Position numbers and translations under genes: made by a program. From contig NC_090779.1 of the NCBI RefSeq assembly GCF_040054535.1, positions 22,810,501 to 22,874,500 of the forward strand: a DNA stretch of 64,000 nt. Reading direction: 5' to 3'. This DNA comes from Antennarius striatus. Lineage: Eukaryota; Chordata; Actinopteri; Lophiiformes; Antennariidae. Each line of letters starts with the position of its first letter. Position 1 is the first letter of the stretch. The notes beneath the pieces were generated by a model. That model was not told the DNA's origin. It saw nothing but the letters and a program-made list of their open reading frames with translations, and did not search any database. Of the stretch, positions 1 through 64,000 are shown one piece after another.

Positions 1-5
1 GATGA

Positions 6-3798
<3,793 letters not shown>

Positions 3799-4005
3799 CT
3801 CCTCCTCTTCCTCTCTCTCTCTTCCTCCTCCCACCACCCCCGGTCTTCTGTCATTGGCTGAAACACTGCCTCGTGTCACCCGTGAGAATGAGCGCTTCAT
3901 GTGTGTCGAACTTGTCCTGTAGATGCGTCTGAAAAGGGAAATGATGCTTTTATTTGGGAGGGTGAAATAGAATGTGCAGAAATTACTGTAGCTGACGACT
4001 TTCAC

Positions 4006-4011
4006 AATAAA
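4006..4011 (+). terminator. gpi polyadenylation signal AATAAA
   Basis: AATAAA about 208 nt after the gpi stop codon, followed by a T-rich stretch. It is the likely mRNA 3' end signal. Confidence 0.7.
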
Positions 4012-4029
4012 AGTCGCGTTAATCACTGA

Positions 4030-5199
4030 CCCTTTGCTTCTTCTTTAGATGATTTTATTGTGAAAATTTGTTCTGGTTTCATGTCATCAGCTGAAGAGAG
4101 AACTATCTCCTTTATGACTTTTTTTTTACACGGGGGTTTTGTAAACAATTTTTAAACGGTATGATGTCATTTGCATGCTGCACCAGTAGGTGGCGACAAA
4201 ACCATGGAAATCGACACTGCAGGATAAGATCTCACTTGTATTTCAATGCCCATCCACATTCTTGCACAGCAGCTTAACAGCCTTGCGAGTCATAGGTCAG
4301 ATGCCGATGGCGAGAAGAGGCGGGGTACACCCCGGATGAGATACCAGCTCTTCTACAAATCTACATAATGTCATAAACTCATTAGCGACCGCAGCAGTTG
4401 GCAGGAAGTGGAGAGAGCATGCATGAAGCAACACGGAGGAATTGAGTTTCCCCCGTTCACATGGCAACGGTGTGGAAGCGTTTTCACAAGATGAGACTGA
4501 AGCTTTTTGAAAAGTATTTCTTCAGGCTCCCAGAATGCCGTTCTTGTGTAACAGCTGTTGCATGAACAGCTCTAAAGTGCACATAAATGCTCCAGTAACT
4601 AGAATATTATCCTGAAATGGGTCATTATGGTATGGTGTATGAGATTTCAGATTAAAGGATAACATAAAGCAAATCCATCACAGTGATGCTGCATCACTTC
4701 CTGTAAGTAGAAACTGTAGAAGCTGCAGAAACTAGCCAGGACCCAGAGGTGGGTCAGGCTATAAACTTGGTTTTGAGCCAATGAATTTATCTTTACAGCT
4801 TTTCTACGATGTGCGCTTTATGGATAAAGTCGTGAAGCTGGTTTCGCTCAAGGATCAGCGTAGTCAGCTGTCGTAAAGGTGTAAAGCCGCCGTTAGACAC
4901 GGCAGGTCACCTGACCTCCAGCCTCAGGCCTCCCCAGGACTCGTGTTGGAGCCTTTATCTCCTGTGTTTGGAGAGTGGGAGGAGGCTGATGTCTTGATAA
5001 GGATTAGAGCGGGACATAATGCCAGTATAACCTCAGCCCCGAATGCAGCTTCAGGTAGAACAGGTTTCAGAAAACACACCTGTTGATACGAACCCGGCCG
5101 ACCTGCATGCAGGTGAGAAAGGGGCGGGGCTGCAGGTGTCTTTCCAAGATTAGGCTCAAATTCTCACAGTCCGGCGACAGCGAGGCACTCCTGTCAACG
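4030..5199. other. Intergenic gpi-hsd17b2
   Basis: No coding exon is recognised. Positions about 4285-4350 match part of a dispersed fish repeat also seen near 30120-30260, 35685-35760 and 41340-41570 (shared core GGGGTACACCCC and neighbouring bases). The last part should hold the hsd17b2 promoter and 5' UTR; no TATA box is evident. Confidence 0.6.
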
Positions 5200-7616
5200 A
5201 TGGAAACCTCTTGCTGTTTCTGTGTCATCGCCGCCGTCATCTTCATCTTCACTCTACTGAGGTGGCTGGGGGCGGGGAACGGTGTCGCATCCTGGACCCT
5301 GGTCGGGGCCCTCGCTGGGGCCTCCCTCTATTTCGTTCTGCCTCCAGGAGTCTGTGGTGCGGTTCTCCTGGGCTGGAGCTTCATCCTGATCCACCAGACT
5401 GACCGGAGAGCTGAGATGCTGCCTGTGGGGAACAGGGCGGTCCTTGTCACAGGTGAGACCCCCGCCCCCCCCCAGGCTGGTGCCTGTTCCGGCTGTGGTC
5501 CGGTTGGTCCGGATCAACAGTTTCAAGGTGCAACACTACTTTCGATATCTACAGGTAACTAAAACCTGCTTCGCAAGAGTTCAGCTTGTGGGACAGTCGT
5601 GTCAAAGGTAGAACATAAAGCATTCCTTCAACCAATAAAACATCCATCAGTCTGGTTTATTGGTTACGACGGTCGAGGAGCAGCTTATGTCTGCAGACGA
5701 AGCTGCAGCAACACAAATGTTTACGACTAGTTTTAATAGTGGTTGAAGAGAACAGGTCACAACGCCCGGAAATCTGTGACCCAATGAGAGCAGAGGGGTA
5801 ATCAGCCAATCAGCATCAGCTGTGTGCTTCTGTATCCGCCTGAAAATGCTGAGTCAGACCCTGTAGGGTCGAATCTGATCCAGGATCTGTAGGTGGAGTC
5901 TGATCCAGAACATGTAGGTGGAGTCTGACCCAGAACCTGTAGGTGGAGTCTGGTCCAGAACCTGTAGGTGGAGTCTGGTCCAGAACATGTAGGTGGAGTG
6001 TGATCCAGAACATGTAGGTGGAGTCTGACCCAGAAGTGTTGTTAAAATGAAGCAGAACATAGAGATCTAGAATCTGATTGGACGAAGTTAAACGTGACCA
6101 TTGCTGTCTGCTTTCCTAATAAGTTGGTTTTGTTTAAACTTTCCTCATGCTTCTGCATTGAACCAAGACTGAGGGGAAGGGCTGAGTTGTGGTTCCATCT
6201 CCCTGTGACAGCTTTAGCTCATGGTGGAGGTAACCTGTTCTCCTGTTTCCTCCACTCCCAGGTTGTGATTCGGGCTTCGGACACACCCTGGCGAAGCGTC
6301 TGAGTGGGATGGGGGTGATGGTGTTTGCTGGTGTGCTGGATGTGAACGGACCTGGAGCTCAACAGCTGAGAGAACGAGCGTCGAAAAACCTCCAAGTCCT
6401 GCAGCTGGACGTGACTGACGACTCCCAGATAGAGGCGGCGCACCGTTACGTCCAAGCCCAGGTGGGCCACACAGGTAAGACCGAAGAGCGGATCCAGGTG
6501 TCCAGAACCTGGGTCCCGCAGAGCCGATGGACGAGAGGTTGATCTAAGACCTTTAAACTGATTGAGTCTGAGTTTATTGAACAAGGATCGACGGTTCTGA
6601 TCCCATCTGGATTCTGGGGGTCGTGTTGCGTCCCTGCAGGTTTGTGGGGTTTGGTGAATAATGCGGGAGTCCTCCAGTGTCCCATGGATGCAGAGCTGCA
6701 GCCGATCTCCAACTACAGACTCTGTCTGGATGTCAACTTCCTGGGTGCCGTGAAGATGTGCCAGGTCTTCCTCCCTCTGTTGAGGCGTTCCAAAGGACGA
6801 GTGGTCAACGTGTCCAGCATGTCAGGTAGGTCCAGACCAGGATCAGCATTGGAATTCCAGGAAAAGCTTGAAAACCTTCCTTGCCATTCCCCAACAGAAG
6901 AGGTCTTTGCCATCAGGTGTCCTCCATGTAAACGCAGTTCCTACCCAGGAAGCTCAAATGTAATCTGTCCATAGAGAGGACCCATCCGTCATGTTTAAGG
7001 TATAAACGATGAGGTTTTCAATTCCGGGTCACATGTTCCCTTCCAGGTGTGGTACCCTTCCCTTTATTCGCTGCTTACGGATCCTCAAAGGCAGCGCTGA
7101 GCATTTTCACTCAGGTGCTGAGGCTGGAGTTATCGCTGTGGGGCGTCAAGGTGGTCCTCATTGAACCTTCAGGCTTCAGAACAAGTAGGTCTACCTGTCC
7201 AGGTAACATTCATGACAGAAATGTGTTTTATTTCTCTGAAGTCAAGTCTTTTTGACGTCTTCTCTTCGTCAGATCTCTTCGGGTCGGACGAAGACGTCGC
7301 CCGCTACAAAACCAACATCCTCACAACTGTTGCTTCAGGCGCCAGAGAGGATTATGGAGATGAGTATCTCTTGTCCTTCTCCAGGAGACTGTCCGCAATG
7401 CCCCACGAGATGACGGCGGACTTGTCTCCTGTGGTGGACGACCTGTGTCACGGCCTGTTGTCGGTTCATCCCAAACCTCACTACGCCCCAGGGAAAAAGG
7501 GATGGTTCCTCCCATTCCTCCACCGCTGCTGTCCCACCACAGTGTTTGATGGAATCATTGTGAGGACCCTGAAACACAACACAGACTGTAAACCAGCTGG
7601 AATCAGCAGCACCTGA
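5200..7616 (+). CDS. hsd17b2: 17-beta-hydroxysteroid dehydrogenase type 2
   Basis: SDR-family ER enzyme expected to oxidise estradiol and testosterone with NAD+. Five exons (5200-5452, 6262-6474, 6640-6825, 7047-7184, 7273-7616) join in phase to 377 aa, against 387 in human. The N terminus has two hydrophobic segments, fitting a membrane anchor. The Rossmann motif TGCDSGFG spans the exon 1/2 junction; NNAGV, the Ser of VNVSSMSG and the catalytic YGSSK follow in SDR order. The string VFAGVLDVNGPGAQ is typical of HSD17B2 rather than HSD11B2 or RDH. The downstream neighbour mphosph6 supports this. The ATG at 5200 was chosen because the hydrophobic N terminus follows directly; an in-frame ATG upstream at 5083 would add an uncharacteristic basic leader. 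Confidence 0.93.
5876..6035. repeat. 25-bp minisatellite in hsd17b2 intron 1
   Basis: Exact 25-bp period, units starting at 5876, 5901, 5926, 5951, 5976, 6001 and 6026 (last one partial). The unit core is CCAGAACATGTAGGTGGAGT with a few substitutions. It contains no gene; the long reading frames across it result from the repeat. Confidence 0.97.
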
Positions 7617-7837
7617 AGGTCGCCAGGCTCAGATCCAGTTCCTCTGATGAAAGTTATTTAAAAGGGAACGAGAACATCCTGCAGACAGCTAAGCATCCTT
7701 CACTAAGGTCACTTCATGTGGTCTGAAAACGTACATCTGGACGTCAAAACAACAGTTCAGTCATCTCCTCCTTGCCTCCATAGCGACGGACAGGTGACGC
7801 TTCTCAGTAAAACACAGTGACGGTTTTACAACACCAA

Positions 7838-8978
7838 CAGTGGTATAAAAAAGTTTGGGCACCGCAGAAAGTTTCAGTTATTTGCATTTATAAAACATCA
7901 GGTGTTTGAATCAGCAGCTTCATTTTCATCTAAAAAAAAACCAGACAGTAATGTTTCAGACGTGAAACCAGTTTTGGACTCAGAGAAGATGTGCAACATG
8001 CAAAATACAAGTATAACAGGTGCAAAAATTTGGGCCTATTTTTTATTCTGTTGATTTGAACACCTGTAACTTCTTAGCTCTTGTTAATGGGAACACAGGC
8101 GTGGCTTGTTGAGCTCATCAAGCCCAGAACCTCACAGACAGATGCAGCCAATCATGACAGAAGGTATTTAAGGTGACCGATGGCAGGTTGTTCCTCTTTG
8201 AATCTCCTGTGAAGAATGGCAACATGGAGGCGTCAAAACAACCTGAAAGAAAAGACTGTTCAACATTGTGGTTTAAGGGGAGGAAACAAACAACTAGCTC
8301 AGAGATTTCAGCTTTCAGTTTCTACTGTGAGGAAATAGAAGACCAGAAACACAATTCTTAACAACGCCAGAAGTGGCAGACCAACAAAAATATTAGTTAT
8401 CGGCAGATTCTTGTGAAAAATGTTCAAGAATCGGTAAAATTTAAGTTGTGTCAGGGCTGGATACTTCAACTAAACAACAAAACACTGTTCAAATTCTACT
8501 AAAGCATTCATGCAGAGGAACTAGTAGATCATTCTGTAACCGCAATCTCAGTCCCCAGATTGAATATTATTGAAAATCTGGTGTCATTTAAAGCGGGTTG
8601 TTCATGCTGGTAACCATCAAACCAACTGAACTGGAAATGTTTGGTCAAAATAGAGCTGTCAATAATACCTTGCGCCAAAATCCAGGCTCTCAATTGAAGC
8701 TATAGGAAGTATTTATTTAGAGGCTGTTATTTCTGCTAAAGGAGGCTCTATGATTTTTTTTTTTCTGTTGGGGTGTCCACATTTTTGCATGTGTTCAATT
8801 TCATTTAAATGCATTTTGAATGTCTTCCGTTAGTCCAATGAACCTGGTTTCACGTCTGAAATATTGCAGTGTTCATCGGTTTTTTTGATAAATGGAAATG
8901 GAGTTGCTGATAAAAACACCAAGTGATTTAGAAAAGAGTCTAAACCATCTTTTCCCCCTCCCCTTCTTTTATATTCTG
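7838..8978 (+). mobile_element. Decayed Tc1/mariner transposon with long TIRs
   Basis: The left end (TGGTATAAAAAAGTTTGGGC) and the right end are imperfect inverted repeats of about 200 bp: the stretch around CAGACGTGAAACC at 7960-7972 matches the reverse complement of that at 8845-8870. Between them, about 8210-8420 reads like the N-terminal helix-turn-helix part of a Tc1-type transposase (AACATGGAGGCGTCAAAACA, TCAACATTGTGGTTTAAG, GCTAGC-like, CCAGAAGTGGCAGACCAA), broken by stops. The catalytic domain is missing, so this is a dead or non-autonomous copy. Boundaries are good to about 10 bp on the left and 30 bp on the right. Confidence 0.82.
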
Positions 8979-9853
8979 TTGGTACCATTGGGAAACTTAA
9001 ATGAAGGTTAATCTGAGTCTGTCGAGTTTAATTTGTTGAAAATTTCATACTGACTCGAAATGTTTGGAGCAGAAATCTTCCTCAAAGACTCGGTCTACTC
9101 CTGGCATTTCATGCCAGAATTATTTTACTGTGAAGCTCCAATGATGTTTGAAGAAAAATGTCCCAATTAGAAAAGTGGTGACTGAATAAAGGCATGATCT
9201 TCATTGTTAGATGGATTGCTCCTTTAAACTTGATGTGAAGTCGGTTCATTTAGTTTTGGCTTCTTTCAGGTCACAGGATGTTATTAGAACGTTAGCAGCT
9301 GTGATAATATCATTGAACATGTGTTGAAAAGCTTTTGATCTCTGTTGCTGCAACAGGACAGAAATATTACATGATGAAAAGAGCCACTTATTAGATTCTG
9401 TGTGAAGATGCTTCCACATTCAGTAACGATAAAACAAAAAACATTATGCATGTTTGATGGAGTTTAATGTTCTAGATATTAATTTTCACATGTGTTCAGA
9501 GGATGAAACTTGCACCTGTATTCTTAACCGTTTTCTCCATTGAGTCTGGAGGTAATTCAAACATCTGTCAGCGATGAGCATCATTCACAAAATGTTTAAC
9601 TGCTGCTCCAATAGAAAAGCAAAGAAACCAGAAACGAGATGTGACAACACTGAGCTGTGTATTTAAAGTTTTCCTAATTCATCTTGCACAAACTTCAGGA
9701 AAAAAGTTTGTTAACATTTAAAAAAGATTCTTGTATTCATAAAAAAACAAAACAGATGTATAACATCCAATAGGCCTTAAAACGCTGCGCATTACACATG
9801 AACAGTCAGAGGTTTCACTGAGTCGCTACGAAAGAGTCCATCACACGGAGGAT
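8979..9853. other. Intergenic, convergent 3' ends
   Basis: No gene is seen. Transcription of hsd17b2 (+) and mphosph6 (-) converges here. AATAAA at 9185-9190 could serve a read-through hsd17b2 transcript. The rest is AT-rich and unremarkable, and probably includes the mphosph6 3' UTR up to about 9700. Confidence 0.5.
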
Positions 9854-11825
9854 TCAGGCCTGAGGCTTCAGAAAGACTCTCTTTGTGCTGCTTTCTTCAG
9901 GAGCTTCTTCTGCTGCTCTCTGACGCTTCTTTTGAAACTTCTTCTTCATGCTTTCAACTAAACTCTCGTACCTGAAAAAGAAGAAAGTCAGAAAAAAAAT
10001 GTTGATATAAATTTATGTTTTAAGCAAAAATGAATGTTCTAACAAGAGAGTGTTAAAATTAAAACCAACTCCATTGAATCATCAGATTGTACCTCAGAGC
10101 CATTTCTTCATCTGTGATGTCTGTTTGCATCTGGCTGATATCCTCTTCTTCTTTCTCCTCTTTATCCTTTGGATTCATCAGAACCATCAGTTTCTGCGAC
10201 AAACAATGAACAAGTCAGCATTTAAAGGACACTTATTTGTTCAAAAGTATAGTTTCTATGCTGCACCAGTGAAGTCAAACACTGATACCATCACATATGT
10301 GTTTACAGGACAAAACTTGTATGTAAATAAAATACTGCAGCAAAGTTTGACAGCAAACATTAACATGTTTGGGCTCTAGATTCATCAGCAGCTGCAGACT
10401 GTGCTGTCATTCAGGCCAACACAAAGAAGACACCAGAACATTTTGATTTTGTAGTTTCTGATATATAGAAGGAAAATGCATAAACACCAAAATATGGAGA
10501 AAAAAAATCTGACATTTTCACAGAGGACGTGGTGCATTAATGGATTAAAACACACCTCAACCTCTGGATTGAAACCCTTGAATGAGATGCGACCATATTT
10601 CAGGTCCTCACAGGGAACAAAACTCTTCTCCTCTATGATCAAGCTCCTAAAACAGGGAGGAAGATGGAACATTAGACTCGTCTCTCAGTACGAGGGAATA
10701 TTAACGACAGCCTCTCACACACTCCAAAGCTTCTGGTACTAGACAGCATAACAGAGCACCTAATTAACTGAACAATTAAAGTATAACTTGGTTCTCTTTG
10801 GTGTTCAGTCTCTTACTAAAATTGTTTTTTTCTTTTTCCTGTTTATTTCTACACCTAATCTGAACTGAATAGAGAATCAACACAGCACTGGTATCTATAC
10901 ATGGAATAAAACTACTAAATATGAAATAGTAGCCAGAAAAGCTATTTAATAAAGATTTAATGGATGAAGAGATAATATAGACTCTTTAGCAATTATACAT
11001 TTGCAATATTCAAAATAATTAAGGAAATTAAAAATTCTTTTGAAATATATAAATCAAATGGTAATGCAATTTTTAACACGTGAGTAAATAACATGTAAAT
11101 GTGTTGGAAAAAATGAAAGATATAAGATAATCCATGAACTGGAGAAGCTTCTCTGGGTGGAAAGTCACCAGATAGTCTAGAAATGAAGTTTAACTCGGTG
11201 TGTAAAGTTTATGATTGATGAAATCCAGACAGAAACATATTTAAAGGAAGCATTTGTTCTCCAGAGAGTGACACCCACTCTTTAGCTTTGAGCTCCGGCA
11301 GGTCTAGATACCAGTGTTCATCACTGATGATTCTCTTCTCATCTTCCTCCAACTGCTTCTTCGTCTCTTCATTCAGGCCCCTCTGCATGAACTGAGAAAA
11401 CAGGAGAGATCACAGCTTCACCAGCAATAACATTTTTCTATAGAGTAGAAAAATACGGACAAAACTGACTATTTCCTTCTCAATCACAGAACCGCACTAA
11501 AACCTGCATTTATGTTTAAGTAGATTCAAGTGGGCAAAACTAGTCAGGTTTTTTTTAAATATATATACAGCATATAATTACTCATTTTAATTTGCTGGAT
11601 TACTTTTTCAATTAAAAACGGTCTCAAACTTAACATAAATTAATGCAGTAATATCAATGTTGATCACAGTAAATGTGTCGAAAACACATGAGATTTATAA
11701 TAATCTAACTTCAGAATGAGAGGTAAAGACAGCTAATTCACGGCTAGCATCGCTTCTGGTTTATCAGCTTCACTTACCTTCATTCGCAAGAGGTTTTTAG
11801 ACAGTTTCATGGAGTCGTTTGCCAT
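9854..11825 (-). CDS. mphosph6: M-phase phosphoprotein 6 (exosome cofactor)
   Basis: Small RNA-binding cofactor of the nuclear exosome, linking it to the MTR4 helicase, notably in 5.8S rRNA maturation. Five exons on the minus strand: 11778-11825, 11279-11391, 10556-10646, 10093-10193, 9854-9971, giving 156 aa (human about 160). Family landmarks are all present: KLSKNLLRMKFMQRGL at the start, EEHWYLDLPEL-like (here DEHWYLDLPELKAKES), CEDLKYGRISFKGFNPEVE, and a basic C terminus ending FLKPQA. Phases join cleanly. It lies tail-to-tail with hsd17b2, as the pair is in human 16q23 to my memory. Confidence 0.95.
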
Positions 11826-13436
11826 TTTTAAAATGTTTAATACGACAAACTGAGCCACAGATAGCTTTAGCAGCTAGCTACAACAGCCACCACGCAGTTT
11901 CTCACAAATAAGTCAACAATAGTCAAATGTCGAGAACATCGTAGCAGCTAGCCAGTCCAGCTAATCTATCGTCGATTTCGCTATTGATGAAGAAGAAGGG
12001 GAAGAAGAGAAAGACGAGGAAGAGTAAGAATTGGCCAATTTATGAAAACAACAGCGCAGCACGCTTGATATATAAACTTTTTGGTCTCTATACATCTATG
12101 AAGTCAAAATGAATTAAGCAGTCGGTAAACCAAGTTGAGGCTAAAACTCAGCCAGAAGCAGTAGAATATCGAGCAGATGAACCTATATCTGATCTACATT
12201 AGATCCAGTTAATATTTAAAAAAAAATAAAACACACAATATGGTCTGACTTCCCAAAATAACAAAGGTACTTACATTTCAATAAGTGACACCTGCGCTAT
12301 TTTGTTATATATTTAGCTAAAATCATGGCGAGCCGTAGTTCCCCAGACAGAAGAAATCGAGTAACGGGCAAGTTTGCTGTCTGTGCATCCAATATTTTTT
12401 GAATGGATTACAGTCCATGATTTTTCTTTGTATTTAATTGTCACATTATGGCAAAATTAAGTGTACAAACTCTCTAAATGTAATCCATTATTACTATTAC
12501 TAAAAAGAGGCTTCCTATTTCCTTTTACCACGCTGTCTTATATCCATCTTTATTGACTGCTATGGACGTGTTTGGTTTGTGCGCTTCTACAGAGATGTTT
12601 CACCTCATGATAATTGTTCTTTCGAAAGCACTTCGTGCCAATTGCGTGTGATTTATAAATATAATTGTTTATTTTCATTGAGTCACAGTGAAAACACACA
12701 GTAATAATAATATCTATCGCACTTCAGGTTTGTATAGGTGTTAACTGTTTTCATTTAGTCCTTTTTGAGTTTTTAAAAAAACTATTATTATTTCTGTTTT
12801 CAATTTCATCCAGTTGTCATTTTGACCGGCTGTATTGTCCATTCAAATGCTATGTTATACATTTGTGAGGAAGACTCTCCTCTGGACACTGAGGCTGCAG
12901 TTCTTTTGACACTCCAGAGCCACAACAGCGGAGTAAGAAATTCGTTATCAGTGCTTTTTCTGACCAGAAACTTTACTCATTAATTTGAAATCGTCAAAAA
13001 AGGACATACTTGTTTGTCTGACTTTGTTTAACTTTGTGTATTTTTCATAGATTTGTTAAAAAAAAAACACTCATAGGAATAACAAAATTAACCTCATTTA
13101 TATGTGCGAAGTTACTGAAGTAGTCCGGTGCATCAGTACTACTGTCCCTTTCAGTAGGTTGTGTTTGTCCTGGGGTGAATCGAAGACCGCTAATGTGAAG
13201 ACAAAAATTACAATTACATGCTCGGTTGTCCATGTTTTAGAGATTGTGAGTTTGCAGTAAAACACAACAGGATTGTGGCTGAAGATATTTTAATTTTCAC
13301 TCTCTATATTGAGCTGACTTAATATCGTCGGGATTAAAGATATCCCCAATTCCCTGTTTGTGTCATCATTAGACTTTTATTAGATTTTATGTGTGGCTGG
13401 TTTCTGGGTCTACAGGACCGACCGTTGATCCTCAAC
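11826..13436. other. Intergenic upstream of mphosph6
   Basis: No coding sequence recognised. The first about 200 bp should contain the mphosph6 promoter. The rest is AT-rich with many short homopolymers and no repeat I can name. Confidence 0.45.
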
Positions 13437-13530
13437 ATCAGGGGTCTCCAAACTTTTTCCTTTAAGGGCCACATGACTTTTCCCTTCTCTGATGGGGGGC
13501 CGGGGTCAGTTCTGAACAGCAATCGCAGGG
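13437..13530. mobile_element. hAT-type transposon end
   Basis: CATCAGGGGTCTCCAAACTT followed by the AAGGGCCACATG stretch is the characteristic terminal sequence of vertebrate hAT (Charlie-like) elements. No matching opposite end was found nearby, so only a fragment or a strongly decayed copy remains. Confidence 0.6.
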
Positions 13531-13714
13531 GTGCCTACATGTAAACATTTATTGTCTTCTGGAAAGTTGAGGGTTAAATCTACTGGTCAAAACCAAGAAG
13601 AAGGTTCAAACATTTTCAAATAAAGCATAAGGTAGTCCAGTTAAATTGTGCAGGTAGTAAAAAAGTTTTTTTTGAAGCGTGAATTGTTCTTGAAGTCGTC
13701 CTCGTCCTCCCATC

Positions 13715-13850
13715 AGGGCAGCACGGTGGCGCAGCGGTAACGCTGTCGCCTCACAGCCAGGAGGTCTGGGGTTCAAATCCCACTGATGGTCTCTCTGTGA
13801 GGAGTTTGCATGTTCTCCACGTGTCCGGTGGGTCTAAAAACATGCACATA
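13715..13850 (+). repeat. tRNA-like SINE-type repeat
   Basis: Contains GGTGGCGCAGCGG (A box-like) and GGTTCAAATCC (B box-like) at tRNA spacing, followed by GGAGTTTGCATGTTCTCC. This is the ubiquitous fish repeat beginning GCACGGTGGCGCAG. It is an old insertion, not a functional tRNA gene. Confidence 0.8.
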
Positions 13851-13878
13851 GCTGAGTTCAAATGTTCATAGATATGTT

Positions 13879-13916
13879 CTCTCACCCTCCTTCATGGGTA
13901 TGAAGGAGGGTGAGAG
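13879..13916. repeat. Perfect 17-bp hairpin
   Basis: Arms 13879-13895 and 13900-13916 are exact reverse complements around a 4-nt GGGT loop (arm core CTCACCCTCCTTCAT). It lies between two tRNA-like elements. Confidence 0.9.
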
Positions 13917-14042
13917 GACACACCCAGGTTGTCTTTGTAGTGGGGAATTGGTTGTTAACCAGGTTACAGAAACATTTTGGTCGTGTTTCCTCCGCCTGTG
14001 AACCCCATAAATACAAGTTCCGAACCAATTCATGGAAGCTAA

Positions 14043-14390
14043 AGGTTTAGCTCAGAGAGATGAGGAGGAACTCAAATCTGAGGTTATGGGTTCAAATCCC
14101 AGCTTCTGCCTTTAGATTTTCTCCAGAGTGTTGTGAATAATAAATAGAACATCCAACCACTTCCTGTGTGTAGAGTCAGGTAGCTCAGTCTGTTAAGGTG
14201 CTGTGCATGTGTGCAGAAATTATAGGATCAAATCCCATTCCTTCCATCATTTTTCAGGCTGTTTCCTGAATGACGAAGACAAATACACACGGAGAAAAGG
14301 TCTGAGCGTGAAGGAATCGGTAGCGTGATGGGTTAGCCTGTAACAATGAGCAATTGGTTCTATATTCAAGTCCCAACCCAACGCTGCAGG
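14043..14390 (+). repeat. Cluster of three degenerate tRNA-like units
   Basis: Three segments each carry a TAGCTCAG- or TAGCGTGATGG-like A box and a TTCAAATCCC-like B box: about 14043-14110, 14176-14242 and 14318-14390. Anticodon arms cannot be folded convincingly by eye. With the unit at 13715 they make four tRNA-like heads in 700 bp, all on the plus strand. Confidence 0.5.
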
Positions 14391-15090
14391 TTCTGGATCA
14401 AAACTGTGTCTCGCAGTAACGGGGCCGGGAGGGGGCCGTGTCCCCTCCTGGTCTTCTGGAGGTATAGAATGATGGGGTTATGAAGCCCTTAGCCAGAAAC
14501 AGCTGATATTTTGCTGCTGTCATGAACATGAATTGACTTTTAGTGAAAGATGACGTTCAACATCTTCTGGTTTGTAGGTAATCATTCTTGCTGTAAACAC
14601 TGCTGAACCAGAAGCTGCTGATATTTTACTAACATGAAGTAACACCTAGTAGTATACTGAGTGAACAGGATGCAGACACTATTTATGAATTACAGTAGAT
14701 AACCAAAGAACATTCTCTGGGATCTTCACAGAAAAAATGGCCTTGGACATTAACCTTCTGTTGGACTGACCGACCCTTCTGTCGGGTCCAGGAGGCTCGT
14801 AGACACTCTGTTTGCATCTCTCTCTCTCATCAACTGCCCCTGTGAAAACCACAACCAAGTTAAGAAAACCAACTAACAGTTAACATAAAAACATTTTATA
14901 AACCAAAGATTATTTTAAATCCCAGGACAGGGTAAAAGTTTTCAAAATTTACAAAAGGGCCAAAGGATGCTGCTCAAACAAAGGAATAGAACCAAGAGGA
15001 TCGCTGAATTTGTAAAGTGAAAGTGGAAAACCCCCACAGTCATTTAATTACAGTTGTACAAATAAAGTGGGGAGCAGCACCCCTACTACA

Positions 15091-15142
15091 ATTGTGTCAG
15101 CATTAGGATTTTATAATAGTAAAATCCTAATGCTGACACAAT
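15091..15142. repeat. Perfect 23-bp hairpin
   Basis: Arms 15091-15113 and 15120-15142 are exact reverse complements, separated by TAATAG. The outer arm begins ATTGTGTCAGCATTAGG. No known element end was recognised. Confidence 0.95.
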
Positions 15143-15777
15143 CCAGTACCTGCCTGCAATTTGCAGGTGACTAACTTGGCCCACTCTTCCACAATGTGGT
15201 CACAAAGTTGGTTAAAACATCGCATCTCGCAGGAGCAAATGAGGCAGACTGTCCGTGAGGAAACAGCCCCCCCCATTTGAACAGCTGAAGAGTATTTGAG
15301 GGCTCCAGCCCTGATTGAGGATCTGGGATTGGAGCGCTCCATTGACAACATGCTGCACCAATCAGGAGCCGGGGATGGAACAGGTGGAGTGGGAGGAGCC
15401 AGGACTGAAGGGTGGTGAAGCATTGAGAGGAGGGAAGCAAACAGAAACACACACACGCCCATCCCCATACTGTTTCAGCTTCTATTCCTTTGGATGAGTT
15501 ACAGTTATTGACTAATCTGTGTTGAAAATGGAGCAACGACGTGATGTTGGTAAATTTAACAAGTAAAACTTTGTGCCTGAACGAGGCAGTTTTTATTCTT
15601 ATGATGTTCATCCACATGATTTTATTCAGCTTTATGAACTCATTTCACTTCTGATGTTATAAATGACATTGAATAGATTGACTATCGTACCAGGTTCACA
15701 TGTTGGTGCAGATTCTACTCTACAAAGTGACCCTCAGAGGTCATCAGATGAGCTGATGCCGGCCTCCATCGCCTCCA

Positions 15778-16682
15778 TCAGGTAAAGGCACGGATCACTA
15801 ACTCCTTTAGGGAACGCGATGACACCTCCCCCCTCTCAACATCTTTTGTTCGGATCAGCTCCTCCTGTAACTGGGCCACAGGACGTCCCAGTTCATACCC
15901 AACATCCACCAGTAGGCCCAGTAGGGCAGCTCTGTACTGTTTCAGTCCGTACCGTCTCACTGGCGGCAGCGCTCTCTGAGCGGCGCCAAATGCTTGTTCT
16001 GGTTCCTTCAGGTCCCGGTAACAGACCGCCATGGCACACAGGGTGGGTACAATCAGGGTGGGCCTTTGCCACGGTAACAGCTTCTCCTCAATCTCTAAAA
16101 TGTTCTCGAGCTGCTCCAAAGCCAGCCGGAACTGTCCCGCTCGCAGGAGAGTGTGAGCTCGCTTCTGTTCCTGCTCAGTGAAGAATTTTGGGAAGTGAGG
16201 CGAACGTCGGACGCAGCGGATGGCGTACAGTTTAGCCAGGTAGTCCTGCAGGGAGAGGCGTCGCTCCGAGATGATTTCTGGACTGAAGTTCCCCGTCAGG
16301 AGTTTTCGGGGGAGAACCACCTCCTCCAGCTCCTCGTCGAACTCCTCCAGAAGTTTGTGGTGGAAGCAGGAGAAGTCGCTGTAACGGCGCTCTACAAACA
16401 CACGACGGGAATCGAAGCTACCTGAACGCATCACGACAACCTGATACACCTGCAGACAGACAGGAGACATCCAGACATGATGACTGTCTTCTTCAGGGAG
16501 CTGCTGCTGCTAGATGGGTTTCATTCACTGTCATCTCACCACATATTTATGCACTGTTTGTTCAACAATACGACTGGATGGGATTTCGAACAGCAGCCTG
16601 ACGGGCCGCTCTCTCTGCTTCACCTCCCTCCAGTTCTGCTGCAGCTCCTTGGTGGTTAAACAGGAGCAACTGGGAGGGTTGC
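15778..16682 (-). CDS. snx20: Sorting nexin, SNX20-like (N-terminal exon missing from model)
   Basis: PX-domain protein of the SNX20/SNX21 pair, which bind phosphoinositides on endosomes; SNX20 is known to bind PSGL-1. Two exons: 16540-16682 and 15778-16449, phases joining, ending in TGA. The first carries LTTKELQQNW and VRLLFEI. The second holds the PX core with RRYSDF (the phosphoinositide-binding Arg), LPRKLLTGNF and LYAIRCVRRS, then a helical TPR-like C-terminal region. TTKELQQNW and RKLLTGNF fit SNX20 better than SNX21. The upstream exon must supply one nucleotide before 16682 and carry the start codon; I could not find it in 16.7-19.4 kb. Confidence 0.85.
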
Positions 16683-19382
16683 CTGTGAAGACAGAGGTAA
16701 AGAAACAGTTCATCTCTGAGCGTCTTCAGAGCAAAGACCTGAGAGTGGCTTCAATCTGTAGTAAAGTGAGAACCTGGATCCACAGGTGTCGGGTCTGTCA
16801 GGTCACGCTGAGGTTCTGGTTCTGTCATAGCAGCTAAACAGCTGATCCGCATGGAAAATATGAAGTCCAGATTTAATTAATGACCCCCCCCCCCCAGGGG
16901 TTTTAAACTCACAAACTATCCTGGAACCCTGTTGCAGTACAGTAGGATTGAAAACCTCAATAAATACTTCATTTCATAATAATAGTCCTTCACACCGATT
17001 ATGAAATCTGAAACCAGTCGAATCTAAAGTGGTATTTCATTACGGCATGTCTAAACAGAAAAATGTCTAATTATTACAGTACAGTTTAAACTTTTTTTTG
17101 TGAGTTTTGTGAGTCGGCCGGAACCACGTACCTGATCAATCCACACGACGTGATGTGTTTATGACAGATGAAGCAGGACTCATGGTGTGGAAAGAACACC
17201 CTACAGAGGAATTAACATCAGTTTGTTTCAAACAATGCACAGATAAAGCAGTAGAAAGTGAAACTCTGGAACGCCTTTAGCATGAATGTATAAAAAGTGT
17301 GACTGCGCCAAAAGACGAAGAGGAAGTCAGTGTTTGAGATTTGTGAAAGAGAAAGGTGAAGAGGAAGTGACAGGAAATAGCAGTTTAGACTTTTGGGCGT
17401 TAAATGTGGTAACATCGAGTTAGGGTTTGTTTTATGGTTCTAGCAGAAACAGGAACAGGTGGGTGGTGTGTGCCGCAGCAGAGTGTCACTTACCCTAGAA
17501 GTACCCCAGTCTTCTAAAGTCACCCCAGAAGTACCCTGGCATGATCTTCTCAACCCAGGAGACAGTTACTGTAAACCACATGGTGCGTTCAAGTTCCTCT
17601 CTGCTTCTGTTGGGTGGAGACTCGTCAGCGTCTCACATGGTGTTCATCATCCTCCCACCTGGGGGTGCTGCTCACACACACTGCTACTCAATTTCATTTT
17701 CATCAGAGGGTTTGAATCTTAGATCAGAACATCCATTCATCCAACCTGGATCAAAACAAATCTAGTGATTTTTATCATTGATCCAGTTATTTCAGTTTGC
17801 CTCCTTGTTTTTTTTTTTTTTCTAATTTCTAAGGAAATATGTTGAACATTAAAAAAAAAATCACATGTATAAAGTTTATCTGTCAGTATGGTGTAGGTAC
17901 AGATAAATAAACCAGATCTACTTGATTTCAATATGCTTGTTGTGCATGAGATCATGAGGTTTTAGAAACCCCTCGAAATAACTCCAACTTTCAACCAAGT
18001 TTCTTTAGACATTTGATATTTATTAGTTTTTACAGTCAGGAAAATCTAATAAAAGTGTTTGAAGCAAACAAACCAGATTTCATGAGTAGAAAATAAAGGC
18101 ACTTAACTTACACCTGCTCCATAAAATAGCTTTTGGGGTTTTTTTTGTACAGATATTTACAACCTTCTGCTCACTAAAGGTGGAGGAGAAACACGAAGAT
18201 AACATGACCGTAGTAATCACATTACTAATATCAAAGTCAGTCTGTTAATGATAGATGACACATGTTGAAGAAGAGGGCCTGATTGTCACACTGCTAGTAT
18301 AACCTGAACCTCTCCAGCTCCTCCTTTCTGTGCAGTTCAGTTGTGTCCCTGGACACGCTAACAGATTTTGCACAATTACATTTCCATTTCTATTTTTACA
18401 CTTTCATCCATTATTATTATTTTTTTAAACAGTTTGCATAAATCTGTTGCAGTTGGAATCTGTTTCACTGAGATGGTTTTCTGACATTAGGACAAACTTC
18501 ATGCAGTCAGAGCTGAAGGGGTTAAAGAGCCATCAACTAGATCATCAGTCTAGCATCGTTGGTATGAATGTGTTTAAGAAAAGGAAGTTAAATAAAAATG
18601 TTTCTGTTACTTCTTCACACCTTCACTTCATTCGAATTGACACATTTTAATATGAAAATAAAATATTGAATATGATTTTAATGACTGTTCCTTTGGTACA
18701 ACTCCAGTAACAAACCATTTGATTTGATGGGGGTGATCTAAACCATTACAGGCCCACAATGCACTGTTCATGACTCAAGATGGGCTGCATCTACAGTTCA
18801 CTACCAGCAGAGGGCACCAAGCCCCGGTGGAGGTGAGCTCCATTACAGATTTGTTTAGCAAAGCAAAGTGTGTTAGGGGGAAAATGAAGCGTGGCTTCAC
18901 GGGGGACAAAGAGGGGTGAGCTCTCAGAGAAAAACATCTGGTGTCTCATTAAATATAATACTAAAATTAATAAGGAACAAACCCTTTTTGTTATTTTAAC
19001 ACAACATAAATTAGTCGATCACATTTTCAGGTTGTTCTGGATGATGCCAATATCAACAACAGAGCTGCTGTTAGCTAATGTTAGCTAACAACAGGAATTA
19101 GATGGGGGGGACTAAAGTTAGCTCGGAGCTAAAGAGGAGTCAGAGTGACAACAATACTAATGTGAACCCACCATTTGTGGCTAGCTGGACTGGTTGGCTA
19201 CAAAGGTTTCTACAGGGCAGTGACCTCTGACCCTGACTCGGATCTACTCACTATATTCTGAGCCAATGACACACCAGACTTCATCATGTGATGACTTCAT
19301 CACAGCTAGTGTGTAATTACACCGGCACCATAGCTTATGGTTGTGTTTCATGTGTCTTCCCTAGTCCTCACAGGTACAGAAA

Positions 19383-19421
<39 letters not shown>

Positions 19422-19445
19422 GCACACGTGTGTGTTTGCATGGCC
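16683..19445. other. Intergenic snx20-rbl2
   Basis: No convincing exon. The snx20 first exon and promoter should lie here. A poly-C run is at about 16886-16897 and a (TG)n tract at 19391-19418. ORFs here are short and of low complexity. Confidence 0.45.
19391..19418. repeat. (TG)n microsatellite
   Basis: TG repeat just beyond the rbl2 stop codon (3' UTR on the minus strand, where it reads CA). Confidence 0.9.
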
Positions 19446-22400
19446 TCAGTGGGAGGAGCTGCGGTCATTGGCCACGTCCTGTAGACGGCGGAGGAGGGCG
19501 GAGTGGTTGTCAGGACAAACCCTCTTAGGGGACGCCTCCGGCTCCAGGGGCATGCTGCGCTTCCTGGTTGGGGTCTCTCCTGTCCGGATCATGCTGTTGA
19601 TTTCCTGCAGGCGCTAAAGGGTCAGAGGTCACAGGTCAGAGGCCACAGACCAAAAGTAGAAATTCCACACTGTGTGTATTTTTAACAATAACCTATTTGT
19701 TTTCTCTGTAACTGTTTTATCATAAATGATGGTAGCAGGTTTATTCTCTCTGGTGATCATGTACAGTAAAGATTACTGTGTGTGTGTGTGTGTGTGTGGG
19801 GGGGGGGGTTCTCACATTGGGGGGGCTGCTGCAGATATAGTAGTGAATCTTGTCTCGAGGGGTGGTTGGCGTGGGGGCGGAGCCCGTCTTATGAGGTGAG
19901 ATGTAGATGGAGTGTTTGCTGGACAGAAGCATCCGACGGGGGGAGCCCGTCCTCAGGGTGGGGTACGGACAGAGGGGCGGGGACTCCACCTGCACAGATT
20001 CAAGACAGGTTCATTTGAAGAAAAAGAGCAGCAGAGACGTAATTACTGTATTAAAAGAACAGGAAACAACCCCCCCCCATTTGAAGAAAATTTTAGAAAA
20101 CCAACATACATGACTTCATTCAGTTCTATTACGTCCAGGGCTGCAAAAGGTTATTAATTACAACTCAGTTGGCTCAGATGTGGTTGATGCTAACCCTTTT
20201 AGCTTATGTGCACCAGTGGGATTTAATCCACAGAGTGTAAATGATGCGTTTTCGGACCAGTCTGTGTTATTATGATTACGTATTAACCAGTTCTGTGCTG
20301 GTAAACTGATCAGACGATCACACCTACCCCTGCAGACGACAAGCAAGCGGAGTACTGCAGAGCAAAGTCTCTCATCTGTTTGATGTAAACGTTGTTGTAG
20401 AAGTGGATCAGGTCTCCTCGCTCCTCCTCGCCATCGCCTGCGCCTGAGGACGGGGAATTATTGTTGGTGGGGATAGTGGGGGTCGTGGGGGTGCTGCCCG
20501 GCTGGGGGGTGGGTAAGGTGCTACTGGAACGAATAGGAAGCGGACTGATATCCCCACCTGCAGGGGGAGAGGGGTGAATGAAAGGGGAGAACACATGATG
20601 AATAAAATGTGTTTATCAATCAGATCCTACGTTGATTCTTGAAAGACAGAAGAAAATGTTCAAACACACAAGAGAAAAACGAAGAAGAAAACAGAAAATG
20701 TCAACAAGAGCCACCACTAGAGGGCGTCCTCCTATTGGAGGAAGCCCCAGGTCAGACCTTCAGGTCTGAGGGCCATGATGGAAAGCGTCAGTCTGGATCA
20801 CAGCTGGGGTTTCCTTACCGACATCCTGGCTGCTGTCAGACGAAACATGTTTGTTGGCATCACTGCTGCCAGAGAGACGGCGCCTCCGTCCAGAGATCAG
20901 CACGCTCCTGTACACCTGAGACACACACAAACACACACACACTTTGTAAAATGTCATGATGTTTTTTATTTTTTCATAATTTAGGGGGTTTGAGGCTTTT
21001 TTACAAGGCTGGAATGGATTAAAATGATTTTAGTTCTTCTAAATGGGGAAATATTGTTTGACTTACGAGCTCAAACTTATATCTAAAGGTCCTACTGTAT
21101 TGCATTATTACATTTTATGTACTGCTCACCAGTTAGAGGTTAAAAATGTGTTTGTTGTCAGATAATCTGGTGCAGGTCTGTGGATTAGTAATTTAACATA
21201 CAGTAAATCAGGTACGAGGTTCACCCCACACTGGAAGAGGCTCTTACGTTGCTGCTGGCCTGAGGCTGAGTGCGGTAACACTTCATGATGTTTTGGAAGT
21301 ACTTGTCTTCTTTGGTCACCTGAAGGCACCAAACAGGTACATTAACCTCAAGGGGATCAAACAGGATTGGAGGGATTTTCTCTCACGCACACGGACCTTC
21401 GCCATGACATAAACGGCACACATGAGGAGCTGGTCCAGGTGACGGTCCATCATCAGGTCGGTGCAGTGCACCAGAGAATGCTCAAAACACGTCCAGATCT
21501 TCCTCCTCAGCTCAGACGAAATGTCCAGTTTGGCACAAAGATCTCGGAGGCGCACACTGGCCAGGTGGTACACCTGTGACCGGGTGAAAACACAACCTCA
21601 TTGGTTAAGTCTATATAAACTGCCTTGTCGTGATCGATGAACGTGTCTGAGTCAGCATATTAGAGTTCAAATATGAAGATTTTTCCTGCTTCCTCCGTGG
21701 TTTGACAGATGTAACACTGCCCCCTAGTGGAAACACATTCGAGCTCCGGTCTGCTGATCCCTGACTTGCTGCTCCATCCCAGCGACGCCTATCAGCTCCA
21801 CCTGTAATTGGCTGCTTTGTATTAACCCATGAAGGACAGCAGGGCGTTGTACCTTTCTGAAGAACAGCGACAGCGAGCCTTTCCTCAGGGGGCTGCTGTG
21901 AGTTTTAGCCGCTGGTTTGGCACCAGCTGATTGGACGGTGCCAGACAGAGTCTGAGCTGACAACGGCTGCAGCGTGGCTCCGCCCTGTCCGGTCATGCTC
22001 ACTTGGACCGGGAAGAAGGTGATGCCTCCGCTCTCGTTGGCGATACCTGCAGAGGTCAGAGGTCAGTGAACCTCATCGTCATCATTCATAGATCACGTTT
22101 AGTCACCAGCCTCTCACCCCGCACAGGGATGGTGACCGTTTGCCCGTTGTCGGCGGTCATGGTGGCGGTTCCTACGGTGACCACAGTCTGTCCAGCTGGG
22201 ATGGTGGCGACGAGGTTGGACTGACCGGGCTTGACGACGGCGGCCGGCACCGCATTGGTGGTGCTGGTGGAGGAGGCTCCAGGCTCGCCCTCCATCGGGT
22301 CGACAAACAGACGGCGGCGTCCCGCACTGCTGGGCGGAGAGCTGTAGCGGTCCAGGAGGGTGGTAGGGGAGGGGGACACACCTGGGGGGGGGCATGATAT

Positions 22401-25400
22401 TCATATTTACAGACAGATGAAGGTAAAGGTGGGTACAGACAGGTGAGTGTAAGGACAAGGAAGCTACAGACACACCTTTGACAGTGCTGCTGGAGTTGAG
22501 GTCCGGTCTGTGGTTTGTGGGCGTGACAGGAACGCCCCCTGAGACGCTCTCGTCATTTTGTTCCAGGTACTGAGGAGGCATCACCTGAAACACACAGAGC
22601 CAGATCGTATCACTGGGACAAACAGTGTTTTTAATATTAAAGAAGAAATCCTATAGAAGCTAACTAGCATAGCTTAAATAGCTAAAGACTTCCTGTCACA
22701 TGTGTATTAGAATCGATTTGATTTCGTTTCTGGACCTGCTGGCAAGCCGGAACGCAGTCCTTGACCCCACGGAGGCTCTCCCACAGGGGGGAGTCACTGG
22801 TCCAGGCCAGACTCTCCAGGATCTGCTCCTCAACCTGGTTCAGATGTTTCACCACCGCTCGAAACAGACCCTGCTCCGCCCGCACCAACACCTCTATCAC
22901 CTGCACACACACACACGCACGCAAGCACGCACACGCTGCTTTTACTTTAGTTATTATTTTTCCTATTGATTCAAAAAATAAGAATGTGTATTTCTGAGGG
23001 AAGTTTGTACAACAATGTAATCCTGCAAACAGAAAAGCAAATCATTTTGTTTTGTTTTGTGTTTTTGCAGTCAGAAATGTCTCAATTAAAACCCATTTCT
23101 TCATAATCGGCTCCTTCCTTTTGATTCTGACATCATATCATCAAGTGTTACTTTATGGTTTACTTTTCAACTTTGTGCTTTGTCATGATTTTATTGGATG
23201 AATAAAAATGAGTCAGCATCATTATAAATTAAACATAAACGTTAGCCACCAAGCTGCTGTCGTTTGTGTTTCATTTACTCAGAGCTGAAGTTGAACCGAT
23301 CGGTCGTATTGATACCTTGTAGAAGTGATATGCCGGCAGCTGAAAGATGGTGATTAGGTTGGGGAAATCGCCTGGAGGTCTGTAAGAGAAGATGACGATC
23401 TCCAGAGAGCAGATGAGGAGAGAGCGGTGGAAGATGTCCTGCTCCAGGATGCACTGCAGTAAAGTCGCAGTAATAAGTGACGCCATCCAATCATTCCACG
23501 TGTTTCTCTAAGTGTTCGTAAAGAACTAGATTAGTTTAAAGCTGAGGAGGGCAGTCCTCACCGACAGGTCAGCGTCTCCTAGGATCATCTTTTCTCTCTC
23601 AATGATGGACTCCAGGATCCTGTAGTAGAGCGCCTCAGCCAGGTGGAAGTACTTCACTGCCATTTCTACCAGGAGGATACTACAGTTAGCACTAAGTAGG
23701 AGGACATCCGTATTTTTTGTAGGACTGTGTGTGGCCTACCTTTCCCCATCCCCCTGCTCTCCAGCTCACTACCGTCAAAATGTTGACAGAAGAGCTCAAA
23801 CATGGAATTCAGGCGCTCACTGATGACATCACTGGGATCTCTGGCACAGGCCCTGCAGGTACACAGCATGTGTTCATCAGCAGCAGTTGTTTTAATATTA
23901 GTATGGGGAGGGTTCATAAATGTTTAAATTACCGTAAATAATAAAATAAATAGTTCATCGCGGAATTGTTTTTTGCGAATGGTCATGGAACGCATTAACC
24001 GCAAGTAACGATGGATTACTGTACACGGGGTACTGTGAGCTGAAAAAATGTGTTAAAACATCGAATTCCCTGATCCACTGAGGCCAGATGGGACGTGGAC
24101 ATCTGTGACATCATCACAAATTAGTTAATGATCTCCCGGAGTGAAAGGAATGTGTGTTTAATGAGCCTGAAGGTCTGGGCCTATCAGTGAAGAGTCTCAG
24201 TGATATGACAGCACCGGCTGCAGATCCAAAAAAACACACACCTGAGCGTTTCCACTAGCTTAGCACTCGGGCCCTGTTTGGTCCCTGACAGGAGGGTGTG
24301 GAGCCGCCCGACGCTCTTCAGGGCGGTGGAGACAGGAGATGCCCAACTGTTCTCCTGGATGTACTTCCTGCTCGTCAGAGGAGTGGAGACCTTCAGAGCT
24401 GAGGCCTGATGACAAGAAGGAACAACTTAGTCCTTACTGTACTATCTATTTATTTTACTGTACATTTTTATAACATTTCATTTACATTACATTTATATTT
24501 TTTCATTATTTTTTGTATAATAATTTTTATTTAGACAGGACAGATGACCACTACGGCCCATTTCATTATTATTTTCTGTGTTTAGTCATGTTTAACAGCT
24601 GGAACTGGAGGTGGAAGCCGACTGTCTCACAGTGAGGCTCTTGTGAAGCCTGCTGGTGGCGCTGTCCTGGTTCTCCACCCCCTCACACAGGCACGGCCCC
24701 GGGGTCCCGATGTCCTCAAACGCCCCGTCACCAATGAAAATCCTCTCGTCCAGGCTGCCGGTGGCCAGAACGTGTTCTTCATAGACCCGACTGAGAGATA
24801 AACTGGGAACACAACATCACACATAAGATAACACCACAGAAAATAAAGTATAACAGTAGAGACAAAAGATGACGAGAGCATGAAGCTGTTATAGGAGAGT
24901 AGAATAAGTTCTGGTTGTTAAAGAAAGGTGAAAAAAAGAGAGACTTTTAATTCGACCCCTCAGGTAGAAAACGCCCTGGAATGTGGAATAAAACCTGGTT
25001 CTACTCTAACATTTCTTCACAGGAGGTTTTTCTTAGCAGATTATAAATCTGTGATCACGTCAGGAAATATAACAGCAACGTGTGAAAACAAGAAACTCAC
25101 AAACTGTCTCCAAAGTTCATGGGATCCAGAAAGCCGGTCAGACCGTCCTCTTTCCCTCTGAGAATCTGGAGGACAACGAGATAACAAGCAGTCAATAACT
25201 CTATCAATCCATCAGTCTATCAAAAAAAAAAAATCAATCAGCTATCAGTCAAACAGTCCAGGTTCACACAGTGAAATATCTTAAAGGAGCTGTCCTCCTG
25301 AAATCCTGAGGTATCATCATCAGTTCAGTCGGATAAAAATGTTGTGTGTGAAAACACTACATTTATGTGTTATTTTGTTCATGCTTATATAATCACATAT

Positions 25401-28400
25401 TAACCCTTTGTTACCCTGTGTTGGTCCTCACGGCTGGTTTATGTTGCACTCTAAATTCTTTATCTTACATAAGTCACACACCCACATACACGTGTCACAA
25501 ATGATTTGCTGTTGGATTATCTGTAATCTAACAGGTTTTCTCTAAAACAGCAAATCATTTGTCCAGACTCAGGTTCAGATCAGGTCCAAACTCATCATTT
25601 TTACATGGGTGTCAGAGGTCACAACGCCACATCTGTACAAAGGATACATGGAAAATACACTCACTCCTCTCAATCAGCCTGCTGCTTGTGTGAACGGAGT
25701 CCAAAGCTCTTGAATACAATTACAAAACCAAATCTTAAGTGTTTATTCTCAATTGAGTGTTAGTGATTCCCTCCTTATTCAGCAGAAGGACATTTTCTAC
25801 AACATATGCAGGAGCTGAACCGTACATCACTAGTGTGTAACCAGCAGGGCGTGCTGTTTTGTGATGTCGGCGCTTCTGATGCAGCATTTAATGTAAATCC
25901 TGCAGCGCTGACTTCAGCGGGATTTCTTGGTCGACGGTCATAAACATTTGAACGTGTGCAAACGAACAGGCGTGTGAACGGAAGCGCGTCTCACCCTCTT
26001 GTGGAACAGTTTCTTGATGAAAGGTTTCCAGAAATGTTCTTTGACTCCTTTGGCCTCCAGCACCAGACCATCATGCAGCTCACACAGCTCCTCTATGAAG
26101 CACAGTGGAGCGGAGGCCGGCCTGTAGTCCTTACTGCTGAAGTCCTCTGGTAGACCTGGAAAACATCGGACACCTCAGATCAGCTGATCTGCGTCGCTGA
26201 TCTCTGATCAGACAAACAACCGTCTGTGAAACAGTTTGGACGCTGTCTGACATGATCCCTCCTGCTGCCTGTCAGTCTGATTGGACCTGATCTTAAAAGT
26301 TGCTATAAAGCAGAGATGTTCTTGTGGGCTCTGAGCTAACAATGGTTGCTAAAGCTATTGGTTTTCTGGGTCTTAACATGAAAAGAAAGTTTTCTTCCTG
26401 TCTGATACGGTTTGGAGTGGAATCGTTTTTCATGTTGAGGCGGGAGACAGGAGCTTCCTCCTCTACACTAAATATCCTGTTTGGAGACGGAGGTGGAGGA
26501 AACACCAGGTGTGAGCAGGAAGTGAAAAAGCGCTGAGAAACTCTGCTGCAGCTCATTTTAACGTCGATCTGTTGAACAGCCAGAGCTGAATGTTTGATTT
26601 ATTTTTTGTGTTTGACTCAGGACGGTTCGCAGCCGAGTAGCAGACTTCCTTTAATTCAATGACTCCTTATGTCGTTGAGTATGAACAAATTCATCTTCAG
26701 TTTTTTTTACGAACAACAATTAGAAAAAAGTTTTTTTCAGCAATACTTATTTCTAGTTTAATATAAACATGATTTTAAAGCTGTAAAATTGTCCTGCCCC
26801 ACCCCCCCCCCCAAATGATCTTCAGCGCATCATGGGGCAGAGGGACAGTCAGAGTTATAAGACAACAGAGAAACGTGTTGTCTGTTCCATTCTCCAGACA
26901 ACATGGAGAAAGTTGAGCAGGTACCTCTGAAGTTCGGGTTGAGCAGCTCTTTCCTGGCGTTACACATCAGAGCGTTAGTGAAGACGAGGTCCAGAGCGCA
27001 CAGCAGCAAATGGTACGAGTTCACCAGGTCGTCGCTGATCATCGGGAAGTTCCCTGAACAGGATGGAAGAGACGGGACGGTTAATGCCGCCCTCACCAGG
27101 AAGAGTCTCTACGCAGCTTCAAATCGTGAAGAATGGGTAAACCCTCACCTTTAGCGTGGACAAACAGAACCCAGCAGAAGTTGAAGACCTCAGTCACAGT
27201 GCAAGGATGACGCCTGGAATAAGAAAAGAAGAAACTTTTCATTTCTATAATCTTTAGATCATTTATAGTCTTTATCAACTATTTTCAGTCAGACAAAAAA
27301 AACTCCAAGTTCAGAGACTATTGTTGATTTTTCCTTGACTTGCTTGACTAATCGATATCAGTTTACTGTTTGATTGACGGGTTCTGGATCTGAATGATAA
27401 CAGACAATGCCCCTGACCAGCAGCTCCTATGCGTTAAAGTATCTCACCTCTGCTTGCGGTTACGGTGAACTCGCGGCGGCTCCTCTGTCGGGGCCTTGAA
27501 GATGGATCTGAAGATGGGAACGTATTTCTTGAAGATGACGGCCGACACGGTGAAATTTCTCTCTAGCTTGTTAGTGGTCTGACGGAACTCCTGCGGCAGG
27601 TCAGCCATGTCCTGCCACTTCTTCATCTTACTGAAGAACTCTATGAGGCTGCAGAGGAGGAGAGGAAACCACGCAGTCAGCATGTGCATCTACTGGTCAC
27701 ATGATCTGCAGGTGAGACACAGGTGCGTTGTAGGCCTACCTCATCTCAGAGCATCGCAGAATTCTAGTCAGAGAGACGTAGTTCCCCTCTGAGGTGCCTT
27801 TTCCCACCGTTGGGACTGAAGACCTGCAGGCAACATACAGGGCACAGGCCAACCAGTGCAGCTCACTGCCCTGTAACCGGGGGAGGACCAGAGGGAGATG
27901 GGAGTCGGGTGAAGGGGGAGGAGAGGAGAGACAGGAGTTAGGATAGTAGGAAAGAGGAGGACAGAGGAGTCAAAGGGAAAGTAGGAAATAAGAGGTGAGA
28001 CGGAGTGATAGCAGGGGAGAAGAGGGGAAAAAAGGTTCAGGTGAAATAATAAGTTCATTTTTGCATTATTTAATATTAATTAACATTACAATTATTAATA
28101 CACCAGAACCATCCTGCTACTACGTTCCATTTCTCCATTGGTTTTTATTTAACAATGTTGATTAATATATAACCCTATAAATAATATATATATATATAAA
28201 CAGAAATATTTTATTCAAGAATAAAAACGAAACTTCTCATTACTTATTTATATATTACTTGGGCAGATGGATGCATCCTTTAAGTACATACGTCTGTGTG
28301 CGTATAAATCACCTCTCAAATGAAAAGTTTGTTTACATCAAACAATATTAAGCAAATACGTCACAACGGTACTTGAACACAGGACTCAGTAGTAACTGTG

Positions 28401-29332
28401 CAACAGGATGACTTCAGGTTCCAGTTTCTCTATTAATAAAGTCAGATTTCATCATCAGTCTGGGGGGGTGGACAGAAATCCTCCCCTTTAGCGGCTATCA
28501 GCTGGTCCGCTTTATATCAATGTCATTTTTTATACTGTTTTTATATTTTAATTCAATTTTATACTGTTTAGATTTTATTTTATACTGTTTATATTTTAAT
28601 ACTGTAATATTTTTAAATTTTATACTGTTTATATTTTTAGTTATAGTTTAGTATATAAGTCCTGTTAGTGCTGCATGTGCCTGTCTGTTAGTGTAATGTA
28701 TGTCTTGTGGTATGTCCTGTGATGTCAGTGTTTCCTTTTCTCCTGGTGTTTATCCAGTATTATTTGTTAAGTAATGCCTGAGCAGTGGATATATGCAATT
28801 TCCTCCGGGATTAATAAAGTATCTATCTATCTATCTATCTATCTATAACAGCTACTACGGTTGTTGTTATTGTGTCATAACGTGTCTTATGTTACATCAT
28901 TCTAATATGGTAGCTATGCCTTAATCTCTTTTGCACGATCGTTATATTTATTGAACAAAATTTGTTTTTTTTTGTGTGCTTTAATTTGTTTAAACAGCCA
29001 TTTTATCAAAATTTTAATTGATGTTTTTATTCATTCATAAACTGACATGAAGGCGACTGAAGCTACAGTTGCTAGCTCAGACTGTAGCTGAACCTAGCTA
29101 GCTAACGTGACAGTAAACGGGGTCTCTCTTGGAAAGCAGCGCCAGGAAGAAGCAGAATAAAGACATAAACATTAATGTAATGGATCAATCTTACCTCAAG
29201 TGTGAAATTTCTGCTGATGTTTTCGTAGGTTTTCCAGCCCTCGGTGCTCGCCTCCTCGTCCATATTTAAAGCCCGACACAGATCCTCATACCCGGTTCGA
29301 GCTCTCTGCATTAAATCGTCCTCGTCGCTCAT
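19446..29332 (-). CDS. rbl2: Retinoblastoma-like protein 2 (p130)
   Basis: Pocket protein that binds E2F4/5 and the DREAM complex and represses cell-cycle genes in G0. Twenty-two exons join in phase to 1,076 aa (human 1,139, also 22 exons): 29195-29332, 27740-27870, 27448-27648, 27149-27213, 26925-27053, 25995-26155, 25101-25165, 24631-24802, 24242-24405, 23740-23852, 23562-23665, 23316-23453, 22736-22900, 22476-22584, 22118-22381, 21853-22046, 21397-21573, 21248-21319, 20819-20915, 20328-20557, 19816-19989, 19446-19613. Cyclin-fold N terminus, pocket A (exons about 9-13), spacer with cyclin-binding RRRLF and the NNGQTVTIPV stretch, pocket B (LFFRKVYHLASVRLRDLC onward), and the C-terminal INSMIRTGETP. 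The spacer motifs identify RBL2 rather than RBL1. Confidence 0.97.
23885..24025 (+). mobile_element. Short DNA-transposon-like repeat, copy 1
   Basis: Lies in rbl2 intron 9. Shares TATGGGGAGGGTTCATAAAT, AATTACCGTAAAT and a GGAACGCATTAACCGC segment with an inverted copy at 40750-40910. The CG-rich 'cgcgg' ends suggest a non-autonomous DNA element; family not assigned. Confidence 0.65.
25497..25562. repeat. Perfect 17-bp stem with 32-nt loop
   Basis: Arms 25497-25513 (ACAAATGATTTGCTGTT) and 25546-25562 are exact reverse complements. Located within rbl2 intron 6. Confidence 0.9.
27879..28035. repeat. Polypurine tract beside rbl2 exon 2
   Basis: About 155 bp that is almost all A and G on the plus strand, hence a very long polypyrimidine tract directly before the 3' splice site of rbl2 exon 2 on the coding strand. 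Confidence 0.8.
28500..28850 (+). mobile_element. Retroelement 3' tail with (ATCT)n, in rbl2 intron 1
   Basis: An AT-rich tandem stretch with repeated TTTTATACTGTTTA units (28525-28640) precedes TTTCCTCCGGGATTAATAAA and (TATC)n. GGGATTAATAAAGTATCTATC is the usual 3' end of a fish non-LTR element or SINE. A second tail is at 57805-57860. Confidence 0.65.
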
Positions 29333-29625
29333 TTTACGCCTTACTGAATAAATTCACTGATTAAAAGGAAGGTTTAGTAGGAAAACAACATCTATAATAG
29401 CAAAAAACGAGTTTACGCAACTGTTTGTGCATAACAGTGTTATAAACGTACTGCAAGGAAAACAGCTCCGAACGGCGAGACGATTTAAATGTCCTTTGAC
29501 AACTACGACGCGTAGCCGTCACGTACGGAACACCGAGATAAGCGGCTGGACGCCATTTTTTCTGCGTTATCTTACGTGGAGAATACCGAGCTGTAACTCG
29601 CGTTGCCCCGCCCACAACATGTGCG
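29333..29625 (-). promoter_or_regulatory. Probable rbl2 promoter region
   Basis: CG-richer than its surroundings, with a YY1-like GCCATTTT at 29552-29559 and a GC box CCCCGCCCAC at 29606-29615. It lies directly upstream of the rbl2 ATG. No TATA box is evident. Function is inferred from position. Confidence 0.45.
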
Positions 29626-31052
29626 TTAGCGACGTGATTGGGCGTGTCCTCTGTCAGTCAAAATACTACTACTTCCTGTTTTTGTTTTTAACGGTCGTTC
29701 GACAGAACGACTGCATGAGAATGATCTGAAACGGTCTCAAAGCGTTTTGTTCAAAGCAAGAATCATGAAATAAATTTAAATAAGTACTGGTTCAGGTTTA
29801 CACACGTCTTTAGATTTTAAAAATGCACTACTGTATTTTTACTATCAAATACTGAGCTTTACAAGGACCAGAAGTTGGCTAAACTTAACTTTTTTAAGAC
29901 GTCAAATGAAAGAAATAAACTGAGCACCACAAAAAAATCCAGATCTGTACCCTGATACTTTTAAAATTGACATAGTTACTTATTTTATTCTACTGATAGA
30001 AAATGTAGTGAGATAATTATAAAGCAGCATCATGTTAGTAAGTTAAAAAAAAAAAAAGTATAAAGTAGTCATTCAACATTCACATCCATCTCCTTGTAGA
30101 CGAGACGATCACAATCATATTGACTACAGTCACTTATCCGCCTCTCGGGTCCCGTGTCTGCTGGAGCCTGTCCAAGCTGGCTATGGGCAAAAGACGGGGT
30201 ACACCCCAGATGAGACGCCAGCTCATCGCAGGGCCACATGACAAACAAACAACTATGCATGCTCACACCCAGCAGACAACATTCACATACTTGTGTCACA
30301 GAAGTATTTTGAAAACAGTTTAGGAACCAAAAAACAGTCATTATGTCAGTGTGTTATATTAAAGTTCTGAAAGATTTGTCATCTTAAAAGGTTGAAAATG
30401 TCATTTTAAACACAGTTAGGAGTCAAATACATCTTCTAATGTTCCTGATATAGATCATGAAGGAAACCAACATTTGTGAAACAGTCTCTCAAAATAGTCT
30501 CTCATCAGACTAATAATAATAATAATATCAATTTGATCCAGATTCTAGGGGCAGGTCTTGAATGAGGGTCTTATCAAGGGAAAGATGGATATGAGGAACC
30601 CAAGCTGCTGCAGATTAATGGTCTCCGAGGGCTGGTTTTGTTTGTTTTCAATTAAGAAAAGCAAAAACTGGAATTTCCACAGCAGCTTTGCGGTTCACAG
30701 GCAATTAGAACACACATAACTCTTCTAATTATGGGTGCTTTAAAAATCTATCAATACAGAAGGTGCAAAACTTACGAACAGAATAGGTTCCAAGAGACCA
30801 TTTGTAAGATAAATTGTCTGTAAGTCATTATATTAAGTGCAAGAATGACCTGGGCGAGACAAGGAAGATGAGAGTTGTAGATATTCGTATCTCTGTGAGC
30901 ACCTGTACTATCCTCTCAGTAGAAAGACACTGTTAACCTCAAATTTAAAGTGTTGGAAGTTCTGTTGGGAACCTGATCTGAAGGGAACAGTTCCCTGTCT
31001 TACCCATGAGAGTCTGAACTAACTGAAGCAGCTGCTAATGTCCAGGGAGTCT
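29626..31052. other. Intergenic with dispersed repeat
   Basis: No gene is recognised. Positions about 30120-30260 (AAAGACGGGGTACACCCCAG and flanks) are a fragment of the dispersed fish repeat also found at about 4285, 35685 and 41340. The remainder is AT-rich. Confidence 0.55.
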
Positions 31053-32547
31053 TCAATACTGCAGTATCGTCAGCAGGTTACACGTGATGGTGTCTCTGAT
31101 GACCTCAGCGGTGCAGTACGTGTCCCCTTCATACGGCTCCGTATAGGGTTGCCTCAGGTAATTCTCACCTGCCGCCACGTCGGCGTTCCATTCTGGAAGG
31201 AAACCGTCTCCCCGAGTCTCGCAGATGTTGTGTAAAACACAGCAGACAGTCACGATTCTGGGCATCATAGAGATGTCCAGGTCATTCTTCTTCAACAGGC
31301 ACCTCCAGCGGCCTTTGAGGCGTGCAAAGGCTGTGTCGACCACGGAGCGGGCGGAGCTGAGGGTGTAGGTGAAACGGCGCTGCTCCGGAGACAGCTGGAC
31401 CTCCTGGCTGTACCCTTTCATCAGCCACGGCTTCAGAGGGAACGACGAGTCTCCGATGAGATGGACGGGGATCTCCACGCCGTCGAACACGATCGATTTC
31501 TGAAAGGCAGCCGAGGTGTGATGGAGTCAGAAAGATATGGATGTGAGGTGAGCAGATGGGTGCGGGTTAAAAGCTCTACTTGCCCACCTCTCTGGGGAAC
31601 AGGTAGCCATCAGGGCGGTCCTCCGCCTTCAGGTACAGGTCAGAACTGGACAGGACGGAGGTGGTGCTGGTGCTTCCAGGCCAACCAGCGTAGACATCAG
31701 TGAAGCTGGGAGGACAGACATGCAGGTTAGTCCCCAGTCTATCTCTAGAGACCCCCGGTGGTCCGGCCGCCGCTCACCATAGGCTGTGGTTAACCACCGC
31801 CTGCAGGATGACGGAGTACCAGCCCCTCTTGTTGAGGTAATCGTCCGGGTTGTCTCTCGGGGGGCTGATGGGGATGTGAGTCCTCCCGATGGCCCCCGCA
31901 CACTGCGGGTAACACCTGTCCCTGAAGGCTCTCACGGTGTCATCCAGCCGCTGTCCGCTCGGCAGCGACACGAAGCGCCGGTGCAGCCGCTCCAGGATGG
32001 CCGAGGTGACCTGCCGCACGATGACACACACGGTGGCGATGCCAACGCCGAACATCGCGGCGATGGAGCGGTACTCCCCGGAGCGGGCGAACCACCACAG
32101 CGCGATGGCCAGTCTGCGGCGCGGTTCGATGGGAAGCCGGTAGTTCGTCCGGCGGCGCTTAATGGCCGGGCCGAGCTGCTGGAGCAGGAAGTCGAACGTG
32201 GCGCGGCTCACGTGGAACTGCGTTTTCCACTCCACCTCGTCGAACGACTCCGCCGACGACCACAGGTTCCGTCCGGTGCTTCGATCCCGGACCCAGATGT
32301 GTCTGCTGGTGGTGGCGATGAGGCTCAGGGCGGCGGCGAAGGATGACAGCACGAACGCCCTCCTCCGGCGCAGATACTGGCGCCGCCGCCGGTTCCGTTC
32401 CATCATCTCCCGCGCCCTCCTCCGCCTCAGCAGGGCCGCCTGGAGCCGGTACAGCTCGAACAGCTGGCCCCCGAACACAGGCGCTACTTCCAGGCTCAAC
32501 GAGGAAGAGAGCACCGCTGCTATCAGCGTGGAGGTGTTTGGGTCCAT
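31053..32547 (-). CDS. HARBI1-like Harbinger transposase-derived protein
   Basis: Three exons (31778-32547, 31588-31705, 31053-31499) join in phase to 444 aa. The first part is an Arg-rich helical region, followed by a DDE-type nuclease domain of the PIF/Harbinger (DDE_Tnp_4) class: FDFLLQQLGP, ALWWFARSGEYRSIAAMFGV, DVYAGWPGS, LIGDSSFPLKPWLMKGY and ARLKGRWRCL. The expected first catalytic Asp (family GAIDGTH) is replaced: the window reads GAIGRTH. The usual Glu of the VVENAF-type motif is Asp (SVVDTAF). The ORF is open and GC/CpG-rich, with two introns and no terminal inverted repeats seen, which fits a domesticated gene more than a live transposon. Fish have several such loci annotated as nuclease HARBI1-like. 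Confidence 0.88.
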
Positions 32548-32729
32548 GCTGAGCTGGACGGAAACATGAGCGGCGCATGTTTATGACGTCAAACTGACGC
32601 TCACGTGGCTGCCTGACCTGTTGTTTTCTGGATTGTGTGAAAATGATGTTTTACTCAAAGTTGGAGTTCAAATAATTTGTGACTATACTATTCAGAATTA
32701 TATACACCATGAAATGTAGCAAGCAGTAT

Positions 32730-33110
32730 TTTCCTTTCGACATGTCCTGTCAGGGGTCTCCATCCCTCTCCACATGGTCTTCCTCTTACATCCTCATCAC
32801 CCTGTCACCAACATTCTCACCATCTCACCTCTGGAAGTGTTCAAACCATCCAAGTCTGCTCTCTCTAATTTCATCGCCAGAACATCTCACCTTGGCTGTT
32901 CCTCTGATGAACTCATTTCTGATCCGATCTAACCTGGTCACTCCTAGAAAGAACCTCAACATCTTCATTTCCTCCACCACCAGCTTGGCTTCCTGTCTTC
33001 GGTTCAGCACAACTGTCTCTAATCCGTCCATCGTGGCTGGTCTCACCACTGTCTCATCCATGCAGTCAGTCCTATGTAGTGCTGTGAAGGCCTTTAGTTT
33101 GTGTTAGATG
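32730..33110 (-). mobile_element. RTE-type LINE fragment, C-terminal reverse-transcriptase region
   Basis: The 32825-33061 minus frame reads MDETVVRPATMDGLET and RLDRIRNEFIRGTAKV, then SRLGWFEHFQR. This is the conserved region after the reverse-transcriptase domain of RTE/BovB-like LINEs, often mis-annotated as craniofacial development protein 2-like. Only this piece remains. Confidence 0.8.
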
Positions 33111-33894
33111 TTGTTTGTGGCTTCTCTCCAGTTCTGATGAAGTTGATGTTTTTCTTCATGGGTTTGGACCTCCGACACCTACAGATACTCCCTGCAATGG
33201 TCTTGAGCAACTGACCGTGGCGCCATTGGTATTGACAAGTTGCGACTTGACAAATCTTGAAAAGATAAGCAATTAACAGGTCTGTTTCTTTTTTAAGTTA
33301 ATGATAGGCTCTATGAGCCTAAATTCTGAACAGTTGGACGTTAACATTTAATACAAACTTAAAAAGACATGAAACATTTAATTTTCTGTGCCGGCCGTGA
33401 TGAGGAAAATGGTCTGATCAGGCTTCAGGACCATGAATGACACCAACATGGCCTAACCTAACGGCGTCTGTAAAATGCAATATTGACACCCCATAGATTA
33501 AGATTTCACACATCATGTCAAAATAACTCATCAAATATAAGACTAAATGAACATTTATCTCTGATCTGTGGCCTTTTCAGCTTTCCTGTTGGTGCATCAT
33601 GTGCATCTGTAGGAGCCGTATTTGAGTTTTGTCAGATTTGTCTATGGTATAAATTGACAATAAAATGAATAGAATGAATACTTTATATTAGTTATTGAAA
33701 TGCGATTTTAAGTTAAAAATTATACGGTTAAAACTATGAAATGTCATTTATTTTAGTTACCCTGAGCACTATCTCACCTGAAAGTACTGTATTTACCTGT
33801 CTATCATGTGGTAGTAGACATGTGTCCAACTAGTCTGTTCATTAGTGCTCTAAGGGTTAGATAGCAAGACGGTGTATTTTCAGACCCCAATCCA

Positions 33895-34150
33895 GATCAA
33901 TCAGTCAACAATTATTTGTAAAGCGCTATTATTACGTTAACAAACATTTCCAACTACTATTTCAGAAAGAGAAACCCAACAGAACCCTCCAGGACCAGCA
34001 TCAGTGACAGTGGTGGGGAAAAACTCCATTATGAGGAAGAAACTCCTGGCAGGACTCTGGAGGACGACCAGTTGGGTGGAAGAAAAATACAACTGAGATA
34101 GGGGCAGGGCAAGAGAAAGTGAGAAACAGACTGTCAGGAGAATAAACTGT
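33895..34150 (+). repeat. Dispersed fish repeat, copy A
   Basis: TCAATCAGTCAACAATTATT, TAAAGCGC, AGAAACCCAACAGAACCCTC and the ACTCC...AGAAACTCC block align with a second copy at 56520-56830. The pattern matches the common fish repeat that starts TTTATTTATATAGCGC. Confidence 0.75.
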
Positions 34151-34225
34151 ATGTATACAGGTATATGTTCAGTTCATTCCCACAAACAGAGGTACGGAAT
34201 AAAACCCTCTGCTTTTGTGGTTGCT

Positions 34226-34420
34226 TTATTTTTTTTCAAGTGGGCAAACTGGAGGACCCAGAGTAAACCCTTCGCTGATTGTCTTTGATGGATGAATTTG
34301 AAGCGGCTGGACGTCTGTTTCGGTTTGAAAACCTTTCATCCAACAAGTGTCTTCAGTTCTAACTGGCTGGTGGGGAGTGCAGGTCTTTAAACTCCTATGA
34401 AGAGCCCAATCCTGTACTTC
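34226..34420 (-). repeat. Retroelement-related repeat fragment
   Basis: On the minus strand, CCAGTTAGAACTGAAGACAC...TTGGATGAAAGG resembles the repeat at 58020-58110 (CCAGAACTGAAGAAGTCTCT...GGATGAGAGG). It is a widely dispersed fish sequence; family not assigned. Confidence 0.5.
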
Positions 34421-34574
34421 TGCATGTCTTTGGTGATGCGAGGAATCCAAAGGCACATACAGAACCCTCGTAGACACGAGAGGAAGTGTGTCAAGATTAA
34501 ACAGACGAGTGGGTGGAGTCTAAATGACACTGGGAGAGCACTGGTCACTGATGCCAAAGCAACATCCACCCAGT

Positions 34575-35537
34575 TCAGGCATATGTGTTGCCTTTGATTA
34601 ATTTGTGGGCATAGTAAGTGCTGGTCAACAGACACGGAATGTAGAGCTTCTTGCCCGTCTCAAATATTCTAATGTCATTTGCCAGGTTCTTCATGGCTTC
34701 ATCGAGTTTTTCCCTATAGACTTGTTTGGCCTTGCTCTCTCCGAAGCGTATGATCTTCTGGGCCTCAGCTTGTAGCTTTTTCCACTTGTTTCCCAGTTCC
34801 TTCAGAATTTCTTTTCGTTCATTCTCTGTCAGGTACTGGCCCATCATCGGCTTCACCTGAAACTGCTCCTTCTTTAGCTTCTGAAGGTACCGAGGGACTT
34901 CACCATAACCCTCTTTCTTTGTGTATTTAACATCTATAACTGCAGACGTCTTCTTTGCTGCTGCGAACACCTGTTTGTTGTGCTTCACAAAATTTTTCTC
35001 CACGTGAAATATCATTAATGGATTGTCATTACGTTTAGGAACGGGTGGTTTCCTTGCCACTGCAGCACGAGATGCTTTTGAATTCGGAGCCATTTCAGGT
35101 AGCTTGTAATCTCTTGAGCGCTTCCTGAGGAAGTTTCCTGGTGATGGCTTGTCTACTGCTGCTGGTCCCATCGTCCTCCTTTCATATTTCTTTGGCTGCT
35201 CATTGGGTGGGAGGTGGACTGGTCGCCAACTGTTGTGTGGGGTGCGTTTTTTGTTGGACACATCACAGTCCTGTTGAGCAGCTTTTTCTGTGGTGCAGTT
35301 GGTTGGTGGGTGAATCTGCTTATCCCAAATTCTATTGTGGTTTTTGGGCAGATTCCATTCATTGATGAAATTGCAAACATGAGCACGTACTACAGCTACG
35401 TCCTTGGTGGGGTTGGGTAGAAGACTCCTCATTTGAAGCCTATGGTTAGTCATATTCCTCTTAGTGACCATGTTTTGCATGCCTTTCACCGTTTTTTTTT
35501 TCTTTACTTCCTTGTCGAGCTTTGAAGATGGTGCCAT
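34575..35537 (-). CDS. Intronless enkurin-domain protein
   Basis: Single open frame of 320 aa. Residues about 125-315 align with enkurin (ENKUR), an axonemal/sperm calmodulin-binding adaptor and TRPC partner. Visible matches are MGPAAVDKPSPGNFLRKRS, ARKPPVPKRNDNPLM, YGEVPRYLQKLKKE, YLTENERKEILKELGNKW and a C terminus ending ANDIRIFETGKKLYIP. The first about 120 residues are basic and not recognised. ENKUR normally has several exons and about 250 aa; here no intron interrupts the domain, which suggests origin by retroposition. No poly(A) tail or target duplication was identified, so it is old. I see no frameshift. It could encode a testis or cilia protein, but that is inferred only from the family. 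Confidence 0.85.
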   Translation of the reverse strand: MAPSSKLDKEVKKKKTVKGMQNMVTKRNMTNHRLQMRSLLPNPTKDVAVVRAHVCNFINEWNLPKNHNRIWDKQIHPPTNCTTEKAAQQDCDVSNKKRTPHNSWRPVHLPPNEQPKKYERRTMGPAAVDKPSPGNFLRKRSRDYKLPEMAPNSKASRAAVARKPPVPKRNDNPLMIFHVEKNFVKHNKQVFAAAKKTSAVIDVKYTKKEGYGEVPRYLQKLKKEQFQVKPMMGQYLTENERKEILKELGNKWKKLQAEAQKIIRFGESKAKQVYREKLDEAMKNLANDIRIFETGKKLYIPCLLTSTYYAHKLIKGNTYA

Positions 35538-35552
35538 TCAGCAAATGTGCGC

Positions 35553-35559
35553 TTATATA
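35553..35559 (-). promoter_or_regulatory. TATA-like box upstream of enkurin-like ORF
   Basis: TATATAA on the minus strand, only 16 nt before the first ATG at 35537. With normal TATA-to-start spacing (about 30 nt) transcription would begin just inside the ORF, so a later Met (codon 20 or 28) might be the real start if this box is used. Confidence 0.35.
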
Positions 35560-35684
35560 GTAAATGACCTGCCAACATGAAGAGACATGAAGTAAGCAAA
35601 GAAGATGAATCATCCTTTGATGTTGAATGACATTCCATAGCCAGACTTCGTCATGTGAATCTTTTAACTTTTTTTCAGCTTTGA

Positions 35685-35840
35685 TGTCACAGGGTGCTGG
35701 AGCCTATTCCAGCCGACTGGGGGAGCGAGGCAGGGTATACTCCAGTGCGCTTTAAATAATCTATATTATAATTGTGCTTGTCCCCCAGTTAGGATGGATG
35801 AATGGATGGATGGATAGATGGATAGAGAGAGAGAGAGATA
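35685..35840 (+). repeat. Dispersed repeat fragment with (GGAT)n tail
   Basis: AGGGTGCTGGAGCCTATTCC then GCGAGGCAGGGTATACTCC matches the dispersed fish repeat family (30120, 41340). It ends in GGATGGATGGATAGATGG and a GAGA run. Confidence 0.7.
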
Positions 35841-36955
35841 ACAACTGTGGATCATATCGTAGTCATGCATAACGCATAACTACGACTGTCGGTACAAAAT
35901 GTACGATCAAAGGAGAGTAGATCAAGGATTTGATCAACTTTTATAATTTAAATGATTCCCGCAACCATTAAGCAGTGATTTAATAGACTTCACCTGAAAA
36001 AATGTGTTTGCATCATTGCATCAAGTTTTAGATTAAACCTGTGCATAGTATAGCCATGGTCTGTTAGCTATACACTGAACGGTCTTTGTTGATCTACCTT
36101 AATGCTAATGATGTTAAATAAGATCCGTAAATAGGGCCACTTGTCTAACACCATTCATTTCACATAATCAATGACCTCACTAATTGAACTCACCACTGCT
36201 ACTTTTTTGAACACAGCCCCCTTCAGTTAATCAGTCAGTTTCATAGAATCAGTAGCATGCACTTCATCCCTGTTGGATCTGCTGGTTTTCTATACCTTTA
36301 CTACCCTTTTAAAAACTTACTTGCAGTGTAGAAGTTGAAATTGTAACGAAAACAGTTATGCTATTATTTTGAACACAACTGTGAATGTGATGCTGCCTCG
36401 AGCTGTTTGCTGCTCATGTGTTGGGCTGTGGTGAAGTTTGCAAGACTTGGGAAAAGGAATGGAAGTTAGTGATGAGAGGGAGATGTGTCTCTGGTCAGAC
36501 TTCCTATGTGAAGAGATGAATAAAACTCTATAAAGACTCCATCTCTACTGCAGGTGTAGTTAATATCTGGGGTATTACAGGGACTGATGTAAAGTTGAGA
36601 ATCAACGTAAACTGAGCTACTTCTTGGGCATCAGAGAATACCGGTTTGATATACTCTGGAATAAATTTTCTCAATGTACTTTAAATCTTGTTATTATTAA
36701 TAATTATTAATTATTATAATTCATTTTCACAAAATTATTTATTAAGGTGGGAAACATTAAATAATATCAATACAGAGCACTTCATTTCTGTAAATCTTCA
36801 CAAATCTGTACATTTACAAATTAAGGTAAGAAACAGAAATATCAATATATAGCACTTCATTCCCATGAAATCATAGTGTTCCCTTTTCAATGGCCCCTAA
36901 AGGTATTTAAAACATCATGCATCAGTCTGCACCATGCACCATTTGTGGTGGTAGC
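35841..36955. other. Intergenic, nothing recognised
   Basis: AT-rich, no coding exons and no repeat I can name. The segment near the right edge should include the 3' UTR of the coiled-coil gene starting at 36956. Confidence 0.45.
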
Positions 36956-39075
36956 TCAGTTCTCGAGGACATTGAACTGGTCCAAGTCCGTGGTGGACCA
37001 AAGTCCGGAGATCCAGCTCATTATAGCTGAATGAGCTCTTTCTGAGTCCTGCTGCCACTCCTGCTCCCAATCAGCATCAGTTTCATTACGAGGTTTGTTA
37101 GTTTTCACGTCCTCCACCTGGTAACGTGATAAAGATGAATACAAGACTGCATTCAAAGAACTATGGAAGATGTCAAAGAAAGTTTTGTACTGAACGATTA
37201 GCAGTAAACAGCGGAAAAACTGTTTCACCAACCTGTAGGAATTGTCTCACAGCTCCTTGATAGGATCTGTCAGCGTCCACCTGCACATAACGGCTAACGG
37301 TAGCCCGAGCCGACAAGTGATCCATTTTCTGAGCCAACAGATCTTTCAAACTTAAACACACATAAAAAGATAATATCAGGAAACAAATTTCACCCACGAA
37401 GTATCCAACACAAAATATTAAGGTGCTAAAATTTCCAAAACAGAGTCAAGTTCAAAAACAGCTTCTAGGATTGTGTCGTATAATAAACAAACAGGAGGTG
37501 AGATGAACAACTGCACCATTTCACACACACAGATACTGGCTGTGTCTAAACGATGGAAGAACTGCCATAGATGAGTCTCAGGTGATGACTTTGGCAATCA
37601 CCTGGTATTTTCTCTTTGAAGCTCCTCGTTTGCCGTCATCTGTTCATCCAGCTTGGACCTGATGACCTCCTTCTCCTTCCACAGTTTCCTTTCATTGGTC
37701 TGTCAGACAGGAAAGGGGGGTTTGTTAAAGCTGAACGAGGGTCTGGAGGAAGAGGAACGCTAATCCTTTCACACTATTGTACCTGTGTTTTCTTCTTCTC
37801 TTCCTCAAATTTGGTCAACCGTGTTAGGACCACTGCAGCCTGATGGGCAAGCTCGTCATATTTCTTCTCCATCATCACTTGTTTCTCTTTGTTCTCAACT
37901 GTGAGCTGATGGACTTCCTCCTCCAGGCTTTTTGCACGAACCTCAGCCTCAGACAGCTTCTTAGACAGAAGGTTGATGGTCTCAGCCGGACTGGGTTCTT
38001 CCTCTGCAGATGGAAACACAAGGAAGAAAAGTGCTGAAGGAGCAAAGATTGATAAAAACACTCAAACTTCTAAACATACAACAACAAATAATGTGACCAA
38101 CGTGAGGCTGAGTCCAAAAGCATCACAATAAAAAGACTATGAAAACCTGTCATTTGAATGTCTGTCCTGAAAGTGGATGATGATCCACCTACCTGTACTG
38201 CTGCTGGCTGGTCCTGGTCCACATGAAGAAGGAGCTTCTTCCTCTTGCTCAGAAGAACGGTCCAGCCGAGAGTTCTCTTTCTCTTCGCCCCGATCTTGAG
38301 ATGAGGAGTTCGTCTTTCTGTTACACTCTCTTGCCGCGAAACAGCTCAAGAGAGTGAAGACATTGAAGACATCATCATTCCAAAGGTTTGCCTCTGCTAT
38401 TTCACATGTACAACGTTCATTCATTCTGAAAACATGAAATGATCAATATATTGGCTTTGCTTAAGAAAACCAAGACTGAAATACTGAGAAGAGTGGAACA
38501 TAAAACCAGAAATGTTATAATACTGTTTGTGTTCTGATCGAACCAATTGGCAAAAAATTCAGGTTCAAAGCTGAAGGTTCAAACTGAATTTCCATTATTC
38601 AGCTAATACTGTATATATAATGTAGTGTTTTTTGTCAACAATTGTATGTGTGTAACGTCTTTCTTGAGTTGAGCGCTCCTGAAACGGTTGGGAAGAGGCA
38701 CTAAATGAGGCACACAGTTCTCTTGCCTCATGCTAGGGGGCGCTGATGATCTCAGGGATTCTTCTTACGACTCCTCGGCCGCAAAATAAGTGCCAGCAAA
38801 CTATAATCTATAGGCAGCGAGTCAAGTGCAGTCACCCCCCCCCCCTCTCGCCTTGTCTTACTACATTTGGTCTCTTACTTGTTTTGGTTAGGTTTCAGGA
38901 AGCCTTTTCCTTTGACAGCTGTCGTCAAATCACCTTGTGGATCAGCTTCATACAGCATCCTGTGGTTGTTGGGTTGGATCTCCAAGTCACCACAAGGTTC
39001 AGCCCCCCCACCACCAGCAGCAGCAGCAGCAGCAGCTGGTTGGTTCTTGTGATGAAAATCCAATGTTCCGTTCAT
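36956..39075 (-). CDS. Short coiled-coil protein, partial ankrd26 paralogue
   Basis: Six exons join in phase to 342 aa: 38879-39075, 38193-38425, 37783-38003, 37602-37699, 37233-37350, 36956-37117. The N terminus has an Ala/Gly run (QPAAAAAAAGGGGAEP), then an acidic, Ser-rich stretch. Exon 3 (LLSKKLSEAEVRAKSLEEEV) matches the start of ankrd26 exon 22 (LSQKLSDAEARSNSMENEV) and its end matches the end of that exon. Exon 4 (SKLDEQMTANEELQRE) matches ankrd26 exon 27 (TRLDEEMKRNAELQKE). Exons 5 and 6 occupy the phases of ankrd26 exons 28 and 29, and exon 6 starts VED like exon 29. It therefore looks like a shortened tandem copy of the ankrd26 coiled-coil region. The C-terminal about 45 residues are unlike ankrd26. 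Expression is unproven. Confidence 0.72.
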
Positions 39076-39649
39076 TGTTTTATTAACGTGTTTTCTGTCC
39101 CTGAAATGGAATGGATTGGATGACTTATATGGCTACAACTTTGCGAAACCAACAAAAATATTCAAAATGTCATTTAAAAAGCGTCACATAAAAGCACCAG
39201 CTTAAAGAACGTTTGACAAAAATCCTCAAATATCAAAGAATATTTGTCCAAATCAAGAGTTTTAAATTGATATTATTAACCGCTGAACCCTACCTGCAGT
39301 TGGTCTGAAAATGGCTGAGGAATAATAATCAGCTGGTTAGACTGTTTTTGCTCTGAATATGAAATAGTTTAACTCCAGTAAGACACGATTGGTTGGAGAG
39401 TTTTCGTTTCAGTTAAGTTCAGTTTAGTCTTAACTGAAACCAGAAAAGATAGAGGCTTATTTTTCCTCTATTTTCTGTCATTTTCTTTGGCATGTTTCTG
39501 TTTTGTCTGCGTAATTGCGTTAAGTTTGTCTGATTTTCTAACGTTAAATTCATGTTAATGAGTCATAATAAAATTATGTCCAATTTTAATAATCAAGTGC
39601 AATCCCTATCTTGACCACTAGGGAGCAGTCTAACACATGGAAAATTATC

Positions 39650-39850
39650 TTCCGGTTTCACAAACGGGGGTAACTAAACTCAGAGTCAGAGGAGTAACCC
39701 TAACCTGTTTCACGAAGCGAGGTAACTGAACCTCTGCGTTTGTTACCATAGTAACAGACTCTCTGGAGCTAACCTGTCCAGAAGCAGGTTTAACTCCATG
39801 AACCCAGGCTTTCCTCTGACTCTGCCCTCTTTCAAAGCCGCTCACGTTTC
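39650..39850. mobile_element. Palindromic non-autonomous DNA element
   Basis: Contains inverted 12-mers (CAGAGTCAGAGG at 39681-39692 and its complement at 39813-39824) and repeated AACCTG...GGTTTAACTCC motifs typical of a fish MITE. No coding capacity. Confidence 0.5.
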
Positions 39851-40207
39851 ATTTCCTGGTTACCCGTTTGTCAATTTCCCAGGAAATAAACCAGTCATAA
39901 TCATTGAGGAGGAGTTCCACTGGATTGCAGGTTAATGATGTAGGAATCTGATAAATTAATTTGAAATTATATCCACTTAGTAACATTGTGCTGCAACCTC
40001 ATACATGGATTAGTAACTTTAATTTCTTTTAGGATTTCCCAATGTCAGACTACATTTCTGACGTGGAGGCAAAGTGTTCTGGGTCGGTTCCCGACCCACG
40101 GATGTGTGATGAGTCTTACCTGAGCAGCAGACTGTAACGTGGTAGGCAGAGTAAAGGTTTGAGATAACTCACCTGTCTCCATCCTTTAATCCACTCTAAT
40201 GTATCCA

Positions 40208-40582
40208 CTATGCATCACGGGAGACTTTGATGGCTTTTATCTGGGGCACAGGGGTTATCCATGGCAACCGAGGCCGCCCGACCCCTGACACTGAACCAGG
40301 CCTCCCACAGAACAACTGGGCTTCCTGCAGGACAAGGGGTTGGGTGGAGATGACCATAGTTATGCAATGATTCCTTCTTGGACATAACCTGCACCTCTTC
40401 CGCTGGCAATGTGTGTCTATTCCCCGTGTCCGGATCGCAGCAGTCTCTGTCACTCCAACCCTTTCCATTGCTGCTGTGATGTAGGCTGGTAGGTTCGGGG
40501 TACGTTCCAGTTGACTATTCATGTGAGGTGTCACAAGCTCCATTGAGAGCTCTCTGCCACTGATACATTCTTGGAATCCCAA
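40208..40582 (-). pseudogene. Possible piggyBac-type transposase C-terminal remnant
   Basis: The minus frame contains SMELVTPHMNSQLERTPNLP followed by CQRKRCRLCPRRN, resembling the Cys-rich C terminus of fish piggyBac-derived transposases. The later Cys/His residues of such a domain are not in frame. No upstream DDE-type region was found. Weak call. Confidence 0.35.
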
Positions 40583-40749
40583 TGTAATAGAATTAGTACC
40601 CCTTTAGTTTGGAAGTCTGAATAATTCTGCTGTATGATATACCTCTTTACATTTTTGTTCTATAAATATAAATATATTTTGGAGTGCAACTGTGATCAGA
40701 GAAAGACAAAAATATCATGTGATTCAAATATGGCACATGTGGTACAGTG

Positions 40750-40910
40750 CATCGACATTCCTCGCGGTTAATGCGTTCCAGGAACCCCATGCTATTAACG
40801 AATTACGCGATAGAGCGTCAAACTATTTACGTTATAATTTACGGTAATTTAAACATTTATGAACCCTCCCCATACTGATATTAAACTACTTTGTATCTGT
40901 ATTACATTTT
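40750..40910 (-). mobile_element. Short DNA-transposon-like repeat, copy 2
   Basis: Inverted relative to the copy in rbl2 intron 9 (23885-24025). Shares GCGGTTAATGCGTTCCAGG-type, TTACGGTAATTTAAACATTT and GAACCCTCCCCATACTGATA segments. Confidence 0.65.
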
Positions 40911-41339
40911 CCCACTTTTGTGTAAACGCGTTGTCTCATTTTAATAAGTGCAGGTTTCTAAAACAACACATACCATCAGGTTTGGTGTGTTTGGGAGTGT
41001 GAAGAGCAACGAAGGGAAGGATGCGCTTTTTTCTCTTGAATATAAGATACAGAAAAATAACAAAATAACAGTAGAATGAAGTCATTTTTAAACTCTTTGT
41101 ACGATCGAGTCCACGTGCATGTTAGATTTATTTGTTCATAACTCTTAATCACTGCTAGCTAACTGTTTTCACTGATTGTTGGTTAGGGTGATAACAAAGA
41201 AGTGATTGAATGAAATTCCACAAATTATTGTCGAGAACACACAGAATTGATTCACTCAAGTCGACAGTTTTGCTCTTTTATTTATAACTTTAGTCTTCTC
41301 TACATCTGTCTCAAATTCATTCATTTATCTTCATGACCC

Positions 41340-41570
41340 GCTGGCACCACTGTCACAGATGCTGGAACCTAACTGAGTTGGCTGGGGGCGCGAGGTAGGG
41401 TACACTTCAGGTGCGACATCAGTGCACGGTGAAACCATATGTATACAAACAAACATACACACACACACACACACACACCTACGGGGCGATTTGGGACCAG
41501 CCAGTTCACCCTAAGTGTTTGTTTTTGGAGGTGGGAGGAACCTGGGGAGAACCCACGCAGACACGAGGAT
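41340..41570 (+). repeat. Dispersed fish repeat with internal (CA)n
   Basis: GATGCTGGAACCTAACTGAG, GCGAGGTAGGGTACACTTCA, (CA)n at about 41455-41478, then GGTGGGAGGAACCTGGGGAG and ACCCACGCAGACACGAGG. This is the fullest copy in the window of the repeat family also seen at 4285, 30120, 35685 and 57300. Confidence 0.8.
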
Positions 41571-41786
41571 ATATATAAAACAAATTTATGACTTGTTTCT
41601 TTTGCTCCTGAGAGGTTTGGTGCAGTGTGCATTAAGTTGTCTTCCTTTCATGAAAAGGGAAGTTAGTGTTTGGTGTTTCATCGCTGGCCGCTGGCTTTGG
41701 CTTCATGGGTTTCAAGTCTCATAGTGGCTGAAATAAAACAAGCAGCTGCCTCCAGTCAAATCTCATGGTGAGTTCAAGTACCTCCA

Positions 41787-44700
41787 TCAGATCTGATGGT
41801 TCCTCATTAAAACCTCTACGTACTCCTGCCTGGCCCTGCTGACGGGGTCCAGGTCCGCCCACGAGGCAGATCCCACCGGGGACAAACGGGCGCCGGCTGA
41901 GTCCAGCTCCACTTTGGCTGAGGACCAGAAACACAGTTAGCAGCAGCTACACCTGCAGCGGCTGTCAGAGACCAGACAGAAACTCTGAGAAGGTTGAATC
42001 ACACATTTCAAGTCAGTGAACTCACCATCGTTTAATTCTTGGGTCACGTTTTTAGCCAACTCGCTCCGCATCTGGAAAAAAGGTGTCGTTAGATTTGAGT
42101 TGTAAAGTAAAACTGTAAAACATTGATGCATTTAAAAATAACAGTTCACCACCAAACAGGACAAGTTAGTCTCAGATGGTTGAATGGGAATAAAATGAAG
42201 TGGAATGAAGCAGGATAAGCCATGAAGCACGCTCTGCTTTAGAGAACAGTTTCTGCAGGCCTTTAAAATCAGTGGAACATATGAATGCAGATCAAGTTAG
42301 AACCACGAAGAGGGCTGAGACTAAAGCCTGGATGGACCTTAGTGAGGAAGTCCTCAGCCTCGCCGCTCTGTCGCTCAGGAACAGGGCCGGACATAGAGAC
42401 CCCGAGCCTGGGGCTCCTGTTGGAGGGCCCCAGCGGAGCCTCGTAGTTTGAGGATGAACCACCAGAATCCAAGTGCAGCGAGGGGCCCCCACGACTACTA
42501 GTGAGCAGAGACCTGCTGCGCTCACTGAGTAGCTTGGAATTGGCTTCATAGAGTCGACAGTTAACCCTGTGGTGGACAGGGTGGGGAACAGGAGGGGGAA
42601 CAGGAGGGGGAACCAAGTATTGAAAACAGTTCAAAGTATCTCCTCCAAAACTCTCAACTGAAAACCAATCAGAAGCCCCATCAAGGTTGGGTCAGGTTCC
42701 AGTGTTGCTAACGCTAATGTTCTGTGTGTTATAAACGTTACAGTAATTCTATAGAAATATAAAAAATAAGACTTCCTGTATGCATTTCAAATTAAAAGCA
42801 CTCTATTGCGTCCCTGGACAGAAGCTTCATTTTGCTAAACTTGGTCAGAAGGGTCCGTTCGGCCCGACCAAACGCTTTGGTCACCTCTCAAGTTTGGCTT
42901 CCAGGGACTTGCGGAGGCGGAGCTCCTCTCTGTACAGCTGCTGGTACTGCTCCAGCTCCAGGCGTGAGGATTCTCGTTGGTTCAGGTTGTCCCGCTGGAT
43001 GGTGCGAGCTCGGTCCACTTCCCCCTCCATCTCCTGGATCCTCTGCTTTAGCTGGGCGCGCAGGAAGGCCTCATTGTTCTCTCTCATGTGATCCAGAGCT
43101 TCCTGGGATGCAGCCTGGGACTGAGAGACAAACACAGTCTGAAGTCACTGGAGAGGCCACACCCACAGGTGGAGCTTCCTGCTTTGAGTTTTAAAAGGTA
43201 CGGGCTGGGGGGCTAAATCGGTGGTAGGCAAAGCAGAATTTGTGGATTTAATACCTGAAGATCATAAAATGTTGACCTGCAGGAAGACGTTGACTTGATC
43301 CAGCTTCTGCTGGACGTCCTGTCGGGCTCTCTCCTCCACGTCCCGCCGGTACGCGTCCAGCTGGTTCTGCTCCACCTGACAGGCCTCCAGCCGGCGCCTC
43401 AGGTTCAGGACCTCCTCCTCCAGCTGCCTCTTGCTTCTCTCCAGCTCCTCGTTGTTTTGGCCGAAGCCCTTGAGTGACGCCAGCTGATCCTTCAGGTCGT
43501 CGTTGGACTTCTCCAGCTGGCTGCGCCGCGACGCCTCCCTGTCCAGCTGCCTCTGTAGGTCCTCCACCTGGTCGAGAAATGATAAAACACCTGACGGACT
43601 CCAGACGTTGTTCAACAGGAAGTGTTGAACCTCACTGAGGGTAGCGTACAAACCTTATCTTTCATTCGTCCTAAAGCTCCTTCAGACTGTCCGGTTCTGC
43701 CGAGGTCCGTCCGCAGGCTGCTCACTGGAGAACCAAACTCATGTCCCGTCACGTCCTGATCCCGCAACTTCTTCTTTGCAGTCTTTAATAAAGTTCGCAT
43801 CCTGAAATCCATGGACAGGAAATGCAAAGTAATAAAAATCCACAAACAAATCGGTGTTGAAGCCAGAAGACACCATAGACTGCGCTCTGCTGGATGCTGG
43901 CGGCGTCTAGACAACAGGAAGTGCTGCCAGTGGCGAGGAGGGGGGCAGCGAGGTGTTCAGGAGTCACCTGTACATTTCTTTTTGAAGCTCTGCGTTTCTC
44001 TTCATCTCTTCATCCAGCCGGGTGTCGACGGCCTTCTTCTGCTCGACCACCTTCTTTGCTTTTTTCTTTTCTATCTCCACCTGGAACGAGACGACAGACG
44101 GACTCAAACCACCGTCAGGAGGAACGCTAACGTCGACATACGCAGCACCTTCCAGCACGTGAATGCATCGCTGTAACACCTGTGTGCTCAAGTCTCCTTT
44201 TTCCTTCTCCAGCTCTGCCAGGCGGAGTCCGAGCTTACCAACCCCTGTTCCAGGTGAGAGGTCAGATGTCTGGAAAAAGATTGGATGCCTTAAAATACGA
44301 TGACGACCTCAACATGTGAAGTCATTCAAATACAGGAAAGATATATCTTCCTTTATTAGTCATAAAAACAGACATGGTTCCACTCGTGAGCGACGTGGAG
44401 CAGGACCGTCTGCAGACTCACCACGGCAGCTTCCTGAGCTCCTTTCTGAAGCGCATCGATTTTGTGGGACTGTTGCTTTGCAGCGGCTTCCAGCCTGGCG
44501 TTCTCTATCTCCAGCCTGAACACATGAATGTTGTTGAACACGAATCCTTCCTCCCTTCTGAAGGTTCATTAACCTGACGTGTTTAAATCCAGGTGTTGCT
44601 GCGTGTGGACAGCAGGTCTCACCTCTGCACGGCTTCTTCCAGCTGTCTGACCGTGGTGTCAGAAGCCGCTGAGGCGTTCAATGCCGTCTGGATTTCCTGA

Positions 44701-47700
44701 GCGGCGCTGGTGAGCTCCTTTTCTTTATGGTCCAGCGCGTTCTTCAGACCGTTGATGCGCTTCTCAGCTTGGACATACTGGTCCTCACTTTCCTCCAGCT
44801 GCACCACAGACAAACATTTCCAGAGCCATGACTGATGTGTTCTGGTGTTACCGCTGGTGTCGCAGCGGGCTGCCGTTACCTTTCCCTTCAGCCGGTCCAG
44901 GTCTCTGAGGAGCCGAGCCTTCTCCTCCTCCAGGTCGCTACGGTAACGCGTGTTGACTTCCAGAGAAGCTTCGCTCATGGACAGCTTCTTGAGGGCGTCG
45001 GCCAGCTCCTGCTGCAGCAGCCTCAGACCGGCCTGCAGACAGGATCCAGAGAAGGAAGGGTCTGAAGAGGGTCTGCAGCCAAAGGGCTGCAGGTGTTGAA
45101 CCGTCTCACCTCTCGTTCGTTCTTCTCTTCCTCCACTTTGTAGATCTGATCTCTGAGTTCGGCGGCTTGACCGACGAGCTCTTTGTTCCTCTCCTCCATC
45201 AGCTGGACTCTCTCCTCGCAGTCGGAGCGCAGCTTGGTCAAGATGTCGCTGAAGCGCTCTTGGGCGTCGGTCACAGCACGCTCCTTTGCCGAGCCTTTAT
45301 TCTGGGCCTCCTCTAGTTGTTGCCGTAGTAACATGGCCTCGCTCTGGGCTTGGGCTAGCCTCTCCTGCGTGGCCTCTTGTCGCGCTCCGGCACGGCTGAA
45401 AAGCTCCCTTTCGGCCTGCTGAGCCCCCTCCAGCTCCTTGACCCGAGCGGTCGTCTGGTCCTTCTCGCGCTGCAGGACGTCCAGCAGTAACCCTTTCTCT
45501 GCCAGCTGCAGCGTGACCCGATGCACCTCGTTCTCCATGCTATTTGAACGCGCCTCGGCATCGGACAGCTTCTGAGACAGGCTGCTGACCGCCTCGCGCT
45601 GACTGGCTGCTTCACCTGCAAACAAGCGTTCAATTGAAGATAAAGGTTCCAGGAGAAACTTCGAACGTCATCATGACATTAAATATCAGTGCAGTTCAAC
45701 CTGAATCCAGACTGAATCCAAAAACAATGAACAAACCAACGAGTTAATGAGAAGCACAAAGACAGAAGATGGATGACAGACATGAACCATCAGATGAGCC
45801 CAGCTGTGGTGCGTTCACTGACATCCACTAAAGCGAGGTGAGGGAACACCTGCTGCATGTTAACCCCCCCCCACCTGGACCTCCCCCCACCTGTGAGTCT
45901 GTCTTTGAGGCGCTGGTGCTCCTCCTTCTCCCGGAGCAGCGTTCTCTCTGCGTCTCTTCGAGCCTCCAGGCAGAGCTCCGCCTCCTTCACGGCTCCGGCC
46001 AGGCGGGTCCGAGTGGACTCCGCCTCCGCCTGCAGGGTCTCACGCGTCTGGCGCTCGTTCTCCAGGCGGCTCGTCGCCAGAGACAACTCCGACTTCAAGC
46101 TGGTCACCTGGTTGTTGCAGCTGAAGCCGGTCTGGGTCAAGGCTTCGCTGTTGAGTTGGAGATCTCGCCGAGCGTCTTCCAGCTGCTCCTTCAGAGCCTC
46201 CTTCTCCTCCCACAGGTGGCGCTCTCGGAGGCTGCTGGTGGCCTGGGAGCGCTCCAGGTCCGCCTTCAGGAGGTTCAGCTGCTCCTGCAGGCTGGCGTTC
46301 TGCTGGAGTAACTCCCTCTCCCTATCACTGGCCTCAGTGAGCTGAGACAAGGCCTACCAACATCAACACGACACGTCAAGGTGGCTTTGAGAGGCAGGTC
46401 ATCACGTAGAAACCTTGGTGCTAACCATGAACTAACTTGACCTGAGACGACTTTACGTCTCTGAGCGTTACCTCGTTGCTTTTGCTCATGTTCCTCCTGT
46501 TTTCCTCCTCCATCTCCTGCTGCTTACGGAGGTGGCTGCTCAGCAGATTCTCCTGCAGGGTCCGAGCGTTGCGCTCCTGGTCCAGCAGCCTCTCGGTCTC
46601 CCTGTGGGCCTCTTCCATCTGGGGGGTCGACACAAAACCCGCCAACGTTACAATCCCATCAACACCAAACGGGAGAGCGGCCACCAACCAGGAAACGCCA
46701 CGGTGAAAGTAATTCCTGCAGCGTGAAGCGTTCACGTTCCAGCAGGTCTACCTGCTTCATGTTGTTCACCAGGGCTCCCATCTCCAGCTCCAGATTCCTG
46801 AGGCTGAGCTCCACCTTCTGCTTCTCCTGCACCTCCAGCTGCTGCTGCTCCTCCATCCTCCTCAGCTTGTCTCTGGTGCTGCTGTACATCATGGAGGCAT
46901 TGCTGCCATTTTCCTGCTCCTGTTTCAGCTGGAATCTACATCAAATAACCAATTACACAAGATGTGATGGTGACGACAGGATTACAGAGTAATCTATTAC
47001 CAGGAGGTACTTCTCACTTCAGGTTGGTGACTTCGGTCTGCAGCTCCAGCTGGTCGCGCTCTAAGCCAGACTTCAGGTCTTTGACTTCCTCCAGGGATCG
47101 CTTAAGCTCCGCCTTCTCCATTTCAAGAACGACCACCTTGTCGGACAGGTAACCATGGCGACCCTTTGCCTTCTGGATGGAGCGCTCGTATTCGTGGAAA
47201 ATGTTCTGCAGCTTCACCATGCTCCTCGAGTCTGAGACACGAAGATGTTTATAAAATGGATTATGTGAAATTAAGTCTTAATAGGGGAGGGGCTGCAGTG
47301 GGGGGGGGGGCATACCCAGAGTGGCTGAGTCCAGCTTCTGAACCAGGAGGGAAGCGTGTCGATATCCTGACGTGGGGGAGTCCATGTCATCCGTGGCCGA
47401 GTCCGATGACTGAGTGATGTCATCAAAGTCTTCCGCCATCTCCGTTTGTTCAGGGCTCTGAATACGAAAACAAACCTCAGCGTTAATGTGGTTCCACGTT
47501 TTATTCTGCATCACGTAATAAAAGCATCAACAGAATCGTTCTTTCACCTTGTTTTGCTGCCGTCCGCCAGCCGTTAACCTGGATCCAACAAACACCAGAA
47601 AGAAAAACGGGATTATTTAGAAAACTTCTGCAAAGACTTTAGAGCTCTGGGAGCTGAATTAAAGTGTGGTTGAAGTGTGATGGTGTATATTTGAATAAGC

Positions 47701-50700
47701 TCACTTGAAAACCTCACACTGTCACGCTTTTTAACTCCACCCACTACCTGTCAAGTGCCCAACCAATCACGGTGCATCTCCCAGAAGGGATCACGTGAAC
47801 AAGAGCTCTGTTTAATGTCCTCTAACGCTGTACACAAGAAAACCCCGATGCTTTATTCACCAGGACCGAACTCCCGAAGCCGGAGTCTACCCAGATGGCT
47901 GGACCGTAACGCCGAAGCGGCCTTCGACTTTGCGCTCGTCCATCCCACACACACCGAGCCGTTACGGCTTCATCGGATACAGCGGTTTGTTTTCTTGTGA
48001 CGGCGAAGAAAGAAAAGAAGAAAACAAAAGAAGTCTGATACTATTGTTTTATCGTGGTATTTCCACGGGTTCTGGACCCCCTGACCAGCTCCGGCTGGGA
48101 GATCTCTTTCTTAGGTCTTGAACTTTTACCTCTTGGGGGCCACAGGCAGCGGCCCCTGCTGGACTCCATCCTGACTGGACAGGAAACCTGAACTGCTGTC
48201 AGGTTTTTCAGCTCTCATGTCTTTCAGTGCTTCTCCATCAGCATCCAGGGAAGCGCTGGATTTCTGCACCTCCGCTCCAGATCCTGTCGTCTCTTTACAA
48301 ACCTAAAGAAAAAACCAAACACACCCAGGGATTAATATTTGACAACTGCACATGAGAGACAAACTTAAACAGGACGTGTGTTGCAGCAGGATGTGTCGTC
48401 TTTGTGATGCATAATTTATTGTGGCGCCTCCCTTTGGAGAACTAACACCTGACTGTGGTTACTACAGGGACATTAGTGTGTAACAGCATCGCCACACCTC
48501 TGCACAATACTGTATTTTGTAATACTGTATTGATTTAAAAAACACAGGAGTGGGTTATAGATATTTTTTTTCCTTTGTTTCATCTAGAATTGTGAAAAAC
48601 TGTAAATGTAGATCCTATTAAACTTCTAATCACATTTTATAAACATCCTGTGATCGTTAATCAATGACTATTGTTTGATTTTACAGCCTCAACCTGGGTT
48701 TCATGCATTGCAACCACTGCTGTTTCAAAATAGACAAAGCTCACTTATGATGGGCTGACATGAAGGTAAAAGCAGAATTCAATTCAATAAGCAGCAAACT
48801 GAACAAGTTTAATATGTTCACACTGCATCACCTAGAAGGAGAGAGTTTATACAACAGAATCCATTCAAAGTAAAGACACATACAAAAAGCCGATGCGTGA
48901 TGAAAGACGGGTCGCGTCTCTAAGCTTTGTTCAGCCGTCCTGAAGGAATCCAAAGCTGAAACAAGCCAAGGTTTATTTGACCGCAGCACAAATAAACTTC
49001 AACAGATCAGATTCTGTGTGGTTGGTTAGGAACACACAGATATGTACATGCAAGAAGAACTCTTCTACTCGTACACAGATCTACAGAATATAAATATCAA
49101 CACACTGCAAATGAAAATCAAAGTAAAGAAATAGATCATCAAGAGGTGAAACTAAGCACACAGATGAAATGAAGTGAGAGAAAAACAACGTGGCCGGACG
49201 GTTCTGGGCTGTTTGGATTTAACTCACATGAATCTACTGCCTGATTTTTCTCCTTTTGGTGTCATAGGTGGGCACAGAAAGAACAAAACAGACAAGAATA
49301 TAAGAACCAAGTTTGGACTTAAACTAACATGATAATCAAAGGAACCTGTCAGTATTGAATTTTCTTAGATCCTCTTAAAATATTAGCTTAGTGACATTTC
49401 CATGAATCTGAAGTGGAAAAACGTTTCTACTCATGGAACAAAATACAAATGTGTGAGGAAGTTTTGTCTGAATTTTCATGTGATTCCCTTAAAATAGGGG
49501 AAACAAACAGTTCATCTCTCAAACCTCGACTTCGCTTTGTTCTGATGTCATTTAACACCAAGTGGTCACGAGTGATAGTGACCGACCCTGTGTTTGCTTC
49601 GTGCACCAAGAAACATCTGTAGGTGCTTAGAGAACAAAAATATTACCCTCACCTCTTTTAAATGTTGTTAAAAGCTGTCATTTTGTTAATATTTAAGGAC
49701 TCTTAAATTCAGCAAACATTATAGACCTTTGTCTTTGGGTCCATTCATTTTCTGCATATCAACGGTGTATTTTATTTCTCTGTTTGCAAAAATTCACGGG
49801 GGATGGTTTGTTAATGTGTTAAAGATGTTATATCCTGGTCATCTCTCACCTTTTGTTGCTGCTGTCCAGGTTCTACTTCATCCTGACTGTCTTTGGTCGC
49901 TGGTGACGGCTCAGAGGAACCTGAGGAGACAGAGTTTTACCCAGAGCTCTGGACATACTGTATGCACACAAATATTATCAGACCTGTGATCCTCACCTGG
50001 TTTAACCACTGCCTGAAGTTCAGCTGTGTGTTGAAGCTCAAAGTTGTCTGTGGTGGACGAGGATGTCAAACGATCTGGTTCCCAATCTGATTCTGAAGGT
50101 CAAAGACAGAAAGCGTTTCACCGCTGGGATCAAACGTTTCGTTTCAGACGCCTGACCGGCCTTACCCTCTTCACTCTCTGGTTTCTGAGGAGCCGTCTTC
50201 CTCACTCGGGGCGCAGGCTGACGGGGGGGGCTGAGGAGTCTCTGGATGGAGCTGATGCTCCTCGGAGGTTTCGTGGGAGGCGACACCACGTCGTCTTTGT
50301 CCTGAGCTTCTTCAGAAGGATCGGAGCGCTCTGGAAACTCCTCGAGTCCAGGAGAGGCCATCCTGCAGCCGGGCAGGGTTCTCTTACTGGTGTCTCTTAC
50401 TTCATGTCACAAAAATATCACATGCATTCAATTCAGTTATTGAGATCAATTCATGTTTTTCAATTCTTGCTGCATGAGATGGTTCCTGGAATGATCCGAC
50501 TAAAGAATGATTAAAAAAACACCTACTGTCTTTCCTCTCTTCTCTGACAGGGGGAACCTCTGGGGTTGATATGTTTCGCTTCTCTTCATGTGACATCTTG
50601 GGAGTTTCAGAGCAGGACTGAAAAAGAAAAATCCATGATTCAGCATCGTCTTCAGCATCAGAGGAATCTTCTTCTCTCACAAAATCGAGCTCCGTGTCTC

Positions 50701-53700
50701 CATCAAATCCTCCTAGTTGATTATTTTCTGCAGCATCACTTTCGTCATCGTTCTTTCCCGTTTCTCTTTCAAACTCTTCCTCTTTAACCTCAGCAGGTAA
50801 AGTTTCGATGTGAAACGTGTTTTGGGGTGATGACAGTAGGTAATCCCTCCCAAGGCTGTCGTCTTCATCAGAAAACTTGGATTCCACTCTGACCGCTGAA
50901 ACAACACAATCCTCCTGTATGGCTAAAGTCGCTGACATTGCATAACTTGTAGTTCCAAGTGGGCGTTCGTCTCCTTCGTCTGTTTTGTGATCGTTCTCTT
51001 GGGAATTCTCATCTGCATGAGCTGGATTGGTTTCAGTGTGAGCGGTGTGTGTGTCGGGTAAGTCCTGAGCATCATCACTAACTTTAAAGGCACCGGGAAC
51101 CGAGGTCGATTCTACTGATTCAGTTGGCTTCAAATGAGCCACACAGCTCTTGTCCCCCTCACATTCATGTTCTTCATCATCCTCTTCCTCAACCTCATCA
51201 TCCCCTACGTCTTCTTTTTCTTCATCATTATCGTTCTCCTCCTCTTCCTCCTCCTCAGCTTCCTGTTTGACTGTCGGTTCTGGTTTTACTACATGAAGGC
51301 TGCTCCTCTGTTCCATCTGCTTGTTTAAGTATTTGAAACAAGAACAGGAGACAAAAAAGTTGAAGAGCTTCATCACAAATATTTATATTTACCTGTCTGC
51401 AGCCTGGATGGGGGGTCGAGGTGATCTGGGAAACTCTGGATGGGAAGGAAGTGGGGGAAGGATCTACTGGGTTCTGCAGAGCATTGCTGGAAGGTGAAGC
51501 CTTTGGGAGGGATAGAATTCTCTGCACTCGCAGTGCCGAAGCTAAAGGCAGATAAGGATCCACGATTACTATTTATTTTACTATCAAACCAAAAGCTATG
51601 GAGGAACACTAAGTTAATAGAACTCAAAGCTTTTGGTACCTTCTCTCGTTTTTAATTCAATCATTTTCCGCAGGTTCACCTTCTGTGGTTTCTGAAAGAC
51701 AGCAAATTAAGTCCTGCATGGAATTTAAGAAAAATAACCTTACAAGGACAGAAATGTAGTGCCAACCTTATTGCTTAAATTCAACTCATCCTCCTCTGAT
51801 GAAGACCACTCTGTAGTACTTTTTGAAAACCTGGGGTAGGGATGAAGAAGGAGTTGAAGCTGGAAGTTTAATCTCTGTCACGGATAATGATAGGATATCG
51901 TACCCACCGACTTGAAGACTCTGAATGGGAATTGTCATTGAAATCTGAAGCAAAGCAGAGAAAGCTGTTGTCAATCAATAGATACCGAATGTGAATCATT
52001 TTTAGAGGGGCAGATGTCAAAGTTTCTGTAATATGACAAGACTGTGAAAAGCACCTGAAAAGAAGCACTATTCTAAGCAGCAACATAAAGCTGTTTGTGC
52101 AGACAGGAGGAGGACGACTGTCTGTCCAGACTGACTAATCTTTACTGACAGCTTCCATCTAAATTTTCCTAACAAGTTCATTTCTATAAAGTAATACCTC
52201 TCCCTGCTTCATTCGCTCCTCGATCTTAATCCAGTCAAGAGGTAGTGCAGGAGGAATAAATGAAATAATCAAAAGTCAATAACATAATAGAAATAATAAT
52301 GTGTCATGCCACTTAATTTACTAAAATGTGATGAAAATTTATCATAAATTGTGTACCAACCTTCCGTGTCAACGGCTGCTCCATCCAAACAGGAACCTGT
52401 TTCAGCGTTCTGAGAAGAATGGCCCAACAGGGAACTTTTCTTCTTTGTACTCAGACCATGAGGCAACATGGACTGACCATTGTTTCTCTGGGTACTATGC
52501 TCAATGATCAGAAGGGAACAGCTGCAAGGGAGGCAACAACGACAACAACAACAACAGGAAAATGTCAAGATCTGATGGTTCTGCTGTTTTAGCTGTACCT
52601 GTATATCTGTGCTGTGCAGGGAAAGTACAAGCAGAAAAATTATAGAGATATTGTTTCAGGTCAAAGTTCTACTCACACCACAAACACACACATTATAAAA
52701 CTGAAGTACTGATCTCAGAACACAGTAGTAAAGACAGGAAGGGCAGCTTACGGATGATGCCCGTTCATCACTGCGTAGTCGTCAGCTGACCATCCCTTGT
52801 TATCCTTCAGGCTGATGTCTGCGTCAAACCGTAACAGCAGGCGCAACATGCTGATTTGTCCGTTGCCAGCAGCCATCATTAACGGGGTCCTGCAGGTCAA
52901 ACAACCAGCAGCAGGGTCAAATGTCAGCAATGGATTAAGAGACATTAAAGAACAAATATCAACAAACACTTGTTGTAGTTTTTGAGTTGGAATGTTTGTG
53001 TCAGCATTCACCCAAAACAAGTAAAGAAAATGTGAGCTTGGCTTAAAAAGTGAACAATATCTAGTGTCCAACATCTCTGTAAAGTGTGACGGCTCTATCT
53101 GGGGTTGGCAGGATCGTAAAAGCTGGATCGCTATTGTGATTGGTTTAGAACCGACCTCTGATCTTGATCCATGTAGTTCACATCGGCGCCCTCCTTCAGG
53201 AGAAACTCTGCCATCTCTGTGTGATCCTCACGGACCGCCACAGTCAGCGGTGTGAACGCCTCCTAAAGGTGACATCACAAACAGAGTCATCCACTGAGAA
53301 GCAGTAAGTCTTTATTACCAATTATCAAATGCTAGGGCTACAAAATGAGAGGAAATGATCAGTGCAAGAGAGGATTTATCACCAGATGAGTTGGATAAAG
53401 AACTTTTCAGGCTGATAGTTTTTTTCATGGTGATATGAGCTGTGATGTGATGACATGATGCTTTAACTCATTGGGACACGGGGTTTATGTCAAATATTCA
53501 TCCAGGCTTTAACATCTTAGCTTTTTCCCATCATTTAAATAAATCTGCTTTATTCAACATCGACGTGTCCTGCTGTTGGATTGAATATGAGGAAGGAAAC
53601 ATTTTACCGTATTTTGTGCATTGATTTCAGCCCCGTGCTCCAGCAGCAACGCAGCAGTAGAAGCTGATGAGACGTGTGCTGCGAAATGAAGCGCTGTATT

Positions 53701-55113
53701 TCCATTAATATCCACCAGGTTGGGAACAGCATGATTCTCCAACAGGATCTTCACACAACGTTCATGCTGGCATTGCACTGCCTGATGCGGTAAATGAATC
53801 ATCAAGCCACAAAGTTTAAAGAAATGACACCGAAGACGATCCATTCCAGCAGGAACAAACACACCTTACCTTCATCAAGGCGGATCTATTCTGATTGTCA
53901 CATAGGTTGAGCTTTGCCTTGCTCTCCACAAGGAGCTGCACCACCTCAGCATGTCCACTGGCACAGGCGATGTGAAGTACAGTTCTGCAGAATAAAGGAG
54001 ATCAATTTATGACACATAAATAGTGTTGTTTGCACAAAAACATTTAATATTTACTGCTTTTAAAATCCATTGTTTCAATCAGATTCCAATACTTTGAAAT
54101 TGAGTTTTACAATAGCACTGCATATGTAAACTCAAGCTGAATTGTCATCATGTTAAAGTTCAGTCAGTAGTCGACTGTCTCATGTTTTATTACACGCAGG
54201 TCTTTAAACACAGGTCTTCCTGTGTCTGCTGCATCTAAACGACTCCTATTCATGAATGAATCTCATTTCAACAAGATTCTTATATCTGACTCTAGATCTT
54301 CAGGTACCAGTAATTCTGTGTGTTCTCATACAAAACATAAATTTTGCCACTGTAGAACAAGGTATATACAGTATCTTGAATAAGTTGAGCCACTTAGCCA
54401 CTTTTTACCAGCTTATTTTACTGACTCTTGTTACGATACATCGGGTTCATTCTTCATAAGCGAATTACATCAACATTGATAGCCTGTAGTTTTTGAATTT
54501 TACTTATTTCATAGCTCGACTTCAGTCACTGTTACATTATATTCATTTGAGACAGCTTATTATCTACTACGCTTCAAAGTCTGGGAATTCTATATACATA
54601 TACATCTATACATAATTGTAAAACACAAAAACAGGGGAGTCCTTTTTAAAATTGTCTATCAGAGTATATGCATAAAATTTGAGTTACAATACTATTATTT
54701 TTTATTACAAAAATGCTGCATTCATCTGTGGGATGAAAGTTGGATGTATTTCCCTGATGATGACGAATAACTATGTAATGTGTGCAAAGAATATACCAGA
54801 CATTATGATTATAAATCAAGACTTCTACCTAATTTGATGTTTAATCTTTTTATTATTATTACAGTAATGGTTGTAGAGGAATAAATGACTCCAGTTTGTG
54901 ACATCCCTCCTACCTGTTCTCCCTGTCGAGTTGATTTAAATCATTCTTTTTCGCAAGCCGCTTTAACTTTTCCAGATCACCGGCTGCAGCAGCTTTGTGG
55001 ACCTTCCCCAGGTCCTTGTCTTTGAGGTCATAGCCGAAAGAAAGCAAACTGCCCCTGTCAGGGGTGGCGGACGAGGGTCGCTTTTTCTTGGCAAAGCGGA
55101 GGATCTTCTTCAT
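41787..55113 (-). CDS. ankrd26: Ankyrin repeat domain protein 26
   Basis: Centriolar distal-appendage protein in mammals. Thirty-three modelled exons join in phase to about 1,980 aa (human about 1,710): 54914-55113, 53870-53984, 53608-53781, 53156-53262, 52752-52889, 52361-52521, 51908-51944, 51767-51830, 51640-51691, 51393-51541, 50527-51316, 50166-50399, 49997-50093, 49850-49920, 48130-48302, 47548-47578, 47316-47457, 47018-47231, 46752-46928, 46472-46618, 45891-46353, 45110-45615, 44880-45032, 44623-44798, 44422-44515, 44180-44269, 43968-44080, 43654-43801, 43277-43567, 42885-43120, 42338-42566, 42026-42071, 41787-41911. MKKI start and DLGKVHKAA, ankyrin repeats in exons 2-5, acidic exon 11, FDDITQSSDSATDD, long coiled coil with MSEASLEVNTRYR and QAASQEALDHMRENN, C terminus ARQEYVEVLMRNHQI. 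Exon 12 acceptor is the least certain. Confidence 0.93.
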
Positions 55114-56519
55114 TTTACAGGTTAGTTAAAAATGGTTCCCACCATTAACTCCTCAACCACAATTTAATTTAAACCAAGACGTCTTCTGAAATGATATTTT
55201 TAAATAGCACGTAATTACGAAGTTAGAACACTATTTTATCACTAATTACATTATGAACCACCGAACCACGCAGGTTTTTTAGCTCCTGTCACTGACTGAT
55301 GGCTGAATGGACACAGTTAGCATCTTAGCTTGAGCTTGTTACCATGGTAACTGACCCAACCAGTGCTGAGCAAGTACAGTACAGCTAACGGATGCTATCC
55401 TCCAAACTCTGATTTGTCATGTTTCCAGTTTATTGTGAAATGTGTATCTTCTGTTAGGATATCACAAGATTCTGTTTTAGGACTTGAAAGCTGTTCTTGC
55501 TAAGTTTATGCTAAGTTTATGCTAATTAGCGAAATCTACATATTAAAACTATCGCTGCCAACCAAACACACACTTCTCTTAGTGTACTCACATGTAGGAG
55601 GTAATTTGTGAAGGAGGAAGGTGAATATGTAACACTAATATTTACACACACACTGCGCTCTTCACACTAACTAGAAGACTAACCTGTTGATTGTCGGTGT
55701 CAGTCCATTTGTAAATACAGTCCCTGAAGATAGAGAGCGCCTGGTACCTGCTAGCAGCTTCCTGTTGATCAGCCAATCAGAAACGAGTAATTTCTTTGCG
55801 GCTTTGATGTTCAAGGTTGGTTGACAAGACACCGATTCATTCATTCATTCATTCATAGATTTGTTATGTCAGCAGCAATTGTCTGGAAATCGTAATAACT
55901 ACGCTTCCTTCATATTGTCGATGTCAGTTTAGTACATAGTCAGATTTAAAAGTATTAAACATCAAATTGTTATAATTCACTAGCCTTACATTATAGTAAT
56001 ACAGTAATAACTGTCATGTGATGTAACAGAGACTCAGGTAAAGTTCTTCATTTAAAATAAACTTACAATCTAAATTACTCCTATGTGGCAGAGGTCAGAC
56101 CTAGAACTTATTTAAACCAGTCTGTTTTTCCAAATATTAATTATTGTTAATTTGAGTACTGCATTAGTAATTAGGACCTAATTAGCTGGGTGTTTAAACA
56201 ATTAAATGCTACCCTATTATAACTGAAGTTTAATGGTGGGTCACTACATATGTAACAGTGTAAATAAGTGTTTTTGTAATGACGTTACAAAAACACCACA
56301 GTATGGAGTCAGGTTGAGCTGGCTATGGTTTAGTAAATCTGTACATGTGATTGAATGTGAATGTTCAGTGTGATTATTGTGTGCATATTATGTTATTGTA
56401 ATTAATCACACAACCACTATATGATTACTGTGGACAACCTAGAGAGACGCTGGCATGCTCTAGTTAGTCTTGACATGAACAAGATACGCAGGGAATATGT
56501 AACTGGCATGCTGATGGCA
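55114..56519. other. Divergent intergenic region, ankrd26 promoter side
   Basis: The stretch left of about 55800 should hold the ankrd26 promoter and 5' UTR. No coding exon found. A CATT tetranucleotide run occurs near 55837-55855. Transcription leaves in both directions between here and 58.4 kb. Confidence 0.45.
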
Positions 56520-56830
56520 GGCGCAAATCAATCAGTCAATCAATTGATCAACCAACTTTTATTTGTACAGCGATTCATCGCATTAACAAACATTTTGAGG
56601 CACTTTTACAGAAACAGAAACCCAACAGAATCCTCCAGAGCAAGCATAGGCAACAGCAGCAGGGATATACTCCCTAATGGAGAAAGAAACTCCGACAGGA
56701 CCCAGATTCTGGAGGGCGGACATTAGCCTTGACTGTTTGGATGGAAAAAGAAATACAATGGAGAGAAGGACAGGGTGAGTTAGAAAGAAAATTAAAATCT
56801 AGGAAGTCCACAAAGAATGTGTCTTCAGCC
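56520..56830 (+). repeat. Dispersed fish repeat, copy B
   Basis: Second copy of the repeat at 33895-34150: CAATCAGTCAATC, TTTTATTTGTACAGCG, AGAAACCCAACAGAATCCTC, AGAAACTCCGACAGGACCC. Reading frames across it are not genes. Confidence 0.75.
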
Positions 56831-57294
56831 TGAATGAGAAGAAATTCACTGTTAGATTTGGTTAGTTATTATTCCCTTTTGCAAACTTTGGACGTGGTGC
56901 CTATCATGGAGGAGGCCACGAGAACCAACTGCCACCTTGTAAATAACACAGTGATTGGTGCAAACTTAGACATTAATACTGTATGCCAAAGTAGCAGGTT
57001 TTAAAATACTGTGCATTTATTTTACATTTACCCACCCTGACAATGTTGGGTGTAAGGAGTCCAGTGATGAAGGAAAGTTTCTCTACTTTAAACATCAAAG
57101 CACAAATTAATATAAAAAAAACTTCAGCGCTACAGTCTATGCATTAAGGTTTGGGTTTGCACTACCTGCATGTCATTTCATTATTAAAAGCAGGTTCATT
57201 CACAAAAAACAAATTTCAAAATAATCTGCAGTGCAGCAGCAAAACAGGTGATTAAGATTCTGATTTTTTTGTCCTCATTCATCTTCAGTACCAG

Positions 57295-57370
57295 CTTCTT
57301 CAGCTGTCGTGGGTCACGGGGTTGCTGGAGTCTCAATACAGGTAGGCCACTCCTGCCACATGCTGGACAG
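57295..57370 (+). repeat. Dispersed repeat fragment
   Basis: GTCACGGGGTTGCTGGAGTC is the opening of the dispersed fish repeat seen at 30120 and 41340. It is truncated here where the (CA)n tract begins, the same order as in the copy at 41340. Confidence 0.6.
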
Positions 57371-57373
57371 ACA

Positions 57374-57499
<126 letters not shown>

Positions 57500-57804
57500 T
57501 AAATAACATTAAATTATCATGATCATTTATAACAGATTATTTTTATGGTATGATGTTTGAAAATTTCTTAATATTATAACCATGAGGAACATTTGTTTTA
57601 TCTAAACTGTCTTATATTTTCTCCTGTTTTCAACAACAGCAAACTAAATTCATCATGCTTGGATTTCTTCAGGATTATATCCGGTAAGAGATCCATCATC
57701 ATTTTGTCAAAATATTGTTTGGTTCTACAGTATATTGAGATCAGTGACATTAACTTCCTTAATTCTACATGTCTGTCTGTTTGGATAAACACATTTAATT
57801 AAAT

Positions 57805-57860
57805 AATCCCCCTCTGGGATTAATAAACTATCCATCTATTTATCCACCTATCCATTAAAT
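57805..57860 (+). mobile_element. Retroelement 3' tail with ATCT-like repeats
   Basis: CCCCTCTGGGATTAATAAAC followed by TATCCATCTATTTATCC matches the tail in rbl2 intron 1 at 28795-28850. Only the 3' end is recognised. Confidence 0.6.
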
Positions 57861-57861
57861 C

Positions 57862-58112
57862 AAATCAACTGGACTCACAGAAAGTTCCTTGGAGACGTCC
57901 TTTCAGTATTGAGCTACTATGGTTGACTCACTTGAAGTGGCTCCTATTAGTGACCACCATATGAGGGCTTAATGACGATCTGTGAGGTTTGCAATCCAAC
58001 GACCACCACTGACACTCCCTGACACTCTTACCACCAACCACCAGAACTGAAGAAGTCTCTTGGATGAGAGGTGAAATGCCTGCAAGGAACTTTCTACAAG
58101 TCCAGTTGATTT
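57862..58112. mobile_element. Fold-back element with about 35-bp inverted ends
   Basis: The left end AAATCAACTGGACT...AGAAAGTTCCTTG and the right end CAAGGAACTTTCT...AGTCCAGTTGATTT are inverted copies with a few mismatches, enclosing about 180 bp without coding capacity. The right half contains the CCAGAACTGAAGAAG motif common in fish genomes. Confidence 0.7.
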
Positions 58113-58392
58113 AGTTTAGCAAAAATACTAAAGTTGATAACTGATGTGGTACTAAATAATTACCAGATTTACATTAATATTTATTGTCTGATATTTTTTG
58201 TGTCTAAGCACACAAAGCACTTTTACCTGTAATCCAAAGTGAGATATCATAATACATTAGAAACAGAAAACTGTCTCTACTGAAATATAGTTTGGGTAAA
58301 ACAAAGGCTGGTGTTAATAACAGATATTTTTTACTGTGAATAACTGTTTGCACATCATCAATGTAATGAAATGACCTCAATTACAATTTCAG

Positions 58393-59887
58393 AAGGACAC
58401 AACAGAAGATGTTCACTGTCCCTGATTTTAAAAAACACCATGTGGACATTCTGGGTGACACGGCCCTTCATAGAGCAGTAGAACAAGGATGTCTGCCTGC
58501 TGTTGCTGCTCTGTTGGCAAGTAGGGCTTATGTCAATGCAGCAAATAAGGTGTGTTTTATTTCTCTACATCACAGTTACTCAGCCCCAGGAAAAATATTT
58601 GGCTCCATCAGCCCTTCATACAGAATAGACTTATTTAAATTGAGAGTAGAACAGATTCCGAAACTAGAAATTTCAGAAGTTCTTGCTCTCACAAACACAA
58701 ATTATTGTCTGTTTGTGATTATGATGTTATTTGTAGCTTGGACAAACTCCGCTGGCTGTGGCGGTTCAGGAGGGTGAGGAAAAGATCGTGGAGTTGCTTC
58801 TCAAGCACGAAGCGGACGTCGACTTCACGGACAAAAGGGAAAGGTCAGTCCTTAAACTTCACATTCTGGGTACATGTCTCATCATCTGAAAGAAAGAGTT
58901 CAGTAAAGGAAATCTCACTCATCTACTCAGCCTTGTGTTGATAGAGTCTGGAAACTATATTTTAGCACAACAAACATTTGGAACTCAACCAGAAGAGAAC
59001 TGTCAATCTCTGCAGAACTTTGTTGACCTGCTAGCTTGTCTTCAGTTGTTCAGCTGAATGCTGATACCATTGGTCGCTGAAATGTTTCCATGTGTTTGAT
59101 GAACTTGTTGCTGTGATTGTTTTACCTGCAGAACTCCATTGATAATGGCCGCTAAAGATGGAAAGGTTTCCATCGTGCGCCTGCTGCTGAAGTACAACGC
59201 TGACATCAGGCTTAAAGACCGGACAGGACAATCCGCTGAGGACTATGCCAGGAGGAATAGACACAATAGGTGAGTTTTACCTGCCATTGGATAGGAATTT
59301 CTCCTGCGTGATGAATGTGGGTGTGTCATGAGTAGAAAAAAACCCCTGATCCTTGTTATGTCAACCCCAATGGCCAGCAGCAGTCAGAGAACATCTACAG
59401 GTAGTTTAAATCAGTCTCTGAGAGGCGGCTGTTCCTGGTGTAGCGTGATCCTCATGCAAAATGACCATGTAATGAATTTATCCAAATATCTTAACATGAG
59501 TGGAAACAGAAGGAAACTGGTAGCGTCCATTATAAACACAACTTGCTAAATCCTGTCATGTCTAAGCCCACATTTAGTCTCTTAACTTGGTTTTAAAGTG
59601 TAATCTGTTATTTATTATTAGGGATTAATCTTATTTCCTGTGTACATTCTCACAGCAGAATAAAAACAGCACATATAAACTTTGAAATATGACAATTTCA
59701 CTGTTTTGACTGTTATAGATGTGCCTTTATGATCAACCAGTGTCAGCCCAAGAAGCTCAGACCAACCATGTTTTTTAAAATGCTGCCTAAGGGAAGCGTA
59801 TCATTGGGCCACTCTTCCCAAGAATCTCCAGAAGGTCCTGGTGTTTCCAACGAACAAGAAGAAAGACTGGGAACCCGCAGACGTGAG
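58393..59887 (+). repeat. Ankyrin exon module 1
   Basis: First visible a-b-c-d module. Its introns also match those of the later modules: the segment after exon a has GGAAAAATATTT and TTATTTAAATTGAGAGTA, found after exon a in module 3 and nearly so in module 2. Confidence 0.85.
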
Positions 59888-62800
59888 GTAGAGATAATGA
59901 AAGTTGTAGGTGTTTGTATGCGTTTGGTAGGTGTTTGTTCATTTTCAGTGTCCTTATCAGTCCACCTGCCGATTTCCCATTCCATTTTTTGCTCAGTCAT
60001 AAATAATACCCTTAGATACTTTAACTCCTCTGCCTGGGTGAGGGACTCCTCTCCTACCCAGAGTAAGCACTACACCCTATTTTGGCTGAGAATTATGGCC
60101 TCTACTTTAGTGGTGCTGGTCCACATCCCAGCCCCATCAATTCTGGCTGTAAACCGCTCCAGTGCGAGTTGGAGGTCACTGTTTGACAAAGCCAGTTGGA
60201 CTACTCCATCTGTAAAAAGCAGAGACAGAATCCAAAGGCCAATGAGCCTGACAGCTTCACTTGGTTGTCCATCGAAGTCTGTCCAATGAAGTGAACAGAA
60301 GGGACAGCCCTGGTGGAGTCCAAACACTGCTGGAAATGACTCTGTCTTACTGCCGCCAATGCTAAACAGATTCCCCGGAAGATGCCTCAGGGGACACGTT
60401 AGTGAGCCTGGTCCAGGTTCTAAAAGCACATGTGGATTGGTTGGGTAAACTCCCAAGTTCATTTTAGGGCTCTAGCAAGACTGTGGAGCTGGTCCCCTTT
60501 CCGGGACTCATTCCCCGACCAGGAAGCACAGGGAAACAATCCTTTCATCCATGGAGAAAACACCAAGACGTAAGCAGACAGCCAGGAGCATGATTAAGTC
60601 CACGTCAGCCGTCCGCCTCTCACCCAATACAACTCCAACAAAACACCCATCAGGACGTTAGTTCTGGAACCAGAGCTCAGCGTAGAGGTGAGGCCGACTA
60701 TATCTAGTCATAACCTCTTGCATAAACTTGAGGTCATTCCCCACCAGAAGTGTGACTGTTCATGTCCCTGAAGTGAGCTTCTACAACTGGGGAACAGACC
60801 ATGAATCCTCTGCCTTCAACTGCTGCCCAAGCCACACTGCACTGGACTCCTGTGGGTGGTGGACCCACAAGAGGACAGTCACTCTTTTGATACTGGAAGG
60901 AATCTTTGGTTTGGATAGTTTGTTCATTTGAGTTGTCTGTTTTATCAGAGTGAAACCTGGACCTCGGCCCTGCTGAGGAATGACTGTGACGTGTACCTGG
61001 TGGACGGTGATGGTAACACAGCCCTTCATAGAGCGGTAGAGAAGCCGAGTATGTCTGATACTGCATCTCTGCTGTGTCGCAGGGCTTACATCAATGCAAT
61101 AAATAAGGTGATTATATGTTTTATTCCTCCACATCCCAGCTTCTCAGCCTCAGGAAAATATTTTGATATATACAGACCAGATTTATTTAAATTAAGAGTA
61201 AAACAAGCTCAGAAACTGGCAATTTTAGAGTTTCCATGACGTCATGGACTAGAAATGTGTATTTCCTGGATAAAATATGAGTTGATAAAAAGATTGGACA
61301 CACATTTTAATACATTTTATACTCAAACACTTAATCTCTGTACATGAGCCACTACGTCCTGAAAGAGATGGATAGTCTTAAATATGAAGGATCATCATAG
61401 CCAGAAGTATGTAGAAGAAGTTAGCTTCACAAAACTTTTACTAGAATAATTAAAAGAGTAAAGATGAGGATAACATCTGTGGGGCATAGCAGATTATCTA
61501 ATTATGATGTCATTTTTAGTTTGGATTAACTCCTTTGGCTGTGGCAGTCCGTAAGGGTTACAAAGACATGGTGACGTTTCTTCTGGAACAAGGAGCTGGT
61601 GTCGACATCGGGGACATTGAAAAAAGGTGAGTCCTAAAAGATCACATCTCCTCCTCTTAAAAAAGAGTTCAACAAATGAAAATTCAGTCATCATCTACTC
61701 AGCCTTGAGTCGATAAAGAGTCTGGAAATGATAGCTTAGCCCAAAAAACATTTCTGGAGCTCAACCTAAAGAGAGCTGTCAATCAGTGTAGAACTTTGTT
61801 GACCTGCTTGCTCGTCTTCAGTCATTTAGCTGGATGATAATACTATTAGGTGTCAAAGTCTGGAAATGAATCTTCTCATGTGCTTGATGAGGCTGTTGCT
61901 GTGATTGGTTTTACCTTCAGAACTCCGCTGATGATGGCTGCTGAAGACGGAGCGATAAACATGCTGTACCCTCTGCTGAGCTTTCGTGCTGATGTCACAC
62001 TTAAAGACTATTCAGGACGAACAGCTGTGGACTATGCAGGCAGGAATGGACATTATGAGTGAGTTGTGCTTCTTGCCTTTGCAGTCGTGTTCTTAGATTG
62101 GGCGTTCCCCTGTGTGATGAATGTATATGTGTTATATAGAAAACAGAACTGATCAATGTGCCTTATATAGAGATCAATATTGGTTGATTAGCGCAGCTCT
62201 ATCTAGTGGATGCAGAGTGCAACCACAGCCACTACAATAGTTTCTCTTATAAAGCAGTTATAGGCCATTGAAGGTGCACCTTATAATCCGATGCACTTTA
62301 TAGCATAGAAAATACAGGTCGTTTAAATCAGTTTATGAGAGGAGTCTGCTCCTGTTGTAGCATGATCCTCATGCAAAATTATCATTTAATGAATTTATCC
62401 AAATATCTCAACATGAGTGGAAACAGAAGGAAGCTCTCTGTCCATTATAAACACAATTTGCTAAATCCTGTCATTTCTAAGCCCACAATTAGTCTTTTTA
62501 CTGGGTTTTAAAGTGTAATCTGTTATTTATTATTAGGAATTCATCTTTTTTTCCTGTGTACATTTAAAACACCACAGATAAACTGTAAAATATGACTTTT
62601 CCACTGTTTTGACTCTCTTGCAGATGTGCCTTTATGATCAGTGCCTATAATCCCAAGAAGGTCAGACAAACCATGTCTTTCAAAGACATGCCTGATCATC
62701 TGAAAATTACATTTGTCCATTCATCCCAAGATATTCTAGAAGGGCGTGGTGTTTCCAAAGACGAGTTGGAAAGCCAGGTTGCCCCCAGAGATGAGGTAGG

Positions 62801-64000
62801 GATGCTGAAAGTTGTCTTCTGGTTTTAAAGTTCAAACTCTACAAAGATTTTGAAGATTTATTTTTCTTCCTTGATATCCTGGATTGCTCCTACATTTTTA
62901 TTTTATCTCTGTTCTTTTTGACTCTCATTTTGATGTTTCAATTTGTTCATTTAGTTGTTCATTTTCCTCATTTTTAGCAGTGTGAATTTTAAACCAACAC
63001 ATCTCTGTTACCTACATGACAATAAAAACAGACCTTACTGTAGGTAATCCTGGATGAACACATTTGATCCTTTAATGAATGAAATTTGTCACTGGTCGTT
63101 TTGTTCATTCATTGTGTGGATGATTGTTTATTCACATCACTTCTCTGTCTATTAAGAATGAAACCTCCATCACAACGTTGCTGAAGGCTGACCCTGAACC
63201 GTTATGGGTGGACAGTGTTGGTAACACACTTCTTCATATTGCAGCAAAAGAAGGATGTGTGTCTGATGCTGCCTCTCTGCTGTGTCGTAGGGCTTACATC
63301 AATTCAATAAATAAGGTGATCATATGTTTTATTCCTCAAAACCACAGTTCCTTCGCATCAGGAAAAATATTTTTAAACCTCAGTTCTTAATACAGAACGG
63401 ATTTATTTAAATTGAGAGTAGAACAAGCTCAGAAACTGGCAATTTAAGAGATTCTTCACTAGTGCATGGAGTCATCTGGGGAAAATTCCTCTGTTACTAC
63501 TTTCTAATACTCTGAACCTCTAATATTTGAACAATGTCTGAAGAATGATGAATGTGGACGCTAAAGAAGAGGTATTCTGGCCATCAGGTGAAGATTCTCG
63601 ATGAGATCTTATTTGTTATGTAGTCTTGATGATTATCGTTCAGTTAAAATAATATGACCGACTGGAAATTTGCATTTCCTGGAGAAATTTTGCATTGAAA
63701 AAAAAGATCTGACACAGATTTTCACTTATTTGATAATGATAAATTTACAACAGACTGAAAATCTATAAATAAATCATCATGTCCTTGAAGAGGTGAACAT
63801 TTTGAAATCTGAGGGGTCATGGTAGCCAGAAATATACAGAAGAAGTTAGCGGCACAAAACTTCAAGAATAAGTAAAAGAGTAAAGATTAGGGTAACAGCA
63901 GTGAGGTTTAGTAAAGCTTTTGCTCTCACACTAATGATTTAATACAAATTAATGTCTGTTTGTGATTATCATGTCATATTTAGTTTGGATTAACTCCGTT
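58393..64000 (+). CDS. Ankyrin-only gene built of tandem ankrd26-derived exon modules (partial)
   Basis: Ten exons, GT-AG, all phase-compatible: 58393-58549, 58737-58843, 59132-59269, 59719-59887; 60949-61107, 61520-61626, 61921-62058, 62624-62795; 63157-63315, 63984 to window end. They form repeating modules a-b-c-d: a = ankyrin repeat (DGDGNTALHRAVE), b = ankyrin repeat (LGQTPLAVAVQEGEEKIVEL), c = ankyrin repeat ending KDRTGQSAEDYARRN, d = linker starting CAFMI and containing HSSQ. Exons b (107 nt) and c (138 nt) have exactly the lengths and phases of ankrd26 exons 4 and 5; a and d match exons 3 and 6. Codons in modules 1-2 are open. The first exon needs two nucleotides from an unseen upstream exon, or translation starts at its internal ATG (58409). 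Function unknown. Confidence 0.85.
59888..60948 (-). mobile_element. Decayed LINE insertion between modules 1 and 2
   Basis: The minus frame at 60070-60462 reads as a reverse-transcriptase piece of the L2/Rex type: LHQGCPFC, then LLFTDGVVQLALSNSDLQLA where a live copy would have F/YADD, and TTKVEAIILSQ. The metal-binding Asp pair is damaged. The equivalent spacer between modules 2 and 3 is only about 360 bp, so the insertion accounts for roughly 700 bp. Exact ends are unclear. Confidence 0.65.
60949..62795 (+). repeat. Ankyrin exon module 2
   Basis: Complete module: exons of 159, 107, 138 and 172 nt, 192 codons, entering and leaving in phase 0. Key strings are RRAYINAINK (a), TPLAVAVRKGYKDMV (b), TPLMMAAEDGAINML (c) and CAFMISAYNPKKVRQTM (d). 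Confidence 0.88.
63157..64000 (+). repeat. Ankyrin exon module 3 (cut by window edge)
   Basis: Exon a (159 nt, RRAYINSINK) is complete, with acceptor TATTAAG rather than CAG. Exon b starts at 63984 (TTTGGATTAACTCC, same as module 2) and runs past the end. Confidence 0.85.

Follow-up and report, generated by a model that had tools for sequence, protein, structure and literature searches.

A predicted protein-coding gene with three in-frame ankyrin modules, probably derived from an ANKRD26-type gene, in the fish Antennarius striatus

Tandem exon cassettes of the Dscam type serve isoform diversity. In chelicerate Dscam, the portion of the report drawn on here places such cassettes at the 5' end, in tandem within one gene (PMC4835542). 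The POTE family, in the excerpted parts of its description, is derived from ANKRD26, combines ankyrin repeats with a helical tail and is described as primate-specific (PMC7073761). The same parts report that evolution is fast although Ka/Ks is below 1, that some members carry a long inverted repeat, that group III has exons 6-9 duplicated within the gene, and that 8 of the 14 human POTE genes contain an actin retrogene (PMC7073761). Zebrafish ankrd26 is described as having a coiled coil as well as six ankyrin repeats, and the word paralog is not used in the excerpted sections of that report (PMC12067082). No fish gene with a three-module design appeared among the matches listed in the open-licence literature; this agrees with an earlier sequence-only reading of the locus, which knew of no described fish gene of such design. 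An annotated ANKRD26-like entry may already represent such a gene, the sequence searches having covered this genome only.

The locus lies at the end of a 64,000-nucleotide stretch (the window) that comprises positions 22810501-22874500 of contig NC_090779.1 (C4) of Antennarius striatus. One genome was examined (548 Mb, 42 contigs), and the 100 kb following the window, parts of a second C4 locus and parts of a copy on another contig were also read. The array gene of the window is called C4a, the second C4 locus C4b, and the copy on the other contig C2. On the sequence evidence, it is probable that the array is one protein-coding gene of three modules that came from an ANKRD26-type copy, was tripled before C4 and C2 separated, and likely acts as a soluble adaptor.

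Within the limits of its excerpted description, POTE is the nearest parallel, sharing ankyrin repeats, intragenic duplication of an exon block, inverted repeats, fast evolution at Ka/Ks below 1 and, probably, an ANKRD26 origin, with a tail that may likewise be helical. The POTE block in that account is exons 6-9, present twice, whereas the block of the array gene is the equivalent of exons 3-6, present three times. The array gene would be a derivation independent of POTE, and the two are set side by side by description only. As far as the cited portion on chelicerate Dscam goes, both genes have repeated exon cassettes, but the array-gene exons can all be joined in order.

C4a comprises 14 coding exons from 57655 to 65121 on the plus strand, the last 1.1 kb of which lies past the window end (Table 1), and its predicted 635-aa product has three ankyrin modules followed by a short tail. 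The model was assembled manually on the basis of splice sites, homology and phase, and all 13 introns have GT-AG borders. In the spliced protein, Pfam recognizes Ank_2 at E 1e-70, together with nine Ank stretches, so the exon pattern of the modules is not due to chance. The best 60 of 421 matches in a PDB sequence search were ankyrins, DARPins and other ankyrin-repeat proteins, with nothing nearer among them. The tail exons gave only weak, sub-cut-off Pfam matches to unrelated families; judged by eye, the tail is perhaps a coiled coil.

Table 1. Exons of the array gene and related features, in window positions unless a contig is named; coordinates past 64000 continue the window numbering beyond the window end.
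Feature	Position	Strand	Remarks
e1, coding part, proposed start codon (MLGFLQDYI)	57655-57683	+	exits phase 2; GT donor; fits a1
a1, 157 nt	58393-58549	+	enters phase 2, exits phase 0
b1, 107 nt, ankyrin repeat	58737-58843	+	
c1, 138 nt, ankyrin repeat	59132-59269	+	
d1, 169 nt, linker after ankyrin block	59719-59887	+	exits phase 0; aligns with ANKRD26-type exon 6
a2, 159 nt	60949-61107	+	phase 0 to 0
b2, 107 nt	61520-61626	+	
c2, 138 nt	61921-62058	+	
d2, 172 nt	62624-62795	+	exits phase 0
a3, 159 nt	63157-63315	+	phase 0 to 0
b3, 107 nt	63984-64090	+	first 17 nt inside window
c3 fused to d3 remnant, 181 nt	64267-64447	+	
t1, tail exon	64710-64929	+	enters phase 0
t2, last coding exon with stop	65057-65121	+	
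Intron tract, gene conversion candidate, 241 bp	59396-59636 (c1-d1 intron) vs 62313-62551 (c2-d2 intron)	+	
C4b array gene	C4:23364.1-23371.4 kb	-	616/635 residues identical to C4a (97%)
C2 array gene	C2:5682.1-5694.2 kb		318/581 aligned residues identical to C4a (55%)
ANKRD26-type region (not gene limits)	41587-55932	-	head to head with array gene; left arm of inverted repeat
Second ANKRD26-type copy	66.1-88.5 kb	+	right arm of inverted repeat

The start codon would lie in e1. Letters at the C4b edges of this exon are identical, and in C2 a 38-nt ATG exon with identical exit phase occupies the corresponding position; both e1 and the tail are poorly conserved between C4a and C2. An AC microsatellite of 65 copies (57367-57497) closely precedes the first coding exon. 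The 3' end is uncertain, since t2 may stop at its TAA or splice onward at a GTGAGT. A microexon after t2 was considered and dropped; its AG acceptor is present in C4a and absent from C4b and C2. After the last coding exon, 65167-65358 aligns with C2:5694409-5694605 at 79% identity over 197 aligned bases. Conservation of this stretch is as high as that of the best exons, and it may be an untranslated region or an unrecognised last exon.

Exon sets a-b-c-d had been described as recurring at 58.4, 60.9 and 63.2 kb, and their lengths were reproduced (157/159/159; 107/107; 138/138; 169/172) with GT-AG borders and open frames. The accompanying picture of a four-exon module of about 191-192 codons, entering and leaving in phase 0, needs amendment. 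Four exons hold for modules 1 and 2, the phases for modules 2 and 3, and the codon count for module 2 (576 nt, 192 codons). Module 1 has 571 nt, and because a1 enters in phase 2, it is neither a symmetric cassette nor open to in-frame entry from another module. Module 3 has only three exons, as c3 runs directly into a remnant of d3 whose donor context is the same as that of d2.

The proposal of a single gene with an in-frame ankyrin array fits the model well: the d-to-a joins run from phase 0 to phase 0, without stops. Since d1 and d2 exit in phase 0 while a2, a3 and t1 enter in it, not only d1-a2 and d2-a3 but also skips (d1-a3, d1-t1) keep the frame. Before modules 2 and 3, e1 or ANKRD26-type exons 1-2 were sought as marks of separate genes, and nothing convincing was found. 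The linkers between ankyrin blocks are about 56 residues long in C4, and 47 and 25 in C2.

The ten best genome-wide hits for module 2 all lie at one of three loci, C4a, C4b or C2. At each of these the gene has 14 coding exons and three modules, with c3 fused to the d3 remnant, and all 39 introns of the three loci are GT-AG with the same phases. Between C4a and C2, 8 of the 14 exons are equal in length and the other six differ by multiples of 3 (9, 6, 27, 96, 12 and 6 nt), an agreement that is partly built in because splice sites and frame guided the choice of borders in C2. C4b lies 0.5 Mb from C4a, inverted, and holds one ANKRD26-type gene and the array gene in opposite orientation. At C4:23363-23389 kb, this pair forms an inverted duplication with 88-98% identity by piece, mostly 96-98%. 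A lone exon-c fragment at C2:4373.8 kb, 93% like C2 module 1 over 300 bp, stands outside the module counts.

The frames of the array gene are open at every locus. Stop triplets occur at 6.4% of positions in its introns, which predicts about 41 in 635 codons; none is present. Stops in the later modules, which the sequence-only reading had named as evidence against itself, were looked for and none was found, and the C4a, C4b and C2 proteins (635, 635 and 597 aa) are all free of stops. Nei-Gojobori estimates (own script, ranges by bootstrap) give a dN/dS of 0.58 (0.47-0.71) for C4a-C2 and 0.34 (0.18-0.66) for C4a-C4b. Over the 111-codon ankyrin core, the values by position are 0.68, 0.51 and 0.43, pooled 0.54 (0.39-0.72), with that of module 1 (0.37-1.19) not significantly below 1. 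Comparison of modules within one locus, which had been suggested as a check, gives 0.53-0.86, with three C2 intervals extending above 1. The array gene is thus constrained yet fast-evolving.

These results bear on an unlikely alternative, in which the modules are decaying or silent duplicates of ANKRD26 fragments, exon-like yet without a protein. Fast evolution would suit it, at about 0.6 for C4a-C2 and in the within-locus values above, as would the lost domains, the setting of segmental duplication and the solitary exon-c fragment on C2. Yet silent duplicates would not be expected to keep zero stops at three loci, canonical borders at 39 of 39 introns and length differences in multiples of 3, nor a dN/dS below 1 even between two recent copies.

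Coding cores of the C4a modules share 68-75% DNA identity with each other. Each C2 module is nearest to the C4a module at the same position (73, 76 and 80%, vs 68-71% for the others), although the core of C4a module 1 is 75% identical to C4a module 3 vs 73% to C2 module 1. Trees of DNA and protein were built from 10 of the 12 rows, a single ANKRD26-type row serving as outgroup and the other two being left out, and both trees bring together C4 and C2 modules of the same position. Bootstrap values of these groups are modest (69, 85 and 65 for DNA; 50, 92 and 67 for protein), but an AU topology test that compared four locus-wise trees on the same rows rejected all four (p 0.0019-0.0057 for DNA, 0.00001-0.0066 for protein). 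Positional grouping and the rejection of locus-wise trees place the triplication before the C4-C2 split. By dS, the C4a modules are 0.44-0.61 from each other, the C4a-C2 core 0.45, and the distance to the ANKRD26-type gene is 1.09-1.22. Given the positional grouping, this divergence within C4a and the count of three at every locus, the modules are old and ill suited to unequal crossing-over.

The sequence-only reading had envisaged a labile array, in which modules can be gained and lost by unequal crossing-over and their number may vary between individuals; we regard this as quite unlikely. Modules 2 and 3 are indeed phase-symmetric, the introns can be aligned, a 241-bp tract is 88-92% identical between modules 1 and 2, C2 shows windows at 88-94%, and the locus lies between large inverted repeats. 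The lengthening that was proposed is nevertheless not borne out: three modules are present at all three loci, the diverged C2 copy included, they group by position against the locus-wise trees, and the longest exact match among C4a modules is 34 bp. The module number looks fixed at three, and the array gene is soundly described as a new gene architecture, not as an array still growing. A symmetric cassette alone does not make an array labile.

The modules may nonetheless have exchanged sequence. That intron sequence is common to the modules was confirmed: over exons plus introns, aligned columns of the six-module alignment, which is gappy in long introns so that identity values there are rough, give 73-74% among C4a modules vs 69-75% to their C2 counterparts, and C4a modules 1 and 2 are nearer to each other than to C2. 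The c-d intron tract of Table 1 matches between modules 1 and 2 at 89% and 92% in two pieces, or at 88% over 245 bp in a genome search. It has at least seven genome matches, all within the three array genes; the C2 match is at 69%, and C4b module 1 retains only 40 bp. In C2, modules 1 and 2 have windows at 88 and 94% in the same c-d intron. Additionally, some C2 pieces have their best match at another C4 position, b3-c3 with module 1 and d1-a2 with d2-a3. This cross-position resemblance could come from exchange between modules or from uneven rates, and gene conversion between modules likely lies behind the signs of exchange.

The array gene sits in the spacer between two ANKRD26-type copies that form inverted repeats with 81-99% identity by piece. 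We take these flanking genes to be ANKRD26 from their CCDC144C matches and the start of the human protein. In the minus-strand gene the start codon is at 55113, the ankyrin exons lie within 52.75-53.99 kb and a CCDC144C coiled coil is at 44.85-46.93 kb. Between 41587-55932 and 66120-88459, a 3.45-kb coiled-coil piece is 99.2% identical, and the other listed pieces 81-98%; the former hints at gene conversion from arm to arm. PF14915 (CCDC144C) has 15 matches in the genome, five in each of three ANKRD26-type copies, all on C4.

Exons 1-6 of the plus-strand ANKRD26-type gene (67.1 kb) measure 200, 115, 174, 107, 138 and 161 nt and enter in phases 0, 2, 0, 0, 2 and 2, with exon 6 exiting in phase 1. 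Module exons a-d correspond in sequence to its exons 3-6; b and c match in exact length, and modules 2-3 show the same entry phases (0/0/2/2), a correspondence that the sequence-only reading had missed. The array gene therefore shares the exons 3-6 block with the ANKRD26-type copies of C4. Unlike them, it shows neither exons 1-2 nor CCDC144C, it carries three modules where they have one, and its d exons exit in phase 0 instead of 1. A search across 56.2-65.9 kb for exons 1-2, which hold the start and the initial ankyrin repeats, gave weak matches only (E 0.48 or worse), and a search of the 635-aa protein for CCDC144C (PF14915), with E values up to 1 admitted, gave none.

This arrangement raises the prospect that the array is an alternative 5' part spliced into the downstream plus-strand ANKRD26-type gene, with which it shares a strand and whose start codon follows the array stop by 2.0 kb. 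We judge it very improbable, as the array ends in tail exons and a stop of its own, with counterparts on C2, and the downstream gene has a separate start exon. At C4b, moreover, the array faces away from its ANKRD26-type neighbour, and none of the three CCDC144C-bearing places found in the genome is downstream of it. Uncollapsed haplotypes posing as extra copies are barely credible despite the high C4a-C4b identity, given that the C4 copies lie 0.5 Mb apart, inverted, with about 2-5% difference in the main pieces, up to 12% at the end, and indels, that C2 is far more diverged than alleles, and that the case for three modules holds even without C4b.

A separate, three-module gene of ANKRD26-type origin could have arisen in a few steps. 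A copy of an ANKRD26-type gene would have retained the exons 3-6 block of ankyrin repeats and linker while losing the long coiled coil at its C-terminus along with exons 1-2. With a phase-0 donor closing the exon-6 equivalent, this block would have become a symmetric phase 0-0 cassette: because d exits in phase 0 and not 1, the block would permit in-frame tandem duplication. Duplication of the cassette would then have given three in-frame modules, after which the gene would have been copied to the second contig. We infer both the order of these events and the donor change as the cause of duplication. On such a path, a new gene comes from an ANKRD26-type gene by keeping part of it, changing a donor phase so that the block becomes symmetric, and multiplying that block in frame.

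The array protein is most likely a soluble adaptor, its three linker-joined ankyrin blocks binding partners through their ankyrin faces, and it may compete with ANKRD26 for ankyrin partners. In human ANKRD26, the excerpted report maps the PIDD1-binding region to residues 911-1181 (PMC7878771). The array protein probably does not recruit PIDD1 in an ANKRD26-like manner, because the coiled-coil part is absent.

More tentatively, and with somewhat less than even confidence, the gene may be a fish counterpart of POTE: an independently ANKRD26-derived, fast-evolving family that lacks the long coiled coil, with intragenic cassette triplication and spread by inverted segmental duplication, whose product would act as a multivalent ankyrin adaptor or ANKRD26 competitor. 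If this parallel is true, ANKRD26 is a recurrent source of fast-evolving ankyrin genes, and fish offer a tractable place to test the function of such genes.

Other features of the window include a LINE reverse transcriptase-like stretch, noted by eye, at 60000-60470 on the minus strand, in the intron between modules 1 and 2. Scans of the window with Rfam (gathering threshold) and for tRNAs gave nothing. Transposase pieces, presumably Harbinger, lie at 31053-32580 on the minus strand; 31053-31526 matches DDE_Tnp_4, and 31774-32580 is without a Pfam match. Also on the minus strand, 34575-35537 holds one open frame, 320 codons long, in which an Enkurin domain is encoded; it is apparently intronless and could for that reason be a retrocopy.
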